A DNA stretch of 64,000 nucleotides from Haladaptatus sp. ZSTT2 (GTDB taxonomy: Archaea; Halobacteriota; Halobacteria; Halobacteriales; Halococcaceae): contig NZ_JBAMHQ010000001.1 of the NCBI RefSeq assembly GCF_037081775.1, forward strand, positions 1,798,001 to 1,862,000, written 5' to 3'. The notes beneath the pieces are model-generated. The model searched no databases and was not told the origin of the DNA. It worked only from the letters and a program-made list of their open reading frames with translations. Below, piece after piece: positions 1-64,000 of this stretch. The translations under genes were made by a program, and so were the position numbers. The first letter of the stretch is position 1. The number at the start of each line of letters is the position of its first letter.

Positions 1-401
1 TCTGGAATACGCTCGAAGTCGATGACCCGCCGGAGCGTCTCGCGGAGTTGGTCGTGACCCCAGTTTGCGAAGGGGTGGTTGTAGGGGCTGATTTCGGGGA
101 GTGGGAGTCCGCTGTTGCTCGCGCGCGTCCATGAAACAACCGAGTTATTGACCCACTGGTCGACACCGGGCGTCGCGGCGATGTCGGCCCAGACGGCGTC
201 GATGAGTCGGCAGGCTTCTTCTGGCCCGTCGGTGAGCAGGCCGTACCACGCCGCGAGCGCGGAGATGGCTCCACCCGAGGTACCAGAGAACCCAGTGATT
301 TCGATGTCCGGGCGTTCCTGCAGGATGCCTTTGAGAACGCCACCGGTGAACGCGGTGTGGCTTCCGCCGCCTTGACACGCAATGGCGACGCGCTTACTCA
401 T
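1..401 (-). CDS. Patatin-like phospholipase / probable PHA depolymerase (partial, C-terminus outside window)
   Basis: Only the first 133 codons lie in the window. The N-terminus has the patatin oxyanion loop QGGG (residues 10-13) and the nucleophile elbow GTSGG with Ser42, so it should be a Ser-Asp dyad acyl hydrolase; the Asp is outside the window. The start overlaps the 3' end of the upstream 3-hydroxybutyrate dehydrogenase gene by 8 nt, so the two are translationally coupled. From family knowledge, a patatin-like protein of Haloferax mediterranei (PhaZh1), encoded with bdhA, degrades native polyhydroxyalkanoate granules. The same pairing here suggests that role; a generic phospholipase cannot be excluded. 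Confidence 0.85.
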   Translation of the reverse strand, partial: MSKRVAIACQGGGSHTAFTGGVLKGILQERPDIEITGFSGTSGGAISALAAWYGLLTDGPEEACRLIDAVWADIAATPGVDQWVNNSVVSWTRASNSGLPLPEISPYNHPFANWGHDQLRETLRRVIDFERIP

Positions 402-1254
402 AGGTGAGTGTCATGCCGCCGTCCCAGCGCAGGTCGCCCCCATCGAGATGCTGGCCGTACTGCGAGAAACCGAACGTGAAGAGGTTCGCCACGTCTACCG
501 GTTCCATCATCTCTTTTACGCGGCTGTGGCCGAGCATCACGTCTTCGACCACCTCGCGCTCGCTGATTCCCCGCTCGCGGGCGGTGTCGGGGACTTGCTT
601 CGTGACAAGTGGCGTTTTGACGTAGGCCGTAGAGACGCTGAAACTTCGAACCCTCCCCTCGCCCTCTGCGGCAATCGCCTGTGTCAGCCCGCGGAGGGCG
701 AACTTCGTCATGATGTACACGGGTTTGTCCTGGGTGGCGACGTGCCCGTGGACCGATGCCATGTTGGCGATTGCGCCGACGCCGTCGTCGGCCTCGCGGA
801 TGTGCGGGAGGGCGCATTTCGTGAGCAAGAACGGCGCGCGAACCATCACGTTCTGCATGAGATCGTAGGTCTCCATCGGGAAGCTCTCGATGGGGTCTAT
901 GTGCTGTAGTCCGGCGATGTTCGCCACGTAGCGCAGTTGGCCCAACTCGGCGGCCGTCTCGACGAGCGCTTCGACCGCGGTGTCGTCGGTGAGATTCACG
1001 TCAGCGGTTTCGATGGGACCGGTCGCGCCCACTTCGGCTGCGATTTCGACAGTCTCTGCGAGGCCGTCTTCGTCCATGTCGGTGGCGACGACGGTGAGGC
1101 CGTTTTTGGCGAGGGCGACGGCGGTGGCGCGGCCGATGCCGGAGGCCGCCCCGGTCACGATGGCGACCGACTCGTCGGTGAATCGCGGGTCTGTGAGGGT
1201 GAGAATCCGGTCTGCGGTCAGTTCGGGCGGCGAAAGCTCGTAGTCGTCTCCCAT
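394..1254 (-). CDS. bdhA: Short-chain dehydrogenase, probable 3-hydroxybutyrate dehydrogenase
   Basis: A 286-residue SDR. It has the Rossmann motif TGAASGIG near residue 35, a catalytic Ser in NMASVHG, the YxxxK pair as YIMTK, and a C-terminal segment (ARERGISEREVVEDVML) that resembles the substrate loop of bacterial 3-hydroxybutyrate dehydrogenases. Expected reaction: (R)-3-hydroxybutyrate + NAD+ to acetoacetate, following depolymerisation of PHA. The ATG at 1254 is chosen because the longer upstream reading runs into the divergent RidA gene and adds non-homologous residues. It forms a two-gene operon with the patatin gene. A different hydroxyacyl SDR specificity remains possible. Confidence 0.8.
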   Translation of the reverse strand: MGDDYELSPPELTADRILTLTDPRFTDESVAIVTGAASGIGRATAVALAKNGLTVVATDMDEDGLAETVEIAAEVGATGPIETADVNLTDDTAVEALVETAAELGQLRYVANIAGLQHIDPIESFPMETYDLMQNVMVRAPFLLTKCALPHIREADDGVGAIANMASVHGHVATQDKPVYIMTKFALRGLTQAIAAEGEGRVRSFSVSTAYVKTPLVTKQVPDTARERGISEREVVEDVMLGHSRVKEMMEPVDVANLFTFGFSQYGQHLDGGDLRWDGGMTLTYE

Positions 1255-1315
1255 GTGTTCGTGGGTTCGTTGACACACCACGGGCTTCAACCTTCGCCGG
1301 GGGCGAGACTCCTGC

Positions 1316-1325
1316 AGTTTTATCA
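1316..1325 (+). promoter_or_regulatory. TATA-like element of ridA
   Basis: The stretch agttttatca is centred about 29 bp before the RidA start codon at 1349. That spacing places transcription initiation at or next to the ATG, the leaderless arrangement usual in haloarchaea. The divergent bdhA promoter must lie in the same 94-bp gap, but no clear box is visible for it. Confidence 0.5.
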
Positions 1326-1348
1326 CGCTCGGCGTTGGGTCTCGTGGT

Positions 1349-1729
1349 ATGAAGGAAATCATCCACACCGACGAGGCTCCAGAAGCCGTCGGGGCGTACA
1401 GCCAGGCAACCACCAACGGGTCGCTCGTGTTCACCGCCGGGCAGATTCCCCTCACGCCCGACGGTGAGCTGCTGGATGACGAACCCATCGACGTACAGGC
1501 GCGTCAGTGCCTCGACAACCTGACCGCCGTGCTCGCGGAAGCGGGCGCGGAGATGAGCGACGTGCTCAAAGTCTCCGTCTTCTTAGACGACATCGACGAC
1601 TTCGCGGAGATGAACGACACCTACGCCACGTACTTCGACGACGAGCCACCTGCACGGAGCGCCGTTGAAGTCGGCAGCCTGCCAAAGGGCGTCGGCGTCG
1701 AAATCGAAGCCATCGCCTCCGTGGAGTAA
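1349..1729 (+). CDS. ridA: RidA family reactive enamine/imine deaminase
   Basis: A 126-residue YjgF/YER057c/UK114 protein of normal family length. It begins with EAPEAVGAYSQA and carries the conserved arginine context PARSAVEVGSLP (Arg near residue 105) that binds the substrate carboxylate, followed by VEIEAIASVE. RidA hydrolyses reactive 2-aminoacrylate-type enamines released by PLP enzymes and protects other PLP enzymes from damage. It is transcribed divergently from bdhA and probably leaderless. The next small membrane gene starts 10 nt downstream. Confidence 0.93.
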   Translation: MKEIIHTDEAPEAVGAYSQATTNGSLVFTAGQIPLTPDGELLDDEPIDVQARQCLDNLTAVLAEAGAEMSDVLKVSVFLDDIDDFAEMNDTYATYFDDEPPARSAVEVGSLPKGVGVEIEAIASVE

Positions 1730-1739
1730 CGACCACGCG

Positions 1740-1946
1740 ATGCACCCCCGGACGAAGGCGAGCCTGCTGTGGGGCGTCGTTGGCGCACTCGCGTTTCTGG
1801 TGCTCGTCCAAGGGTACGAACTGCTCACCAGCCAGCCGGTTGACCTGCTGGTGAAAGGTGGGGTGGCGCTCCTCGTCTTCGTCGGGGCGTCGGTGCTAAC
1901 AGCCCTCGCAGACCGCCGTCTCGCCGCCGGAAAAAGAAGGACTTAA
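1740..1946 (+). CDS. Small two-helix membrane protein, haloarchaeal
   Basis: A 68-residue protein starting MHPRTKASLLWG, 10 nt after ridA. Two hydrophobic helices (about residues 8-26 and 34-56) are joined by a short polar loop, and the C-terminus is basic (RRLAAGKRRT). I do not recognise a characterised family. It may be cotranscribed with ridA. The tRNA-Ser gene begins 29 nt after its stop. Confidence 0.7.
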   Translation: MHPRTKASLLWGVVGALAFLVLVQGYELLTSQPVDLLVKGGVALLVFVGASVLTALADRRLAAGKRRT

Positions 1947-1975
1947 ACGCATCACGGGGATAGTCACGGACGCGA

Positions 1976-2057
1976 GCCAGGATGGCCGAACGGTAAGGCG
2001 CACGCCTGGAAAGCGTGTTCCCTTTCGGGATTCTGGGTTCAAATCCCAGTCCTGGCG
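1976..2057 (+). tRNA. tRNA-Ser(GGA)
   Basis: Acceptor strands GCCAGGA (1976-1982) and TCCTGGC (2050-2056) pair perfectly, with discriminator G at 2057. The anticodon stem CACGC/GCGTG encloses loop CTGGAAA with anticodon GGA at 2008-2010. A long variable arm (TTCCC..GGGAT) marks a class II tRNA, and the T loop is GTTCAAATC. CCA is not encoded. It decodes UCC and UCU serine codons. Confidence 0.96.
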
Positions 2058-2160
2058 TTTTCTGCAACGCAACACCCACCAGCAGCGCGTCTTGTCGCTC
2101 CCTGCGCCCACACCTGTTACCACTCCAACAGTTAAGACGCTCGTCTGAGAAACTTCGCGC

Positions 2161-2616
2161 ATGGTTCCCTCTCTCCACTCGCTGTTTTTCGGGTCGAAAC
2201 CGCCACGCTGGCCGTTCGTTGCCCTTTCTGCCTTCACTCTGTTCTCGTTCACGTTCGCGGCCTACGCCGTGGGCGTGTTCAGGGTCACCGGCGGCGTCGT
2301 GTTCATTCCGTACGACGCCGCAGTCGTCGCGGTACTCGCCGCGTTCGGTGTCGGGTATGTTCGACGTGGGCTGTTGGTCTCGTGGATTTTCGCCTACGCT
2401 TGCCTGCTCGGATTTCACACAGACCATGTGTTTCTCGGCCTGTCACACCGCTCGCTTCCAAGCCGACTCGGGTCTTTCCTCCAACTCGATGGACTGGGCT
2501 ACCTCGCCATCGAAGCGCTCATCTTGGGAACGCTTGCGTTTTTCGTCGGAATGGCCGTCAGCGCGGTCGTCGGATTCGTCCGCTGCGAACGAGGTCCTGC
2601 GCCCAATTCACACTAA
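2161..2616 (+). CDS. Hypothetical integral membrane protein
   Basis: A 151-residue protein with about four hydrophobic helices (roughly residues 19-40, 46-67, 70-88 and 112-140) and a short charged C-terminal tail. No catalytic motif is visible, and I recognise no characterised family. The ATG at 2161 follows tRNA-Ser by 103 bp, and the DUF5518 gene follows 45 bp downstream on the same strand. Confidence 0.6.
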   Translation: MVPSLHSLFFGSKPPRWPFVALSAFTLFSFTFAAYAVGVFRVTGGVVFIPYDAAVVAVLAAFGVGYVRRGLLVSWIFAYACLLGFHTDHVFLGLSHRSLPSRLGSFLQLDGLGYLAIEALILGTLAFFVGMAVSAVVGFVRCERGPAPNSH

Positions 2617-2661
2617 CACATCATCCAATAGACTATTCTTTGCTCCCCGCCTATTGAGGGT

Positions 2662-3015
2662 ATGGCAGAGCAGAATATTTGGGTCAATGCGCTCATCGGC
2701 GCGGTCGTCGCAGTCATTTTTTCGTGGATTCCCTTCTCGCCGGTGCTCGGCGGCGCCATCGCGGGGTATCTCCAGAAAGACGAGGGGCTGAAAGTCGGGG
2801 CGCTCTCGGGCGCGATTTCGGCGATTCCCATCATGGGCATCGCCTTCCTCTTTTTCGGCATCGTCTCGTTTTTCACCATCAGCACCGGTGCGCCACGGGG
2901 CGGACTGGCGGTTGGCCTCATCGTCTGGATTATCCTCTTTTTCGTCCTCCTCTACACCGTCGTGTTGAGCGCGGTTGGCGGCATCCTCGGCGTCTACATC
3001 GCACGGGAAGCATAG
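2662..3015 (+). CDS. DUF5518 domain membrane protein
   Basis: A 117-residue protein with three hydrophobic segments and glycine-rich turns (GGAIAGYL, GALSGAISAIP), matching the small haloarchaeal DUF5518 membrane family as I recall it. Function unknown. It ends with IAREA, 190 bp before the thermosome start. Identification rests on sequence style and length, not on a database search. Confidence 0.7.
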   Translation: MAEQNIWVNALIGAVVAVIFSWIPFSPVLGGAIAGYLQKDEGLKVGALSGAISAIPIMGIAFLFFGIVSFFTISTGAPRGGLAVGLIVWIILFFVLLYTVVLSAVGGILGVYIAREA

Positions 3016-3162
3016 GCGAGCCGATTTCACTACTTAAACGAGCGAGTTAGACTGGTGTCATGTCGTGAGAACCATCCACACGACCGTGCGCTTGAGACGG
3101 CCCTATCGCGTGATTATCGGCTGTTTCGGGGCTCTGTGTCCCGATTCTACCCTCGCAAGAAA

Positions 3163-3178
3163 GCAAAAAAGTTATATA
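3163..3178 (+). promoter_or_regulatory. BRE/TATA promoter of the thermosome gene
   Basis: An A-rich BRE-like stretch (gcaaaaaa, 3163-3170) precedes TTATATA at 3172-3178, whose centre is 31 bp before the ATG at 3206. Transcription should start only a few bases before the start codon. The 190-bp region upstream holds no other gene that I can support. Haloarchaeal thermosome genes are heat inducible; no specific operator is visible here. Confidence 0.7.
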
Positions 3179-3205
3179 GAATCGCAATTATAGTCGTTCT
3201 TGATT

Positions 3206-4876
3206 ATGAGTCAGCGAATGCAGGGTCAGCCGATGATCATTCTCGGCGAAGATTCCCAGCGCATGAAGGACCGCGACGCACAGGCACACAACATCCGCGC
3301 AGCCCGCGCAGTTGCTGACGCAGTACGCTCCACACTCGGCCCGAAAGGGATGGACAAAATGCTCGTCGACTCGATGGGCGACGTCACCATCACGAACGAC
3401 GGCGTGACCATCCTCAAAGAGATGGACATCAACAACCCGACGGCCGAGATGATTATTGAGGTCGCAGAGACCCAAGAAGACGAGGCAGGAGACGGCACGA
3501 CGACCGCCGTCGCCGTCACGGGTGAACTCCTCAAGAACGCAGAGGACCTCTTAGAGCAGGACATCCACCCAACGGCCATCATCAAGGGCTTCCACCTCGC
3601 AAGCCAGCAGGCACGCAAGGAAATCGACGACATCGCAGACCGCATCGACACTGACGACGAACAGCTCCTCCGAAAGGTCGCAGAGACCTCCATGACCGGC
3701 AAGGGCGCAGAACTCAACAAGGACGTCCTCAGCCAGATCATCGTCGACGCCGTCCGTCAGGTCACGGTCGTAAACGACGAAGGCGAGAACGTCGTCGACC
3801 TCGACTTCATCAACATCGAGACCCAGACCGGCCGCGCAGCAGGCGAGTCCGAACTCCTCGTCGGTGGCGCAATCGACAAAGACCCTGTCCACGACTCGAT
3901 GCCGAAAGAAGTCGCTGACGCGAACGTACTTCTCCTCAAGGAAGCCATCGAAATCGAAGAGGCCAACGTCGACACCGAGGTCTCCATCACCGACCCATCG
4001 CAGCTGCAGCAGTTCATCGACAACGAAGAAGCCCAGCTGAAAAAGAAGGTCGAGCAGATCAAGGACGTCGGCGCGAACGTCGTCTTCTGTCAGAAGGGCA
4101 TCGACGACCTCGCCCAGCACTACCTCGCAAAGGAAGGCATCCTCGCTGTCCGCCGGACGAAGAAGTCCGACATCGAGTTCCTCAAGGAAGTGCTCGGCGG
4201 CTCCATCGTCTCCGACTTAGACAGCGTCGAGGAAGCAGACCTCGGCCACGGCTCCATCCGCCGTGACGAAGAAGACGAACTGTTCTACGTCGAAGGCGAG
4301 GGCGAGGCCCACGGCGTCACCCTCCTCCTTCGTGGCTCCACGAAACACGTCGTTGACGAACTCGAACGCGGCATCACCGACGCACTGGACGTCGTCGCAC
4401 AGACCGTCTCCGACGGCCGCGTCCTCGCCGGTGGCGGCGCAATCGAAGTCGAACTCGCCTCCCGGCTCCGCGAGTACGCAGACTCCGTCAGCGGCCGCGA
4501 GCAGCTCGCTGTCGAAGCGTTCGCAGACGCACTCGAACTCGTGCCACGCGTCCTCGCAGAGAACGCTGGTCTCGACTCCATCGACACGCTCGTCGACCTT
4601 CGTTCAGCCCACGAAGCCGGCGAGAAGCGCGCTGGCCTGAACGTCTTCTCCGGCGAAATCGAAGACACCTTCGAGGCAGGAATCGTCGAGCCAGCCCACG
4701 CGAAAGAGCAGGCAATCTCCAGTGCCACCGAGGCCGCGAACCTCGTCCTCAAAATTGACGACATCATCGCCGCTGGTGACCTCTCCACCAACAAGGGCGG
4801 CGACGAGGAGATGCCACCTGGCGGCGGTATGGGTGGCGGTATGGGCGGTATGGGCGGCATGGGCGGCATGATGTAA
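3206..4876 (+). CDS. thsA: Thermosome (group II chaperonin) subunit
   Basis: A 556-residue CCT/TRiC-type chaperonin subunit. Hallmarks: nucleotide-binding STLGPKGMDKM near residue 44, GDGTTT near residue 92, the apical domain in the middle, the GGGA equatorial motif (LAGGGAIE), and a Gly-Met-rich tail (GGMGG repeats) that lines the cavity. It folds cytosolic proteins with ATP. The ATG at 3206 (MSQRMQ) is preferred over a TTG two codons upstream because it matches the family N-terminus and the promoter spacing. The A/B/C paralogue label is from memory. Confidence 0.97.
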   Translation: MSQRMQGQPMIILGEDSQRMKDRDAQAHNIRAARAVADAVRSTLGPKGMDKMLVDSMGDVTITNDGVTILKEMDINNPTAEMIIEVAETQEDEAGDGTTTAVAVTGELLKNAEDLLEQDIHPTAIIKGFHLASQQARKEIDDIADRIDTDDEQLLRKVAETSMTGKGAELNKDVLSQIIVDAVRQVTVVNDEGENVVDLDFINIETQTGRAAGESELLVGGAIDKDPVHDSMPKEVADANVLLLKEAIEIEEANVDTEVSITDPSQLQQFIDNEEAQLKKKVEQIKDVGANVVFCQKGIDDLAQHYLAKEGILAVRRTKKSDIEFLKEVLGGSIVSDLDSVEEADLGHGSIRRDEEDELFYVEGEGEAHGVTLLLRGSTKHVVDELERGITDALDVVAQTVSDGRVLAGGGAIEVELASRLREYADSVSGREQLAVEAFADALELVPRVLAENAGLDSIDTLVDLRSAHEAGEKRAGLNVFSGEIEDTFEAGIVEPAHAKEQAISSATEAANLVLKIDDIIAAGDLSTNKGGDEEMPPGGGMGGGMGGMGGMGGMM

Positions 4877-4931
4877 AAGTCGGCCAGTAATCCACCACTC
4901 ACCACTGACTCTCGAATCGCTTTTTGACTTT

Positions 4932-5282
4932 TTACGACGCTGACTCGGGAGTGGCGTCGCCGCCCTCACCCGGCGCCGTCTCGACCCACGACGGTCGCTC
5001 GACGGTCGTGTTCCCCACCTGTCCCACAGAATAGTACTGCCAGACGTAGTAATTCTCGCCGGCTCGCTGAATCGAATATTCGAGCGAGTAGCCAAGTATG
5101 GCACCGGTACGTGAGACGCCGACGCCGGGGACGATTTCCGTGGGCGTCGGCGTTGGCTCGTCGGTCGGTACATCCACGGGAGTCGCGGTGAAGCCCTGCT
5201 TCGAATCGTCGCCAAGGAAGCCGCTACACCCGGCGGTAACGAGCAACAGCGCGACGGCGAGGGTGGCACCAAGACGCCGCAT
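4932..5282 (-). CDS. Short lipoprotein, internally deleted paralogue of the upstream lipoprotein
   Basis: A 116-residue secreted lipoprotein with a hydrophobic signal and lipobox VTAGC (Cys19). The beginning (CSGFLGDDSKQ...ATPVDVP) matches the start of the neighbour at 5283-6189, and its end (GNTTVERPSWVE) matches that neighbour's GNTTVDASDWIS. About 150 residues of the neighbour's middle have no counterpart, so it looks like an internal deletion of a full-length paralogue. Its ATG immediately follows the neighbour's TGA. Function unknown; it would be anchored on the outer face of the membrane. Confidence 0.7.
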   Translation of the reverse strand: MRRLGATLAVALLLVTAGCSGFLGDDSKQGFTATPVDVPTDEPTPTPTEIVPGVGVSRTGAILGYSLEYSIQRAGENYYVWQYYSVGQVGNTTVERPSWVETAPGEGGDATPESAS

Positions 5283-6189
5283 TCAGGTCGCCTCCGTCGC
5301 GGTGGCCGTCTCGGCGGTCGGTTCGTTCGTCTCGTTCACCTTCGAAATCCAGTCGGATGCGTCGACCGTCGTGTTCCCCCAGTTCTCGTAGCTCACGGAC
5401 TGTTCGACGTGGACGCGGCCTTGTTCGTCGGTAGTCGTATAGGAGCTGTTGTAAGACTGGATTGCCCCGTTCTCTGCGACGACGAGCGTGAGGTGTCCAT
5501 CCGAAACCGTTTGGTCACCGCTGCCGATGAACTCCTCTGGCTTTTCGAATCCGTCTGCAGTAATTCGATACAGCTGCGTCGGAGAGTCCTGAATCTGCTC
5601 GACTGACACGATGTTCATCGAGTGGAGGTAGTTCGTGAGGATACCTTCGTTGCCGATAAGGTACAGCATGTTTCGCGGATCGATCGGGTCACCGTTCGGA
5701 TTGCGTTGTACCTGATAGGTGGTGTTCTCTGCGCGGGTTTGGTTCGTGTAGATGCGCTCGCCGTTGGCGTAGTGGTGAAGCACATAGGCGTCGACGTGCT
5801 CTCGTCTCGTTGCCTTAGAGCGCGTAGAGAACAGGTAGTGACTCTGATTCGCGACTCGTGCGTCGATAGTTCCGTCGTAGATGACCGTCTCCCCCTCGCA
5901 ACTGAACGACTCGCCGTCGGTGGAGTTGACCCGATGGCAGATGCGCGTCGCCGTCGTTGCTTCGTGAACTGTCACCGACTGAGTTGCGAGTGCTTTTTTG
6001 TGTGCTGAAAGGAGTGTGCTCACGCTTTCGATGCCGTTCTCCGTGACGCCGGGCGGGTAGGTCGGGTCTTCGGGCACGTCAAGTGGCGTCGCAGAAACGC
6101 TCTGTTTTGGGTCGTCACTCGTCAAGCCACTGCACCCAGCGGTAAGGAGAAGCGCACAACAAAGGAGGGTTGCGGGGGGAAATATACAT
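5283..6189 (-). pseudogene. Surface lipoprotein gene with a frameshift in the signal peptide
   Basis: The reading frame encodes about 280 residues of a Thr/Asn-rich exported protein with N-glycosylation sequons. In-frame codons upstream spell a lipobox (LLLTAGCSG) but lack any start codon before a stop. An ATG at 6187-6189 is one base out of frame; removing one base from the G6 run (6174-6179, plus strand) would join it to a perfect lipoprotein signal (MYISPATLL...LTAGC). A TTG at 6125 would give a protein without the signal. Either a decayed gene, a contingency locus or a sequencing error. It forms an operon with the 4932-5282 gene. Confidence 0.75.
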
Positions 6190-6321
6190 TAACTGAAACG
6201 ATTCGGCCCCTCGGAATAGGCTTTTTGGTCAGTCTCCAAAGGTGAATCTGGACGTTTCCTGCGTTCTCCCCCCGGAATCACGGAAAGATGGAACTAAGTT
6301 CCGGGCGCAAAAATCGCCACC

Positions 6322-7317
6322 ATGGACACGTTACTCCTCAATCGGGAGGCCGTAGACGAGAACACGCAGATGCCTGAACTCATCCAGGCAATCGAGGACG
6401 CCTTCGCCGCCTACGAGCGCGGCGACGCCCAGATGCCCGCGAAATCCTACATCGACCTGCCACAGTACAACGGCGACTTTCGGTCGATGCCCGCCTACAT
6501 CGACGCGGGCGACTGGGACGCCGCGGGCATCAAGTGGGTGAACGTCCACCCCGACAACCGCGACAAGTTCGGCCTCCCAACCGTGATGGGGACGATGGTC
6601 TACTCTGACCCGGAAAACGCCTTCCCGCTCGCCATCATGGACGGGACGGAACTCACGATGAAGCGCACTGGTGCGGCCGCCGCCGTCGCCACCGACCACC
6701 TCGCCATCGAAGACGCCACCTCCATGGGTCTCGTCGGCGCGGGCGTCCAGTCCTACACGCAACTCGAAGCTATCAGCCAGATTCGCGACATCGAAACCGT
6801 CGTCATCTCCGACTTAGACGAGGAGGCCGTCGCCGCCTTCATCGATGCCTTCGACGACCGCTTCGACGTGCGCGCAGGCTCCATCGAGGAGGCCGCCCAG
6901 TGTGACATCCTTTCGACTGTCACGCCGGTCGAATCCCCAATCGTTTCCCGGGAGGCCGTTGGCGAACACACCCACATCAACGCGATGGGCGCAGACGCGG
7001 AGGGCAAACACGAACTCGCAGACGAGATTCTTCTCGACGCAAAGCTCGTCATCGACGACTACGACCAGACGACCCACTCGGGCGAAATCAACGTCCCGTT
7101 CCACGAAGGCGTCCTCACAGACGAGGACATCTACGGGCAGATTGGCGAAATTGTCGTCGGCAAAATCGAGGGTCGCACCGAAGAAGACGGCCTCACCGTC
7201 TTCGACTCAACCGGCCTCGCAATTCAGGACGTTGCCGCCGCTCACGTCGTCTACGAACACGCAGACGAAAACGACAACGGCTATCCGTTCGACCTCATCG
7301 GCACCGCACTCCACTAA
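6322..7317 (+). CDS. Ornithine cyclodeaminase / mu-crystallin family (archaeal alanine dehydrogenase type)
   Basis: A 331-residue enzyme of normal family length. The N-terminal substrate domain has MPAKSY and the Lys/Arg residues that bind the carboxylate (TMKRTGAAAAVAT). A Rossmann fold follows with GLVGAGVQS near residue 138. The C-terminal half includes NAMGADAEGKHEL. Family members are NAD-dependent alanine dehydrogenases in archaea (as in Archaeoglobus) or ornithine cyclodeaminases; the sequence does not separate the two. No operon partner: the next gene is convergent. Confidence 0.85.
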   Translation: MDTLLLNREAVDENTQMPELIQAIEDAFAAYERGDAQMPAKSYIDLPQYNGDFRSMPAYIDAGDWDAAGIKWVNVHPDNRDKFGLPTVMGTMVYSDPENAFPLAIMDGTELTMKRTGAAAAVATDHLAIEDATSMGLVGAGVQSYTQLEAISQIRDIETVVISDLDEEAVAAFIDAFDDRFDVRAGSIEEAAQCDILSTVTPVESPIVSREAVGEHTHINAMGADAEGKHELADEILLDAKLVIDDYDQTTHSGEINVPFHEGVLTDEDIYGQIGEIVVGKIEGRTEEDGLTVFDSTGLAIQDVAAAHVVYEHADENDNGYPFDLIGTALH

Positions 7318-7332
7318 CGCCTACTCAACTCC

Positions 7333-7629
7333 CTACCCAGTGCGTCCTTTTCGAACGCGCTCGCGCGCTCGAATCTGGTCGCGGACGTGGACGTTCACTT
7401 CTTCTTCAGACAGCATCCGCTCGCGCACGTAGCCAATCGCCCAGACGAGCGCGATAAACGGCGCAAGCGGGATGAGCAACACGACGAGCAGGCCGAACCA
7501 GATGAGCCCAAGCAGGCTCATCTCGGTGTTGCCGTGCATCCCCATCTCTGGTTTGACCGTTCGGTACACCTCTTTCAGGTCGCCGGTAAGCCCCGATTCG
7601 TCTGTGGTGGCAATCTCGCTCTCGCTCAT
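7333..7629 (-). CDS. Small haloarchaeal membrane protein
   Basis: A 98-residue protein. A polar acidic N-terminus of about 35 residues is followed by a long hydrophobic stretch (LLGLIWFGLLVVLLIPLAPF then IALVWAIGYV) that forms one or two helices, and a charged tail (EEEVNVHVRDQ). It resembles the DUF7535 group as I recall it, but this is not verified. It is convergent with the 6322-7317 gene and lies 57 bp downstream of leuS on the same strand. Confidence 0.6.
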   Translation of the reverse strand: MSESEIATTDESGLTGDLKEVYRTVKPEMGMHGNTEMSLLGLIWFGLLVVLLIPLAPFIALVWAIGYVRERMLSEEEVNVHVRDQIRARERVRKGRTG

Positions 7630-7686
7630 ACTGTCCTAGACGCGCCGAGAAAGAATGAACGTAGGCCTACACTCAGCGAATCCGAC

Positions 7687-10515
7687 CTATTCCAGATGGA
7701 TCGCCGGACGGAACGGCTCTGCGTGGCGGGCTTTGTCCGCCGGGTCAACGGCGTCTTCGCCTTCGCGGTAAATCTCGATGTTCGCGTCGAACTCTGCGCT
7801 GAAGAAGCGCGCGGCGTCCTCGTACACCTCGAATTCGTCCAATTCGGCCATCGCGGCGAGCACGTCGTCGTCGCGTCCACGAACCACATCTACGAGACTC
7901 TGCACCAGGTCGTTGACCTGATTGCCCTTCTCGCGCAGGGACTCGTGTTGCATGACCTTGCCCATCACCTGGCCAATGTTCGTCCCCGTCTCGACGACCT
8001 CGTCGAAGACGGTGTACTTCCAGTCGGCGGCGGTGTAGATGCGAATCGTCTCCGGGTTCGAGTCCGTGACGTTGACGATGTCTTGGATGTCGTCGGTCAG
8101 CCGTGTGATTAGCTGTTCGCGCACTTCGGTTTCCGTGCGGACGAACTCGGATTCGACTTTCGGCCACGGTGACTCCTCGACCGATTTTCCGGTCAACTGC
8201 TCGTGCAGTTCGTTCGTGACGAACGGGACGATAGGCGCGAGCAGGCGCAGGCGGGTTTCGAGCACCTTCCGCAGCGTCCACGTCGCGCCGGGGCGTTCCA
8301 GATTCGCGCGGCGACGGTACCAGCGCAGATTCTCCTCGAAGCTGTAGAAGGCGGCCTGACTCGCCGTTCGCGTCTCGAAGCGGTCGAGCGCCTCGGTCGT
8401 CGTCTCGACCGTGTCCTGCAGCTTTGCGAGCAGCCAGCGGTCGATGTGCTTCAGGTCTTTTTCGCCCTCGTCGCCGTCGATGAGCGCTTGGGCGCGCATC
8501 CAGAAGCGGTCTAACTGGTTGCGCGTGGACTCGACTTGCTCTGCGCGCCAGTCGTAGTCCTGCCACGGCTCTGCGGAGTTGAGCAAGAACAGCCGGACGG
8601 TGTCCGCGCCATACTCTTCGATGGCCTCTGCGGGCAACACGACGTGGCCCTTAGAGGAGGACATCTTGTCGCCTTCGAGTAGCCCCATCCCCATGATGGT
8701 GATGCCCTTCGGCTGATTTGGCTTCTCGAACAGCTCTGCGTGGTGGAACAAGTAGAACGTCAGGTGGTTCGAAATCAGGTCGTTGCCCGAACACCGGTAA
8801 TCGACGGGATACCAGTAATCCCACTCCTCGCGCAGGTTGAGGGCCTTCTTGTTGTCGCCCTCGCCGAGCAGTAAGGTGTCGAAGAACTCACGGGTGAGTT
8901 CCTCTGGAGGCACGTCTTGGATGCGGTGGGCGATGGTGTAGTACGCCATGTAGATGGTCGAATCGGACAATGGCTCGATGACGAAGTCCGTGTCCCACGG
9001 CAGGCGCGTCCCCAGCCCGTAGTTGCGAATACACGGCCACTCGTTCAGCCAGTCAACCGTGTGCAGGTACTGTTCGCGGGTGTTTTCTGGAATCGCGTCC
9101 AAATCCGCGATGGCTTCTTTCGTTTTCTGTTTCCAGTCTTCGTCGTTGTAGCGCAGGAACCACGTGTCCTGTTTGGCGACTTCGACAACGCCGCCACACC
9201 GGCAGATAACTTCCTCTGAGAACTCGTACATCGCGTCGAAGGCACCCTGACTCTGGTAGTGGGCTTTCAGGTCGTCGCGGACGTGTTCGACGATTTCGCC
9301 CGCGTACTCGCCGTACATGTCAGAAAGCTTCCCGGCGTGGAACTCGCGGTTGTAGACCTCTTTGGTGGCCTTCTCCAGTGCAGGGTCGTCCGAGGACGTA
9401 ATCTCGTGTTCTTCGACGGCGTCTTTGGCGGGGAACTCGCCGTAGCCCTCCACGGTCAGGATAGCGCGCGGCTCGATGGCCTTGACGTCGGCGGGGTCGA
9501 TGCCAAAGGCTTCCATCCGCGCGGTGTCGGCTTTGGCCTCTGCGAGCGCCACCCAGTCGTCTGGGCTGTGGGCCGGGACGGACATGACGACGCCCGTCGC
9601 GTTGTCGGTGTCCACGAAATCGGCGGGCAGGATGAGGACTTCCTCGTCGGTCACGGGATTCGTGACGAACGTGCCAATCAGGGCTTCACCCGTCAGTTCC
9701 TCGGTGACCTCTACGTCGCGCTCTTGTAAGCGCAGTTTTTCGACTGCCTCGACCGAGACAATCCACTCCTCGCCGTCCACGGTGGCTCTGCGGTACTCGC
9801 CGTCCGGTTGGACGTAGGCGTTCGTGACGCCGTGAACCGTCTCCGGGCGCAGCGTCGCCATCGGCAACACGGTGTCGCCGTCGCGGAACTTGACCAGCGT
9901 GTACTCTTGGAACTCCGCAGTTTCGCCCTCCAGCAAGTCGTGGGTCGTCACCGGGTTCTGCTCGTTCGTACAGAACTTGACCGGGTGGAGGCCCTTCTCC
10001 AACAACCCGCGCTCGCGCAGGGTTTCGTACTGCCACGTGATGAACTTCGAGTAGCGCTCGTCGTTCGTCGTGAACTCACGACGCCAGTCGATAGAGAGGC
10101 CGAGCGCCTTCATGTTCTTCTTGTAGTGCTCTTCGATAAAATAGCGAGCAAAGCCCATCGGCGTCTCCAGGTCCGAAAGCGTCTCCTCGGGGACGTTGTA
10201 GGTGTCGCGCAGGACGGAGAGTTGCTTCTCCTCGCCCTTCTTCAAGCGTTCGACGGCACCGATAATCGGCGTACCCGTGACGTGCCAGCCGAGTGGGAAC
10301 AGCACGTTGTCGCCCTGTTGGCGGCGATAGCGGGCGTACACGTCCGGGACGGTGTACGTCCGGGCGTGCCCGATGTGCATCCCGCCGCTCGGATACGGAT
10401 ACGCAACCGTGATGAACGTCGCCTCCTCTCGGTCGTCGGGGGTGGCTTCGTACAGGCCCTCCTCGGCCCACTGCTCGCGCCACTTCCCCTCGACTGCGCG
10501 GGGGTCGTAATCCAT
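7687..10515 (-). CDS. leuS: Leucyl-tRNA synthetase
   Basis: A 942-residue archaeal/eukaryal-type class Ia LeuRS. HIGH motif as GGMHIGHART near residue 41, a long CP1 editing insertion, the KMSKS loop as DKMSSSKGH, and an anticodon-binding C-terminal domain with a beta-rich tail. It charges tRNA-Leu with leucine. The ATG at 10515 is chosen over an in-frame ATG at 10554: the bases between them include tcttttacc at a position suitable as the TATA box of a leaderless transcript, and MDYDPRAVEGKW matches the family start. Confidence 0.97.
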   Translation of the reverse strand: MDYDPRAVEGKWREQWAEEGLYEATPDDREEATFITVAYPYPSGGMHIGHARTYTVPDVYARYRRQQGDNVLFPLGWHVTGTPIIGAVERLKKGEEKQLSVLRDTYNVPEETLSDLETPMGFARYFIEEHYKKNMKALGLSIDWRREFTTNDERYSKFITWQYETLRERGLLEKGLHPVKFCTNEQNPVTTHDLLEGETAEFQEYTLVKFRDGDTVLPMATLRPETVHGVTNAYVQPDGEYRRATVDGEEWIVSVEAVEKLRLQERDVEVTEELTGEALIGTFVTNPVTDEEVLILPADFVDTDNATGVVMSVPAHSPDDWVALAEAKADTARMEAFGIDPADVKAIEPRAILTVEGYGEFPAKDAVEEHEITSSDDPALEKATKEVYNREFHAGKLSDMYGEYAGEIVEHVRDDLKAHYQSQGAFDAMYEFSEEVICRCGGVVEVAKQDTWFLRYNDEDWKQKTKEAIADLDAIPENTREQYLHTVDWLNEWPCIRNYGLGTRLPWDTDFVIEPLSDSTIYMAYYTIAHRIQDVPPEELTREFFDTLLLGEGDNKKALNLREEWDYWYPVDYRCSGNDLISNHLTFYLFHHAELFEKPNQPKGITIMGMGLLEGDKMSSSKGHVVLPAEAIEEYGADTVRLFLLNSAEPWQDYDWRAEQVESTRNQLDRFWMRAQALIDGDEGEKDLKHIDRWLLAKLQDTVETTTEALDRFETRTASQAAFYSFEENLRWYRRRANLERPGATWTLRKVLETRLRLLAPIVPFVTNELHEQLTGKSVEESPWPKVESEFVRTETEVREQLITRLTDDIQDIVNVTDSNPETIRIYTAADWKYTVFDEVVETGTNIGQVMGKVMQHESLREKGNQVNDLVQSLVDVVRGRDDDVLAAMAELDEFEVYEDAARFFSAEFDANIEIYREGEDAVDPADKARHAEPFRPAIHLE

Positions 10516-10620
10516 GTACTCTCGTTCAGGTGGCGAAGGTAAAAGAACTACCATACCTGACGCTCGCAGGTGTCTGATAGCCTCGCGGGCCCCACAGCGG
10601 GACCCGCAGAGAAAAACCGC

Positions 10621-11046
10621 TTAGTCGATGTTGATCTGCTTGCCTTTCGTCGCGCCAGCGACCTTCGGCAGCGTCACCGAGAGGACGCCGTTTTTGTACG
10701 ACGCTTTCGCGTCGTCACCGTTTACGTCCTCTGGGAGATGCAGCGAGCGGCGAACCGTGCGGTGGCGGCGCTCTTTTTTGACGTAGGTCGCGTCTTCTTC
10801 TTCCATCGACTCCTCGTGTTCGGCTTTGATCGACACGCGGTCACCGAGTACCGAGAGATGGATGTCTTCGCGGGTGAAGCCGGGGAGGTCTGCGGTGAGG
10901 ACGAACTCCTCGTCGCGTTCCTCTACGTCGACCATAATCTGAGACATGCCCATCATGCCTTTTCCGGGCATATCTTCGAACTGGCGTCCCATGCGTTCAA
11001 ACATCTCTTCGAGTTCGTCAAACGGGTTGTATTTTCGCATTGCCAT
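10621..11046 (-). CDS. Hsp20/alpha-crystallin small heat shock protein
   Basis: A 141-residue protein with an N-terminal amphipathic Met-rich region (residues 1-37), an alpha-crystallin domain of about 90 residues containing the family signature KNGVLSVTLPK, and a C-terminal IxI-like tail (INID). It would hold unfolding proteins in large oligomers. Its own 3' flank (10560-10620) contains a small GCGGG/CCCGC hairpin close to an A/T run, which may end transcription. Confidence 0.95.
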   Translation of the reverse strand: MAMRKYNPFDELEEMFERMGRQFEDMPGKGMMGMSQIMVDVEERDEEFVLTADLPGFTREDIHLSVLGDRVSIKAEHEESMEEEDATYVKKERRHRTVRRSLHLPEDVNGDDAKASYKNGVLSVTLPKVAGATKGKQINID

Positions 11047-11080
11047 TTGAAACCACCGGGTCTACCCCAAGACCCTCGGC

Positions 11081-11090
11081 TACTCTATAC
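11081..11090 (-). promoter_or_regulatory. TATA box of the hsp20 gene
   Basis: On the minus strand gtatagagta lies 36-45 bp upstream of the ATG at 11046, giving an expected 5' leader of about 10-15 nt. This fits a regulated stress gene rather than a strictly leaderless one. No other candidate box is visible in the 80-bp gap. Confidence 0.5.
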
Positions 11091-11126
11091 GTCAGACGGA
11101 GATTTAACGCTACTGCGCGTTCTCAC

Positions 11127-11567
11127 TCAGAGAGACCCTGCCCGCCGATTTCCCGCGCTGTGTCGTGCCCCAAGGAAGGCGTATGCCCCGCCCACACAGA
11201 TGAGATACCAGAGCGGGAACCCAAAGGCGAGCAGGCCCACGCCCACCCCGAGTTCGCCAACCGCGACGACGCCAACCGCGAGCAGCGCGAGCACGCCCAC
11301 CCCGACGAGTCCTGCGACCGCCGCCCACATGCGGGTCGCCGTCCGCTGGGTTAGGTCACCGCCGCGGCGCTCCGTCCGGCGTGCCAGTATCGCGTACGTC
11401 GCAAGGGTCGCCCCAACGGCGACGGTTAGTCCCACTGGAATCCCGACGAACAGCGACGGCCAGATGAGCGGGTCGAGCCACGCAGTCACGAGGAGGCCGC
11501 TCCCGAACCCAGCGACGAGACCGACAAACACGCCCAACGCGACATGAAAGAGGACAGTTCGCTCCAT
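11127..11567 (-). CDS. Hypothetical four-helix membrane protein
   Basis: A 146-residue protein with four hydrophobic helices: about residues 7-30, 34-62, 84-105 and 107-133. The loop between helices 2 and 3 is basic (ARRTERRGGD) and the tail is basic, so the termini are probably cytoplasmic. I do not recognise the family. It stands alone between lpdA and hsp20, all on the minus strand. Confidence 0.65.
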   Translation of the reverse strand: MERTVLFHVALGVFVGLVAGFGSGLLVTAWLDPLIWPSLFVGIPVGLTVAVGATLATYAILARRTERRGGDLTQRTATRMWAAVAGLVGVGVLALLAVGVVAVGELGVGVGLLAFGFPLWYLICVGGAYAFLGARHSAGNRRAGSL

Positions 11568-11649
11568 GCGTAAAGATTCGTCTGCCGAGTCGATATAGCG
11601 GCGCGTTGAGTATCACGCGGTGAGAATCGAGAGAAGAGACGGAGAACGC

Positions 11650-13074
11650 CTACCGGTTCAGCGTGTGGATGGCCTCGCCGCGAGCGTTTGCGGCGGCCTC
11701 CATCACGGCTTCTGCGAGCGTCGGGTGGGTGTGAATCGTCGCGGTCAGGTCTTCTATGGTCGCGCCCATCTCAATGGCGAGCGCGAGTTCGGCAATCAGC
11801 TCTGAGGCCTCCGCCCCCACAATCTGGCCGCCGAGGATGAAGCCCGACTCCTCGTCTGCGACGACGCGGACGAACCCATCACTGTGGCCGGTTGAGAGCG
11901 CGCGCCCGCTCGCCATGAACGGGAACTTGCCGACGGCAGGCTCGAAGCCGGCGTCTTTGGCCTCGTCTTGGGTCATGCCGACGGTTCCGATTTCGGGGTC
12001 GGTAAACACCGCGGCGGGGATGGCCTGATAGTCGAGCGTCGACGGCTCGCCTGCGATGACTTCGGCGGCGACGTGGCCCTCTTTCGAGGCTTTGTGGGCG
12101 AGCATCGGCTCACCGGCAACGTCGCCGATGGCGTAGATGTGACCCACGTCGGTGCGACACTGGTCGTCGGTCTGGAGGAAGCCCTTCTCGTCGGGTTCGA
12201 GGCCGACGGCTTCGAGGTTGAGCGTGTCCGAGACCGGCTGGCGGCCAACGGCGACGAGCGTCTTGTCGGCTTTGAACTCCGAGGTTTCGCCGTCTTTGTT
12301 CTCGGTGACGACGGTCATGCCGTCTGCTTCTTTGCGCCACTCTTTGGCGGCCTCGCCGAAGTGGAACTCGATGCCGAGTTCCTCGGCTTTCTTCTTGACC
12401 ACGCGGGCAACGTCCGGTTCGTAGCCGGGCAGCGCGTCATCGAGCATCTCCACGATGGTGACCTCGGTGCCGAGTTTGGCGAACACCGTCGAGAGTTCCA
12501 TCCCGATGTAGCCCGCGCCGACGACGACGAGCTTCTCTGGAATCTCGTCAAGCGCGAGAGCGTCGCGCGAACTCAGCACGTGTTCGCCGTCGAACTCGAA
12601 GCCGGGAATCTGGAACGGCCGCGAGCCGGTTGCGATGATACACGAATCGAACTCGATGGACTCAGATCCCTGTCCCTCGCCGCCGTGGGCGACGCGAACG
12701 GTGTTCTCGCCAGCGAACTCGGCGGTGCCCTGCATGAGGTTCACGCCGTTTGCTTTCATCAGTTTCTCGACGCCGCCGGTGAGTTGGTTCACGACGCCGT
12801 CTTTCCACGCGACCATGCCCTGCATGTCGACGGCGGGGTCTGCGTGGATGCCCATGTCCTCTGCGTTTGCGGCGTTGTGCGCCACATCGGTTGCGGAGAT
12901 GAGCGCCTTCGAGGGGATACACCCGTAGTTCAGGCAGGTTCCCCCGTAGGCGTCCTTTTCGACTATCGTCACGTCTAAGTCGAGTTGCCCGGCGCGGATG
13001 GCGGCCACGTAGCCGCCCGGTCCCGCACCGATAACCAATACGTCCGTCCCAGTTGCGATGTCTCCAACGACCAT
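11650..13074 (-). CDS. lpdA: Dihydrolipoyl dehydrogenase (E3)
   Basis: A 474-residue flavoprotein disulfide reductase. FAD-binding GAGPGGYVAAIRAG near residue 17, redox-active disulfide GGTCLNYGCIPSK near residue 45, a second NAD-binding GAGYIGMEL, and a C-terminal dimer domain with the catalytic His/Glu pair (HTHPTLAE). It reoxidises dihydrolipoyl groups on E2 with NAD+. Its ATG overlaps the E2 stop codon (TAATG), so translation is coupled. Last gene of the 2-oxoacid dehydrogenase operon. Confidence 0.97.
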   Translation of the reverse strand: MVVGDIATGTDVLVIGAGPGGYVAAIRAGQLDLDVTIVEKDAYGGTCLNYGCIPSKALISATDVAHNAANAEDMGIHADPAVDMQGMVAWKDGVVNQLTGGVEKLMKANGVNLMQGTAEFAGENTVRVAHGGEGQGSESIEFDSCIIATGSRPFQIPGFEFDGEHVLSSRDALALDEIPEKLVVVGAGYIGMELSTVFAKLGTEVTIVEMLDDALPGYEPDVARVVKKKAEELGIEFHFGEAAKEWRKEADGMTVVTENKDGETSEFKADKTLVAVGRQPVSDTLNLEAVGLEPDEKGFLQTDDQCRTDVGHIYAIGDVAGEPMLAHKASKEGHVAAEVIAGEPSTLDYQAIPAAVFTDPEIGTVGMTQDEAKDAGFEPAVGKFPFMASGRALSTGHSDGFVRVVADEESGFILGGQIVGAEASELIAELALAIEMGATIEDLTATIHTHPTLAEAVMEAAANARGEAIHTLNR

Positions 13075-14555
13075 TATTCAAGTAGTAGTAGTGCGGGGTT
13101 TTCCAGATAGTTCTTGACCGTGTTGGCAAACTGTGCCGCGACCGCGCCGTCGATGATGCGGTGGTCAATCGAGAGCGAAATCGTCATGATGTGGCGCGGC
13201 ACGACGTCGCCGTCGACCACACGGGGCTTTTCTTTGATTGCGCCGAGTCCGAGGATGGCGACTTCGGGGAAGTTGATGATTGGCGTCGCGTACTCGCCGC
13301 CGATTGCGCCGAAGTTCGTGATGGTGAACGTCCCACCCTGCATGTCGCTGCGGGCAATCGAGCGGTCGCGTGCCTTTTCCACGAGGTCGTTCATCTCTTG
13401 GGACACCTGCAGCATGCCCTTCTGGTCTACGCCTTTCACGACGGGAACCATCAGGCCTGCGTCCGTCGCCACGGCCACGCCGATGTTGTAGTCCTTCTTG
13501 AGGACGATTTCCTCTGCCTCCTCGTCGAGCATGGAGTTCATGTACGGGAACTCCTTCAGCCCGGCCACGATGGCCTTCATGACGAACGGCATGTACGAGA
13601 GCTTGACACCGCGGCTCTCCGCCTCTTCTTTGAGGTCTGCGCGCATCGCCACGAGGTCGGTCACGTCGATTTCGTCGTGATGCGTGACGTGCGGAGCGGT
13701 GTACTTCGAACGCTCCATCTGCTTGCCAATGGTGCGGCGAATGCCCCGATACGGCACGCGCTCGTCCTCTTTGGACGTTTCCGCGATTGCGGCCACGTCC
13801 GCCTCCTTGGCGGCGGTTTGGGCCTCTGCGTACTCGCGGACGGCCTCGGGCGTCACGAACGACTGGCCTTCGCGTTTCTCGACTTCTGGCACGGCGTTCA
13901 GGTCGACGTCAAGTTCCTTCGCAAGCGTCCGCGTCGCGGGTGCAGCGAGCGTCTTCTCGCGGTCTACTTTCTGCATCGAGACGGCCTGTGAACCACCTGC
14001 GGTCGATTCAGTGGTCTCTGGAGCGGGCTCCGACTCGACTTCTGGCTCCGGTTCGGCGGCCTGTGCGCCGTCATCACCACCTTCTGCGGCGGTGCGAACG
14101 TCTTGGTCGGTCACGCGACCGCTCGGGCCTGAGCCGACGACTGTCGTGATGTCGACGCCGAGTTCGCGGGCGAGACGACGGGCGCTCGGTGCGGCGAAGA
14201 CGCGACCGCCTTTGGCAGACGATTCACCGTTCGAGGCGGCCTTTTCGGCTTCGACTGGTTCCTCGGCTTCTGCTTCTTCCGTTTCCGTCTCCGCTTCGAC
14301 TGGCGGTTCGTCTTCACCCTCCACGTTGAATGTGATGATGACGTTGCCAACCGGAACCATCTCGCCTGCCTCTGCGAGAATCTCTCTGACGGTTCCGTTT
14401 ACGGGCGAGGGAATCTCGACAACTGCCTTGTCCGTCTCTGCTTCGGCAACCGGCATGTCTTCGGTGACGGTGTCACCCTCGGAGACGAGCCAGCTAACGA
14501 TTTCTGCTTCCGTGAGTCCTTCCCCAACGTCGGGGAGCTTGAATTCGAATACCAT
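13074..14555 (-). CDS. pdhC: 2-oxoacid dehydrogenase E2, dihydrolipoyl acyltransferase
   Basis: A 493-residue E2. One lipoyl domain (about residues 1-80, lipoylated Lys in ETDKAVVEIPS), an acidic linker, two peripheral subunit-binding domains (about residues 120-155 starting APSARRLARELGV, and a second starting APATRTLAKELDV near 200), then the acyltransferase core ending in HRIIDG. Two binding domains are more than the one in most bacterial E2 proteins. It transfers the acyl group from E1 to CoA and forms the core of the complex. The lipoyl group would be made by LipA, encoded nearby. Confidence 0.96.
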   Translation of the reverse strand: MVFEFKLPDVGEGLTEAEIVSWLVSEGDTVTEDMPVAEAETDKAVVEIPSPVNGTVREILAEAGEMVPVGNVIITFNVEGEDEPPVEAETETEEAEAEEPVEAEKAASNGESSAKGGRVFAAPSARRLARELGVDITTVVGSGPSGRVTDQDVRTAAEGGDDGAQAAEPEPEVESEPAPETTESTAGGSQAVSMQKVDREKTLAAPATRTLAKELDVDLNAVPEVEKREGQSFVTPEAVREYAEAQTAAKEADVAAIAETSKEDERVPYRGIRRTIGKQMERSKYTAPHVTHHDEIDVTDLVAMRADLKEEAESRGVKLSYMPFVMKAIVAGLKEFPYMNSMLDEEAEEIVLKKDYNIGVAVATDAGLMVPVVKGVDQKGMLQVSQEMNDLVEKARDRSIARSDMQGGTFTITNFGAIGGEYATPIINFPEVAILGLGAIKEKPRVVDGDVVPRHIMTISLSIDHRIIDGAVAAQFANTVKNYLENPALLLLE

Positions 14556-14556
14556 C

Positions 14557-15543
14557 TTAGAACTCGTAGGCCTCTTTGATGCCTTCCTTGATACGGGCCA
14601 CCTGTGGGAGGTAGTAGTTTTCGAGCGCGTAGAGCGGGAACGGCGTGTCGAACCCGGTGATGCGCTTTACCGGCGCTTCCTGATAGAGGAGCGCCTCCTC
14701 CTGAATCGTCGCGGCGATTTCGCCGCCGAGGCCGCCGGTGAGCGGGGCCTCGTGGACGACGGCCGCGCGGCCGGTCTTCTTGAACGATTCGATGATTGCC
14801 TCGTCGTCGAGCGGCGAGAGCGTACGGAGGTCGATGACCTCCACGTCGATGCCTTCTTCAGACAGCTCGTCTGCAGCTTCGAGCGTTGGTCGGGTCATCG
14901 CACCCCACGTGAACACGGACACGTCCGTCCCCTCGCGGCGGGTGGCGGCCTTTCCGAGTGGCACGGTGTACGTCTCGTTTGGCACTTCCTCGCGGAAGGC
15001 GCGGTAGATGAGCTTTGGCTCTAAGAAGATGACTGGGTCGGGGTCGCGGATGGCGCTTGCGAGCAGCCCCTTCGTGTCGTACGGCGTCGAAGGCACGACG
15101 ACCTTCAGGCCGGGTTCGTGCGAGAAGAAGGCTTCTTTCGACTCAGAGTGGTGTTCTGGAGCGCGGATGCCGCCACCGTAGGGCGCACGAACCACCATCG
15201 GGCAGGTGTACCGGCCGCGACTCCGGGTGCGGAGGCGGGCGGCGTGGCTCACAATCTGGTCGAAGGCGGGATAGATGAACCCAAGAAACTGGATTTCGGG
15301 AACCGGCTTCATGCCGTAAGCGGCCATGCCGATGGCCGACCCGACGATGCCGGATTCTGCGAGCGGCGTGTCGATGACGCGGTCGTCACCGAACTCGGCC
15401 CACAGGCCTTGGGTGGCGCGGAAGACGCCGCCGTTTTTCCCGACGTCCTCGCCCATCACGATGACATCGTCGTCGCGTTCCATTTCGCCTTTCAGCCCGT
15501 CGCGGACCGCCTGTACAAGCGTGAGATTTTGCGTATCGCTCAT
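14557..15543 (-). CDS. pdhB: 2-oxoacid dehydrogenase E1 beta subunit
   Basis: A 328-residue transketolase-like subunit. It has GEDVGKNGGVFRAT near residue 31, PLAESGIVGSAIGMA in the cofactor-contact region, and a C-terminal transketolase domain (VIDLRTLSPLD, HEAPLTGGLGGEIA). With E1 alpha it forms the alpha2beta2 thiamine diphosphate enzyme that decarboxylates a 2-oxoacid. One base separates its stop from the E2 start, and it begins directly after the E1 alpha stop. Confidence 0.96.
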   Translation of the reverse strand: MSDTQNLTLVQAVRDGLKGEMERDDDVIVMGEDVGKNGGVFRATQGLWAEFGDDRVIDTPLAESGIVGSAIGMAAYGMKPVPEIQFLGFIYPAFDQIVSHAARLRTRSRGRYTCPMVVRAPYGGGIRAPEHHSESKEAFFSHEPGLKVVVPSTPYDTKGLLASAIRDPDPVIFLEPKLIYRAFREEVPNETYTVPLGKAATRREGTDVSVFTWGAMTRPTLEAADELSEEGIDVEVIDLRTLSPLDDEAIIESFKKTGRAAVVHEAPLTGGLGGEIAATIQEEALLYQEAPVKRITGFDTPFPLYALENYYLPQVARIKEGIKEAYEF

Positions 15544-16650
15544 TTATTCCTCCAAGAGTTTTTCGTCGCCGTACATCTCGCGGAGCTGTTCGAAGTCCTC
15601 CCACTGGGCACGGACGCGAGCGGGCATCTCCTCGAAGACGTGGGAGAAGATTTCGTCGGGTGATGGACGCGGGACGGCCTCTGCCTCAGCGATGGCCTCT
15701 GCCACGTCGTCTTCGATTTCCTGCTCGATGGCCTCGACTTTCTCGTCGTCAAGCAATCCCTCGCCGCGGAGGTACTTCTCTAAGCGCGGAATCGGGTCTT
15801 TCTTCTTCCAGTGTTCGACCTCGTCGTCGTCGCGGTAGACGGTCGGGTCGTCGGCCGTGGTGTGCGCCCCGAAGCGGTACTGGACGGCCTCGATGAGCGT
15901 CGGGCGAAGTTCGCCCTGTGGGTCTTTTGCCTTGTCCACGGCGTCTTTCGTGACCTTGTAGACGGCGAGCGGGTCCATGCCGTCAACTTGGACGCCCTCA
16001 AAGCCGTAGGCAACGGCCTTCTGGGCGATGGTTTTCGCCGCAGTCTGGCGTTCGCGGGGCACCGAAATCGCCCACTGGTTGTTGTTACAGAAGAAGATGT
16101 TCGGCGTGTCGAAGACGCCCGCGAAGTTGAGGCCTTCGTGGAAGTCGCCTTCGCTCGTCGCGCCGTCACCGAAGTAGCAGATGAACGCCTTGTTCTCGCC
16201 TTTGAGCTTCGAGGCCCACGCGGCACCGGTGGCGTGGAGCACCTGCGTCGCAATCGGGACGGAGGCGGTGAAGATGTTCACATCTTCCGGCGGTTTGTTG
16301 CCGTCTTCGTGACCCATCCAGTAGAGGAGGGTCTGTTTGAGTGGAAGGCCGCGAATGAGTGCGGCACCGTGTTCGCGGTAGGAGGGGAACATCCAGTCTT
16401 CGTCTTCGAGCGCCATGACGCTGCCAATCTGGGCTCCTTCCTGCCCCGAGAGTGGGGGGTAGGTTCCCATCCGGCCTTGGCGCTGGAGACTGACCGCCCG
16501 CTGGTCGAATCGACGCGCGAGTGTCATGTTCTGGTACATGCTCACGAGCGTCTCGTCGTCGAGGTCGGGGACGGTTGCACCTTCTAAGACGTTGCCCTCA
16601 TCGTCGAGAATCTGTACCTGGTCGCTGGGGTCACGCTGAAGCGTGCTCAC
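15544..16650 (-). CDS. pdhA: 2-oxoacid dehydrogenase E1 alpha subunit
   Basis: A 368-residue ThDP-binding subunit with the GDG...N motif (GDGATSEGDFHEGLNFAG...NNNQWAIS). First gene of pdhA-pdhB-pdhC-lpdA. The start is a GTG: 16650 (MSTLQRD) matches what I recall of haloarchaeal homologues, but a GTG at 16662 four codons upstream is also possible. Haloarchaea oxidise pyruvate mainly with a ferredoxin oxidoreductase, and the in vivo substrate of these complexes (pyruvate or branched 2-oxoacids) is unsettled. Confidence 0.94.
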   Translation of the reverse strand: MSTLQRDPSDQVQILDDEGNVLEGATVPDLDDETLVSMYQNMTLARRFDQRAVSLQRQGRMGTYPPLSGQEGAQIGSVMALEDEDWMFPSYREHGAALIRGLPLKQTLLYWMGHEDGNKPPEDVNIFTASVPIATQVLHATGAAWASKLKGENKAFICYFGDGATSEGDFHEGLNFAGVFDTPNIFFCNNNQWAISVPRERQTAAKTIAQKAVAYGFEGVQVDGMDPLAVYKVTKDAVDKAKDPQGELRPTLIEAVQYRFGAHTTADDPTVYRDDDEVEHWKKKDPIPRLEKYLRGEGLLDDEKVEAIEQEIEDDVAEAIAEAEAVPRPSPDEIFSHVFEEMPARVRAQWEDFEQLREMYGDEKLLEE

Positions 16651-16913
16651 GGTCGAACCCACCTTCCTGACATGAGCAAAAAGTCATCATCCTTGGTTAA
16701 AGTGTTTTCGTAAATCCCTTTGGGTAACTCCTATTCTTGCCGGACTTTCTTAGGAAAACGTCCATTTTGGGCGAGAATAGTGGAATTATAACTCAACATC
16801 GTGGATTGTTACTGGACACTTCTGGTCGAATATGAAATTTGATGAAGAATCGAGTGACACACTGGTTTGCCAGTGCGTCGCTCACGCAAGAATTGTGGGT
16901 GAAACCAGCCGAC
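16651..16913 (-). other. Intergenic region between lipA and pdhA: promoter and small hairpin
   Basis: 263 bp without a gene. A TATA-like cactttaacc on the minus strand (about 16693-16702) suits pdhA. A 6-bp hairpin CACTGG-TTTG-CCAGTG (16860-16875) lies 39 bp past the lipA stop and is followed, in the lipA direction, by T-rich sequence, so it may contribute to termination of lipA. The middle is AT-rich compared with its surroundings. I see nothing else. Confidence 0.4.
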
Positions 16914-17852
16914 TCAGGCCGACTGTGACGCCGCCCGCGCCTCTTCGCGTGCCTGCTCTACGGTCTTGCCTTCGCGCAGGATGGCATCGACGAACAGCTC
17001 GCCAGCCTTGTACGAAGACCGAACCATCGGCCCGCTGGCACAGTAGAGGAAGCCGAGTTCGTCTTCTGCCACCTGCCGCCAGACGTCGAACCGGTCTGGG
17101 TGGACGAACTCGGACACATCGAGGTGGCGACGCGACGGCTGGAGATACTGGCCGAGCGTGACAATGTCCACGTCTGACTCCCGGAGGTCAGAGAGCGTCT
17201 GGTACACCTCGTGGTCGTACTCGCCAACGCCGAGCATGATGCTCGTCTTCGTGTAAATATTCGACTCGTCTGCGACCTGTTCGAGCACCGAGAGGCTCTG
17301 GTCGTAGGCCGCCCGCTTGTCCCGAACCGGCCACTGGAGGCGTTCGCACGTCTCGATGTTGTGGGCGATGACGTCCGGGTTCGCGTCGATGATTTTTTGC
17401 ACTAACTCGGGTTCGCCCTGGAAATCGGGAATTAGCACTTCGACGAGGATGCCCGGGTCGCGGCGCTTGATTTCGCGGATGGTTTCGGCGAAGTGGCCCG
17501 CCCCTTGGTCGGGGAGGTCGTCGCGGTCGACTGAGGTGAGCACGACGTAGTCTAGGCCAATCTCGGCGATAGCTTCTGCCACGTTCGCGGGTTCGTCCTC
17601 GTCGAGCGGTTCCATCCCGCCGGTCTGTACGTCACAAAAGTTACAGCCCCGCGAACAGCGGTCGCCCATCAGCATGAACGTCGCCGTGCCCGGCCCGTTG
17701 CGACCACTCCAGCAGTCGCCAAGATTCGGGCAACTGGCCTCCTCGCACACGGTGTGGAGGTTGTGCTCGCGCAGGGTTTGCTTGATTTTGGTGAACTGCT
17801 GGCCGGATGGCGGGCGCATCTTCAGCCAGTCAGGCTTCCGCGAGCGACTCAT
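16914..17852 (-). CDS. lipA: Lipoyl synthase
   Basis: A 312-residue radical SAM enzyme. The auxiliary cluster Cys are in CEEASCPNLGDC and the SAM cluster motif CxxxCxxC is CSRGCNFC. It inserts two sulfurs into octanoyl-lysine on the E2 lipoyl domain. The ATG at 17852 (MSRSRKPDWLKMRPPSG) matches the family start; the longer reading has no homologous residues. It lies on the same strand upstream of the 2-oxoacid dehydrogenase operon but with a 263-bp gap, so probably its own promoter. Confidence 0.96.
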   Translation of the reverse strand: MSRSRKPDWLKMRPPSGQQFTKIKQTLREHNLHTVCEEASCPNLGDCWSGRNGPGTATFMLMGDRCSRGCNFCDVQTGGMEPLDEDEPANVAEAIAEIGLDYVVLTSVDRDDLPDQGAGHFAETIREIKRRDPGILVEVLIPDFQGEPELVQKIIDANPDVIAHNIETCERLQWPVRDKRAAYDQSLSVLEQVADESNIYTKTSIMLGVGEYDHEVYQTLSDLRESDVDIVTLGQYLQPSRRHLDVSEFVHPDRFDVWRQVAEDELGFLYCASGPMVRSSYKAGELFVDAILREGKTVEQAREEARAASQSA

Positions 17853-18044
17853 ACGCAAATGTCTGGAGACACGGGGACAAAAAGCTAAGGTAACCCCAAT
17901 TTGTCGCCACAAGCGTCGCGCCCTGACCGTACCGATGTGCGTCACGGTGTACGATTCTGCGCACGAGTGGTGTGATATTTTTCCCCGCGAGAATCCCTGA
18001 CAAATATATGTATCTGGGGCAATAATTGTACTATATCTTTCAGA

Positions 18045-19466
18045 ATGTGGCGTCCAAGCTTTGAGCTCTCTCCGGCCGATATCACCGATGGGCCGTTACT
18101 CCGCGCGTTGCTGGTTCTCTCGACTCCGCTACTGGTTCAGAATTTCGTGCAGGTCGTCGTCCAAATCGTTGACCTCATCTTCCTCGGTCGGTTGAGCGGT
18201 GACGCCGTCGCTGCGGTGGGACTCGTCGCGCCTGCGGTGGCGCTGTTGTTCGCCATTTCTATCTTCATCCCCTACGTTGGGACGCAGATTCGCGTCTCTC
18301 AACGCATCGGTGGCGACAACCTCACTGGCGCACGCCAGTCGTTCGGCTCTGGCATCTACATCACTCTTGGAATGGGCGTCGTACTCGGCGCACTCGCCTT
18401 TCTCGCCGCCCGCCCGCTCACCACCCTTCTCGTGAGTACGAACCCACTGAGCGTGGATGGAGCGGTTCCGGCGATGGCCGCCGTGTATCTCGGCGTCATC
18501 GCGCTCGGACTCCCGCTTATCGCGCTCGGCGACACGCTCGAAGCCGGACTCGTCGCATGGGGTGACTCGCGCGCGTCGCTCTGGATGAATCTCACGTCGG
18601 TCGTCGTGAACATCGTTCTCGACCCGCTGCTCATCTTCGGCTACGGCCCACTCGAAGGGCTTGGCGTGGCGGGTGCGGCGCTTGCCACCGTCATTGGCTA
18701 CACAACCGGAATGGCCCTTGGCCTCGTGCTCATCCTCCGCGGGCGAAACGGCGGCATGCTCTCTGCGCAGTCGTTCGTGTTCGACATGGCGGAACTGCGC
18801 TCCATCTTCAGCGTGGGGCTTCCCACGGCCGTCCAACAGAGCGCGAACCAGATTGTGCGCCTCATCATCGTCGTCGTCGTCTTCGCCGTTGGCGGCGTCG
18901 CGGGTATCGCCGCATACGTTGTCGGGGCGCGCGTGGCGAGCGTCGCGTTCATCCCCGCACAGGGCCTGCAACAAGCCGCCCAGAGCATCGTCGGGCAGAA
19001 CCTCGGCGCGAAGAAAGTAGAGCGGGCGAAGCAGACGACGTGGCTCGGCGTCCAACTCGCCGCCGGTGGGCTCGCGCTCATCGGACTTGTCCAGTGGCTG
19101 TTCCCAGCCACGCTCACGACGCTGTTCGTCCCCGAACTCTCAGAAGAAAGCCTCGCGCTCTCGATCGAGTACCTGCGCATCCTCGCCTACGGCTATCCTG
19201 CGCTGGGGGCGATCTACCTGTTTCAGGCAGGATTCAACGGCGCAAGCCGGACGAAGGTCAGCATGTTCGCCTCGCTCATCCAGTACTGGGGCGTGCGCCT
19301 ACCTATCGCCGCCGTTGGCGGCCTCGTCCTCTCGTTTGGCATGGACGCCGTGTTCTGGGCGGTGACACTCTCTAATATCACCGCCGCCGTTGGACTCGGC
19401 GTCTATTTCTATCACTCGTCGAGCACGGGCATGTTCAAACGGGCGAGTGCAAGCGCGGCCGACTAG
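18045..19466 (+). CDS. MATE family efflux transporter
   Basis: A 473-residue protein with twelve predicted helices in two related halves, typical of the NorM/DinF group (VDLIFLGRLSGDAVAAVGLVAP in helix 1-2, AYVVGARVASVAF in helix 8). It would export cationic or toxic organics using an Na+ or H+ gradient. Several AT-rich boxes (atatatgtat near 18005, ctatatcttt near 18030) precede the ATG. It starts 192 bp from the divergent lipA. Confidence 0.92.
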   Translation: MWRPSFELSPADITDGPLLRALLVLSTPLLVQNFVQVVVQIVDLIFLGRLSGDAVAAVGLVAPAVALLFAISIFIPYVGTQIRVSQRIGGDNLTGARQSFGSGIYITLGMGVVLGALAFLAARPLTTLLVSTNPLSVDGAVPAMAAVYLGVIALGLPLIALGDTLEAGLVAWGDSRASLWMNLTSVVVNIVLDPLLIFGYGPLEGLGVAGAALATVIGYTTGMALGLVLILRGRNGGMLSAQSFVFDMAELRSIFSVGLPTAVQQSANQIVRLIIVVVVFAVGGVAGIAAYVVGARVASVAFIPAQGLQQAAQSIVGQNLGAKKVERAKQTTWLGVQLAAGGLALIGLVQWLFPATLTTLFVPELSEESLALSIEYLRILAYGYPALGAIYLFQAGFNGASRTKVSMFASLIQYWGVRLPIAAVGGLVLSFGMDAVFWAVTLSNITAAVGLGVYFYHSSSTGMFKRASASAAD

Positions 19467-19550
19467 GAAACGCCTTTTGGCAGGGCGACTAAGGTGCTAC
19501 CAGATGGCGGTCTCTCTCACGTTCCCTACTCGCATTGTGAGGTGTCTCGC

Positions 19551-21893
19551 GTGAAAGTCGCAGAGGCAATCCCGCAGTTCGAAGCCGTGTTCCCGTTCGA
19601 GGAGTTCAACCAGATGCAACGCGAGGCGTTGCCCGCGATTTTACACCGCGAGGAGAACCTCGTCGCGAGCGCGCCCACGGCGAGTGGAAAAACCGCGCTT
19701 GCCGAACTCGCAATCTGTAAAGCTCTCGCAGACGGCGGGAAGGCGCTGTTCATCGCGCCGCTTCGCGCGCTCACCAACGAGAAAGAGTCCGAGTGGGAAC
19801 GCTTCGAAGACCTCGGCTACTCCGTCTACGTCGTCACGGGCGAACGCGACCTGAACTCCCGGCGGGCAGAGCGAGCCGACATCCTCGTGATGACCCCCGA
19901 GAAGACGGACTCGGCCACCCGCAAACACGACTCGCCGCGCTACTCGTTTATCACCGACGTGACCTGCTGTATCATCGACGAGGTACACCTGCTCGACTCA
20001 GACCGCAGAGGCAGCGTTCTCGAAGTCACCGTCTCGCGGCTCCGTCGGCTGTGTAATCCGCGCATCGTCGCGCTCTCTGCGACCATGCCGAACATCCAAG
20101 ACGTGGCCGATTGGCTCGGGGCCGTCCCCGAAACCACCCTTGAGTTCGACGACGCCTACCGCCCGGTTGACCTCCACGCAGACGTCCAGACGTACACCCA
20201 CGGAGACAACTCCTTTGCCGACAAGTATCGCAGACTCTACCGCGCTATCGACCTCGCAGAACCGCACATCAGAGACGGCGGACAGGCGCTCGTCTTCGTG
20301 GCCAGCCGCCAAGACACGGTGCAGGCGGCGAAAAAAGCCCGCGACGAACTCGCAGAACGCGACATCCCGATTGGCGCACGCGGCGACTACGATTTTCATA
20401 CGGACGCCCAGAAACTCCAGAACAACACGCTCCAAAATTCGGTGACAGACGGCGTTGCATTCCATCACGCGGGCCTCTCGAAAGAGGACAAGGACGCCGT
20501 CGAACAGTGGTTCCGCGAGGGCAAAATACAGCTTTTATTCTCCACGTCCACGCTCGCGTGGGGGGTGAACCTTCCTGCCAGATGTGTTGTCATCCGCGAC
20601 ACCAAACTCCACGACCCACTCGAAGGCGAGGTGGACATGAGCCCGCTCGACGTGCTCCAGATGCTCGGACGCGCCGGGCGACCGGGCTACGACGACGTGG
20701 GCTACGGCTGGGTGGTGTGTGACCGTTCCGAGGCCGATAAGTACCGCAAACTGCTCCGCGAGGGCAAGGAAATCGAGTCCCGACTCGCAGACGACTTGGA
20801 CGCCCACCTCAACGCAGAAATTTCGATGGGTACGCTGCGCGACTTAGACGACGTGATGAGCTGGCTTGACACCACGTTCTACGCCGTTCGCGCCCGCTCG
20901 AAACCAGAGGAGTACGACTTCGCGGGCCTCCGCGACCGCGTGCGCGACGCGCTCTCGGGCCTCGTTTCTCGGGGGTTCGTCGAGATGGACGACAATTTGG
21001 GCGTCGACGGCACGGGCCTCGGCGTGCTCGCCTCGAAGTTCTACCTCAGACTTGCCACCGCAGAACGTTTCAAACGCCTCGCCGACCGCGACTTCGTGGA
21101 CGAGGCCGCGATTCTCGAAACCGTCGCCTGCGCCGCCGAGTTCGACAGCGTGAGCGCGCGTCAGTCAGAGCGCGACGCCATCAACGCTATCCTCGTCGGC
21201 CAGAACACGCCCGACAGCATGGAACCCGGCCAGCGCAAAGTGCTCGCCATCTTGAGAGCCAGCATGAACGGCGGGACGCCGCCGGAACTCCGCTCTGATG
21301 CGTGGGTCATCCAACAGAACGCCCGCCGCCTGCTCGCGGCGATGCAGTCGTTCTTAGAACGCTTCGACACCGCAGAAACCGCGAACCTCGCACGCCGGGT
21401 CGAAGCCCGCGTGGAAACCGGGATTTCGAGCGCCGCCGTCGGCCTCACCGCCATCGACGGCGTCGGCTCGGGGCGTGCGCACAAACTCGCTGGAGAGGGC
21501 ATCGAAACGCCAGAAGACGTGCGCGCCGCGGGTGTAGACGGCCTCATCGACGCCGGGCTCTCTGAGGGTGTTGCAGAGCGCGTCTTCAAAGCCGCCCGCA
21601 AACTCCCGAGCGTCGAACTCGACTGGGGGGACTTCCCTGAAACCATCTCGACGGGGCAAAACGACATGCGCGAAGTCCACGTCAAGAACGTCGGCAAGGG
21701 CGCACGCGCCGGGCTTCGAGTGACGGGCAACGACACGGAAGTTTCTTCGAAGGCGTCGTATCTTGGCGAGGACACGCTGCTCGTTCCCGTTTTCGGCGGC
21801 AACTTCGAGGAGATTGAGTACGCGGTCCACATCGCGTTCCCCGACCTGCCGTTGTTGCCGCAGATTGAGCGAAAAACTGTCCGCGTGAACTGA
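19551..21893 (+). CDS. Ski2/Hel308-like DEAD/DEAH superfamily 2 helicase
   Basis: A 780-residue helicase. Motif I APTASGKT near residue 39, motif II DEVH, motif III SAT, motif VI QMLGRAGRPGYD, then a winged-helix/ratchet region, a helix-hairpin-helix segment (AIDGVGSGRAHKLAGEG) and a C-terminal beta-rich FN3/Sec63-like domain. It resembles Hel308/Brr2-like enzymes that unwind DNA or RNA. The GTG at 19551 (VKVAEAIPQF) is chosen because it matches the helicase start; a GTG at 19494 would add 19 residues. It is followed 33 bp later by a zinc-finger DNA-binding protein. Confidence 0.88.
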   Translation: MKVAEAIPQFEAVFPFEEFNQMQREALPAILHREENLVASAPTASGKTALAELAICKALADGGKALFIAPLRALTNEKESEWERFEDLGYSVYVVTGERDLNSRRAERADILVMTPEKTDSATRKHDSPRYSFITDVTCCIIDEVHLLDSDRRGSVLEVTVSRLRRLCNPRIVALSATMPNIQDVADWLGAVPETTLEFDDAYRPVDLHADVQTYTHGDNSFADKYRRLYRAIDLAEPHIRDGGQALVFVASRQDTVQAAKKARDELAERDIPIGARGDYDFHTDAQKLQNNTLQNSVTDGVAFHHAGLSKEDKDAVEQWFREGKIQLLFSTSTLAWGVNLPARCVVIRDTKLHDPLEGEVDMSPLDVLQMLGRAGRPGYDDVGYGWVVCDRSEADKYRKLLREGKEIESRLADDLDAHLNAEISMGTLRDLDDVMSWLDTTFYAVRARSKPEEYDFAGLRDRVRDALSGLVSRGFVEMDDNLGVDGTGLGVLASKFYLRLATAERFKRLADRDFVDEAAILETVACAAEFDSVSARQSERDAINAILVGQNTPDSMEPGQRKVLAILRASMNGGTPPELRSDAWVIQQNARRLLAAMQSFLERFDTAETANLARRVEARVETGISSAAVGLTAIDGVGSGRAHKLAGEGIETPEDVRAAGVDGLIDAGLSEGVAERVFKAARKLPSVELDWGDFPETISTGQNDMREVHVKNVGKGARAGLRVTGNDTEVSSKASYLGEDTLLVPVFGGNFEEIEYAVHIAFPDLPLLPQIERKTVRVN

Positions 21894-21926
21894 GATTTTT
21901 ATACGAACACGCAACCAGTCCGGGCC

Positions 21927-22646
21927 ATGCCCGACTCGATTCGCGTCCTCGCTGGCGACTGTACGATGAGCGTCGAAGGTACCCGCGAACAGACCGCTCG
22001 CGGCCACGTCGTGGTGATTGCAAAGCCCGACAATACGCTCCTCATCCACGACGCAGACGGCTACCAGCCCGTCGCGTGGCTCACCCGCGCCGATTCCCTG
22101 TCGATGAGCGAGTCTGCCATCATCGCAACCGACGGCGACGAGACGCTCACGGTCACAATTCATGACGAACACACCGAAGCTCGCGTTCCGGCGAGCGAAG
22201 CGGGAACGCCGGTCGGCACCTGTCCCGCGTGCGAAGGCACACTCCTCAAAACCCGAAAATCCGTCTCGTGTCTTGGGTGTGATGCATCCTATGGCCTGCC
22301 CCAGCACGCAGACATTCATGACGAACAGTGCGACGACTGCGGCCTGCCAAAAATGTGCGCCACCCACGGACAGGCATTCGAGCTCTGTATCGACCGCTCG
22401 TGTGAGTCGCTTGACGGGCTGATTCAAGCCGAGTTCGACGGGAAATGGCAGAGTCCCAAGTGCGGCGGCGACCTGAACATCCTCCGACGGGGCAGCCTCA
22501 TCGCCGGATGTGAAAACTATCCAGAGTGCGAGACGGGCTTTGCGTTCCCGACCGGTCTCCACGCGGGCGACTGTCCGTGTGGCCTGCCCCAATTCGAAAC
22601 GGCGTCGGGTCATCGGTGTCTCGACGCCACCTGCGACGCGGTCTGA
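21927..22646 (+). CDS. NucS N-domain-like protein with topoisomerase-type zinc fingers
   Basis: A 239-residue protein. Residues 1-85 (RVLAGDCTMSVEGTR...VVVIAKPDNTLLIHDADGYQPVAW) resemble the N-terminal DNA-binding domain of endonuclease NucS/EndoMS, but the RecB-like nuclease domain is absent. The rest has several Cys-rich ribbons, including CPAC...CLGC, CDDCGLP and a topoisomerase C4-like SPKCGG...GCENYPEC in which the first Cys is Ser. It probably binds DNA ends or single strands; no nuclease is visible. Its position between a helicase and endA hints at a nucleic-acid role. Confidence 0.75.
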   Translation: MPDSIRVLAGDCTMSVEGTREQTARGHVVVIAKPDNTLLIHDADGYQPVAWLTRADSLSMSESAIIATDGDETLTVTIHDEHTEARVPASEAGTPVGTCPACEGTLLKTRKSVSCLGCDASYGLPQHADIHDEQCDDCGLPKMCATHGQAFELCIDRSCESLDGLIQAEFDGKWQSPKCGGDLNILRRGSLIAGCENYPECETGFAFPTGLHAGDCPCGLPQFETASGHRCLDATCDAV

Positions 22647-22683
22647 CCGCAGGCCCTTTGTCGTCAGCCGCCAGCAAATAGGC

Positions 22684-23712
22684 ATGAACGGCACGCTCGA
22701 AGACGGCGTCGTCCACGTTGGCGGGAACGCCCGCCAGCAGTACTACGACGCCCGTGGTTACGGCCGCCCGCTCGGGGGCAACGAGGTCGAACTCGACCCC
22801 GTCGAAGCGGCGCACCTGCTCTTTCGCGGCGACCTTGACACGGTCGATGGGATGGACTTTCAGGCGTTTTTCTCCCACGTCACCGGCGACGGCTTCGCCG
22901 TCCGCTTTCAGGTCTACCGCGACCTCCGCGACCGCGGCTTCTATCTCTCTCCCGCACGCGAGGGCTGGGTCGAACCGACCGACGACGAGGACTTCGTAGT
23001 CTTCCCCCGCGGCAACGGCCCGTGGAACGACGAGATAGCCTATCGCATCCGCGCCGTTGGCGAGCGCCAACGCGTTCCCGCGGCTTCTTTGGGAACTCTC
23101 GTCCTCGCCGTGGTAGACGAGGAGGGTGAAATCACCTACTTCGACACCGACGAACTCAACATCGACGGCAGTTCGACGTTTGACCTCCCCGCCTGCTCGG
23201 GGACACTCATCGACGACCGCGTCGTCGTCTGGGAGCCGCCGAGCGACCTCTATGCGTCAGCGTTCTACGGCCAGCCACTCGGTGGTCGTCGGATGGAAGA
23301 CGGCCCGGTGCAACTCTCGCTGCTCGAAGCCGCCTACCTCGCTGCCAACGGGACGCTCTCAGTCGAAGGAGGCGTTGACGCAATCGTTGAGCGCGGCCGC
23401 GAAGCCGAAGGCGACCGATTCGACCGTCGCCTGACGGTGTACACCGAACTGCGCGACCGGGACGTCGTCCCCAAAACGGGCTTCAAATTCGGCGCTGACT
23501 TCCGGACCTACGCCGAGGTGGAGTCGGTCTCCGACCTGAGCCACTCCGAGTACCTGATTCGCGTGCTCGAACGCGACCACGCCTTCGCCCTGCGCGAGTT
23601 GGCGCTCGACGTGCGACTCGCCCACGGGGTCAGAAAACGAATGGTTTTTGCGCTGACGGATGCGAACGACGGAACAGAGACCTGGTTGTCAGTAGGTCGA
23701 CTCACACCATGA
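22684..23712 (+). CDS. endA: tRNA-splicing endonuclease, two-repeat form
   Basis: A 342-residue enzyme with two tandem EndA repeats (about 1-170 and 171-342), the form that works as a homodimer in haloarchaea. The second repeat holds the catalytic region (YTELRDRDVVPKTGFKFGADFRTY ... SHSEYLIRVLE), with the expected Tyr, His and Lys. It cuts bulge-helix-bulge motifs in pre-tRNA. Its stop overlaps trpS by ATGA. In haloarchaea, pre-tRNA-Trp carries an intron processed by this enzyme, so the pairing makes sense. Confidence 0.95.
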   Translation: MNGTLEDGVVHVGGNARQQYYDARGYGRPLGGNEVELDPVEAAHLLFRGDLDTVDGMDFQAFFSHVTGDGFAVRFQVYRDLRDRGFYLSPAREGWVEPTDDEDFVVFPRGNGPWNDEIAYRIRAVGERQRVPAASLGTLVLAVVDEEGEITYFDTDELNIDGSSTFDLPACSGTLIDDRVVVWEPPSDLYASAFYGQPLGGRRMEDGPVQLSLLEAAYLAANGTLSVEGGVDAIVERGREAEGDRFDRRLTVYTELRDRDVVPKTGFKFGADFRTYAEVESVSDLSHSEYLIRVLERDHAFALRELALDVRLAHGVRKRMVFALTDANDGTETWLSVGRLTP

Positions 23713-25241
23713 CACGCGATACAGACCACAACACGGGAGCAGCGGGCGAGACAGATGCGACGACGCTCGACCCGTGGGGTTCGTCGACCATCGCTGACTA
23801 CCGAAAACTGTTCGAGGAGTTCGGCATTGAGGAGTTCGACGAATTGCTTGCCGACGTGGAGAATCCACATTACCTGATGCGACGGGGGGTCATCTTCGGC
23901 CACCGTGACTATCGGGCCGTCCTCGACGCGATGGCCGCGGGCAAGCCAACCGCTGCGCTCTCGGGATTCATGCCAACGGGCGACCCCCACATCGGCCACA
24001 AACTCGTTTTCGACGAAATCATCTGGCATCAACAGCAGGGCGCGGACGCCTACGCCCTGATTGCTGACTTAGAAGCCCACGCCGCCCGCGGCCTCTCGTG
24101 GGAAGAAATCGACGAACACGCCCGCGACTACCTACTGAGCCTGCTCGCGCTCGGCTTCGACCCTGAAGCAGGCGAACTGTATCGTCAATCAGAGAACCGC
24201 GGGCTGCAGGATCTCGCGTTCGAACTCGGCATCAAGGCCAACTTCTCCGAACTGGAGAACATCTACGGCTTCGACGGTGAGACGGACGTTTCGCATATGC
24301 AGAGCGTCGTGACGCAAATGGCGGACATTCTCTACCCTCAACTCGACGAACCGAAGCCGACGGTCATTCCCGTGGGGCCGGACCAAGACCCCCACGTTCG
24401 CCTCGCCCGTGACCTCGCCGCCCGGATGCGCTTCTTCGGCGTCACCAAAGCGTTCGCCAGTTTCGAAGCCAGTGGTGACGAACTCGAACTGCTCGGGGCG
24501 GCCCACGGCGCGCTCTCGGCCGACGACGGCGACACCGTCCGGTGTGAGGACGCCGCTGCATGGCTCCGCGAACACGGCAACCCCGACGACGACGGCTTCG
24601 GCAGCGTCGTCGCCAAACTCGACTCTGCCGGGAAAGAGCCGCTCGAACCACGGGTTCGGTTCGTTGACCGCAACGCCACCAAAGAGGCGTTCGAGGCGCT
24701 CATCGAAGCCGTCGAGGGCGAAAAACGCGTCTACGACGAACACATCGACTCGTTCGACCTCACCCGCGAGGAGGCAGAGGCGTTGGCCCGAGAGGTCGAA
24801 CTCGACAACGGCGGCTACGGCTTCTACGCGCCGTCCTCGATTTATCACCGCTTCATGACCGGGCTCACTGGCGGGAAGATGTCCTCCTCGATTCCGGCGA
24901 GTCACATCAGTCTGCTCGACGACCCACAGGACGGCTACGACAAGGTGAAATCCGCGACGACGGGCGGCCGCTCGACGGCCGAAGAACAGCGCCGACTCGG
25001 CGGCGAGGCCGACAAGTGTCCCGTCTACGAACTGTACGCCTACCTGCTCGCCGCGGACGACGACGCCTTCGCGAAGAAGGTGTACGACGAGTGTGTCGGC
25101 GGCGAGCGCCTCTGTGGCGGCTGTAAAGAGCAGGCCGCAGAGCTGATGAAGGAGTTCTTAGAAGACCATCAAGAAAAGCGCGCAGAGGTCGAACACCTCC
25201 TCAAAGACGCGGACATCGAACTCGTCTCCTCGCGTCGCTGA
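23709..25241 (+). CDS. trpS: Tryptophanyl-tRNA synthetase
   Basis: A 510-residue class Ic synthetase of the archaeal/eukaryal type. HIGH motif in GDPHIGHK near residue 99, KMSKS as GKMSSS near residue 396, and an archaeal N-terminal extension (DPWGSSTIADYRKLFEEFGI). A CxxC pair (CGGCKEQ) lies near the C-terminus. It attaches Trp to tRNA-Trp. Translation is coupled to endA through the ATGA overlap. Confidence 0.97.
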   Translation: MTRDTDHNTGAAGETDATTLDPWGSSTIADYRKLFEEFGIEEFDELLADVENPHYLMRRGVIFGHRDYRAVLDAMAAGKPTAALSGFMPTGDPHIGHKLVFDEIIWHQQQGADAYALIADLEAHAARGLSWEEIDEHARDYLLSLLALGFDPEAGELYRQSENRGLQDLAFELGIKANFSELENIYGFDGETDVSHMQSVVTQMADILYPQLDEPKPTVIPVGPDQDPHVRLARDLAARMRFFGVTKAFASFEASGDELELLGAAHGALSADDGDTVRCEDAAAWLREHGNPDDDGFGSVVAKLDSAGKEPLEPRVRFVDRNATKEAFEALIEAVEGEKRVYDEHIDSFDLTREEAEALAREVELDNGGYGFYAPSSIYHRFMTGLTGGKMSSSIPASHISLLDDPQDGYDKVKSATTGGRSTAEEQRRLGGEADKCPVYELYAYLLAADDDAFAKKVYDECVGGERLCGGCKEQAAELMKEFLEDHQEKRAEVEHLLKDADIELVSSRR

Positions 25242-25290
25242 GTCGGTGTTCAATATCTGCGGTTCGCGCTCTCCAGCAATGTCCGGAACG

Positions 25291-25298
25291 CTTTTTAG
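25291..25298 (+). promoter_or_regulatory. TATA-like box of the pheS leader transcript
   Basis: The box ctttttag is centred about 27 bp before the ATG at 25322. Initiation would therefore fall on the first codon of the Phe-rich leader peptide, making it leaderless and translated from the very 5' end. This is the normal haloarchaeal geometry, so it supports the short ORF as the first thing translated. Confidence 0.55.
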
Positions 25299-25321
25299 CG
25301 AATCCGCTCGTATCACCGGAT

Positions 25322-25399
25322 ATGGCATCCGAACCCACGCCTGTGTTGACCGGCGACGACTCTCGTGTGACCCCCGGGTTCGGCTTTTTTCGGTTCTGA
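25322..25399 (+). CDS. Phe-rich leader peptide upstream of pheS (candidate attenuation peptide)
   Basis: A 25-codon ORF, MASEPTPVLT... ending GFGFFRF and a TGA at 25397-25399. Phe occupies positions 20, 22, 23 and 25: four of the last six residues, and none before them. It lies 105 bp before pheS, which encodes the Phe-tRNA synthetase alpha subunit, and a TATA-like box is correctly placed for a leaderless transcript starting at its ATG. Bacterial pheST and pheA leaders have the same logic: scarce Phe-tRNA stalls the ribosome and changes RNA folding. Such control is not established in archaea, so the function is inferred. Confidence 0.6.
   Translation: MASEPTPVLTGDDSRVTPGFGFFRF
25329..25390 (+). 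terminator. Candidate attenuator: 8-bp stem followed by T6, inside the leader ORF
   Basis: CCGAACCC (25329-25336) is perfectly complementary to GGGTTCGG (25376-25383), and after one C comes TTTTTT (25385-25390). The T6 is also the two Phe codons of the leader. The loop is 39 nt and holds a smaller CGCC/GGCG stem. A ribosome moving through codons 3-5 would melt the left arm. Downstream, CGGTTC (25391-25396) can pair with GAACCG (25458-25463), and TAGCG (25401-25405) with CGCTA (25462-25466), giving alternative folds before pheS. Confidence 0.45.
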
Positions 25400-25503
25400 A
25401 TAGCGCGGCGGTGGAATCCGGCTTTCGGGCCAGAGGAAACCGGCGTGAGCGCATCCGGAACCGCTAACTGACTTGCTTGCAGTGTACGCGACAACACCAA
25501 ATA

Positions 25504-27009
25504 ATGAAACTACCCGAACCACAGGTCGCGGTCTTAGAGGCCGCGTCCGCCACAGACGCACAGACATTCTCCCGACTGGCGGAGGCCACCGACCTCCCCG
25601 CAGAGACGGTCGCCGGAGCCGCCTTCGCGCTCGAAGCCGAGGGCCTCGTTACCGTTACAGAGGAAACAGACGAGACCGTCACCATCACCGACGAAGGACG
25701 CGACTACGCCGAGGACGGCCTCCCCGAAGTCCGCCTCTACGAGGCAGCGCTCGAACAGGGCGCTGCCGAGGAATCAGTCGAGATGGGGCGCATCATCGGC
25801 GCCTCCGGCCTTGGCGGCCCACAGGTCAACATCGCGCTCTCGAATTTCGCGCGCAAAGGCTACGGCTCGATAGACAGCGGCGCAGTCTCGGTGAACCCTG
25901 ACGCAAACCCCGACGCAGACCCAGAAGCGACCGCTCTCGCCGCACTCATCGCAGGTAATTCCGTCGAAGACAGCGACGTTCTCTCTCAGCTCTCTCGTCG
26001 TGACCTCGTCGAAGTCGCAGAATCGACCATCCGCTCTGTCCGCCTCACCGACGCTGGTGTCGATGCCCTGATGGCAGGGGTCGAAGTGGCAGAAACCGTT
26101 GGTCGGCTCACCACCGAGATGCTCACTTCCGGCGACTGGCAGGACGTCGAGTTCGCCGAATACAACGTCGAAGCCGACGCAGAGGAGTACCGCGGCGGCA
26201 AAGAACACATCCTCCGCCAGACGGCAAACCGCGTCAAAGACGTGCTCGTCGGCATGGGCTTCCAGGAGATGGAAGGCCCGCACGCGGATAGCGAGTTCTG
26301 GATTAACGACTGTCTGTTCATGCCCCAAGACCACCCGGCGCGCACCCACTGGGACCAGTTCGCCCTCGACGTGCCGCCGATGGACAACCTCCCCGAAGCC
26401 CTGCTCGAACGGGTGCACGACGCTCATCTCTACGGTGCGGGCGAGGACGGCGAGGGGTACCACTCGCCGTGGACCGAGGATGTCGCCCGCGCAATCGACC
26501 TTCGGGGGCACACCACCTCGCTCTCGATGCGGTATCTCTCCGGTCACGAGGTCGGGGAACTCGAAAAGCCGTCTCGGCACTTCTCCGTCGAGAAGGTGTA
26601 CCGCAACGACACACTCGACCCGACCCACCTGCTCGAATTCTACCAAATCGAGGGCTGGGTCATGGCCGACGACCTCTCGGTGCGCGACCTGATGGGAACG
26701 TTCACCGAGTTCTACGAGCAGTTCGGCATCACCGACTTGGAGTTCAAACCGCACTACAACCCCTATACGGAACCGAGCTTCGAGCTATTCGGCCGCCACC
26801 CCGAGACCGGCGAAATCATCGAAATCGGGAACAGTGGCATCTTCCGCCGCGAAGTGCTCGACCCCCTCGGCGTCGAGTGCGATGTGATGGCGTGGGGACT
26901 TGCCTTAGAGCGGTTGCTCATGTTGATGCACGGCTTCGAAGACATCCGCGACGTACACGGCACGCTGTGTGACCTTGACCTGCTGCGAAACGTGGAGGTA
27001 GTCTACTAA
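25504..27009 (+). CDS. pheS: Phenylalanyl-tRNA synthetase alpha subunit
   Basis: A 501-residue archaeal/eukaryal-type alpha subunit. N-terminal winged-helix DNA/tRNA-binding domains (about 1-190), then the class II catalytic core: motif 1 region GFQEMEGPHADSEFWIND, motif 2 around FSVEKVYRNDTLDPTHL, and motif 3 GLALERLLML. With PheT it forms the alpha2beta2 enzyme that charges tRNA-Phe. The ATG at 25504 (MKLPEPQVAVLEA) is the family start. The stop overlaps the pheT ATG by one base. The leader peptide described separately precedes it. Confidence 0.97.
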   Translation: MKLPEPQVAVLEAASATDAQTFSRLAEATDLPAETVAGAAFALEAEGLVTVTEETDETVTITDEGRDYAEDGLPEVRLYEAALEQGAAEESVEMGRIIGASGLGGPQVNIALSNFARKGYGSIDSGAVSVNPDANPDADPEATALAALIAGNSVEDSDVLSQLSRRDLVEVAESTIRSVRLTDAGVDALMAGVEVAETVGRLTTEMLTSGDWQDVEFAEYNVEADAEEYRGGKEHILRQTANRVKDVLVGMGFQEMEGPHADSEFWINDCLFMPQDHPARTHWDQFALDVPPMDNLPEALLERVHDAHLYGAGEDGEGYHSPWTEDVARAIDLRGHTTSLSMRYLSGHEVGELEKPSRHFSVEKVYRNDTLDPTHLLEFYQIEGWVMADDLSVRDLMGTFTEFYEQFGITDLEFKPHYNPYTEPSFELFGRHPETGEIIEIGNSGIFRREVLDPLGVECDVMAWGLALERLLMLMHGFEDIRDVHGTLCDLDLLRNVEVVY

Positions 27010-28727
27010 TGCCCGTTGTTGACGTTGATCCAGACGAACTGCGCCGGCTCACCGGCCACGACGAAAAGAGCGACGACGAACTCAAAACCGACCTGTTCGG
27101 CCTCGGCCTCGAATTCGAGGGCGAAACCGACGACGGCGAGTTCCAACTGGAGTTCGCCCCGGACCGCTTAGACCGTCTCTCGGTCGAGGGCGTCGCCCGG
27201 TCGCTTCGCTACCAGTACGGTGACGACCGCGGCGTCTACATCCCACGGACGAACGACGCGGACTGGTCGATTGTCGTAGACGAATCGGTGCCCGACGAAC
27301 GCCCCTACGTGACCGGAGCAATCGTCCGTGGCGTGAACCTCTCAGATGAGGGGCTCGAATCACTCATCCAGCTCCAAGAAAAACTCCACGCGACGATGGG
27401 GCGCAAGCGCGCCAAAGGCGCAATCGGCGTCCACGACCTGACCATGCTCAAGGGCGCGAAAGCGACCGACGAAGCGGGCGATCAGTGCATCACGTACAAG
27501 GGCGTTGACCCCGACGGCGTCACCTTCGTCGCGCTCGATTCAGATCAGGAACTCACCCCGCGCGAAGTGCTCACGGAACACGAAACGGGCACGAAGTACG
27601 CAGACCTCGTGGAAGGCCTCGACAAGTTCCCGGCCATCTACGACGATATCGGCCTGTTCTCGTTCCCGCCGGTCATAAACGGCCGTCGCACGGAGGTTTC
27701 GACCGACTCGCGCGACCTGTTCATCGAACTCACGGGTACGGATCAGTGGACCGTAGACCGGATGTGTAACATCATCTGCTACGCACTCGATGCCCGCGGC
27801 GGGACTGTCGAACAGGTCACGGTCGAGTACCCGGACCGCGAACTCACGCGCCCCGACTTCGAGGTGGAGACGAAAACCGTCACTCACGAGCGCATCGAAA
27901 AGCTGCTTGGCCTCGACTTCGAGGAGAAAGAAATCGTGGACTTGCTCGAACGCGCCGGCCTCGACGCCGAAGTCGAAACCGTCGGTGACGACGAACTCGC
28001 CTACGAGGTGTCCATCCCGCCGTACCGCGTGGACGTACTCCACCCGCTCGACATCGTGGACGACATCGGGCGGGCCTACGGCTTCAACGACCTCGAACCG
28101 ACGTACCCTGATGTGTCGACCGTCGGCGGCCTCCACGAGCGCTCGCGGCTCGAAACCGCCGCGCGCGACACGCTCGTCGGGCTTGGTTTCCAAGACCTGC
28201 TCAACTTCCACATGACGAGCGAGGTCGAAAATTTCGAACGCATGGGAATTTCGCCCGATGACGACGGCCTCGGCGCGGAAACTCCGGTGACCATCACCGA
28301 ACCGTACAGCGAGGAGTACACCATGCTTCGGACGTGGAACCTCCCGTCGCTCATGATGGTCTTAGAGAACAACACCCACCGGGCGTACCCACAGGACTTG
28401 GCGGAAATCGGCTTCGTCGCCCACCGCGACGACTCGCTGAACACCCGCGTCGCAGAGGCACGGCACGTCGCCGCCGTCCTCGCGCGCAACGACGTGTCCT
28501 ACGAGGACGCGAAAGCCCGCCTGCAGGCGCTCTGTCGCGCCTTCAACGTGGAACTCGAAACCCCGGCAACTCAGCATCCGTCGTTCATCGCCGGGCGTAC
28601 CGCCGCGGTCGTCGTAGACGGCGAGGAAGCCGGCGTCATCGGCGAGGTACATCCGGAAGTGCTCGTCGAACACGGCGTCGAACTGCCCGTCGTCGGTTTC
28701 GAGTTCGACCTGAGCGCGCTGCAGTAA
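27009..28727 (+). CDS. pheT: Phenylalanyl-tRNA synthetase beta subunit
   Basis: A 572-residue short archaeal beta subunit with the B3/B4 editing domain in the middle, the B5 domain (LTRPDFEVETKTVTH), and a catalytically inactive class II-like C-terminal core. The B3/B4 domain removes mischarged Tyr. Coupled to pheS by a one-base overlap (TAATG). It ends at 28727, and the convergent pyrD stop begins at 28728, so no spacer separates the two genes. Confidence 0.97.
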   Translation: MPVVDVDPDELRRLTGHDEKSDDELKTDLFGLGLEFEGETDDGEFQLEFAPDRLDRLSVEGVARSLRYQYGDDRGVYIPRTNDADWSIVVDESVPDERPYVTGAIVRGVNLSDEGLESLIQLQEKLHATMGRKRAKGAIGVHDLTMLKGAKATDEAGDQCITYKGVDPDGVTFVALDSDQELTPREVLTEHETGTKYADLVEGLDKFPAIYDDIGLFSFPPVINGRRTEVSTDSRDLFIELTGTDQWTVDRMCNIICYALDARGGTVEQVTVEYPDRELTRPDFEVETKTVTHERIEKLLGLDFEEKEIVDLLERAGLDAEVETVGDDELAYEVSIPPYRVDVLHPLDIVDDIGRAYGFNDLEPTYPDVSTVGGLHERSRLETAARDTLVGLGFQDLLNFHMTSEVENFERMGISPDDDGLGAETPVTITEPYSEEYTMLRTWNLPSLMMVLENNTHRAYPQDLAEIGFVAHRDDSLNTRVAEARHVAAVLARNDVSYEDAKARLQALCRAFNVELETPATQHPSFIAGRTAAVVVDGEEAGVIGEVHPEVLVEHGVELPVVGFEFDLSALQ

Positions 28728-29783
28728 TCAGGGTAAATCCGCACCGACGGCGTCTTCGACGCTGTCGTAACCGTCTTCTTCGAGCAGTTTCAGGAGTCCT
28801 TTGTTGATGTCACGCGCGAGAGAGGGGCCGTGATAGATGAGCCCAGTGTAGAGTTGGAGGACGCTCGCGCCCGCTTTGATTTTCTCATACGCCCCGCGCG
28901 CTGAGTCGATGCCGCCGACGCCGACGACGGGTTTGTCCGTGCGTTTTGCGACGAAGCGAATCATCTCCGTGGCGCGGCCTTCGATTGGCTTTCCAGACAA
29001 GCCGCCGGTCTGGGCGCTGTTTGCGTTCTGGAGATGGGCCGGGCGGTCGGTTGAGGTGTTGGTCGCGATGACGCCGGCTAAGTCCAGTTCGTCGATCACA
29101 GCGAGGGCGTCTTCGACGGCGGCGTTCGTGAGATTCGGCGAGAGTTTCACGAGCAGCGGGCTCGCGCCGGCGTCTTGAAGCGTACGAAAAATGCGTTCGA
29201 GCGGCTCGCGGTTCTGGAGCTCGCGCAGCCCCGGTGTGTTCGGGCTGGAGACGTTCACCACGAAGTAGTCGCCGCCGTCTTTGACGCGCTCGTAGGTGTA
29301 CAGATAGTCCTCGGCGGCGTCTTCGAGCGGGGTCGATTTCGACTTCCCGATGTTGATGCCGAGCGGGAAGTCCACGTCCACGTCTGCGAGGCGGTCGCCA
29401 ATCAGGTCTGCGCCCTCGTTGTTGAACCCCATGCGGTTGACGAGCGCCTCGTCTTCGGGCAGGCGGAACATGCGCGGTTTCGGATTGCCGGGTTGGCGTT
29501 CTGCGGTGACGCCGCCGACTTCGACGTGACTGAAACCGAGGCCAGCGAGCGCGCCGGGAATCTCTGCGTTCTTGTCGAATCCGGCGGCCACGCCAATCGG
29601 ATTCTCGAACTGCTGGTTAAACGCCCGCACCCGGAGACGGTCGTCGTTGACCGTGTAGGCACGACGCATCGCGCTCATGATCGGCGTGCCATCGACCGCC
29701 CCGAGCAGCCGGTGGACCATCCCGTGGGCCGTCTCCGGGGGCAACCGGAACAGCACGGGTTTGGCCGCGTTGTAGAGTCTCAT
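28728..29783 (-). CDS. pyrD: Dihydroorotate dehydrogenase, quinone-dependent (class 2)
   Basis: A 351-residue class 2 enzyme. The N-terminal helix (RLYNAAKPVLFRLPPETAHG) suggests membrane and quinone association. FMN-binding GVAAGFDKNAEIPGAL, catalytic-site NVSSPNTPGLRELQ with the Ser base, and VGVGGI near the phosphate site. It oxidises dihydroorotate to orotate in pyrimidine synthesis. The ATG at 29783 (MRLYNAAKP) fits the family; longer starts do not. Divergent from the Rieske gene across 87 bp. Confidence 0.96.
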   Translation of the reverse strand: MRLYNAAKPVLFRLPPETAHGMVHRLLGAVDGTPIMSAMRRAYTVNDDRLRVRAFNQQFENPIGVAAGFDKNAEIPGALAGLGFSHVEVGGVTAERQPGNPKPRMFRLPEDEALVNRMGFNNEGADLIGDRLADVDVDFPLGINIGKSKSTPLEDAAEDYLYTYERVKDGGDYFVVNVSSPNTPGLRELQNREPLERIFRTLQDAGASPLLVKLSPNLTNAAVEDALAVIDELDLAGVIATNTSTDRPAHLQNANSAQTGGLSGKPIEGRATEMIRFVAKRTDKPVVGVGGIDSARGAYEKIKAGASVLQLYTGLIYHGPSLARDINKGLLKLLEEDGYDSVEDAVGADLP

Positions 29784-29870
29784 TGTGTCACGAAGCGGAG
29801 GCCACGTCGATAAAGCCCGTGGATGTGCCGAGGGCGGTGCATTGAAGGGAGCGCTGTGCGCAGGTTTGGT

Positions 29871-30287
29871 ATGCCTCGCGGAACGCACCTCTGTTCTCTT
29901 TCTGACCTCTCAGAAACCGATTCGTATCTGTTCACCGTGCGTGAATTGGATGGCAGCGAAGAGGAAGTCATCCTCGTCAATCTCGCAGACTGCGTCGCGG
30001 CGTGGAAGAACTTCTGCCAGCACGAAACCGACCAACGGCTCGACCGCGGGACGGGCGCGGCTATCCGTGACGGCGAGCTCATTTGCCCCAAACACGGCTC
30101 GATGTTCGACGGCTGTTCTGGGCACTGCGACAACGGCAAAGCCGCAGGCTCGACGCTCGTGGAGGTGGAAATAACGGTCGAAGATGGCGACGTGTATCTC
30201 ACGGATGCAAAATGTCGGTTCGTCCGCGAGGGTGGCATCGACGACGGAGACGACATGCCCTCGTCGTCCTCGCACCTCTCGTTTTAA
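29871..30287 (+). CDS. Rieske [2Fe-2S] ferredoxin-like protein
   Basis: A 138-residue soluble Rieske domain protein. The cluster ligands are CQH (near residue 51) and CPKH (near residue 75), separated by the usual spacing. An extra Cys-rich stretch (MFDGCSGHCDNG) follows. There is no membrane anchor and no fused oxygenase domain, so it is probably an electron carrier for an unknown partner. The ATG at 29871 (MPRGTHLCSLSDL) is chosen over upstream in-frame starts lacking homology. It overlaps the convergent wHTH gene by 4 bp. Confidence 0.88.
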   Translation: MPRGTHLCSLSDLSETDSYLFTVRELDGSEEEVILVNLADCVAAWKNFCQHETDQRLDRGTGAAIRDGELICPKHGSMFDGCSGHCDNGKAAGSTLVEVEITVEDGDVYLTDAKCRFVREGGIDDGDDMPSSSSHLSF

Positions 30288-30553
30288 GCCTCGTCGCTCG
30301 CTGGCGTGAGCGTCGTCGGGTCCAGTGCACCTTCGAGATAGTCGATTCCTCGCTCGGTGATGCGATAGACGACCTCGTCGCTGATTGCTTCGAGCAGGCC
30401 GTAGGCACAGAGCACCTCGATGCGCTGTTCGACGTATTTCAAGTGCATGCCAAGCCGGTTGGCGATGAGCGGTGCGTAGTCCGGGCGCTCGCGCTGGAGA
30501 TAGTCCAGAATCCTGTGGTCAGCGGAGTGCATCCATGCTGCTCGCTGGGTCAT
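30284..30553 (-). CDS. Winged-helix DNA-binding protein (PhiH1 repressor/MarR-like)
   Basis: An 89-residue single-domain wHTH of the haloarchaeal PhiH1-repressor-like type: WMHSADHRILDYL, recognition-helix region RLGMHLKYVEQRIEVL and a wing VVYRITERG. Probably a transcription regulator. An alternative ATG three codons upstream (30562) is equally possible. On the minus strand gttatatg near 30592-30600 is a TATA box giving a leader of 10-20 nt. Target unknown. Confidence 0.8.
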   Translation of the reverse strand: MTQRAAWMHSADHRILDYLQRERPDYAPLIANRLGMHLKYVEQRIEVLCAYGLLEAISDEVVYRITERGIDYLEGALDPTTLTPASDEA

Positions 30554-30610
30554 TGTAGCCATCGATACCCTTAGGAGTTATGCGACTCGGTAGCATATAA
30601 CACTATCTCC

Positions 30611-30680
30611 GGCGTGCGCCGTGTTGGCTCGGTCTGCGAGGCATCTGTGGGCTGTCCCCCGCAGATAGCCGTGCTGGCTC
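30611..30680. repeat. Structured intergenic segment with hairpins and a 13-bp near-repeat
   Basis: The 192-bp gap between the wHTH and membrane-protein genes holds GGCG-TG-CGCC (30611-30620), a 9-bp stem with one G-U pair (ATCTGTGGG at 30643-30651 with 30658-30666), and a 13-mer GCCGTGYTGGCTC present at 30618 and 30668 with one mismatch. Candidate small RNA or regulatory structure; no known family recognised. A TATA-like gttatac (about 30715-30722) serves the plus-strand gene. Confidence 0.4.
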
Positions 30681-30745
30681 CCGGTTTGGGGACTTCGCGA
30701 TACTCATTAGTAACCGTTATACGGCGTCCGTTCGACGCTTGAGGC

Positions 30746-31594
30746 ATGCAACGACGCGCCGCGGCCATATTTGCAGTGTTCTTCGTCGTTGCCGGTGCGG
30801 GGGCCTACGGGCTCATCGCAACGGCCGAACAGCCGCACATCAAACTGGATAGCCCCACGTACGGCATGAACGACACGGTCACGGTCGGCGACCGAACGTA
30901 CACGGTGACGAAAATCGCCCTCGAAGAGTCGGGCGGCGGCGGGCACGGCGGCGGCGGTGGTGCCAGCTACGCCGGTGAACTCCAGTGGACGAACCAGTCT
31001 GCGGAATACACCGCGGAGTTAGCGAACAACTCGACCGTTCCGTACAACGACGGGACGTACCGCGTCCTCGTCCCGAACGGCACGAACGTCTCTTCGTTCG
31101 CGCTCCACCAGGAGTTCAACGTCACCCAGCGGCTGGCCGCTGACCCTGCCGTGGACAACGAAACCATCACCCGCAACGGCGAGCGCTACGTCGTCTACTC
31201 AGAAAACGAGAGCCTCCGACTGCTCTCTGAGTACCTCCCCGACCCGGACACCCAAGAGTTCCAGACCGGTGACCAAATCCAGTACCAGAACAACTCGACC
31301 ACCGTCAAGAGCGTGTCTTCGAGTGGGGTAACCGTCGATTGGTTCGCGCCAAAAACCAACACCATCGAACTCTCCCAAGGGGGTAACGTGACCCTCTCCG
31401 GTGAGTCCTACGTCGCGAACTTCGTCTCCGAAGAGGAAGTGCAGCTCTCGCCAAACTACGACGAGTTCGCCGCACAAGAGCACGAAATCACCGAGTTCGA
31501 AGACACCATCAACGGACTTTGGGGCGTCACCATCTTGAGCCTCCTCTCGGTCATCTTCATGGTTACCTTCGCGTACCTCCCGAACAAAGGCTAA
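30746..31594 (+). CDS. Exported membrane-anchored haloarchaeal protein
   Basis: A 282-residue protein with an N-terminal hydrophobic helix (residues 5-25), a long acidic Asn/Thr-rich extracellular region with many N-glycosylation sequons, and a C-terminal helix (about 258-277, VTILSLLSVIFMVTFAYL). A Gly/His-rich patch (GGGGHGGGGG) lies near residue 68. I recognise no enzyme motif. Probably a surface protein held by both ends. A TATA-like sequence about 25-30 bp upstream of the ATG suits a leaderless mRNA. Confidence 0.65.
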   Translation: MQRRAAAIFAVFFVVAGAGAYGLIATAEQPHIKLDSPTYGMNDTVTVGDRTYTVTKIALEESGGGGHGGGGGASYAGELQWTNQSAEYTAELANNSTVPYNDGTYRVLVPNGTNVSSFALHQEFNVTQRLAADPAVDNETITRNGERYVVYSENESLRLLSEYLPDPDTQEFQTGDQIQYQNNSTTVKSVSSSGVTVDWFAPKTNTIELSQGGNVTLSGESYVANFVSEEEVQLSPNYDEFAAQEHEITEFEDTINGLWGVTILSLLSVIFMVTFAYLPNKG

Positions 31595-31600
31595 TCCGGT

Positions 31601-31798
31601 CTACGCTTTTCTTCCAGCCCACACGAACCCTGCGCCGAGAGCCGCCGCCACGAGCGCCCCACCCACCTGTATCCCCGCGGCAAGCGCGCTCGCTTTGGTC
31701 GTCCACGGCATTCCCGCGATGGTTGCGAGACTCACGAGGATGAGAAAGACACCAGTCGCCGTCAAAAGAAGTGAGAGTGTGGAAGCGACGAGTTTCAT
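31601..31798 (-). CDS. Small two-helix membrane protein
   Basis: A 65-residue protein (MKLVASTLSLLLTATG...) with two hydrophobic helices, about residues 5-26 and 36-59, and a short basic tail (AGRKA). The ATG at 31798 is preferred because the longer reading upstream runs through the hairpin array and adds residues with no pattern. Convergent with the 30746-31594 gene. Family unknown. Confidence 0.55.
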   Translation of the reverse strand: MKLVASTLSLLLTATGVFLILVSLATIAGMPWTTKASALAAGIQVGGALVAAALGAGFVWAGRKA

Positions 31799-31829
31799 GC
31801 CTGTTTCTGTGTTCGGTTTTGAGATAAAG

Positions 31830-32019
31830 GTGAGCCAAACGCGGAGCGTTTGGCGAACGACGAAGCGATTTCTAATCGCTTCGGAAGTGAGTGAATCCGG
31901 AGGATTCACGAATCACGATGCGGCTCTGCCACATCGGCGGTGTGCTCCTCCGGAGCACAGGACGGTAAATTTGTTTGCTGGAAGTGAGTAATCGCGGAGC
32001 GATTACGAACGACGACGCG
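31830..32019. repeat. Array of triloop hairpins with a repeated unit
   Basis: Three copies of a 36-38-nt unit (31830-31867, 31887-31922, 31984-32019) share the head GTGA, an 8-9-bp perfect stem closed on the triloop GGA, and the tail GAAYSACGANGCG. The stem sequences differ (GCCAAACGC, GTGAATCC, GTAATCGC), yet each is fully complementary, so pairing is conserved while sequence is not. Three more hairpins lie between them: 31861-31883 (10 bp, loop TCT), 31930-31944 (6 bp, loop GGC) and 31941-31959 (8 bp, loop TCC). No gene fits here. Confidence 0.75.
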
Positions 32020-32029
32020 GTCTGTGCCC

Positions 32030-32085
32030 GCTGGATTTGAACGCCAGTCGCAGACAAGCTGCTCCCTGCTTCAAATCCCTTCAGT
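32030..32085. repeat. tRNA T-arm-like fragments in inverted orientation
   Basis: GGATTTGAA (32033-32041) and its exact complement TTCAAATCC (32070-32078) form an inverted repeat. The first also occurs at 32130-32138, inside the T arm of tRNA-Lys. The segment 32031-32047 reads like a degenerate T arm on the minus strand (CTGGC..TTCAAAT..CCAG), and the plus-strand TTCAAATCCCTTCAG (32070-32084) resembles the 3' end of the tRNA-Lys gene. No full cloverleaf forms. Possible remnants of an attachment site or tRNA duplication. Confidence 0.4.
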
Positions 32086-32118
32086 GTCGAAACAGCACTC
32101 GCTCGCGGGAGAATGTAA

Positions 32119-32192
32119 CGGGCTGGAAGGGATTTGAACCCCTGGCCGTCTGGTTAAAAGCCAGACGCTCTGCCTAACTGAGCTACCAGCCC
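32119..32192 (-). tRNA. tRNA-Lys(TTT)
   Basis: Acceptor arms GGGCTGG/CCAGCCC pair fully, with discriminator G at 32119. The D arm is TAGCTCAGTTAGGCAGAG, the anticodon stem TCTGG/CCAGA encloses CTTTTAA with anticodon TTT at 32158-32156, and the T loop is GTTCAAATC. Length 74 nt, CCA not encoded, no intron. Confidence 0.96.
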
Positions 32193-32250
32193 TGTACTTC
32201 CATCTACCGGTGGTTAGTGGTAAACCTTTACGATTCCGTCTGCGGGTTTG

Positions 32251-32925
32251 CTACTCGTCACCCCACACAGTATCGAGTGCCTCAGCGACGATGTCGCCGG
32301 GTTCGACGCCTTGGTTTGAGGCTTTCCGACGGAGTTCACGGTAGGCGTCCATCGGCAGTGAAAGGGTGACTTCGCCGGGGTGGACGCCCTGTTCTGCGAG
32401 AGCGGCTTCGATGCTCTCGCCGTTGTTGATGGCGCTCGCAGTGGCGCGCACCTGCCGAACGGTGAGGTCGTTGTCGAGGACGGCCCACGCAAGCAGGAAA
32501 CGCGATTCGCCCCGGACGCGAGCGATGTGTTTGGCGGCGGTCGGAGCGATTTCGCCTTGGGCGACGTGACGGCGGATGGCCCGCGGGAGGTCGTGGACGC
32601 GCGCCCACTTGCGGATGAAGGAGACAGTGACGCCGCCGTCAGCGCGGGCGGCTGCGGCTTTGTAGGAGCCTTCACCGCGCACGAGGGCGGCGCAGGCGGC
32701 CGCGCCTTCGAGCATGTAGACGTAGTCTTCGTCGCCGATGGTGTTGTTTGCGAAGTCGCGCACCGTTTGGGCGGCGGCGGCGAGGCTTTCTGGGTCGTTG
32801 GGGTCGAAGCGGGCGGCTTCCTGTGCGCGTTCGCCGGTGACCGACGGGTCGCCGCGGATGACGGGTTCACCGACGGGCGACTCGCGGCCTGCACCTATCT
32901 CGTCGCGTCGCCGCGGCTCTCTCAT
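32251..32925 (-). CDS. DUF7119-type protein with a ParB/KorB-like HTH region
   Basis: A 224-residue haloarchaeal protein that I recall as DUF7119. After a polar N-terminus comes GEPVIRGDPSVTGERAQEAARF. The core (RRHVAQGEIAPTAAKHIARV ... LDNDLTVRQVRATASAI) resembles the helix-turn-helix domain of ParB/KorB (xEGRIsexHAraLL, LSVRQ). The C-terminus (TLSLPMDAYRELRRKAS) looks like a small ribbon-helix region. Probably a DNA-binding protein; there is no ParA partner nearby. The ATG at 32925 (MREPRRRDEIG) is preferred over a longer reading. Confidence 0.75.
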   Translation of the reverse strand: MREPRRRDEIGAGRESPVGEPVIRGDPSVTGERAQEAARFDPNDPESLAAAAQTVRDFANNTIGDEDYVYMLEGAAACAALVRGEGSYKAAAARADGGVTVSFIRKWARVHDLPRAIRRHVAQGEIAPTAAKHIARVRGESRFLLAWAVLDNDLTVRQVRATASAINNGESIEAALAEQGVHPGEVTLSLPMDAYRELRRKASNQGVEPGDIVAEALDTVWGDE

Positions 32926-33004
32926 AGGACGCCGTAGGAGGATGGAACGTAAAAATCTGCGCGTGGCGTGCACGGTCTGCGCACAGCTATCGACGGCCGT
33001 GTCG

Positions 33005-33151
33005 TCAGTCGTCTGCGGCTTCGCGTTGCTCTGAGAGCTTCTCCCAGATTTCGGTGCAGCCACTGCCATCTTCGAGATCGTCTAAGTGGCTCGCAGCGTG
33101 GTCGTTTGCTTGTTCTGAATCGGTGTCTGTGTTCGATGTCTGGTTACTCAA
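33005..33151 (-). CDS. Small acidic protein (48 aa) with TTG start
   Basis: Begins at a TTG (33151) preceded by the Shine-Dalgarno-like GGAGG 6-8 nt upstream. It encodes 48 residues: a Ser/Thr/Asp-rich N-terminus (MSNQTSNTDTDSEQAND) and a helical end (GCTEIWEKLSEQREAADD). The TEIWE-LSE-R ending recurs in small haloarchaeal proteins as I recall. No ATG or GTG is available in frame. It lies 79 bp upstream of the DUF7119-type gene on the same strand. Confidence 0.6.
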   Translation of the reverse strand: MSNQTSNTDTDSEQANDHAASHLDDLEDGSGCTEIWEKLSEQREAADD

Positions 33152-33443
33152 GTGGTGTCCCTCCGTTCGATTGATGCGCGCTCTGCGTCGAAAGATGAGA
33201 ACGCGCCGGTGTCGGGGTTCGCTGACCTATCACCTCGTAGAAGCCTAACTCAAATAAGCCCGCGCTCACCTGAAAGTCTGACCCACAAAACCGCTTGTCG
33301 GCAACATCGCCCGCTTTCTGCGACGCCCAAGCTGTGCTACAATCACGCGCCTGCGTGCGTTTTTCTCAGTTCTGTCTGTCACCACCGCCGGGGAACGTTG
33401 CTCGGGCCGGTGGGCTTTGGGTCGTTCGGGGGTAAGCACGGGC
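33152..33443. other. Gene-free stretch
   Basis: 292 bp between the 48-aa protein and the 33444 gene, both transcribed outward. It includes the promoters of both. A GC-rich inverted segment (CACCG...CGGTG, about 33381-33412) is the only visible structure. I see no RNA gene or repeat. Confidence 0.35.
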
Positions 33444-33770
33444 ATGACAGTCGCCGTCCACACGCTCGACGACGGGGCGTGGATAAGCGTAAACGACGCC
33501 CGCAGAGTCAGCGTGAGCGACCTCTGGTTGCTCGCCCGACACGACGTGTGCGCCTGTGAGGTGGCCGATTTCCTCGCAGAGGCGTTCGTCAGCGTCTCCG
33601 TCGCAGACGGCGACATCGCCGCGAAAATCGCGGGTCGCTGTATCCTGTGTGGCGAAGAAAGCGTCACCGATTGGGTGACCGTGGGCCGAGTCGTAGACGG
33701 GGAGTTTCACGGCGTCGTCCCTGAAAGTGTGCACATTCCTCGGCTTCGCCACCGAGAGTCGGCTCGATAA
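33444..33770 (+). CDS. Small haloarchaeal protein with paired Cys motifs
   Basis: A 108-residue protein. It has DVCACEVADFLAEAFV near residue 33 and GRCILCGEESVTDWVTVGR near residue 69: two Cys pairs that could bind one zinc. The rest is acidic with short beta strands. Family not recognised. The ATG at 33444 (MTVAVHTLDDGAW) is chosen over an upstream start with no homologous residues. It lies 88 bp before the nitrite/sulfite reductase gene on the same strand. Confidence 0.6.
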   Translation: MTVAVHTLDDGAWISVNDARRVSVSDLWLLARHDVCACEVADFLAEAFVSVSVADGDIAAKIAGRCILCGEESVTDWVTVGRVVDGEFHGVVPESVHIPRLRHRESAR

Positions 33771-33830
33771 AAGGAGCAACATTCTCCGCAATTAGGCAGA
33801 CGCGGGGATGATTGACGGCACGCTTGGGCG

Positions 33831-33853
33831 TATATGAACCTAGGACAACTAGC
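33831..33853 (+). promoter_or_regulatory. Promoter of the nitrite/sulfite reductase gene with two CTAG sites 10 bp apart
   Basis: TATATGA (33831-33837) lies about 25 bp before the ATG at 33859, so the mRNA is probably leaderless. Between box and start are two CTAG tetranucleotides at 33840-33843 (inside CCTAGG) and 33850-33853, exactly one helical turn apart. CTAG is rare in haloarchaeal DNA. A protein bound there would block initiation, so this is a candidate operator. Confidence 0.45.
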
Positions 33854-33858
33854 CAGAT

Positions 33859-35607
33859 ATGCCAACCAAAGTCGAGGGCTGGAAAGACGAGACCTACGGT
33901 CTCGAAATTCGAGACCACCTCGAACGATTCGCCGAGGAGGGCTTCGAAGCCATCCCCGAAGACGAACACGACGCCTGGTTCGAACGCTTCAAATGGTGGG
34001 GACTGTACCACCAGCGCTCCGGTCAAGAGAGCTACTTTATGATGCGCGTCGGCGTCCCGATGGGCCGGCTCACGCCAGAACAGCTTCGCGTCGTCGGAGA
34101 GATTGCACAGGACTACGCAACCGGTCCCGCCGACAACCCCGAGTGGCCTGGCGCGGTCTGTGACTGGACGACCCGTCAGTCGATTCAACTCCACTGGATT
34201 CAACTCGAAGATATCCCGGACATCTTCTCCCGACTCGAAGCAGTCGGCCTCTCGACCATCCAAGCCTGCGGTGACTCGTGGCGCAACATCGTCGGCAGCC
34301 CGGTCGCAGGCCGCGACGCAGACGAGCACGTAGACGTCTGGCCCCTCGTTCAAGAACTCAACGAGGAGTTCAAAGGCAACGAAGCCTACTCGAACCTCCC
34401 GCGCAAGTGGAAGGTGTCCGTGACCGGCGACACACGGGGAGCCGGACAGGGCGACATCAACGACCTTGCCTTCGAACCCGCGACCAAAGAAATCGACGGC
34501 GAGGAAGTCACCGGCTTCAACGTCCGCGTCGGCGGCGGCCTCGCACGCAAAGAGCCGCGCATCGCCCGCGACATCGACGTGTTCTGTCGCCCCGAGGAGA
34601 TGACCGACGTGTCGGCCGGTATCTCCGCGCTGTTTCGCGACCACGGCGACCGCGACAACCGCTTCAACGCCCGCATCAAGTTCCTCATGGACGAGTGGGG
34701 GCCAGAGAAGTTCCGCAGCGTGCTCCAAGACGACTACATCGACTACGAACTCGAAACCGCGGGCGACGACCTGCGCCACGAGTACGACTACAACGCCGGG
34801 CGAAACGACGCGCCGGGCGACTACATCGGCGTCCACGAACAGAGCGACGGCCAGTACTTCGTCGGTCTCTACGTCCTCGTTGGCCGCCAAGATGCAGCAG
34901 ACGTCATCGAACTCGCAGACCTCGCTGAGGAGTACGGCTCTGAGATGATTGGCCTCACCCAGCGCCAGAACATCATCGTTGCAGACATCGCAGAAGAAGA
35001 CCTCGACGACTTCCTCGCAGAGCCACTCTTAGAGGAGTACTCGCCAGACCCACACCCGTTCATGCGCGGGTCGATTGCGTGTACGGGAACCGAGTACTGC
35101 TCGCTCTCCATCGTGGAGACGAAAAACCGGATGGTGCGCTACGGCCGCTGGCTGCGCGACAACGTCGAGTTGCCAGAAGGGCTCACCGACTTCCACATCC
35201 ACCTCTCTGGCTGTACCGCCTCGTGCGCCCAGCCACAGATTGCGGACATCAGCCTTCGGGGCATGAAGACGCGCAAGGACGGCGACCCCGTCGAAGCGTT
35301 CGACATCGGCCTCGGCGGCGGTCTCGGTGAGAACCCGCAGTTCGCAGAATGGGTCGAGATGCGCGTCGCCGCAGACGAGGTGCCGGGCTACATCAAGAAC
35401 CTCCTGCAGGTGTACGAAGCCCAGCGCGAGGAGGGCCAGAGCTTCCGTGACTTCATCGCCGCGAAGGACGAAGACGACCTCCAAGGCCTCGCTGAACCGG
35501 AGGAAACCTCGTACGAAGACCCGTTCATGCACAACACGAAGATGACGTGGTACCCGTACGCAGAAGACGACGCAATGGACGCCTCGCCAGCGCCAGCAAA
35601 CGACTGA
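33859..35607 (+). CDS. Ferredoxin-dependent nitrite/sulfite reductase (siroheme, 4Fe-4S)
   Basis: A 582-residue enzyme with two ferredoxin-like half domains and two nitrite/sulfite reductase 4Fe-4S domains. Cluster and siroheme ligands: CTGTEYC (near residue 412) and CTASC about 40 residues later. Substrate-contact Arg residues are in DWTTRQSIQLHW and NVRVGGGLARKEPR. The CTGxxxC form and IVETK resemble assimilatory nitrite reductases (NasD/NirA) more than sulfite reductases, but this is not decisive. Catalyses six-electron reduction to ammonia or sulfide. Overlaps the DUF6360 gene by ATGA/TGATG; no nitrate reductase gene lies in the window. Confidence 0.9.
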   Translation: MPTKVEGWKDETYGLEIRDHLERFAEEGFEAIPEDEHDAWFERFKWWGLYHQRSGQESYFMMRVGVPMGRLTPEQLRVVGEIAQDYATGPADNPEWPGAVCDWTTRQSIQLHWIQLEDIPDIFSRLEAVGLSTIQACGDSWRNIVGSPVAGRDADEHVDVWPLVQELNEEFKGNEAYSNLPRKWKVSVTGDTRGAGQGDINDLAFEPATKEIDGEEVTGFNVRVGGGLARKEPRIARDIDVFCRPEEMTDVSAGISALFRDHGDRDNRFNARIKFLMDEWGPEKFRSVLQDDYIDYELETAGDDLRHEYDYNAGRNDAPGDYIGVHEQSDGQYFVGLYVLVGRQDAADVIELADLAEEYGSEMIGLTQRQNIIVADIAEEDLDDFLAEPLLEEYSPDPHPFMRGSIACTGTEYCSLSIVETKNRMVRYGRWLRDNVELPEGLTDFHIHLSGCTASCAQPQIADISLRGMKTRKDGDPVEAFDIGLGGGLGENPQFAEWVEMRVAADEVPGYIKNLLQVYEAQREEGQSFRDFIAAKDEDDLQGLAEPEETSYEDPFMHNTKMTWYPYAEDDAMDASPAPAND

Positions 35608-35882
35608 TGGCAGACCGACTCATGACGGTCAACGCGTACACCACGCTTGACCTCGTAGACGGCGAGGCGAAAGGCCACGGCTTCACCGAGGAAGCATTTG
35701 CGACACTCAACGTCACTTCGCCGAGAAAAAATCCAGACCACGTCTCACTCCAACTCGAACTCGACCCGACGGAACTCGACACCCTCGCGCCGCACGCCGA
35801 TTCGGTGCGACTGTCGCCAGAGCAGGCTCGCAAACTCGCCGCAGACCTCGAAAAACACGCGGAGAACGTCGAACAGGCCTAG
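35607..35882 (+). CDS. DUF6360 family protein
   Basis: A 91-residue protein: ADRLMTVNAYTTLDLVDGEAKGHGFTEEAFATLNVTSPR... and a helical C-terminus (LSPEQARKLAADLEKHAENVE). It matches DUF6360 as I recall it; function unknown. Its ATG overlaps the reductase stop (TGATG), so it is translated with the reductase. A Met five codons later (35622) is an alternative start. Its stop TAG and that of the convergent gene share the palindrome CTAG at 35879-35882. Confidence 0.8.
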   Translation: MADRLMTVNAYTTLDLVDGEAKGHGFTEEAFATLNVTSPRKNPDHVSLQLELDPTELDTLAPHADSVRLSPEQARKLAADLEKHAENVEQA

Positions 35883-36268
35883 GCTCTCGGGTTCGCGTTT
35901 GCCCGCCAGTATGACTGTAACTCGCGCTCGCTGACGTGGTCTACCCCACCAGCGAGTTCTCGACACACCCGCTGCTCGAACCCATCTGCGTCCGCGAGAA
36001 AGCCCCGCTTGAACTCCTCTACGAGTTCGTACGTCCATTTGTCGCCAACCACGCCCGCAGGGAGCTGGTGGTCGCGCAGCTCATCTGCGAACTCGGTGTA
36101 GCCCGTCTCCCGAAGGACGCGCTCTGCGGTGGCAAACCGATCCATCGCGTGGCCGATTCCGTGGTGAAATTCGAGAAACTTTCCGTAGGCACGATACAGG
36201 TCTTCGATACCGAGTTGGAGTTCGTGTAAGGCTGCCTTCTCCGCTGGACCGAGGTCGTGTTGGGCCAT
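35879..36268 (-). CDS. Hypothetical helical protein
   Basis: A 129-residue, largely helical protein (AQHDLGPAEKAALHELQLGIEDLYRAYGKFLEFHHGIGHAMDRF...). His residues cluster in FHHGIGHAMD, but no metal-site family is recognised. The ATG at 36268 is chosen; another in-frame ATG at 36277 adds three residues. It overlaps the DUF6360 gene by 4 bp at the stops. Conserved-looking, function unknown. Confidence 0.65.
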   Translation of the reverse strand: MAQHDLGPAEKAALHELQLGIEDLYRAYGKFLEFHHGIGHAMDRFATAERVLRETGYTEFADELRDHQLPAGVVGDKWTYELVEEFKRGFLADADGFEQRVCRELAGGVDHVSERELQSYWRANANPRA

Positions 36269-36308
36269 GCTAAACATACGGTCGCACGGGAGAAAAAGGA
36301 TTTCTCGG

Positions 36309-37154
36309 TTACGCGTCGAGGCGCGCCACTTCGTCGGCAGCAAGGGTGATGCCGGAGGCGGCGACGTTCTCTTCTAAATGCGTCAGACTGGAGGTGCCCG
36401 GAATCGGGAGCATGACCGGCGAGTGCTGCAGCAACCACGCGAGGGCAATCTGATAGCGCGTGGCGCTGTGGGTCGCGGCGATCTCGTCGAGCATCTCGCC
36501 CGTCTTGCCGAGGTCGCCCGCGCCGAGCGGGAACCACGGGATGAAGCCGATGTCTTCGTCCTCGCACACCGAGAGAACGTCCTCTGATTCGCGCTCTTTG
36601 ATGGAGTATCGGTTCTGGACCGTGGCGATGTCTACCAGCTCGCGGGCGGTCTCTAACTGCTCTACGCTCACGTTGCTGAGCCCGACGTGGCGAATCACGC
36701 CCTCGTCTTTGAGTTCTGCGAGTGTTTCCACCGAGTCTTCGAACGGCGTGTCCGGGTCGGGGCGGTGGAACTGATAGAGGTCAATCGCGTCGAGACCGAG
36801 GCGGTCGAGGCTGGCAAGGTGGGCGTTCCTGAGGTAGTCGGGGTTGCCACACGGTTTCCAGTCGGTCTCTCGGTTGCGAAGCAGACCGCCTTTCGTCGCA
36901 ATCACGAGATCGTCCGCGTAGGGCGTGAGTGCCTCACGGATGAGTCGCTCACTGGTTCCCGGGCCGTAGGAGTCTGCGGTGTCGATGAAGTTGACGCCCA
37001 GTTCGACTGCGGTTTGGAGTACTTCCTTTGCGTTCGCGACGTCGTTTGGCTCACCGATGATGCCGTCGCCGGTGATGCGCATCGCGCCGAAGCCGAGCCG
37101 GTTGACGGTAAGCTCGCCACCGATGTCGAAGGTGTCGCTTTGATTGGAGACCAT
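36309..37154 (-). CDS. Aldo/keto reductase
   Basis: A 281-residue TIM-barrel AKR. Catalytic tetrad: Asp and Tyr in FIDTADSYGPG, Lys in VIATKGG, His in YQFHRPDPDT. The C-terminal cofactor site (LPIPGTSSLTHLEENVAA) is the NADPH-binding AKR pattern. It reduces or oxidises an unknown carbonyl. The ATG at 37154 (MVSNQSDTFDIGG) matches the family. Divergent from the NhaC-type gene across 205 bp of AT-rich DNA. Confidence 0.92.
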   Translation of the reverse strand: MVSNQSDTFDIGGELTVNRLGFGAMRITGDGIIGEPNDVANAKEVLQTAVELGVNFIDTADSYGPGTSERLIREALTPYADDLVIATKGGLLRNRETDWKPCGNPDYLRNAHLASLDRLGLDAIDLYQFHRPDPDTPFEDSVETLAELKDEGVIRHVGLSNVSVEQLETARELVDIATVQNRYSIKERESEDVLSVCEDEDIGFIPWFPLGAGDLGKTGEMLDEIAATHSATRYQIALAWLLQHSPVMLPIPGTSSLTHLEENVAASGITLAADEVARLDA

Positions 37155-37293
37155 CGCCGTACCTTCGGATGCCACACAGAAAGGGGTTCGTCTGGCGGCA
37201 TCGAGAGCCCGACGGCTCTTGAAACTGAACAGTTGCTCGCCCTCTCCGAGCAGTATCGGCTGACCGTCCACTGCTGTCCAGCACGTGGTAAAT

Positions 37294-37337
37294 ATTGGCA
37301 CTAATTAGTTAAAAAATTGGCAAAAATATTTTATTGC
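37294..37337 (+). promoter_or_regulatory. AT-rich promoter/operator of the NhaC-type antiporter gene
   Basis: Two copies of ATTGGCA (37294-37300 and 37316-37322) are 22 bp apart, about two helical turns, and flank a 10-bp palindrome ACTAATTAGT (37300-37309). The second copy abuts the TATA-like atattttatt (about 37326-37335), roughly 30 bp before the ATG at 37360. The block stands out as AT-rich in GC-rich surroundings. A regulator bound at both sites would cover the BRE. Confidence 0.45.
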
Positions 37338-37359
37338 ATGATATGTGAAGGCATAGAAC

Positions 37360-38964
37360 ATGGCTCCACACTTCGGGATACTATCCCTCGCACCACCGCT
37401 TCTCGCCATTGCGCTGGCGATTATCACCCGACGGGCGATGCTTTCGCTGTTCGTCGGCGTGTGGATTGGTGCGGTCATTTACGCTGGAAACATCGGTGTC
37501 GCCCAAACGTTCGAGTGGATTGTAAACGCAATCGGAGCGAGTACGTTTAACGCAACGATTCTCGTGTTCGTGATGTTACTCGGGGCGGGTATCGCGCTCA
37601 TCTGGAAGCTAGGGGGCGCACACGCCATCACCAAATTCGCAACGCGCCGTATCAACTCTCACCGAAAAATCGGCATCTCGACCTGGCTGCTCGGCATTCT
37701 CTGGTGCTTCGACGACTACGCCAACAACGCCATCGTCGGCAGTTCGATGAAGAACCTCGCAGACGAACTCAAGATGTCGCGCGAAAAACTCGCCTACATC
37801 CTCGACTCGACTGCCGCACCCGTGGCGACAATCGGGATCTCGAGCTGGGTCGCCTTCGAAATCGGCCTCATCGAAACCCAGTATCAAGAACTCGGCATTG
37901 CAGACCAGACGCCGTCTGCCGCAGCAACGTTCATCCAGAGCATTCCGTACAACATGTACTCCATTCTCGCGGTGGTGATGGTCGGCATCATCGTCATCTC
38001 GGGGCGGGACTTCGGTGAGATGCTCACCGCCGAAAATCGGGCGGTGAAAACGGGCAACGTCATCCGCGAGGACGCAAATGCGCTGCAGAACATCAAAGAA
38101 GAGTTGGGCGAACCGGTCACCGAGGACGCCCCGCTTCGCGTGTTCGCACTGCCGGTGTTCGCCCTCGTTGCGACCGTCATCGGCGGTGCGGTGATGATGG
38201 GATATGCACCCGACCGAACGTTCATCGAGATGGTCAACAACACCGCCGTTGCGACCGCGCTTGTCTGGGGGTCGTTCGCCATGGTTTCGACCGCCATCCT
38301 CCTCGCACTCAGCGAAGGGCTCATGTCTATCTCCGAGTCGATGGAGACCGTCTTAGACGGCTTCGGGACGATGCTCCCTGCGATAAGCATTCTCGTACTC
38401 GCGTGGTCGATTGGCTCCGTTGCCTCTGCGCTCGGCACCGGCGCGTACGTCACCCAGTACGCAACCGGCGTCGTCTCACCGTTGATGGTTCCCGTCGTCG
38501 TGTTCTTCACCTCGGCGTTCATCGCCTTCGCCATCGGTACCTCGTGGGGGACGATGTCGATTATGACGCCAATCGTGATTCCACTCGCGTGGTCGATTGG
38601 CAGTAACGACCCACATTTCCTCGCCGTCGCCGTCGGTGCGATGTTCAGCGGTGCGGTGTTCGGTGACAACTGCTCGCCCATCTCTGACACCACCGTCCTC
38701 GCCTCGACGTTCGCGGGGTCAGACCACATCGACCACGTCCGCACGCAGATGTACTACGCGTTTACGGTGCTCATCGCCACGGGCGTGATTTACGTCCTGT
38801 ACGGCATCACGAACCTCAGCCCGCTCATCTTGCTCCCACTCGGCGTCGTGACGCTGGTGGTGCTGGTGTACGGCTTCTCCGAACTCGATGCCCGGCGCAA
38901 GGACATCTCCGCGAAGCCCGGTGCTTCAAGTGGTTTGCGAACCGGACTGACGAGCGACGACTGA
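37360..38964 (+). CDS. NhaC family Na+/H+ antiporter-like transporter
   Basis: A 534-residue protein with about twelve helices. Family motifs include LGILWCFDDYANNAIVGSSMKNL, FAIGTSWGTMSIMTPIVIPLAW and GAVFGDNCSPISDTTVLAS, which hold the ion-site Asp/Asn/Ser residues. NhaC relatives exchange Na+ for H+ or for organic ions such as malate or amino acids. It stands just upstream of the Lrp regulator and ABC operon, so it may serve the same catabolic region, but it has its own promoter. Confidence 0.88.
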   Translation: MAPHFGILSLAPPLLAIALAIITRRAMLSLFVGVWIGAVIYAGNIGVAQTFEWIVNAIGASTFNATILVFVMLLGAGIALIWKLGGAHAITKFATRRINSHRKIGISTWLLGILWCFDDYANNAIVGSSMKNLADELKMSREKLAYILDSTAAPVATIGISSWVAFEIGLIETQYQELGIADQTPSAAATFIQSIPYNMYSILAVVMVGIIVISGRDFGEMLTAENRAVKTGNVIREDANALQNIKEELGEPVTEDAPLRVFALPVFALVATVIGGAVMMGYAPDRTFIEMVNNTAVATALVWGSFAMVSTAILLALSEGLMSISESMETVLDGFGTMLPAISILVLAWSIGSVASALGTGAYVTQYATGVVSPLMVPVVVFFTSAFIAFAIGTSWGTMSIMTPIVIPLAWSIGSNDPHFLAVAVGAMFSGAVFGDNCSPISDTTVLASTFAGSDHIDHVRTQMYYAFTVLIATGVIYVLYGITNLSPLILLPLGVVTLVVLVYGFSELDARRKDISAKPGASSGLRTGLTSDD

Positions 38965-39075
38965 CCCACCCCGACCGCCGCGATTTTTCCGCAGTTTTTG
39001 CGTCTCATCCGCCACTTCTCGGAACGCCAATTTTACTGACATTAATCGCGAGGGCTAAACACAGAACAATCATTA

Positions 39076-39087
39076 CGGAATGTTCCG
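39076..39087 (+). promoter_or_regulatory. Palindrome CGGAA-TG-TTCCG before the Lrp gene
   Basis: A perfect 5+2+5 inverted repeat centred 16 bp upstream of the regulator's ATG (39098), in the region where RNA polymerase starts. Lrp/AsnC proteins often repress their own gene through short dyads at this position. No second exact copy is visible in the neighbouring promoters. Confidence 0.4.
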
Positions 39088-39097
39088 AACGTAGTCT

Positions 39098-39592
39098 ATG
39101 GACGAGAAGGATATTCGGATTCTCAAAGCAATCGGGACGCTCGGCTCTGGCAGTCCAGACAGGATTACAGACGAGACGGGAATCCCGAAATCGACCGTTC
39201 ACTATCGGCTCAAAAAACTCCAAGAAGACGGAATCATCGAGAACGAAGTGTTCGACATCAACTTCAAGAAAGCAGGCCTTGGCTTGACCCTCATCACCGA
39301 GGTGTGGGCGGAGTACGATTCCGGGTATCACAAGACCGTAGGCGAGAAGTTGGGGGCCATAAACGGGGTCAATCAGGTCTATTTCACGCTTGGCGACACG
39401 GACTTCATTCTCGTCTCACACCTTATGTCGCGTGAGATGGTCGAAGAGCTCATCGAAGCCTTCGAGGACGTAGACGAAATCGACAGAACGAGTTCGACGT
39501 TCGTCATCACGACGCTGAAAAACGAGCCAAACCCGTTCAACGACTACGATATCGAGAAACTGATGACGAAACTCTTACCGGAGATGGACTGA
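39098..39592 (+). CDS. Lrp/AsnC family transcription regulator
   Basis: A 164-residue regulator. An N-terminal winged helix (about residues 1-60; MDEKDIRILKAIGTLGSGSPDRITDETGIPKSTVHYRLKKL) is followed by a ligand-binding RAM/AsnC domain (about 65-145, with YFTLGDTDFILVSHL). Such proteins sense amino acids or related metabolites. It lies directly upstream of the LIV importer and catabolic operon (189-bp gap), which makes it the likely local regulator; the ligand is unknown. Confidence 0.9.
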   Translation: MDEKDIRILKAIGTLGSGSPDRITDETGIPKSTVHYRLKKLQEDGIIENEVFDINFKKAGLGLTLITEVWAEYDSGYHKTVGEKLGAINGVNQVYFTLGDTDFILVSHLMSREMVEELIEAFEDVDEIDRTSSTFVITTLKNEPNPFNDYDIEKLMTKLLPEMD

Positions 39593-39674
39593 CACTCGAC
39601 GAGCCGGTTCAGAGTAGCGTCGTTTAGCGAACACTGCGGTCTGCTTGTTGCTGAGCGCGTCCCAGTGGCGCAAT

Positions 39675-39760
39675 TGCTGGTCATCTTGAAACCAACAAGC
39701 GCACGCCAGCACGGAGTTTTATTCTTTGTTAGGAGTGAACACAAAACAAGGTTTTTATCC
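39675..39760 (+). promoter_or_regulatory. Promoter and inverted repeat upstream of livH
   Basis: TTTTTATCC (39752-39760) sits 26 bp before the livH ATG at 39782, giving a leaderless transcript. Upstream, TGCTGG (39675-39680) and CCAGCA (39706-39711) form a 6-bp inverted repeat with a 25-bp spacer, a possible regulator site. The T-rich attctttg (39721-39728) lies between. Confidence 0.45.
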
Positions 39761-39781
39761 TTCTTCTGCAAAGGGCGTAAT

Positions 39782-40660
39782 ATGGTCGACCTACTCTTGG
39801 TCATCCAACAAATTTTTAACGGGATTTTGTTTGGTGGCCAACTTGCATTGGTGGCGGTTGGACTCACACTCATTTGGGGTGTGACTCGTATCCTCAACTT
39901 CGCCCACGGTGCAATGTTTATGATGGGTGGTTACGCCGGCTTTCTCACCTTCGAGCTAACGGGCAACGCGTTGTTGGCGCTTCCGGGCGCGGTTCTCGTC
40001 GTGTTCGTCCTCGGCATGGTGACGGAGTTTGGGGTAGTCCGCCGCCTTCGGGACAGAGATAACGCTGAATTCGCCGCCATCATCGGGACGTTCGGATTGG
40101 CAGTAGTTCTAGAAAACGTCGTTCGAGCCTCCGCGCTTGGTTCCACCCGACGAACGCTTCCCACCATCGTGCCGGGCGTGTGGGAAGTCGGGCCGTTTTT
40201 CTTCGTGGCAGAACAGGTGTATCTGTTCATCGTCGCGCTCGCCGCACTCGGCGTGCTCTTTGCGGTTATCAAATATACGCGCCTTGGCATGGCGATGCGC
40301 GCGGTTGCCCAAGACCAGAACACGGCAAAGCTCATGGGCGTTCGCTCTGATCGCATCTACGCCATCACCTTCGGCATCAGTGCGGCGCTTGCCGGACTCG
40401 CGGGCGCGTTGCTCGCCCCGATTTTCAACATCTACCCCTCTGTGGGCTGGCAACCGTTCTTGCTCGCGTTCATCGTGGTTATCATCGGCGGCCTCGGAAG
40501 CGTCCGTGGCACGCTGATTGCGGCGTTGCTCATCGGCGTCCTCCGCAGTGTGAGCCTCACGTTCACGTCGAGCCAGCAGACTTCGATGTTGCTCTTTCTC
40601 GCGATGATTGTGATTCTGATTGTGAAGCCAACCGGCATCGGAGGCGTGATCGACGGATGA
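39782..40660 (+). CDS. livH: LIV-type ABC transporter permease (LivH)
   Basis: A 292-residue inner-membrane permease of the branched-chain amino acid/amide/urea class with about eight helices. It has NFAHGAMFMMGGY near residue 40 and the C-terminal coupling region (YPSVGWQPFLLAFIVVIIGGLGS). First gene of a seven-gene operon (livH, livM, livG, livF, FAD oxidase, hyuA, hyuB) with gaps of 2 nt or overlaps. Substrate specificity comes from the binding protein at 48871-50226. Confidence 0.93.
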   Translation: MVDLLLVIQQIFNGILFGGQLALVAVGLTLIWGVTRILNFAHGAMFMMGGYAGFLTFELTGNALLALPGAVLVVFVLGMVTEFGVVRRLRDRDNAEFAAIIGTFGLAVVLENVVRASALGSTRRTLPTIVPGVWEVGPFFFVAEQVYLFIVALAALGVLFAVIKYTRLGMAMRAVAQDQNTAKLMGVRSDRIYAITFGISAALAGLAGALLAPIFNIYPSVGWQPFLLAFIVVIIGGLGSVRGTLIAALLIGVLRSVSLTFTSSQQTSMLLFLAMIVILIVKPTGIGGVIDG

Positions 40661-41688
40661 GCCTCGCAGAGTCGCTTCGCCTGACGCTTTCACGGACGCA
40701 AACCCGACTCAGCGAAGACCTTCTCGGGCCGAAAGGCGTTATCTTCGCACTCGGCGTTCTGTTCGCGCTCGGCGCGCCGTTCTTCCTCCGCCAGTTCCAT
40801 TTGAGTGTAACGCTCCAGATTCTCATCTTCATCCTCGCAGTTTCCAGTTGGAACCTGCTTGCTGGCTACTTCGGCATGTTCAGTTTCACGCACGCGGCGC
40901 TCTACGGCGTCGGCGCGTACGCAACGGTCATCTGCGCTGCTGAGTTCGGCATTCCACCGGTGCTGGCGCTCGTCATCGGCGGGCTGCTTGCGGGGCTGTT
41001 TAGCCTCCCGATTACGATTCCGTCGCTCCGACTCAGCGGGTCGTATCTCGCGATGGTGACGCTCGCATTCGCCGAAATCATTCACCTTGCGGTCATCACG
41101 TTCCGCGACGTGACCAACGGGCCAACGGGCTACACCGGCTTCGCACCGATGTTCGGCGGCGACCGGATTGTCTTCTATTACTTCGTGTTGGTGCTCGTCC
41201 TCGCACTGCTTCTCGTGCAGTACGCCCTGCTCGTCTCTCGATTCGGACTGATTGCACGGGCGATTCGTGAGGCAGAGGATGCCGCACAGATGCTCGGCAA
41301 CGACACCTACCGCCACAAGCTCGTCGGCTTCTTCATCGGCTCGTCGCTCGCCGGTGTCGCCGGGGGCCTGCAGGCGTACAACATCCTCATCATCTCCCCG
41401 CCGATGCTCGAACTCAACCAGATGATTCAGTTCATGGCAATGAGCATCATCGGCGGGCTCGGGACGTTCAGCGGCGCAATCGTCGGCGTCATCGCCGTCG
41501 TCGGTGTCGCGGAGTTGCTCCGTGGCGTTATCGAACAGCGCCTGCTCATCTGGGGGCTGTTGTTGATGTTGGTTATCCTGTTTTTCCCCAGCGGACTCGC
41601 GGGCAGCGCCACGCAACGCGATATCCTCAAACAGCAGTTCGACGGATTCACTGACCGCTTTAGCGACACGGAGGAGCGTGACAAATGA
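40657..41688 (+). CDS. livM: LIV-type ABC transporter permease (LivM)
   Basis: A 343-residue second permease. Signature LLAGYFGMFSFTHAALYGVGAY near residue 70 and the coupling segment (QMIQFMAMSIIGGLGTFSGAIVG). It pairs with LivH to form the channel. Overlaps livH and livG by 4 nt each (ATGA). A basic cytoplasmic N-terminus of about 25 residues precedes helix 1. Confidence 0.93.
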   Translation: MSLAESLRLTLSRTQTRLSEDLLGPKGVIFALGVLFALGAPFFLRQFHLSVTLQILIFILAVSSWNLLAGYFGMFSFTHAALYGVGAYATVICAAEFGIPPVLALVIGGLLAGLFSLPITIPSLRLSGSYLAMVTLAFAEIIHLAVITFRDVTNGPTGYTGFAPMFGGDRIVFYYFVLVLVLALLLVQYALLVSRFGLIARAIREAEDAAQMLGNDTYRHKLVGFFIGSSLAGVAGGLQAYNILIISPPMLELNQMIQFMAMSIIGGLGTFSGAIVGVIAVVGVAELLRGVIEQRLLIWGLLLMLVILFFPSGLAGSATQRDILKQQFDGFTDRFSDTEERDK

Positions 41689-42395
41689 CTGCACTACTCG
41701 AAATTGACGGACTGAAAAAGTCGTTTGGCGGCCTCGTCGCCGTAGACGGGCTGGACTTCGAAATCGAACGCGGCGAAATCGTCGGCCTCATCGGCCCGAA
41801 CGGGAGTGGGAAGACGACGACGTTCAACCTCACCACGGGATTCCTTGCGGCTGACGACGGACGCATCGTGTTCGACGGCACCGAAATCACGTCGAGTTCG
41901 ACCCACGAAATCGCAACGCTTGGTCTTGGCCGGACGTTTCAGGAGACGAAGCCGTTTGGCAAACTCACCGTGTTCGAGAACATGCTCGTCCCCCAATCGC
42001 CGCTCTCTGGCGAGGCAAAACTCCAACACGCACGCAAACTATTGGACGACTTAGAACTCTCCCGGGTTGCCGACAGCCACGGCGAGGATCTGAGTGGTGG
42101 GCAGAAGAAACTGCTCGAGATCGCGCGGGTGTTGATGCTCGACCCAGACCTCATCTTACTCGACGAGCCAAGCGCCGGGGTGAATCCGGCGCTCATGGAC
42201 GACATCTTAGACCACATCGCAAAACTCAACGAGAACGGGAGAACCATCCTCATAATCGAACACGACATGTCCATCGTCGCCGAGCTCTGTGACCGCGTCA
42301 TCGTCATGAACAACGGACAGAACATCGCGAGCGGCACGTTCGAAGAAGTACAGCAAAACGACCTTGTGAGAGAAGCCTACCTCGGAGGACAATAA
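41685..42395 (+). CDS. livG: LIV-type ABC transporter ATPase (LivG)
   Basis: A 236-residue ATPase: Walker A GPNGSGKTT near residue 36, signature LSGGQKKLLEIARVLM, Walker B LILLDEPSAGV, H-loop IIEHDM. It hydrolyses ATP to drive import through LivHM together with LivF. Only 2 nt separate its stop from the next start. Confidence 0.95.
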   Translation: MTALLEIDGLKKSFGGLVAVDGLDFEIERGEIVGLIGPNGSGKTTTFNLTTGFLAADDGRIVFDGTEITSSSTHEIATLGLGRTFQETKPFGKLTVFENMLVPQSPLSGEAKLQHARKLLDDLELSRVADSHGEDLSGGQKKLLEIARVLMLDPDLILLDEPSAGVNPALMDDILDHIAKLNENGRTILIIEHDMSIVAELCDRVIVMNNGQNIASGTFEEVQQNDLVREAYLGGQ

Positions 42396-42397
42396 CA

Positions 42398-43126
42398 ATG
42401 AGCGAACAGTCTGCACTCATTCTCGACGGCGTCGATACTGGCTACGGCGAGAATCAGGTGCTTCACGACCTGTCGATGGACGTCAAAGTCGGCCGGGTAA
42501 ACTGCATCATCGGGCCGAACGGGAGCGGGAAATCGACCTCGCTCAAGGCGATGAACGGACTCGTCCCCATCTGGGACGGCACCTTAGAAATTCTCGGCGA
42601 AGACATGACCGACGCCACGCCGCGAGAAATCGTCGAACGCGGCATCGTCACCGTCCCACAGGGCGGCAACGTGTTCCCGGAGATGACCGTCAAAGAGAAC
42701 CTGCGGATGGGTGCGTATCTCGAATCCGATAGCGACGTGCTTGCAGAACGGTACGAACACGTCTACGAGACGTTCCCCGTCCTCCGCGAGCGCGCGAGCC
42801 AACACGCCGGGTCGATGAGTGGTGGCCAGCAGGCGATGTTGGCACTCGGCCGCGCGCTGATGGCCGACCCGAAATTCCTCTTGCTCGACGAACCGAGCGC
42901 CGGGCTTGCGCCGAACCTTATTGACGATGTGTTCGAGCATCTTGCACGCCTCAAGGATGCGGGCATCGACATGATCATCGTCGAACAGAACGTCCGGAAG
43001 GTCCTCAACATCGCCGAGTACATCTACATCTTAGACCAGGGCTCGGTGTCCTTCGAGGGCCGGAAAGACGAGCTCACCGACGAAGATGAATTAGTCGAGA
43101 TGTACCTCGGGCGTCGGTCAACCTGA
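42398..43126 (+). CDS. livF: LIV-type ABC transporter ATPase (LivF)
   Basis: A 242-residue ATPase: Walker A GPNGSGKST, signature MSGGQQAMLALGRALM, Walker B FLLLDEPSAGLAP, and IIVEQNVRKVL in the H-loop position (Gln replaces the His, which is normal for LivF proteins). Forms the nucleotide-binding pair with LivG. Two nt precede the FAD oxidoreductase gene. Confidence 0.95.
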   Translation: MSEQSALILDGVDTGYGENQVLHDLSMDVKVGRVNCIIGPNGSGKSTSLKAMNGLVPIWDGTLEILGEDMTDATPREIVERGIVTVPQGGNVFPEMTVKENLRMGAYLESDSDVLAERYEHVYETFPVLRERASQHAGSMSGGQQAMLALGRALMADPKFLLLDEPSAGLAPNLIDDVFEHLARLKDAGIDMIIVEQNVRKVLNIAEYIYILDQGSVSFEGRKDELTDEDELVEMYLGRRST

Positions 43127-43128
43127 CC

Positions 43129-44280
43129 ATGCCCACCTCGATTTCGTGTGACGTACTGATTATCGGTGGCGGTGCGGTGGGGACGAGCGTGGCAAGGGGG
43201 GTCGCAGAACGCGGCGGCGACGCGATGCTTCTCGAAGCGGCCTCGATTGGCAACGGGAGCACCGCGAAAGCCGCGGGCATGTTCCGCAGCCAGTTTTCCA
43301 CCCTAGAGACGGCACACTTCGCCGCCCGAAGCGTGCCGGTTTTCGAAGCCCTCGAACGTCAAATCGGGATTGGTCTCCACCAGCCGGGCTACCTGCTGCT
43401 CGGCGGAGCCGACTACCGCGAGAAACTCGAACAGGCCGCCGACAACGCCGAGCGATTCGACACGCCCGTCACGCGCTACGAGGGGCAGGAATGCAGAAAC
43501 CGCCTCCCGACACTGTGCGACGACGCGGTTTCCTTTGGCACTGAAGTCACGACCGACGGCTACGCAGACCCGTACCTGTTTGCGACCGCGCAGGCGCAGG
43601 CTGTTCGTGAGGCGGGTGCGACGATTCACACGAACACGCCGGTAACTGACCTCTCGATTTCCGACGGCCGTATCGAGGCAGTCACGGCGGGCGACCTCTG
43701 TATTCGGCCACAGACCGTCGTGAACGCGGCGGGCGTCTGGGCACCGCGCATCTGCTCGATGGCGGGCGTCTCGCTTCCAATCTCACCGATTCGGACGTTC
43801 GCGGTCACGTCGCCGGTTAGCCTCGACGACTCCCCGATGGTGCTCTCGCTCGACCACAACGTCTACTACCGCGAGGAGCCGGGCGGCGGGTCGCTCATCG
43901 GCGGGCCAATCTCGGGCCAAACTGCAGACCCGGATGCGTACGATGGCAGCGTCAGTCTCGACATTCTTCTCGAACTCGGTGAACGCGTCGCGCGCGTCGA
44001 TTCGCGCTTTGTGGACATGGAAATCGAACGCTCGTGGGCGGGCCTGAAAGCGGCCACACCCGATGGCATGCCGATTATCGGTGCGCACACGGCGGTTCCA
44101 AATCTCATCACGGCGGCCGGGTACAACGGCCACGGCTTCATGCTCTCTCCGGGCGTCGGCGAGGCCGTCTCTGCGCTCGCACTCGGTGAGTCGCCGTTCG
44201 TCTCCCTCTCTCCATTCTCCCCGGCGCGGTTTGCAGACCGCGACTCGCAGAACCAGCACACTCGAATCGGACTCTCATAA
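43129..44280 (+). CDS. FAD-dependent amine oxidoreductase (DAO/sarcosine oxidase family)
   Basis: A 383-residue DAO-fold flavoprotein. FAD-binding GGGAVGTSVARG near residue 12, an acidic ADP-ribose contact, and the C-terminal motif SWAGLKAATPDGMPIIG ... AGYNGHGFMLSPGVG typical of glycine/sarcosine/D-amino acid oxidases and dehydrogenases. It would oxidise a secondary or primary amine, perhaps an N-methylated amino acid freed by the hydantoinase and deacylase steps. Embedded in the transporter-hydantoinase operon (2-nt gaps). The exact amine is unknown. Confidence 0.85.
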   Translation: MPTSISCDVLIIGGGAVGTSVARGVAERGGDAMLLEAASIGNGSTAKAAGMFRSQFSTLETAHFAARSVPVFEALERQIGIGLHQPGYLLLGGADYREKLEQAADNAERFDTPVTRYEGQECRNRLPTLCDDAVSFGTEVTTDGYADPYLFATAQAQAVREAGATIHTNTPVTDLSISDGRIEAVTAGDLCIRPQTVVNAAGVWAPRICSMAGVSLPISPIRTFAVTSPVSLDDSPMVLSLDHNVYYREEPGGGSLIGGPISGQTADPDAYDGSVSLDILLELGERVARVDSRFVDMEIERSWAGLKAATPDGMPIIGAHTAVPNLITAAGYNGHGFMLSPGVGEAVSALALGESPFVSLSPFSPARFADRDSQNQHTRIGLS

Positions 44281-44282
44281 TT

Positions 44283-46286
44283 ATGACCGAAGACACACGA
44301 ATCGGCGTCGATATCGGTGGCACGTTCACCGACTTCATCAGCATTGACGAACAGAGCGGGACGGTGCGCGTCGTAAAGACGCCCTCTGTCCCCGAAACGC
44401 CGGAGAAATCGGTCGGCAACGCGCTCCGCGAAAGTGGGGTGGACGCAGCGAGTCGGCTCTCACACGGCACGACCGTCGTCACGAACGCCATCCTCGAACG
44501 GGCGGGGGCGGAGACGGCGCTCGTCACCACCGCGCCGTTCGCGGACATTCTGGAACTCGACCGACAAGACCGCGACGACATTTACGACCTGTCGTACGAA
44601 CGAAAACAGCCGCTCGTCCCCCGATATCGGTGCTTTGGGGTCGAAGAGCGCATCGGCCCCGACGGCGAGGTCGTCACGGAACTTGACGAGGCTGCCGTAC
44701 AGGAGATTGCGACGGTGCTCTCAGCGGCGAACATCGAGTCGGTCGCCGTCTCGTTTCTCCACTCCTATGTGAACGACGAACACGAACGGCGCGCAAAGGA
44801 ACTGCTCGACGCCGAACTCGACGTTCCGGTGACGACCTCCAGTGAAGTACTCCCCGAGTTTCGCGAGTACGAGCGGACGAACACGACGGTGTTGAACGCC
44901 TACGCGCGCCCGGTCGCAGAGACGTACCTCGACCGGTTGACGAGCGAAATCAACGCCCACAGTGACGTCGATGAAATCGTCGTCATGCGCTCTGACGGCG
45001 GCGTTGTGCCTACGAGTGAAGCCGCACGGTTACCGGTCTACCTCGGCGTCTCTGGGCCTGCGGCGGGCGTGACTGCGGCTACCGCGCTCGCCCAGCAGGC
45101 CGGGTTCTCCGACATCTTCACTTTCGACATGGGCGGGACGAGCGCGGACACCAGCCTCGTCAGAAACGGGACGCCGGAAATCACGAAGGAGGGAACCATC
45201 GGCGAGCAGGCCGCCTCGATTCCGATGTACGACATTCGGACCATCGGCGCGGGCGGCGGCAGCATCGCGTGGGTGGACGACGGCGGCCTGCTCAAAGTCG
45301 GGCCGCGGTCTGCGGGGGCAGACCCCGGGCCTGCGTGCTACGGCCACGGCGGTACGGAACCGACCGTCACCGACGCGAACGTCGTCCTTGGCCTCATCAA
45401 CCCGGACGCCAACTTCGGCGGCTCTATCGACCTCTCGAAACAGGCGGCAGAAGACGCCCTCACCCCGCTCGCGGAGAAACTCGACTGCAGCGTGCGTGAG
45501 GCGGCACAGGCCGTCTACGATATCGTGAACATGAACATGGTCGAGAGTGCGCGGGTGTTGAGCGTCCAGCAGGGCATCGACCCGCGAGAGTTCTCCTTTG
45601 TCGCCTTCGGCGGGGCAGGCCCGCTCCACGCGGCCGCGGTTGCCCGCGAACTCGGGGCCAGTCGGGTCGTCGTCCCGCCGCGCCCCGGCATCCTCTCTGC
45701 GGTTGGACTGGTGTACTCCGACGTGCGGCGCACCGCCAGCAAGACGAACATCAGCCGACTCGCGGACACGCCCGCGACGACGCTCGAACAGCAGTTCGCC
45801 GCCCTCGAAACCGCTGCGCGCAGTGGGATTACTGTCCCCGAGTCGGCGACGGTGACGCGCCACACCGACCTGCGCTTTGCGGGCCAAGCCCACGAGATTA
45901 GCGTCGAGACGCCGACCGCGTTGACCGATACAGCCCTCGACGCGCTCGCAGACCGCTTCCGGGAACGCCACGACGAACGCTACGGCTTCGTGATGGCGAG
46001 CGACATCGAGGTGGTGACCTGCCGCGTCGCGGTGACCGTCCCCGGCGAGAAGCCAACCATCCAGTGGGACATTGACGACGCCGCAGAACCAGAAACCCGC
46101 GAAGTGTACCTTGATGGCGACCACCACACGGCGACCGTACTGGAGCGCCAAACCCTGCCACCGGGCTACGAGACAATCGGCCCGGCAATCGTGGAGATGG
46201 AAGACAGCACGGCCGTTGTCCTCCCGAACCAAACCCTTCGCATCGACGACCACTACAACATGATTCTGGAGGACGCAGATGAGTAA
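44283..46286 (+). CDS. hyuA: Hydantoinase/oxoprolinase family subunit A (HyuA)
   Basis: A 667-residue protein of the actin/ASKHA ATPase fold: phosphate-1 GVDIGGTFTDF near residue 8, phosphate-2 FDMGGTSADTSL near residue 283, GAGGGSIAWVD and FVAFGGAGPLHA. With HyuB it forms ATP-dependent N-methylhydantoinase, 5-oxoprolinase, lactamase or acetone carboxylase-type enzymes. No third (gamma) subunit gene is present, which argues against acetone carboxylase. Overlaps hyuB by 8 nt. Confidence 0.9.
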   Translation: MTEDTRIGVDIGGTFTDFISIDEQSGTVRVVKTPSVPETPEKSVGNALRESGVDAASRLSHGTTVVTNAILERAGAETALVTTAPFADILELDRQDRDDIYDLSYERKQPLVPRYRCFGVEERIGPDGEVVTELDEAAVQEIATVLSAANIESVAVSFLHSYVNDEHERRAKELLDAELDVPVTTSSEVLPEFREYERTNTTVLNAYARPVAETYLDRLTSEINAHSDVDEIVVMRSDGGVVPTSEAARLPVYLGVSGPAAGVTAATALAQQAGFSDIFTFDMGGTSADTSLVRNGTPEITKEGTIGEQAASIPMYDIRTIGAGGGSIAWVDDGGLLKVGPRSAGADPGPACYGHGGTEPTVTDANVVLGLINPDANFGGSIDLSKQAAEDALTPLAEKLDCSVREAAQAVYDIVNMNMVESARVLSVQQGIDPREFSFVAFGGAGPLHAAAVARELGASRVVVPPRPGILSAVGLVYSDVRRTASKTNISRLADTPATTLEQQFAALETAARSGITVPESATVTRHTDLRFAGQAHEISVETPTALTDTALDALADRFRERHDERYGFVMASDIEVVTCRVAVTVPGEKPTIQWDIDDAAEPETREVYLDGDHHTATVLERQTLPPGYETIGPAIVEMEDSTAVVLPNQTLRIDDHYNMILEDADE

Positions 46287-48027
46287 CATCGACCCGGCAA
46301 CCTTAGAAATCGTCAGAAACTCGCTGCACAGCGCGGCCGAAGAGATGGGTGAGACCCTGCTTCGTACTGCCTACTCGTCGGTGATTCGAGAGGCGAGAGA
46401 CTGCTCGACCGCGCTGTTCGGCCCCGATGGCGACCTCATCGCGCAGGCAGAGCACATCCCGATGCACCTGGGGTCGATGCCGTACGCGCTTGCCCAGAAC
46501 TTCGAGGTGGCCGCGTCGCTCAGCGAAGACGAGATTCTGGTGTTCAACGACCCGTACCACGGCGGCCAGCACATCGTGGACATCATTGCCTTCCACCCGG
46601 TGTTCGTCGACGGCGAGCGCATCGGTTTTGCGGGCAGTATCGCTCACCACATCGACATGGGTGGGCAGGGTGCGGCCAGTTTAGGAACGGGCGTTTCGAC
46701 CACCTACGGCGAGGGCTTTCGCTTCCCGCCGCTCGTTCTCGATACGACGAGCCGCGAGTTCGACAACTTCGTCCGCACGCTCGCCTCGAACGTCCGGGCG
46801 AGCGAGTACGTCATCGGTGACTTCAACGCCCAACTCTCGGCGAACCGGCGCGGCGTCGAGCGCCTGTCGGGCATCGCCACGAAGTACGGCGTCGAGACGT
46901 ACAACGAGGTGCTCTCAGAACTCGACAGCTACGCAGAGCGGTTCATGCGAACTCGCATCGCCGCACTCGAAGACCGCACCGCGACGGGAAGCGAGACGGT
47001 CGAAATCGAAGCACCCGGTGACGACCCCGTGGACACCACGGTTCGCGTCGAAGTCACCGTCAAGGGTGACGAACTGACCGTTGATTTCACCGGGACGGCC
47101 GACCAGTTCCCCGGCTACATCAACTCGCCCATCGCCTCGACGCACTCTGCTGCGTACTTCGCGGTGTTGGCGTCGCTCGGCGGTGCAGAACTTCCCATCA
47201 GCGCCGGCGTCTACCGGCCAATTTCCATCGAAGCGCCGTCGGGGACGTTAGTGAACCCGACCGAACCGGCGGCGACGCGCGCCCGAATGAAGACGTGCTG
47301 TCGCATCTACGACGCCGTGCTCCGGGCGCTCGCTGACCTCTCTCCGGAACACGTCCCGGCGAGCGCATTCAACAGCACGACGCCCATTGTGTTCGCCAAA
47401 CAGTTCGCAGACCACACCGAGGTGTTCATGGACCTGCCCGGTGGTGGCTGGGGAGCCTACCCCGGTGGCGACGGCGCGTCCGCGACCACGAACCCGCTGC
47501 AAAACGAGATGAACATCCCCATCGAAGCCATCGAACAGGACCACGAGTGGCTTCGCGTCGCGGACTACAGCCTCGTACCCGACAGCGGCGGCATTGGCGA
47601 GTATCGCGGCGGGCTCGGCGTTCGCCGCGCTTTCGAAATCGCCTCCGGTCCCGCGAGCGGCACGGGCTACGCTGGCCGCCTCGAAAACGGCGCGTGGGGA
47701 GTAAACGGCGGCGGCACTGGGATGACCGGCGACACGTCTGTCACGCGATCTGACGGCGAGCAATCGCCGCTCGGCACCGTGTGGGATACGCCCCTCGACA
47801 CCGGCGACGTCGTCTCGGTGACGATGGGTGGCGGTGGTGGCTACGGCCCACACGAAAATCGCGCCGTCGCGCGCGTCGCAGAAGACGTTGCGAGCGGCTT
47901 CGTCTCGTTCGAGCAGGCGATTGCCGCCTACGATGTCGAATCCGAGGTACTCACCGACGCCCTTGCCGACCTGCTCGGTGACGGGTTCGAGGCGTACGCC
48001 GCCTACCACGGCTGGCCGACCGTCTGA
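46279..48027 (+). CDS. hyuB: Hydantoinase/oxoprolinase family subunit B (HyuB)
   Basis: A 582-residue HyuB protein. Conserved SVIREARDCSTALFG, NDPYHGGQHIVDI, HHIDMGGQG and GGGGGYG near the C-terminus. This subunit carries the hydrolysis or carboxylation site, and HyuA supplies ATP-driven phosphorylation of the amide. The family opens five- to seven-membered cyclic amides. Translationally coupled to hyuA. Confidence 0.9.
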   Translation: MSNIDPATLEIVRNSLHSAAEEMGETLLRTAYSSVIREARDCSTALFGPDGDLIAQAEHIPMHLGSMPYALAQNFEVAASLSEDEILVFNDPYHGGQHIVDIIAFHPVFVDGERIGFAGSIAHHIDMGGQGAASLGTGVSTTYGEGFRFPPLVLDTTSREFDNFVRTLASNVRASEYVIGDFNAQLSANRRGVERLSGIATKYGVETYNEVLSELDSYAERFMRTRIAALEDRTATGSETVEIEAPGDDPVDTTVRVEVTVKGDELTVDFTGTADQFPGYINSPIASTHSAAYFAVLASLGGAELPISAGVYRPISIEAPSGTLVNPTEPAATRARMKTCCRIYDAVLRALADLSPEHVPASAFNSTTPIVFAKQFADHTEVFMDLPGGGWGAYPGGDGASATTNPLQNEMNIPIEAIEQDHEWLRVADYSLVPDSGGIGEYRGGLGVRRAFEIASGPASGTGYAGRLENGAWGVNGGGTGMTGDTSVTRSDGEQSPLGTVWDTPLDTGDVVSVTMGGGGGYGPHENRAVARVAEDVASGFVSFEQAIAAYDVESEVLTDALADLLGDGFEAYAAYHGWPTV

Positions 48028-48083
48028 GACGGGCTGGTTGCCGCGTTTCGAATTGTTATACCCCTTCAGCGCCATCTCGTCAC

Positions 48084-48869
48084 ATGACAGGCCCGATTCC
48101 CTCGCTCGCAGACGGCCTCTCGTTTGCAGACGACCACGTCCTCGTGACCGGCGCGGCAACCGGCCTCGGCCGCCATATCGCGCGCTCGTTCGCGGCAGCG
48201 GGGGCGACGGTCTCCGTCATCGACATCGCAGAAACACCGCGCGACGAACAGCAGTCGGTCGTTGCAGCGATTGAAGCACAGGGCGGAACTGCAGCCTTCT
48301 TCCAGACAGACCTCACCGACAAAACGCAGGTGCGCGAGAGTATCGCGGCGGCACTCGACCGGTTCGGCCCTCTCGACGTTTTGGTGAACAACGCGGGAGT
48401 GAACCACCTCGGGAGCGCAGATGAAGTTTCTGTTGATGAGTGGGACGAAGTTCTCGCGGTGAATCTTCGCGGTGCGTTTCTCACCGCCCGCTATGCGCTG
48501 CCGTCGCTACTCGAAACCGGGGGGAGCATCGTGAACATCGCCTCTACGGCGGGCTTACACGGCTCGCCGGGCTACGCCGCCTACGGGCCATCAAAAGCGG
48601 GGCTGGTGAATCTGACGCGCCAGCTCGCGGTCGATTTCTCGCCCGAGGGCGTGCGCGTGAACGCCGTTGCGCCGGGTATCATCGACGCGGGCATGGCAGC
48701 CCAAGAACTCGACGACCCTGAGACGGTTGCCTACAAGAAAGAACAGACGTTGGTACCGCGCTTTGGCACGCCACAGGACGTGTCGAACGCGGTGGTGTTC
48801 CTCGCGAGCGATGCCGCGTCGTTCGTGACGGGTGAAACGCTCGTCGTTGACGGTGGGTGGTGCGCTTAG
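48084..48869 (+). CDS. Short-chain dehydrogenase/reductase
   Basis: A 261-residue classical SDR: TGAATGLG near residue 27, NNAGV, Ser in NIASTAG, YGPSK as the YxxxK pair, and GWCA at the end. NAD(P)-dependent oxidation or reduction of an unknown alcohol or carbonyl. It follows hyuB by 56 bp on the same strand and may be at the end of that transcript or have its own start. It is convergent with the binding protein gene (1-bp gap). Confidence 0.9.
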   Translation: MTGPIPSLADGLSFADDHVLVTGAATGLGRHIARSFAAAGATVSVIDIAETPRDEQQSVVAAIEAQGGTAAFFQTDLTDKTQVRESIAAALDRFGPLDVLVNNAGVNHLGSADEVSVDEWDEVLAVNLRGAFLTARYALPSLLETGGSIVNIASTAGLHGSPGYAAYGPSKAGLVNLTRQLAVDFSPEGVRVNAVAPGIIDAGMAAQELDDPETVAYKKEQTLVPRFGTPQDVSNAVVFLASDAASFVTGETLVVDGGWCA

Positions 48870-48870
48870 G

Positions 48871-50226
48871 TTACTCGTACAGCGAGTTGTCGATTTCCGT
48901 GTCCGAGAGTTCGAACGGCCAGACGACGTTGTTTTCCTGGTTGACAATCTGTGACGCCAGCGCTGGCACCGTATCCTTGCCCCACAGTGCTTGGTGGAAC
49001 GGGCCGTCTTCGGTCCAGTCGAAGTTTCCTGCAGACCCAGTGTGGGGTTCGAGGTCGATGACCGCCTGTTCCCACGATTCGACCGAGAGCTCTGCTTTGC
49101 CGCCGATTTCCGCCATCACCTTCTCGACGATTTTGAGGTTGTCGTACGAGAGCGATCCGGAGGACCCAGGCACGGCGCTTCCGTACTCAGACTGCCACGC
49201 GTCGGCCAGTCCGATCTCCTTGGTGAGCTTCGGGATTACGCCGATGTTGGTCATCCAGAGCACGCCGTTTGCGGCGTCCCCGGCGAGGTTGATGGTTTCG
49301 GGGTTCGACGGCACGAACGTGTGCATGAAGTGGGTCTGGTCGAAGCCGGTCTGTCTGAACTGCTTGATGAGGTTCGCCCCCGCAGACGGCGCGGTCTGGA
49401 CTGCCCAGACGATGTCCGGGTCGTTCGAGCGAATCCGGGTCAGCAGCGACGTGAAGTTCGTCTCATCGACTGCCACTTCGTCTTTCGAGACGATGTTCCA
49501 GCCACCTTCCTCTAAGTAGGACGCGGTGGCGTCCATCACGGACGTCCCGTAGGAGGTAGTCTCGCCAATCATCGCGATGCGCTTGTTCTCGTACGGGAAG
49601 TAACCGTCACCTGCCTCCTGCATCCCGTCTAAGAACTGCTGCCAGCCGAGGCCGTACGCCTCAGACGGCGGGCTCATCTTGAACACGTTGCGCATGTCCT
49701 GGCTTTCCATCTTCTCGTTGATGGCCGCGCTCACCGAGTTCGAAATCATCTGTGGGACGCCTTTCGCTGCGGTGACTTCGACCACCGCGAGGCTCACGTC
49801 ACTGTGGAAGCCACCGGCAATCATATCGACTTCCTCTTCGTCGATGAGGAACTCGACCGCGCTGCGGCCTTTCGCTGGCTCGGACTCAGAGTCACCGAAG
49901 TAGAGTTCCATCTGCGTGTCAGAATCGCTCGCGTTAATCTCCTTTGCCGCGAGTTGTGCGCCCTTTTTCAGCGCGTCACCGATGTTCGAGGCTGGCCCGG
50001 AGAACGGCCCGTACACACCGATTTTGAGCGCGTCGCCGCTGGAGCCACCGCCGCCACCGCCGCCACCGCTGGTGGTCGTCTCTTCGCCGCCAGAACCGCT
50101 CGTGGTAGTCGTTCCGTCTGCGCCTTCGTTGTCGCCGAGACAGCCAGCAACCATCGACACGGTCGCTGCGCCTCCAAGCGTTTTCAGGAACCGACGACGC
50201 TGCGAGGAGTAGTCTTCCTTTGTCAT
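48871..50226 (-). CDS. ABC transporter substrate-binding lipoprotein (LIV/amide type), Tat-exported
   Basis: A 451-residue periplasmic-binding fold type I protein. The N-terminus has a Tat motif (RRRFLKTLGG) and lipobox VAGC, then a Thr/Gly-rich linker, then KIGVYGPFSGPASNIGDALKKGAQLA. It belongs with LivHMGF. The ATG at 50226 is preferred over an upstream in-frame start because MTKEDYSSQRRRFLK places the Tat motif correctly; a TATA (gttttatcat on the minus strand) lies about 27 bp upstream. It is convergent to, not inside, the permease operon. Confidence 0.92.
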   Translation of the reverse strand: MTKEDYSSQRRRFLKTLGGAATVSMVAGCLGDNEGADGTTTTSGSGGEETTTSGGGGGGGGSSGDALKIGVYGPFSGPASNIGDALKKGAQLAAKEINASDSDTQMELYFGDSESEPAKGRSAVEFLIDEEEVDMIAGGFHSDVSLAVVEVTAAKGVPQMISNSVSAAINEKMESQDMRNVFKMSPPSEAYGLGWQQFLDGMQEAGDGYFPYENKRIAMIGETTSYGTSVMDATASYLEEGGWNIVSKDEVAVDETNFTSLLTRIRSNDPDIVWAVQTAPSAGANLIKQFRQTGFDQTHFMHTFVPSNPETINLAGDAANGVLWMTNIGVIPKLTKEIGLADAWQSEYGSAVPGSSGSLSYDNLKIVEKVMAEIGGKAELSVESWEQAVIDLEPHTGSAGNFDWTEDGPFHQALWGKDTVPALASQIVNQENNVVWPFELSDTEIDNSLYE

Positions 50227-50248
50227 GGTGTTACATAACATGAACCGA

Positions 50249-50271
50249 TGATAAAACAATTCCGATGGCTG
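50249..50271 (-). promoter_or_regulatory. Promoter of the binding-protein gene
   Basis: On the minus strand, gttttatcat (about 50248-50257) is 22-31 bp before the ATG at 50226, so the mRNA is leaderless. Just upstream of it is a 10-mer (ccgatggctg on the plus strand, 50262-50271) that occurs again at 51719-51728 upstream of the TATA box of the CE4-fold gene, in the opposite orientation to transcription. Possible shared regulator site. Confidence 0.4.
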
Positions 50272-50316
50272 ATTGTCGGATACTGCCCAATAATACGGGA
50301 CTAATAAAAACGTAAT

Positions 50317-51624
50317 TTAGTTGTCTGTGGTGGTAGTTCCACACCAATCGAGCGCCGTGAGCGCGAGTGCCTGGGCCGTTTCGACGAGCGAGTCGAGTTC
50401 TACGTACTCGTCTGCGCCGTGGATGTTCTCACCCGTGGGACCGAGCGTCACGGCCGGGATGTCGTAGTAGAGGTTGTAAAAGCGCTCGTCGAGTCCGGCG
50501 TCGCCGCCGATGAACTCGCCGGTGCGTCCGGTGACACTCTCTGCGTTCTGTTTTGCGAATTTGACGATTTCCTCGTCCGTCGACGTTTCGTGTGGGTCTG
50601 CGCTCCAGCCGAACCACTCGATGGTGGGTTCGTGTGCAGACAGCCAGTCGTCGCCCGCGACGGCACCTTTGACTGCCGCTTCGACCTGTGCGCGAACCTC
50701 CTCGCGGGTTTCGCCCGGCGGCCACCCGATGCGACACTCGATGACGGCTTCGCCGGGCACCGTCGAGGGCCAATCGCCGGCTTCGATGACGCCGACGTTG
50801 AGGTTGGTGACGTTCCCGGCGGCGTCCGGGTCGCGGTTGGTAATGGGCGCGTATTCGATTCTGGCTTTGCGCTCTTTGTCGAGGTCATCGAGCGCTTGGT
50901 AGATTTTACACGCCTTCCCGATGGCGTTTACGCCCTTGTAGCCGCGCGCGGCGTGTGCCGACTTCCCGGGTACCGTGACGCGGAAGTACATCACGCCCGC
51001 GCTGGCGATTCCGACGTTCGGAACCATCCACGGCTCCGGGACGATGGCCGCATCCGGCTGGTAGCCCCGCTCTAACGCAGAGAGCAGGCCACCAACGCCG
51101 CCGTCTTCTTCCTCAATGGTTGTCTGGAGGATGAGGTCGCCCACGAGGTCGATGTCGAGTTCCGAAAGCGCCTGATACGCGAAGATGAAGGATGCGACGC
51201 CACCTTTCATGTCGGCGGTTCCGCGCCCGTACATTCGCCCGTCTTCGATTTCTGCGCCCCACGGTTCGTAACTCCACGCGGAGGTGGGGTTTGGCGACAC
51301 CACGTCGACGTGCCCGCTGAAGGCGAGCGACGGCCCATCGCCTGAGCCTTCGACGACGGCGGCGACGTTCGGTCGGCCATCGTACCCGTACTTTGCGAAC
51401 GATGTCGTTTCGAAAAAGCCCGGATGTCCGCGGAGTTCTTCTACATCTGGCTCCCACACGTCAGGCGAAAGCCCGAGTGATTCGAACTTCTCGATGACGA
51501 CCTCTTGGACGGGGCCTTCGTTCCCGGTGACCGACTCCTGTTGGACGAGATCCGAAAGCAGGGCGAACAGTTGGTCGCTGTTTTCCTCGATATACTCACA
51601 CACTTGTGTTCTAGTTGTTGTCAT
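50317..51624 (-). CDS. M20 family metallopeptidase/deacylase (ArgE/DapE/carbamoylase type)
   Basis: A 435-residue zinc hydrolase. Metal ligands in FSGHVDVVSP, YGRGTADMKGG, TTIEEEDGGVGG, VPEP and a C-terminal His (GENIHGADEYV); a dimerisation lid domain lies in the middle. M20 relatives remove N-acyl or N-carbamoyl groups from amino acids, for example the hydantoin-pathway carbamoylases. Given its neighbours, it may cleave the ring-opened product. The ATG at 51624 (MTTTRTQV) is preferred over a longer reading. Divergent from the CE4-fold gene. Confidence 0.85.
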   Translation of the reverse strand: MTTTRTQVCEYIEENSDQLFALLSDLVQQESVTGNEGPVQEVVIEKFESLGLSPDVWEPDVEELRGHPGFFETTSFAKYGYDGRPNVAAVVEGSGDGPSLAFSGHVDVVSPNPTSAWSYEPWGAEIEDGRMYGRGTADMKGGVASFIFAYQALSELDIDLVGDLILQTTIEEEDGGVGGLLSALERGYQPDAAIVPEPWMVPNVGIASAGVMYFRVTVPGKSAHAARGYKGVNAIGKACKIYQALDDLDKERKARIEYAPITNRDPDAAGNVTNLNVGVIEAGDWPSTVPGEAVIECRIGWPPGETREEVRAQVEAAVKGAVAGDDWLSAHEPTIEWFGWSADPHETSTDEEIVKFAKQNAESVTGRTGEFIGGDAGLDERFYNLYYDIPAVTLGPTGENIHGADEYVELDSLVETAQALALTALDWCGTTTTDN

Positions 51625-51738
51625 GCCACACTGGCCTCGTGTTCCCATTTTCGCAGAGTACCCTAACTGTATGCCTCCCTGTGGTATTGGCCGAAAATCT
51701 TGACGACTCAACGCCGCACCGATGGCTGGCACCCATTG

Positions 51739-51748
51739 CTATTTTACC
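51739..51748 (+). promoter_or_regulatory. TATA box of the CE4-fold hydrolase gene
   Basis: ctattttacc is centred 29 bp before the ATG at 51772, the normal leaderless geometry. The 10-mer ccgatggctg (51719-51728) shared with the binding-protein promoter lies 10 bp upstream. Confidence 0.5.
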
Positions 51749-51771
51749 ACGCTCGGTGAACGTTCCTGTGA

Positions 51772-52605
51772 ATGTCTACCACGGATACGAACTGGGGGGA
51801 GAATCGAGCAGCGGCGATGTTCAGTTTCGACCTTGACGCAGAAGAACTCTGGCGGACGAAAATCGAAGCCGACCCCGCGTACGACAAACCACCGATAAAG
51901 ACCCGCGGCGAGTTCGGGCCGAACGTCGCGGTGCCGCGCATCCTCGAACTGTTCGAGCGCTACGACCGCACATGTACCTTCTTCGTCCCCGGGAAAGTCG
52001 TCGAATCGTACCCCGAAACCATCCAAGCGATTCACGAAGCGGGCCACGAGCTGGGCCACCACGGCTACACCCACACGAACCCCGCGAACATGACCCCAGA
52101 CGAGGAAGAAGAAGAACTGAAACGCGGCCTCGATGCGTTCGACGACGTCATCGGTGAGACGCCGGTCGGCTACCGAAGCCCCGCCGCAGACCTGAGCAAC
52201 AACTCGCTTTCGCTGCTCGCAGACAACGGCTTCACCTACGAAAGCAGTCTCATCGACACCGATATTCCCTACTTCCACGATTTAGACGGCGAGCGCGAAC
52301 TCATCGAAATCCCGTTCGAGTGGAGCCTCGATGACTGGCCGTTTTTCGGGTTCAACATGTATCCACCGCTTCCCTACCAGAGCGGCATCTCACCCACGCA
52401 GCCCGTCTTCGACACGTGGCGACGCGAGTTCGACGGCCTCCACAAGCGCGGGCGCTGTTTCGTCCTGACGATGCACCCCCAAATCATCGGCCGCGCGGGG
52501 CGCATCGACATGCTCGAAGAACTCCTCCAGCACACCATCGCCACGGGCGATACGTGGGTGACCAGTGGCGAAGCCATCGCAGCCCACTGGCGGGAAACCC
52601 ACTGA
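51772..52605 (+). CDS. CE4/polysaccharide deacetylase-fold hydrolase, probable cyclic imidase or amidohydrolase
   Basis: A 277-residue NodB-fold protein. Motif 1 FSFDLDAE with the paired Asp, motif 2 GHHGYTH (HxxxH metal site), motif 3 VGYRSPAADLS. No signal peptide, so it is cytoplasmic and unlikely to act on wall polymers. Its relatives include HP0310-type enzymes, PuuE-type allantoinases and the cyclic imide hydrolase of Pseudomonas. Beside hydantoinase genes, an imide or ureide hydrolase is the best guess; the substrate is inferred. Confidence 0.75.
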   Translation: MSTTDTNWGENRAAAMFSFDLDAEELWRTKIEADPAYDKPPIKTRGEFGPNVAVPRILELFERYDRTCTFFVPGKVVESYPETIQAIHEAGHELGHHGYTHTNPANMTPDEEEEELKRGLDAFDDVIGETPVGYRSPAADLSNNSLSLLADNGFTYESSLIDTDIPYFHDLDGERELIEIPFEWSLDDWPFFGFNMYPPLPYQSGISPTQPVFDTWRREFDGLHKRGRCFVLTMHPQIIGRAGRIDMLEELLQHTIATGDTWVTSGEAIAAHWRETH

Positions 52606-52617
52606 TACCCCTTCGAG

Positions 52618-53988
52618 TTAGCAGGTTTCAGCGATTGCTTCGACGACGACGTCCATCCCGACTTCGACCTGCTCAGGCGTCACGACGAGCGGTGGGATGA
52701 GCCGCAACACGCTGCCGTAGCGACCAGCACTCCAGACCAGTACGCCGCGCTCGTAGCAGTATTGCTGGATTTCTTTGACCACGTCTTTGTCCGGTTTGCC
52801 GTCGCTGTCGACGAACTCAACGCCGGTGAACAGCCCGCGGCCGCGCACCTCGATGATGTTGTCCGTCTCGTCTGCGGCCGCTTGCAGGCGCTCGCGCATG
52901 TAGCCGCCCATCTCGCGGGCGTGCGCGAGAAGGTCGTGCTCTTCGATGTAGTCGATGGCGCGAATGCCGCCGACCATCGCGGGCACGTTGCCACGGTAGG
53001 TGCCGACGTGGCCGCCCGGCCCCCACGTATCAAGGTCTTCGTGGTACATCGTCGCGGAGAGTGGCAGGCCAATGCCGCCTATCGCCTTCGCCATTGGCAT
53101 GATGTCCGGCGTGAGGTCTTCCCAGTCGCTTGCGAACCACTCGCCGGTTCGCCCGAATCCGGTCTGGATTTCGTCGACGATGAGCGGCACGTCGTTGGCC
53201 GTGGCGAGTTCCTTTAGGCGGGGGAGAAAGCCCGCCGGTGGCGTCACGACGCCGCCTTCGCCCTGAATCGGTTCGACCCAAATGCCGGCCGGGTTCGCCA
53301 GCCCGCTGTAGGGGTCTTCGAGGAGTTCGCGGACGTTTGCCAACGCCGCCTCCGCGGCTTCTTCCGGCGACTGCTCTTGTCGCGTCGCGTAGGGGTAGGG
53401 GACGTGGGTCACGTCACCGAGCAGTGGGGTGTAGTCCTCTTTGTACTTCTTGCCCGCCGTGAGGCTCAGCGCACCCGCACTCCCGCCGTGATACGAGCCA
53501 CGGAAAGCAATAAGCCCGGAACCGCCCGTGTTGTGCTTTGCGAGTTTGATGGTCGCCTCGATGGCGTCACTGCCGGTCGGCCCGCCGAACACCACGCGGT
53601 TGTTGTCGGGGAGCGCGCCGGGCGCGATGTCGTTCAGTCGCTCGATGAGTTCGAGGCGTGCCTCGGTCGGGAAGTCGACCGTGTGGACGACTTTCTCCAG
53701 CTGTTCTTGGACGCCTTCGAGGACGTACGGGTTCGAGTGGCCGACGTTCAACACGCCAATTCCGGCGAAGAAGTCGAGAAACGTGTTGCCGTCTGCATCG
53801 CGCACCGTCGCGCCCTTTGCTTCCTCGATGGCGATGGGGACGCGCTTTGGATACGCGACGGCGTTGCTGTCGATTTTCGACTGCTTCTCGATGAGTCGCT
53901 TCGACGCTGGGCCGGGGACGTTCGTGGTGACGTCCGGTGCGTCGTCGAAGTGGATGTCGTGAATTCCTGGACTGACCATGCGCTGCAT
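52618..53988 (-). CDS. Class III PLP-dependent aminotransferase (GabT/diaminobutyrate type)
   Basis: A 456-residue aminotransferase of fold type I. PLP Lys in [12 protein letters not shown]-contact [14 protein letters not shown], substrate region [13 protein letters not shown], phosphate site [16 protein letters not shown]. It moves an omega- or side-chain amino group to 2-oxoglutarate or pyruvate. It would suit an omega-amino acid released from a lactam. ATG at 53988 (MQRMVSPG) or 53979. Convergent with the CE4-fold gene (12-bp gap). Confidence 0.88.
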
Positions 53989-54002
53989 TCCTCAACTGAG
54001 GA
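53989..54002 (-). promoter_or_regulatory. Palindrome TCCTCA-GT-TGAGGA directly before the aminotransferase start codon
   Basis: A perfect 6+2+6 inverted repeat that abuts the ATG at 53988, with a T/A-rich TATA-like region (about 54003-54020) just upstream. It therefore covers the expected transcription start and translation start, a strong place for a repressor. No other exact copy is visible in the cluster. Confidence 0.45.
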
Positions 54003-54139
54003 CAAAAAGTTTACCAAATAATCGAAAAACGCGCGAACATTCGAACTTTGTCCAATAAAACTGGGTGTCGAAGAACGGTGCTGTGGGTGTGTGAATCCGA
54101 ATTTCTCCTGTCATAAAATACGTGTTCGGTGTCCTGTGG

Positions 54140-54604
54140 TCACTCGTCGTTGTTCGAAGGGTCGACGATGACCACGGGGCGCGTCGTGTTTCTGAGGATG
54201 GTCTGGACGACGCTCCCGAACAGGACACTCTCGACCGCGCTGCGCTTTCTGCCCGACAGCACGATGGCGTCTACGTTAATCTTGTCTGCAAGCGCGAGAA
54301 TCCCGTCCCGCGGTGGATACGGATGGTCCACGTCCCGGATTTCGGCTTCGATGTTGTGCTCAGTGAGCCACTCGTGGGCGGCCTGTACCGCGCCGACGCG
54401 CTGGGCGCTCTGGAGTTCCCTCGACGCTTCGAGTTCTGTGCCGTGTAACACGTGGGTGAGCGTCACCATCACCGTCTCCGTTGCGTTCGGGAGCGAGTTC
54501 ACGTAGTGTGCCTGCGAGAGCGCGCTCTGTTCGTCTGTGTCAATCGGCAGGAGGACCCGATACTTCGAGCCCCCAAAGATGGGTGAATCGACTTCTGTTG
54601 CCAC
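54140..54604 (-). CDS. Universal stress protein (UspA family)
   Basis: A 154-residue UspA-fold protein with a GTG start at 54604 and no alternative ATG upstream. It has VLLPIDTDEQSALSQAHYV at the first strand and a C-terminal SGRKRSAVESVLFGSVVQTILRNTTRPVVIVD that keeps most of the ATP-binding G-x2-G-x9-G(S/T) pattern. Stress-linked nucleotide-binding protein, precise role unknown. Separate from the downstream aminotransferase (151-bp gap). Confidence 0.88.
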   Translation of the reverse strand: MATEVDSPIFGGSKYRVLLPIDTDEQSALSQAHYVNSLPNATETVMVTLTHVLHGTELEASRELQSAQRVGAVQAAHEWLTEHNIEAEIRDVDHPYPPRDGILALADKINVDAIVLSGRKRSAVESVLFGSVVQTILRNTTRPVVIVDPSNNDE

Positions 54605-54700
54605 TGTTGTTCCCCAACCCTCTCTAGATGCGAGACGAGCGCATAATCATTGGTAGTGCTTGGCATGATTTTCCAGTTTGCCAGTGCGTCCGGGAGTTGG

Positions 54701-55936
54701 TCACTCGACGTGAACCGTCTCGTCAAGCGCAGGCGCACTCGCGTCGAACCCCTCACCCTCTAACTCCGCTGCAAACGCCTCACACCGGTCGCCGTGATTG
54801 AGCAAGACTGGCGTGTCTGTGTAGCTGGCGAGGAACTCTTTAAGCCCCTCTCGGTCGGCGTGGGCGGAGAAGTCGTACGCCTCCACTTGGGCACTCACGG
54901 GCATCACCTGTCGGTTGATTTCTGCCCGCCCGTACTCCAGCAGTTCACGACCCGGCGTGCCTTCGACCTGATAGCCCGTAAAGGTGAGTTTGTTCACTGG
55001 ATTCGTTCGAATTTCGGGGACGTATGTCATCGCCGGGCCGCCGGTGAGCATCCCGCTCGTGGTCACGATGACCGTGTTCTTCCGGGCAATGCGTTTTCGC
55101 TGGCCGTTTTTCCCGGTCACGAACCGGGCGTTTGATTTCGCCCGCTTGAGTGCGTCTTCATCCCGGACGTACGCGGGATAGTTGCGCAGCATCTGCGTGA
55201 TGTACTTGCCCATCCCATCGACGTAGCAGTCGATGCCGTGGGCCGCACAGATGTGGAGGAGTTCCTGGGTGCGGCCAATCGCAAAGGCGGGAACGATGAC
55301 GGTGCCGCCCTCTCTGACCGTGGTTTGCACGCTCTCTGCGAAGCGGCGTTCGACCTGCTCGCGCGGGTCGTGGTCAACGTCCGAGTAGGTCGATTCACAG
55401 AGCACCACGTCCGCCTCGGGCCGGTCGGTTGTCCCCGAGAGCAGACGGGTGTCGTCGGTGTGAAAGTCGCCGGTGTAGAGCAGTCTTGTCTCGCCGTCGT
55501 CTACGAGGACGTGGGCGCTGCCGGGGATGTGTCCGGCGTTGTAGAACGTGATTTCGTGCCCGGCGGCCTCGAACGTCTCGCCGTAGCCGTGTTCTTTCGA
55601 GACTTGCGTCATCCGGCCGACTTCGACTTCGGTGAACGGGCAGTCGTAGGTTCCGCCGTGGAGTTTGAGCGTGTCTCGACAGAGCGTCAGGGCGAGTTCG
55701 CGGGTCGGCGGCGTCCAGTGAATCGGCGGTCGTTCGGTACCCGACAGCAGCGTCGGCAACGCACCGATGTGGTCTAAGTGACCGTGTGAGACGACGACGG
55801 CTTCGGGCGAAACGTCGCCAACGGGGTAGGCTGGCGGGTTGCCGGGGGCCATCCCGTAGTCTAAGAGGAGGCGGTCGTTTACGAGGATGGCACTCCGGCC
55901 AACCTCTCGCGCCCCACCAAGAAAGCGTAGCTTCAT
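54701..55936 (-). CDS. Beta-CASP metallo-beta-lactamase RNA-processing nuclease
   Basis: A 411-residue aCPSF2/RNase J-like protein. Metallo-beta-lactamase motifs SHGHLDHIGALP, GHIPGSAHVLV and GDFHTDDTRLLSG, beta-CASP motif A (LCESTYSD), FAIGRTQELLHI and the late motif NHGDRCE. No N-terminal KH domains, so it is not the aCPSF1 termination factor. Expected to trim or cut RNA with zinc at the active site. Confidence 0.92.
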   Translation of the reverse strand: MKLRFLGGAREVGRSAILVNDRLLLDYGMAPGNPPAYPVGDVSPEAVVVSHGHLDHIGALPTLLSGTERPPIHWTPPTRELALTLCRDTLKLHGGTYDCPFTEVEVGRMTQVSKEHGYGETFEAAGHEITFYNAGHIPGSAHVLVDDGETRLLYTGDFHTDDTRLLSGTTDRPEADVVLCESTYSDVDHDPREQVERRFAESVQTTVREGGTVIVPAFAIGRTQELLHICAAHGIDCYVDGMGKYITQMLRNYPAYVRDEDALKRAKSNARFVTGKNGQRKRIARKNTVIVTTSGMLTGGPAMTYVPEIRTNPVNKLTFTGYQVEGTPGRELLEYGRAEINRQVMPVSAQVEAYDFSAHADREGLKEFLASYTDTPVLLNHGDRCEAFAAELEGEGFDASAPALDETVHVE

Positions 55937-55977
55937 CTGGCAGACGTTACTGGCGCTGTTCGTTTGCCTCCATCGGT

Positions 55978-56262
55978 TCAGATGTCGCCAAACAGCGTCG
56001 GGAGAATCCGGAACTCAGCGTACCCGCCATAGGCCGTCTCAAGTGCGCCAAGCCACCAGTTCCAGCGCTGGGAGAGCGAACTGTGTTTCGGGGCGTCGCG
56101 CAGGTTCGCAACGATGTCCTCGACCGTCAGCTCGTGGCCGTGGTCGCGGGCGATTTTCCCCGAATCGGCTAGGTCACACGCCTGACGGACGACGACGCGC
56201 AGCTCGTCTGCATTCGGGTCAAACTCCGCCGTGAGTGCCCGTTCGAGCCGCTTTGAGTCCAT
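55978..56262 (-). CDS. Hypothetical small haloarchaeal protein
   Basis: A 94-residue protein: MDSKRLERALTAEFDPNADELRVVVRQACDLADSGKI... with Trp-rich SQRWNWWLGALETAYGGYAEF near the end. Probably helical. Family not recognised. The ATG at 56262 fits the predicted helix start; a longer reading adds 16 residues without pattern. It lies 41 bp upstream of the beta-CASP gene on the same strand and may share its transcript. Confidence 0.6.
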   Translation of the reverse strand: MDSKRLERALTAEFDPNADELRVVVRQACDLADSGKIARDHGHELTVEDIVANLRDAPKHSSLSQRWNWWLGALETAYGGYAEFRILPTLFGDI

Positions 56263-56498
56263 GATGGCTGTGTGTTCGTTCCGGACGCACTTGATGCTTC
56301 GGTGATTCATACTGACAATTCGGCTGTTTTCGACCGGTTCCGGTCTTCTCCCGGTGTTCTGTCGATATGCGCTCGGGCATATCGGGTGACGTTGACAGGG
56401 GGCACAATCTCAGGACACGTACCCGGCTGGTCGCCCCACCAACCGGGGGAAAACGAGGTTTCGATGTGCTTTTCAAGCGCGACCATATTTACACACGC

Positions 56499-56900
56499 AT
56501 GGCAGACTTTCAGGTCGTCGTCGCTGACCCCGAGTCCGGCGAGACCTTTCAGCGCGACATCGAGGGACAGGATGCGAACCGATTCATGGGCAAGTCCATC
56601 GGCGACGAGGTAGACGGCAGCGCCGTTGGCCTCTCCGGTTACACGCTCGCAATCACTGGCGGCTCCGACAACACCGGCCGCGCGATGCGCCCAGACGTCT
56701 CCGGCCCGAACGTCAAGGCCATCCTCCTCACCGGTGGCACGGGCTACAAACCAGAGCGCGACGGCGAGCGCCGCCGCATCACCGTCCGCGGCCGCGAAAT
56801 CAGCGACGAAACGCGCCAAATCAACGCCAAAATCACCGCCCGCGGTGACGAGTCAATCGAAGACCTCCTCGGTGAGGGCGACGGCGAAGACGAAGAATAA
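56499..56900 (+). CDS. rps6e: 30S ribosomal protein S6e
   Basis: A 133-residue archaeal S6e: [39 protein letters not shown]..., the conserved [15 protein letters not shown] and [20 protein letters not shown]. It lacks the long basic C-terminal tail of eukaryotic S6 and ends in an acidic tail (EGDGEDEE). Small-subunit protein. The ATG at 56499 is the family start; the 236-bp gap upstream also serves the divergent hypothetical gene. Confidence 0.97.
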
Positions 56901-57006
56901 CGCTGATTTTTGGCGGTTTAGTTTTCCGCACCTCGCTTCGAGAGTGACACGGCTTTTTCGCTCACAAAGCGCAGTACCTTTCCGGTCAGCGTTCGTGGTC
57001 TCAGCA

Positions 57007-57450
57007 ATGGCTGACAAGATTTCGAGTGACAACCCTTCGGTGACGGAGGTTCGCGCTCGCCTCACTCGCCGCGGTCGAACCGACCGTCCGTCGATTTCCA
57101 TCCCCGAAGCGTACCACGACGCCTTCCCCGTCGGCGAGGTCGTCCGACTCGTCCTCGACGGCACGCAGTATCACGCACGAATCGAATCACCCCTTGGCAG
57201 CGACGGCCCGGAGTTCCACGGCGCGTTCGACAACGCTCGCCTCGCACGCGCCGCCGGTGAGGGCGAGAACCACCTCGACGCGTGGGTCAAATCCTCCGGG
57301 CGCTCGTTCGACAGCTCTGTCCTCGTCGATATCGTCGAAGAGGGATTCCTCTACGGTATCAGAAAACCAGGCGAACGAGCCGTGTACACGGCGGTTGAAG
57401 CCCCGAATTCGAGCCTCACCGATATTGCGCGGTCGCTCGACGAAACTTAG
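57007..57450 (+). CDS. DUF7112 family protein
   Basis: A 147-residue haloarchaeal protein (MADKISSDNPSVTEVRARLTRRGRTDRPSISIPEAYHDAFPVGEVVRLVLDG...). Beta-rich, acidic, no catalytic motif. Matches DUF7112 as I recall it. Its stop TAG (57448-57450) overlaps the convergent PadR stop. Confidence 0.75.
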   Translation: MADKISSDNPSVTEVRARLTRRGRTDRPSISIPEAYHDAFPVGEVVRLVLDGTQYHARIESPLGSDGPEFHGAFDNARLARAAGEGENHLDAWVKSSGRSFDSSVLVDIVEEGFLYGIRKPGERAVYTAVEAPNSSLTDIARSLDET

Positions 57451-57760
57451 ATGTGCTGGAGCGAGCCGTAGAGAAAGAGCCCAACCGCGAGGTGCTGGCG
57501 CATGGCGTCTTCGATGCGCTCGCGGGCCACGCCATCGTTTTCGGTGGAATACTCTTTTGTTCGGACGAGTTTGTGCATCTCAAGGACGTTCTCGGCTTCG
57601 AGCTCGTGCAACGCCGGATACACCGTCCCCGGGCTGAGGTGGGCGTTGAACAGCTTCGAGAGGTCACCCAGGAGTTCTTTGCCGTGGGTTGCCCCCGGAA
57701 GCCAATGAGCAAGAGCAAAATCTCTGCTAAGTTGTCCTTGACAATCGATTCCTCAAACAC
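57447..57760 (-). pseudogene. PadR-like wHTH regulator with a -1 frameshift
   Basis: A GTG at 57760 opens FEESIVKDNLAEILLLLIG, a PadR-like first helix. The frame then breaks at CGGGGGCA; the next frame continues THGKELLGDLSKLFNAHLSPGTVYPALHELE... to a TAA at 57447-57449. Adding one base to the C5 run at 57692-57696 (plus strand) restores a 104-residue PadR protein with the recognition helix SPGTVYPALHELE. Either a decayed regulator or an unresolved homopolymer error. Confidence 0.75.
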
Positions 57761-57953
57761 GAACTCGATTGTAGCGAGTTCGCCCTCTCGCTCACCGTCT
57801 GCGGCGAGCGCTCAGAGGCGACGATTTCGACCAACAATCTGGGCGAAGCCTTCGAGGAACTCTTGTGCACCGTGACTGACGCGGTCGCGCCCGACCTCCC
57901 GCCGGACGAGGCGCTTCGCATCCTCCTCGCGGCGACGAACTTCGAGCGCTAAG
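57733..57953 (+). pseudogene. C-terminal gene fragment without a start codon
   Basis: An open frame ending TAA at 57951-57953 encodes a natural-looking acidic C-terminus (...CSEFALSLTVCGERSEATISTNNLGEAFEELL...DEALRILLAATNFER) but has no ATG, GTG or TTG after the preceding stop at 57727-57729 except an internal TTG. Its 5' end meets that of the divergent PadR remnant. It looks 5'-truncated. Family not recognised. Confidence 0.45.
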
Positions 57954-57990
57954 CCACACCGTTTTTATTTACTGCGCCGATAGCACGGCC

Positions 57991-58440
57991 ATGAGCGAAA
58001 CTGCGCGTGCGGAGTTCCTTGCTGGTGAGCGTACCGACGACGTGTTGATTTTCTTCGCCGCCCACGCCCTCTCGAACCCGGAGGCGCTTGCAGACCACGG
58101 CGAACTGCGAGACGAAGGCGTCGTGATGGTGCTCCCCGGCGAACAAGGCCGAGCGATGTACGAGAAAGCGACCGGCGTTGACCCAATGACGTTCGCCCAG
58201 CGGGCGATGGGCACCGAAGGTGACATCGGCGGCGACCTGCTCTCTGCGACCTGCCCGCGAAAGTGGGACGACGAGTCCGACGATGACCACCAAGTGCGCA
58301 ACATCTTCGCGTTCGCAGAGGAGCAAAACGAGGAGGTCGGCGGCCTGTACGCGGAAGGGAACGTCATTCACGCCTACGCCCACTGTACCTGCGGGGCGGC
58401 CTACTCAGACCGCTGGGTCGTTGGCGACCGCGACGCCTGA
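57991..58440 (+). CDS. DUF5807 family protein
   Basis: A 149-residue haloarchaeal protein: SETARAEFLAGERTDDVLIFFAAHALSNPEALADHGEL..., a central VMVLPGEQGRAMYEKATGVDPM and a C-terminal CTCGAAYSDRW with paired Cys. Matches DUF5807 as I recall it; function unknown. A TATA-like tttttattt (57962-57970) lies about 25 bp upstream of the ATG. Confidence 0.8.
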   Translation: MSETARAEFLAGERTDDVLIFFAAHALSNPEALADHGELRDEGVVMVLPGEQGRAMYEKATGVDPMTFAQRAMGTEGDIGGDLLSATCPRKWDDESDDDHQVRNIFAFAEEQNEEVGGLYAEGNVIHAYAHCTCGAAYSDRWVVGDRDA

Positions 58441-58446
58441 AACGCC

Positions 58447-58484
58447 GTCGCTCGTGGCGACGTAAGGGGGGTGGGGGGTAGGGG
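58447..58484. repeat. Hairpin plus G-run tract in a convergent intergenic region
   Basis: GTCGC-TCGTG-GCGAC (58447-58461) is followed by G6, T, G6, TA, G4 (58466-58484). The tract can in principle form a G-quadruplex in the plus-strand RNA or DNA. It lies 26 bp past the DUF5807 stop and 86 bp past the convergent DHH gene, so it may help end transcription. Confidence 0.45.
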
Positions 58485-58570
58485 CACAGAGAACAAATCG
58501 ACAAGTGGCCCCTGTGGCTGTTATTGCAGTATTATGATATAAACGTTCGCCCTCTTTCGAGGCGCGAGTG

Positions 58571-59671
58571 CTATTCGATGTCGCCGTCTGCGTCGTCTTC
58601 CGCAGACTCCTCGACTGCGAGTCGCTCGAACGCAGAGAGGATGGCCTGTTTAGTCACCGCACCTTGGGTCGTCCAGTGGTGAGCGTAATCGAGCATATCG
58701 TTGTAGATGTCAGGTTTACAGCCTGCGGCTTTCGGGTGGCCGCCGCCGTTTACCTGTTCGGCAACTTCGTGACACCGCTTGAACGTCTCGGTGCCACGAA
58801 TCGACGCACTGCCTGCGGGTTTGACGATGACGGCGGCGTCAGACCCCTGTTCGCGGAGGGCCTCTGCGACCTCGTTTTGCGAACACCGGCCGTAGGTGAC
58901 GCCGACCGTCCACTCACCGATTTCGTGGAAGTTGGCACGCGAAATCGCCTGTTCGATGAGTGCCTCTTTTTCGACGCGCATCTCGGCTAAGAACTCCGCT
59001 GCTTCTTCCGGAAGGTCTGCACCGTGTTCTTGGATGAGTTCTGCGTACTCCTCTGGTTCGCTCCAGTAGGCGAGGTCTGCGAGGTCGTCGCTGCGTGGGT
59101 CTTCGCGCAGCCAGAGGTCGTGGTCGCGCGTGACCGCGGCGAGGTCGACTAAGTAGTCGGGGAACTCGAAGTCGATAGAGCGAAGCGCCACGTCCGCGGT
59201 ACACTCCTCTTCTGAGTTGCCAATAACGAGTTCGACGCCCGTCTCGCGGACGGCCTCGGTCACTTCGTCGTTCCACTGGTGGTGGTCGTACCACGTCACG
59301 TCTGCGTGGTCTACGAGCAGGTGCAGCTCTTCGTCAACGTACTTGAACTTGTCCGGACAGAGGTCACAGATGAAGACGCTTGCGCCGGGTTCTGCGTACG
59401 CTGCGACGCGCTCCATCGCGTCCTCTAAATCGTAGGGGCTAGCGCCGACGAGCGCGGCCTCGCCGTAGGCGGCGCGGATGAGCGCCACACACGCGAGTCC
59501 GTCTGCGTCCGGGTCTGCGATGACGACGGTCGAGGCACCGTCTACGGCTTCCGCGACTTCTTGGTCTTCGAGTTCGTCTTCGAACGAATCGGGGGTGAAA
59601 AAGCCCGTCCCCGGGAGTACGGATTTTCGAGACAACGAGAGGTGTTCGTCGTCGATGAGATAATCGTCCAT
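58571..59671 (-). CDS. DHH family phosphoesterase (archaeal RecJ-like)
   Basis: A 366-residue protein: DPDADGLACVALIR near residue 55, CDLCPD, DHADVTWYDHHQW near 120 (DHH motif), then a DHHA1 domain with GGGHPKAAG near 313. Archaeal RecJ-like proteins are manganese-dependent single-strand nucleases or CMG partners; small DHH proteins may instead hydrolyse nanoRNA or dinucleotides. An acidic tail (EESAEDDADGDIE) is added. The ATG at 59671 (MDDYLIDDEHLSL) fits. Confidence 0.9.
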   Translation of the reverse strand: MDDYLIDDEHLSLSRKSVLPGTGFFTPDSFEDELEDQEVAEAVDGASTVVIADPDADGLACVALIRAAYGEAALVGASPYDLEDAMERVAAYAEPGASVFICDLCPDKFKYVDEELHLLVDHADVTWYDHHQWNDEVTEAVRETGVELVIGNSEEECTADVALRSIDFEFPDYLVDLAAVTRDHDLWLREDPRSDDLADLAYWSEPEEYAELIQEHGADLPEEAAEFLAEMRVEKEALIEQAISRANFHEIGEWTVGVTYGRCSQNEVAEALREQGSDAAVIVKPAGSASIRGTETFKRCHEVAEQVNGGGHPKAAGCKPDIYNDMLDYAHHWTTQGAVTKQAILSAFERLAVEESAEDDADGDIE

Positions 59672-59730
59672 ACGCACCCGTTGGGCTGGCAAGGAAAGAA
59701 CGCCTCGGTTGGCGAGACGAGCGATTTCGG

Positions 59731-60168
59731 TTACTGGCTGGCTTCGCCTTCGAGCTGTCGAACCGTGAGAACGGGCACCGAACACCGGCGAACCACCGTC
59801 TCCGCGACGCTTCCCAAGAGGAAGCGGTGTTCGCCGTGACGGCCGCGGGTGCCGGTTGCGACGACGTCGATGTCGTTGTCGCGGGCGTACTCGCAGATGA
59901 CGCTCGCCGGGCGGCCGGTTTCGATGGCGGTGACGACCTCACCAGCAGCGCCCGCTTTCACCGCCGCAAGCGCCTCGTCTGCGGCGTCTTCGAGCGCGTC
60001 GCGGAACTCCGCACGGATGCTGTCGGGGGCGGTGTCAATCTCGCTGTCATCGATGACGTAGAGGGCGTGGACCGTGGCATCGAAGCGGTTTGCGAGGTCG
60101 AGCGCAACCGTCACGGCTCGCTCGACGCTAGCTGAACCATCGGTTGCGATGACCACGGAGTCAATCAT
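59731..60168 (-). CDS. Universal stress protein with intact ATP-binding motif
   Basis: A 145-residue UspA protein: MIDSVVIATDGSASVERAV and a C-terminal GTRGRHGEHRFLLGSVAETVVRRCSVPVLTV that has the full G-x2-G-x9-G-S nucleotide motif. The ATG at 60168 is the family start. Divergent from the next UspA gene (85-bp gap). Confidence 0.93.
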   Translation of the reverse strand: MIDSVVIATDGSASVERAVTVALDLANRFDATVHALYVIDDSEIDTAPDSIRAEFRDALEDAADEALAAVKAGAAGEVVTAIETGRPASVICEYARDNDIDVVATGTRGRHGEHRFLLGSVAETVVRRCSVPVLTVRQLEGEASQ

Positions 60169-60253
60169 ACGCTCTCGTTTTGCGCGATGATGTATAAATT
60201 CTGCCTGTCGCGCCCTCGGAGCCTTTTTTAGGTGGGGCGACCCAGGTTGGCAC

Positions 60254-60703
60254 ATGGCTGCGCCCGTTTCAGTTGACACGGTGCTCGCTCCCGTCGACGG
60301 CAGCGAAGCCTCGATGCAGGCTGCCGAATACGCGCTTGCGATTGCCGAACGTTACGGCGCATCGGTTCACCTCCTCAGTATCGTGAGCGAAGACTCCGTC
60401 CGTGCGATGGCGACAGGCGAACTCGAACCTGACACCGTCGCAGACCGCATGGAGACGTTCGTCAAATCACTCGAATCCATCCGCCCGGAATCCGTCTCGG
60501 TTGGGCACTCTGCGGCCGCTGGCTTCTCGCTGCACCGCAAAACCCAGCACCCCGGAAGCGTCATCTTGGACGTGGCAGACGACGTGGACGCAGACTTCCT
60601 CGTCATCCCCCGCGAACCGCTTACGGGGCGACCTGACGAAGTGCTCTCGAAAGCCGCAGAATACGTGTTGCTCTACGCGAGCCAGCCCGTGCTCTCAGTT
60701 TAG
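60254..60703 (+). CDS. Universal stress protein lacking the ATP motif
   Basis: A 149-residue UspA-fold protein: VDTVLAPVDGSEASMQAAEYALAIAERYGASVHLLSIV. In place of the glycine-rich ATP motif it has PREPLTGRPDEVLSKAAEYVLLYASQPVLSV, so it probably does not bind ATP in the usual way and may act as a partner of the divergent UspA. Its last 9 bases overlap the convergent GNAT gene. Confidence 0.88.
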   Translation: MAAPVSVDTVLAPVDGSEASMQAAEYALAIAERYGASVHLLSIVSEDSVRAMATGELEPDTVADRMETFVKSLESIRPESVSVGHSAAAGFSLHRKTQHPGSVILDVADDVDADFLVIPREPLTGRPDEVLSKAAEYVLLYASQPVLSV

Positions 60704-61216
60704 TCGAATCGCCATTTCGAGTTCGAAGCTCTCGGTGCCGCTCGTCTCGAAGCCGACTTTGTGATACAGACCAATCGCAGCGGCGTTCCATCGCTCGACG
60801 GTGAGCCACACCTTTTTGACGCCTCGTGTGGCACCAAGCCCGAGCAGTGCGGTCAGCAGCTTCGAGCCAATCCCTGCGCCCTGATACGCGTGGAGGACGA
60901 AGATGGCGAGTTCGTACGACTCGCCGTCGTCGGGGACGAGCGTGGCGTGCCCAATGACATCGCCGTCGTGGCGGACGACCACGTTGTGCCCTTTCGGGAC
61001 GATGTTTTCGAGCCACTTGCGGACGCTCTGTTCGCCAACCGGCGGGATGCCCTGTGCGCGGTCTGCGGGGTCGAACTCGACGTACATCGCCACGAGTTCT
61101 TCTATCGCGCCGTCGTACGCTTCGACGACAAGTTCGCGGCCTTCCGTATCGGTGAACGAAAGCGGCGGTTCCTCGAAGGGGCCTGTCACCTCGTCGGGGT
61201 AGACGTCGTGGCTCAT
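60695..61216 (-). CDS. GNAT family N-acetyltransferase
   Basis: A 173-residue GNAT protein: a beta-alpha core with VIGHATLVPDDGESYELAIFVLHAYQGAGIGSKLL, where QGAGIG is the acetyl-CoA pyrophosphate loop, and a final AAIGLYHKVGFETSGTESFELEM. Substrate unknown. Overlaps the downstream UspA gene by ATGA (61213-61216), suggesting coupled translation. Confidence 0.9.
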   Translation of the reverse strand: MSHDVYPDEVTGPFEEPPLSFTDTEGRELVVEAYDGAIEELVAMYVEFDPADRAQGIPPVGEQSVRKWLENIVPKGHNVVVRHDGDVIGHATLVPDDGESYELAIFVLHAYQGAGIGSKLLTALLGLGATRGVKKVWLTVERWNAAAIGLYHKVGFETSGTESFELEMAIRLN

Positions 61217-61581
61217 CGGATGAGCGTCACCGACGTTCGGGAGTTGAGCAGGACGAACTCAGAGACGCTCCCCAAGTTGATTTTTCCCATCGGACTGCGC
61301 TGGCCGCCGCCCAAGACGACGCGGTCGAACTCGCCGCTGTCTGCCAGCTCGACCAGCTTGCTTCCGGGGTGTCCAGAGAGGTGTTCGATGCTCGCTTCGA
61401 CGCCGTTTGCTTCGAGAACCTCGCGCACGCGTCGCTCGATGGCGTCTTTGGTGCGGTCTGATTCGGGGTTATCGAGGATGGCGATGGTGAGCGTATCACC
61501 CGTCGCTTTCGTCCGCTCGACGACTTCTGAGAGCGCGTAAAGTGAGTCGTCGGTTCCGCCGATACCCAACAGCACGTTCAT
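61213..61581 (-). CDS. Short universal stress protein
   Basis: A 122-residue UspA-fold protein: MNVLLGIGGTDDSLYALSEVVERTKATGDTLTIAIL and a C-terminal GGGQRSPMGKINLGSVSEFVLLNSRTSVTLIR with a partial ATP motif. The ATG at 61581 is the family start; longer readings add unrelated residues. Upstream of, and coupled to, the GNAT gene. Three UspA genes lie within 2 kb here. Confidence 0.88.
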   Translation of the reverse strand: MNVLLGIGGTDDSLYALSEVVERTKATGDTLTIAILDNPESDRTKDAIERRVREVLEANGVEASIEHLSGHPGSKLVELADSGEFDRVVLGGGQRSPMGKINLGSVSEFVLLNSRTSVTLIR

Positions 61582-61661
61582 ACGCGGGCAAACGAGTGCT
61601 GGTGGCAAAGTCGTTATCCCTCCGTCGATACGGTTTTGGGGCCGGCGAAACAGGGTGGCAT

Positions 61662-62342
61662 ATGGCAGGTGACCCGCCCGCTCCGGACAACGCTGTGGAG
61701 CAGGCAGACGAGGACACGGACAGCGACTCCCCTGAGACACACGCCGCTTCGGACGCCACGGAATCCGAACCGGCAACTCCGGAATCGAACACCCCACCCG
61801 AGTCAGAACCCGACCGCGACATCCCCGAGGACGTGCGCGAGTACGCCCGCTTCTCGAAGATGGACGGCGCAGCCTACGACCGCGTCAACCAGTTCCTGCG
61901 CGATCGCACGTACGTGACCGCCCGCGAGTGGGCCATCGCGCGCCTCTGCTCTGACTTCCGCACCGAAACCGGCGTCGAGATGACGAAAATCGGGCGCAAC
62001 CTCCCCGAACTCGTCCCCTTCATGACCGACACCTACTCGCCACAAGCGGTCAACCAAGCGCGTTCGAGTTTCGAGAGTAAGGTGCGAAAAGCGGGTGCGA
62101 CCTTCCTCTACGGCGCGATGTGTGACTTCTTCACCGCAGAGGAACTCGACGACGTGATGTACGAGGCGACGGAAATCGCCAAGTTCCTCCTCGAAGTCGA
62201 GGGCGTCGATTTGACCGTGGACGAAGAACTCGCCGCAGAAGAGCGGATCTCGACGGTGATGCGCGAGGTGCGACAGGCGAGTCAGGAGTTACGGTATGAA
62301 GAAGTCGAGTGCCCCGAGTGCGGGTGCATTCACGAACCCTGA
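61662..62342 (+). CDS. DUF5806 family protein
   Basis: A 226-residue haloarchaeal protein. A Ser/Pro/Glu-rich disordered N-terminus of about 50 residues precedes a conserved helical core (EDVREYARFSKMDGAAYDRVNQFLRDRTYVTAREWAIARLCSDF...), and the end has a CPECGCIHEP zinc-ribbon-like motif. It matches DUF5806 as I recall it. Function unknown. The ATG at 61662 fits. Confidence 0.85.
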   Translation: MAGDPPAPDNAVEQADEDTDSDSPETHAASDATESEPATPESNTPPESEPDRDIPEDVREYARFSKMDGAAYDRVNQFLRDRTYVTAREWAIARLCSDFRTETGVEMTKIGRNLPELVPFMTDTYSPQAVNQARSSFESKVRKAGATFLYGAMCDFFTAEELDDVMYEATEIAKFLLEVEGVDLTVDEELAAEERISTVMREVRQASQELRYEEVECPECGCIHEP

Positions 62343-62343
62343 G

Positions 62344-62605
62344 TCAGTTCTCGTCTCGCTGTGGCAACAGCATCGCCGCCTGCTCGTGGGTGAAGGTGAT
62401 GATGCGGTCGGTCGAGAGGCGGCGGACGTGGGTGTAGACAACGCCCTCCTCGCGGGCGCGCGAAATCATTTACTTCTCCGGTTCGCACGTCGTAGTCCGA
62501 CGGGATGCAGATGGCGCGTTTTTCGGCTTCGTCGCGAATCACTAACAGGAGGTAGATGATGTCGTCGTTGCCCGCGCGAAACACCTCGTAGGACTCGAAC
62601 GCGGC
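62344..62605 (-). pseudogene. Remnant of a small haloarchaeal gene, 5'-truncated and frameshifted
   Basis: Reading from 62605 down: AAAFESYEVFRAGNDDIIYLLLVIRDEAEKRAICIPSDYDVRTGEV, then at GTAAATG (minus strand; 62467-62473) the frame shifts by one and continues MISRAREEGVVYTHVRRLSTDRIITFTHEQAAMLL...to a TGA at 62344-62346. Both parts look like one conserved protein. No start codon or N-terminus is present upstream of about 62605, where sequence changes abruptly into the permease fragment. Non-functional as it stands. Confidence 0.7.
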
Positions 62606-62612
62606 GGCCTCT
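62595..62612. other. Deletion or rearrangement junction
   Basis: Two divergent genes, the minus-strand remnant and the plus-strand permease, have both lost their 5' ends, and the open frames meet here within the GC-rich gcggcggcct. A single deletion that removed both N-termini and the shared promoter region is the simplest explanation. No insertion sequence or target duplication is visible. Confidence 0.55.
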
Positions 62613-63196
62613 CGACGATTTCGGGCATCACGCTTGGCATCATGGCCGCTTACTACTCGGACATGACCGACAACGTCATCATGCGGACGATGGACGTGCT
62701 GCTCGCGTTCCCATCACTCCTGCTCGCGGTCGCGCTTGTCGCCATCTTCGGTGCAGGCCTCTGGAAGGTCGTCATCGCGCTCACGCTCGTCTATACGCCC
62801 CGGTTCGCCCGCGTCGTCCGTGGGGCGGCGCTCAAGGTGCTCGAAGACGAGTACGTGGATGCCATCGTCGCGCTTGGGGCGCGCGACCCACGCGTGCTGT
62901 TCCGCCACATCCTGCCGAACACGCTCGCGCCCATCACCGTCCAGAGTACGCTGAACTTCGGCCTCGCCATCATCGACATCGCGGCGCTATCGTTCCTCGG
63001 CTTCGGGGCCGCGCCCGGGACGCCGTCGTGGGGGCTGATGCTCTCGAACGGGGTCACCAACGGCCTCCTTTCAGGTATTTGGTGGTGGTCGTTCTTCCCC
63101 GGGCTGTTCCTCGCCATCACCGTCCTCGGGTTCAACCTCCTCGGTGACGGGATGCGCGACGCACTTGACCCACGGATGCGCGACGCCATCGACTAA
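62603..63196 (+). pseudogene. ABC peptide/nickel-type permease (DppC-like), N-terminally truncated
   Basis: In frame from 62603: GGLSTISGITLGIMAAYYSD, then an intact C-terminal two thirds with the EAA-type motif (DAIVALGARDPRVLFRHILPNTLAP) and final helices (LGFNLLGDGMRDALDPRM). DppC proteins are about 290-320 residues; roughly the first 100, including helix 1, are missing. A Met at 62642 could start translation but would give a partial protein. Its stop overlaps the next ATG (TAATG). No partner ABC genes are in the window. Confidence 0.8.
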
Positions 63197-63527
63197 TGGA
63201 CGTTGGCGCGTGGCTCCGCCCACGCATTCGACTCCTCGCCGGCGCGGGCCTCGTCGGCATCGTCGCCACCGTCGCCTACGCGCTCTATCAGGGTGACGCC
63301 ACCTTTGCGACGAGTCAGGTGTTCGCCCTCGGCGCGCTCGCGCTTGGCTTTGCGACGCTCGGCTGGACTGGCTCGGTGTTCATGGGGCAAGCCATCGAGA
63401 CGATGCAGTCGTACCTCTCTGAGGGGGGCGACTGGACAGAACAAACTCCCGGCGCGCGATGGCGCGCATCGCCGGGTTCGGCGCGGGCATGATGGTGGGT
63501 TCGGTGCTCGCCTCGTTCGCGCTCTAA
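63196..63527 (+). pseudogene. Small membrane protein gene with a frameshift near its end
   Basis: Starts at ATG 63196 (MDVGAWLRPRIRLLAGAG) with two or three hydrophobic helices. After QSYLSEGGDWTEQ the frame goes off into TPGARWRASPG and stops at 63492. One extra base at CCC 63448-63450 would instead give RRAMARIAGFGAGMMVGSVLASFAL, a convincing C-terminal helix ending at TAA 63525-63527. The stop overlaps that of the convergent PPOX gene. Decay or homopolymer error. Confidence 0.65.
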
Positions 63528-63943
63528 CGGCGCTGGCGCGTCGGCGAGGCGCGACCCACCACGGCGTCGGGGCGAATCTTCAGCACCGTCCGCGACGCAT
63601 CTGCCGCGCCTTCGCGCGGCGACTTTTTCTTGCCCGTGTAGCGCTCTGCGAGTCGGTTGAGCTGTTCTTGCCCAACGTCTTCGGTCATCTCGACCACCTC
63701 GCCGCGGATGTGGAGGTACCGATACGGATTCTCTGGGTCACTGATGGCGAGCGAGACGTGTGGGTCGCGTTCGACGTTGCGGTGCTTTCGGTTACCTGTC
63801 ACCGTATTCACGTAAAGAAAACCGTCGTCGTATTCGACCCACATAGGGACGACGTGGGGGCTGCCGTCGGGGAGGACTGAGGCAAACTGCGCGAAGGCAC
63901 GGCCCTCGAACAGGTCGTGGAACTCTGGGGGAATCTCGGCCAT
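63524..63943 (-). CDS. PPOX-class (pyridoxamine oxidase-like) F420/flavin-dependent oxidoreductase
   Basis: A 139-residue split-barrel protein: EIPPEFHDLFEGRAFAQFASVLPDGSPHVVPMWVEYDDGFLYVNTVTGNRKHRNVERDPHVSLAI. The G-R-K-x-R-N turn contacts the cofactor phosphate. These proteins bind FMN or F420 and reduce diverse substrates; haloarchaea make F420. The ATG at 63943 (MAEIPPEF) is the family start. The last 57 bp of the window hold no gene that I can support. Confidence 0.85.
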   Translation of the reverse strand: MAEIPPEFHDLFEGRAFAQFASVLPDGSPHVVPMWVEYDDGFLYVNTVTGNRKHRNVERDPHVSLAISDPENPYRYLHIRGEVVEMTEDVGQEQLNRLAERYTGKKKSPREGAADASRTVLKIRPDAVVGRASPTRQRR

Positions 63944-64000
63944 TCCCCTAGCTACGAGCCGGGAAACCAAAACTTTCGCTCAGCGAACGTTCTGCCCGAC

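Follow-up and report, generated by a model that had tools for sequence, protein, structure and literature searches.

A predicted phenylalanine-sensing leader of pheST conserved across Halobacteria

Introduction

Phe genes of bacteria are known to be controlled by ribosome-mediated attenuators, including pheL, the leader of pheA in E. coli, and pheM, the leader of pheST. Both place a short ORF with clustered Phe codons beside RNA stems, 5' of a gene for Phe-tRNA synthetase or Phe biosynthesis. In leaders of the tnaC type, a ribosome that stalls as it finishes a small ORF masks a site of factor-dependent termination, and the TrpY-type operator of archaeal trp genes acts by repression at the level of DNA. 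Leader-peptide attenuation depends on the coupling of transcription and translation, and archaea couple both. The mechanism is known in bacteria and has not been established in archaea, and the literature we searched, which lay mostly outside the subscription journals, describes no archaeal leader-peptide attenuator.

Here we analyze the region 5' of pheS in a stretch of 64,000 nucleotides from Haladaptatus sp. ZSTT2 (contig NZ_JBAMHQ010000001.1, positions 1,798,001 to 1,862,000), referred to below as the window. A preliminary description of the window, made from its letters, had likened this region to bacterial pheST/pheA attenuation.

Results

In the window, trpS (23709-25241) is followed by pheS and pheT, and a short leader ORF sits in the gap between trpS and pheS (Table 1). 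The preliminary description had the letters and coordinates right in placing a TATA-like box 27 bp before an ORF of 25 codons, and the four Phe residues it counted within the last six codons lie at codons 20, 22, 23 and 25.

Table 1. Features of the pheST leader region, in window coordinates
Feature	Position	Strand	Basis and remarks
P1, BRE CGGAACG plus TATA-like CTTTTTA	25284-25297	+	Read from the sequence; similar box in relatives
BRE CGGAACG	25284-25290	+	Part of P1, read from the sequence
TATA-like CTTTTTA	25291-25297	+	Part of P1; ATG about 27 bp downstream
Leader ORF MASEPTPVLTGDDSRVTPGFGFFRF*, 25 codons, ATG 25322 to TGA 25399	25322-25399	+	Sequence, and conservation across Halobacteria
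HP1 5' arm CCGAACCC, nt 8-15 counted from the 5' end of the transcript presumed to be leaderless	25329-25336	+	Covariation; independent co-changes on the tree
HP1 3' arm GGGTTCGG, coding G-F-G, immediately 5' of further Phe codons	25376-25383	+	Covariation; in frame
Cluster of Phe codons, codons 20-25 (F G F F R F), with T6 (25385-25390) inside it	25379-25396	+	Phe counts
HP2, hairpin immediately 3' of the stop codon, with (Y)GGA 25413-25415 / GAA(A) 25436-25438 as its internal loop	25406-25445	+	Invariant columns, covariation
P2, second promoter-like element CGGAACCGCTAAC	25456-25468	+	Kept in loci without a leader; putative promoter from its BRE/TATA likeness
pheS, encoding PheRS alpha, the presumed target of control; pheT next at 27009-28727	25504-27009	+	Gene order trpS, pheS, pheT

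A comparison of 80 pheS loci from named species, together with further loci from the same genus, family and class, found a short ORF of like design 5' of pheS in most sampled Halobacteria. The peptide consensus is MA[SP]E[SP]...GFGFFF, followed by a few more residues and the stop. Phe residues are confined to the leader end: the last 12 positions hold 352 Phe among 1128 residues, and the other positions 9 among 1463. The alignment of haloarchaeal upstream regions that the preliminary description had proposed did recover a conserved Phe-ending short ORF with a covarying stem 5' of pheS. The leader is a conserved element and more than a product of chance, since ORF, stem and Phe codons recur together at this position in most sampled Halobacteria.

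The leaders range from about 23 to 48 codons, and the body of the peptide varies. The distance from the ATG to the HP1 3' arm takes the values 47, 50, 53, 56, 59, 68, 113 and 119 nt, some of them with large insertions that stay in frame, and these steps indicate that the reading frame is kept; every clear length class is in frame, with one ambiguous row (L008, 75 nt). This conservation of frame suggests that the ORF, rich in codons for the cognate amino acid, is very probably translated.

A covariance model built from the leader module detected it at E<1e-4 in 94 of 116 Halobacteria genomes, and approximately a fifth of the sampled genomes have no leader. Strong matches number one per genome and lie 5' of pheS, the gene for charging the amino acid in question, in every locus checked. 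Apparent second copies were rejected as weak matches, the best of which (G080, E 5e-5) falls inside a coding region. When 148 genomes of the phylum were searched with strict filters, all 19 matches were halobacterial, and approximately 123 non-halobacterial genomes of the phylum gave zero matches in that search. One locus (L123) may carry a decaying leader 5' of pheS, having a promoter and part of HP1 left and the start codon and Phe run lost. In a congener of the window genome (G002, locus L082), the flank 5' of P1 is wholly unlike the trpS end seen in the window, and promoter and leader are kept; the conserved block starts just before the promoter, and the breakpoint of the rearrangement coincides with the promoter. 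A tally of how often the leader was gained or lost along the tree was discarded, as duplicate loci had been labelled as having no leader.

Nearly all relatives have a P1-like AAC-G-CTTTT box, at about -36 to -25 relative to the ATG of the leader. In the window and its relatives alike, the core promoter lies in the range of about 22-30 bp before the start codon that is characteristic of leaderless mRNA. Given a BRE/TATA about 27 bp before the ATG, the leader transcript is probably leaderless, starting at or next to the ATG. A P2-like element is present in nearly all loci, including those that have no leader, and in relatives it stands 29-41 nt before the pheS ATG. The consensus of P2 in the window and relatives reads CGGAACCG[C/T]TAAC. 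In two genomes of one genus (L154, L155) about 40 nt separate the stop codon of the leader from the start of pheS; both HP2 and P2 are missing, and HP1 and the Phe codons are kept. With P2 missing, P1 is left as the sole promoter-like element in the gap before pheS at these two loci and probably drives the gene, the alternative being read-through from an upstream gene. A third locus (L171) is also without HP2. The loss of HP2 from these three loci indicates that the putative core of the element is HP1 plus the Phe codons.

Covariation was assessed in 47 sequences, with 500 shuffles and slid registers as controls. Across the nine pairs of HP1, 97.9% of cells are paired and two-sided changes occur at six pairs, a compensatory example being CTCGAACGCG/CGCGTTCGAG in Halorubrum. 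None of the 500 shuffles matched the observed values for HP1 and HP2, and slid registers failed. With relatedness controlled by a pheS tree, the two sides of four HP1 pairs change together approximately 13 times and separately 0-1 times; single pairs are mostly non-significant on the tree, and the argument lies in their sum. In almost every leader the 5' arm starts at ORF nucleotide 8, and HP1 dominates the predicted ensemble for approximately 80-90% of sequences. The stem that the preliminary description had drawn between 25329-25336 and 25376-25383 is therefore borne out both as a perfect pairing in the window and by conservation with covariation in relatives.

HP2 starts at the stop codon in nearly all leaders and consists of a covarying inner stem and a looser outer stem, both helices covarying, with an internal loop in which GGA faces GAA in invariant columns. 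It is missing from the minimal forms and from loci that have no leader. An alternative register pairing YGG with CCG fits worse than the chosen one, and readings of HP2 as a K-turn, T-box or hammerhead were rejected by eye. Rfam gave no match above threshold for the leader or HP2, and neither a T-box sequence nor a specifier loop was found in the leader.

The preliminary description had further read the stem and the T6 run, which are separated by a single C (25384), as a terminator. T-runs of at least 5 occur in 55 of 91 leaders and runs of at most 3 in 32 of 91, and many leaders carry TTCTTCTTC in place of the T6 run. The share of TTT among Phe codons is 32% in the leaders and 4% in pheS, but NNT among the remaining leader codons is likewise 32%, and the placement of TTT does not favor runs (OR 1.3, p 0.41). 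Selection for a U-tract was dropped for these two reasons, which indicate that the T6 of the window is an apparent side effect of Phe codons in a leader whose codon choice is relaxed. The stem and T6 do not hold up as a shared terminator: the T-run is not conserved and is accounted for by codon bias, and an intrinsic terminator with a U-run before the structural gene was accordingly not found as a feature of these leaders. Relatives share no conserved U-run, and no terminator between HP2 and pheS is conserved.

The further pairings proposed as alternative folds (25391-25396 with 25458-25463, and 25401-25405 with 25462-25466) exist as letters but are not conserved in relatives. The first strand is supplied by the CGG-TTC with which the ORF ends in this genus, and other leaders end otherwise; the partner strand is part of P2, which is conserved also without a leader. 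In the leader alignment neither HP1 arm has a second conserved partner, HP1 and HP2 are compatible, and no mutually exclusive terminator and antiterminator hairpins are found.

Other genes of the class were inspected for comparable leaders. The valS gene is preceded in the same class by leaderless mini-ORFs of two types. In the first (L248-L268, a type close to G000:C1:1877435-1878634), ORFs of 9-12 residues, such as MSVMSSVVRY and MRVVAVVRE, carry an in-frame GTA-GTA in 21 of 22 genomes, mostly read V-V-R, and nearly all share the core GTAGTACG; GTA is a rare codon, amounting to 1.6% of Val codons in pheS. In the second (L203, L204, L206, L271-L297), longer mini-ORFs end in VFVGAP- or VVGAV-like sequences, with GTA and then a GC hairpin GGGGC...GCCCC (variants GGGCC/GGCCC and GGGGCG/CGCCCC) that mostly encloses the stop, a motif present in 20 of 32 loci. 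These valS leaders appear analogous to the pheST leader. No convincing leader was found for pheA (13 genomes), trpC (14), ileS, leuS or most PF00587 synthetases. The trpC upstream regions (L157-L170) have no Trp leader; their promoters share a conserved palindromic sequence containing TGTACA, which recalls an operator of the TrpY type. Upstream of thrS, two species of one genus (L223, L226) have in common a leaderless mini-ORF, MVGVRFTGAF[A/P]RF.

Discussion

Our analysis points, with some reservation, to a Phe-tRNA-sensing cis leader of pheST that would act by ribosome-mediated attenuation on a leaderless mRNA, a U-rich site being shielded by the stalled ribosome. Its predicted role as a Phe sensor is strongly supported by the comparative data; the leaderless transcript, the stalling, the premature termination with its factor and the sign of the response are what we infer. 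Transcription from P1 would begin at or next to the ATG, and a ribosome loading at the 5' end would cross HP1 and meet two to four Phe codons in and just behind its 3' arm. Since the Phe codons abut HP1, a ribosome slowed there must open the stem, and from the geometry only it would follow that HP1 folding depends on ribosome position. With ample Phe-tRNA, the ribosome would reach the stop and leave, allowing HP1 and HP2 to fold and leaving the U-rich Phe codons naked; this would bring transcription to a premature end via FttA/aCPSF1, with the polymerase approximately 30 nt ahead in HP2, and/or at the T-stretch where one exists. With scarce Phe-tRNA, the ribosome would stall on the Phe codons, hold HP1 open and cover the U-rich site, and the polymerase would reach pheST. 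Basal pheST expression would come from P2.

The Phe codons form a U-rich stretch within a G+C-rich leader, and FttA/aCPSF1 binds U-rich RNA at a point that trails the polymerase by 30-36 nt (PMC11616081), a reach that would place the polymerase in HP2. In vivo termination in H. volcanii was 95% for T5C and 59% for a hairpin (PMC7237163). The proposal that a stalled ribosome shields the site draws on both sets of data, and the exclusion of FttA by ribosomes in archaea is itself a hypothesis (PMC11616081). Several observations speak against attenuation. P2 would bypass the switch; an antiterminator excluding HP1, a U-run and a terminator are not conserved in the leaders compared; and the leader is missing from some genomes of the class. 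The simplest form of the model also leaves HP2 not well explained.

The main rival, which we regard as unlikely, retains the stalled ribosome and dispenses with termination: the ribosome would protect the leaderless 5' end, or keep a nuclease from acting within the U-rich Phe codons or HP2, so that pheST mRNA is stabilized or its processing is changed. Such a role would be consistent with the lack of a conserved terminator, with the resemblance of the GGA/GAA loop of HP2 to a recognition site and with the endonuclease and 5'-3' exonuclease activities of FttA (PMC11616081), but processing at HP2 cannot be a general step, as some lineages keep HP1 and the Phe codons without it. It is improbable that HP1 and T6 instead make up an intrinsic terminator of the bacterial type, with the two further pairings as the alternative fold. 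The window genome and 60% of its relatives do have a T-run after HP1, and the T5C and hairpin values from H. volcanii (PMC7237163) suit such a terminator; the T-run, however, is not selected beyond relaxed codon use and the alternative folds are not conserved. Timing also opposes a plain hairpin-T6 terminator read by the first ribosome, because the polymerase makes the Phe codons together with the T-run and beyond it, and would have to wait for that ribosome to report on Phe.

The near-universal P2-like element, present even where the leader is missing, raises the idea that a short independent P1 transcript reads into P2 and hinders or helps it, Phe sensing setting how often polymerases arrive. 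The minimal loci of one genus (L154, L155), which have no P2, speak against this idea, which we regard as improbable. Finally, a conserved micro-protein gene that merely happens to lie near pheS would account for an ORF that is very probably translated, as its frame conservation suggests, but the body of the peptide is free to vary, conservation falls on the residues encoded in the HP1 arms and by the Phe codons, and the position is tied to pheS, making this explanation very improbable.

The valS leaders suggest that the pheST leader is not alone. We tentatively propose, as a possibility we would not yet bet on, that archaea possess a ribosome-mediated attenuation of their own, in which leaderless mini-ORFs of haloarchaea sense tRNA charging through Phe codons for pheST and tandem rare Val codons for valS, and that in pheST the sensor codons may double as the FttA termination site. 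A class-wide example in a genetically tractable group would make archaeal coupling, control by FttA and the sensing of tRNA charging testable at one short locus.

A comparison with the described systems shows both likenesses and disparities. Like the T-box elements of bacterial pheS, the haloarchaeal leader would place pheS under cis control by tRNA charging, but it has no T-box motif and no Rfam match above threshold, and its sensor would be an ORF. The TrpY-type operator is likewise an archaeal control of an amino acid gene, but one that represses at the level of DNA. As in leaders of the tnaC type, a stalled ribosome would mask a factor-dependent termination site; unlike them, the haloarchaeal leader would rely on cognate codons and an FttA-like factor, in place of a nascent peptide that senses a ligand and of Rho. 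Of the design of the bacterial pheST/pheA attenuators, to which the locus was originally likened, the Phe-codon leader peptide and a covarying stem are present, and the exclusive hairpins and U-run terminator are not. Compared with pheL and pheM, the haloarchaeal leader has neither a conserved antiterminator pairing nor a conserved U-run terminator; it is archaeal, with probably leaderless initiation, and its sole universal stem is contained within the ORF, the sensor codons occupying the 3' arm of that stem and the stretch beyond it.
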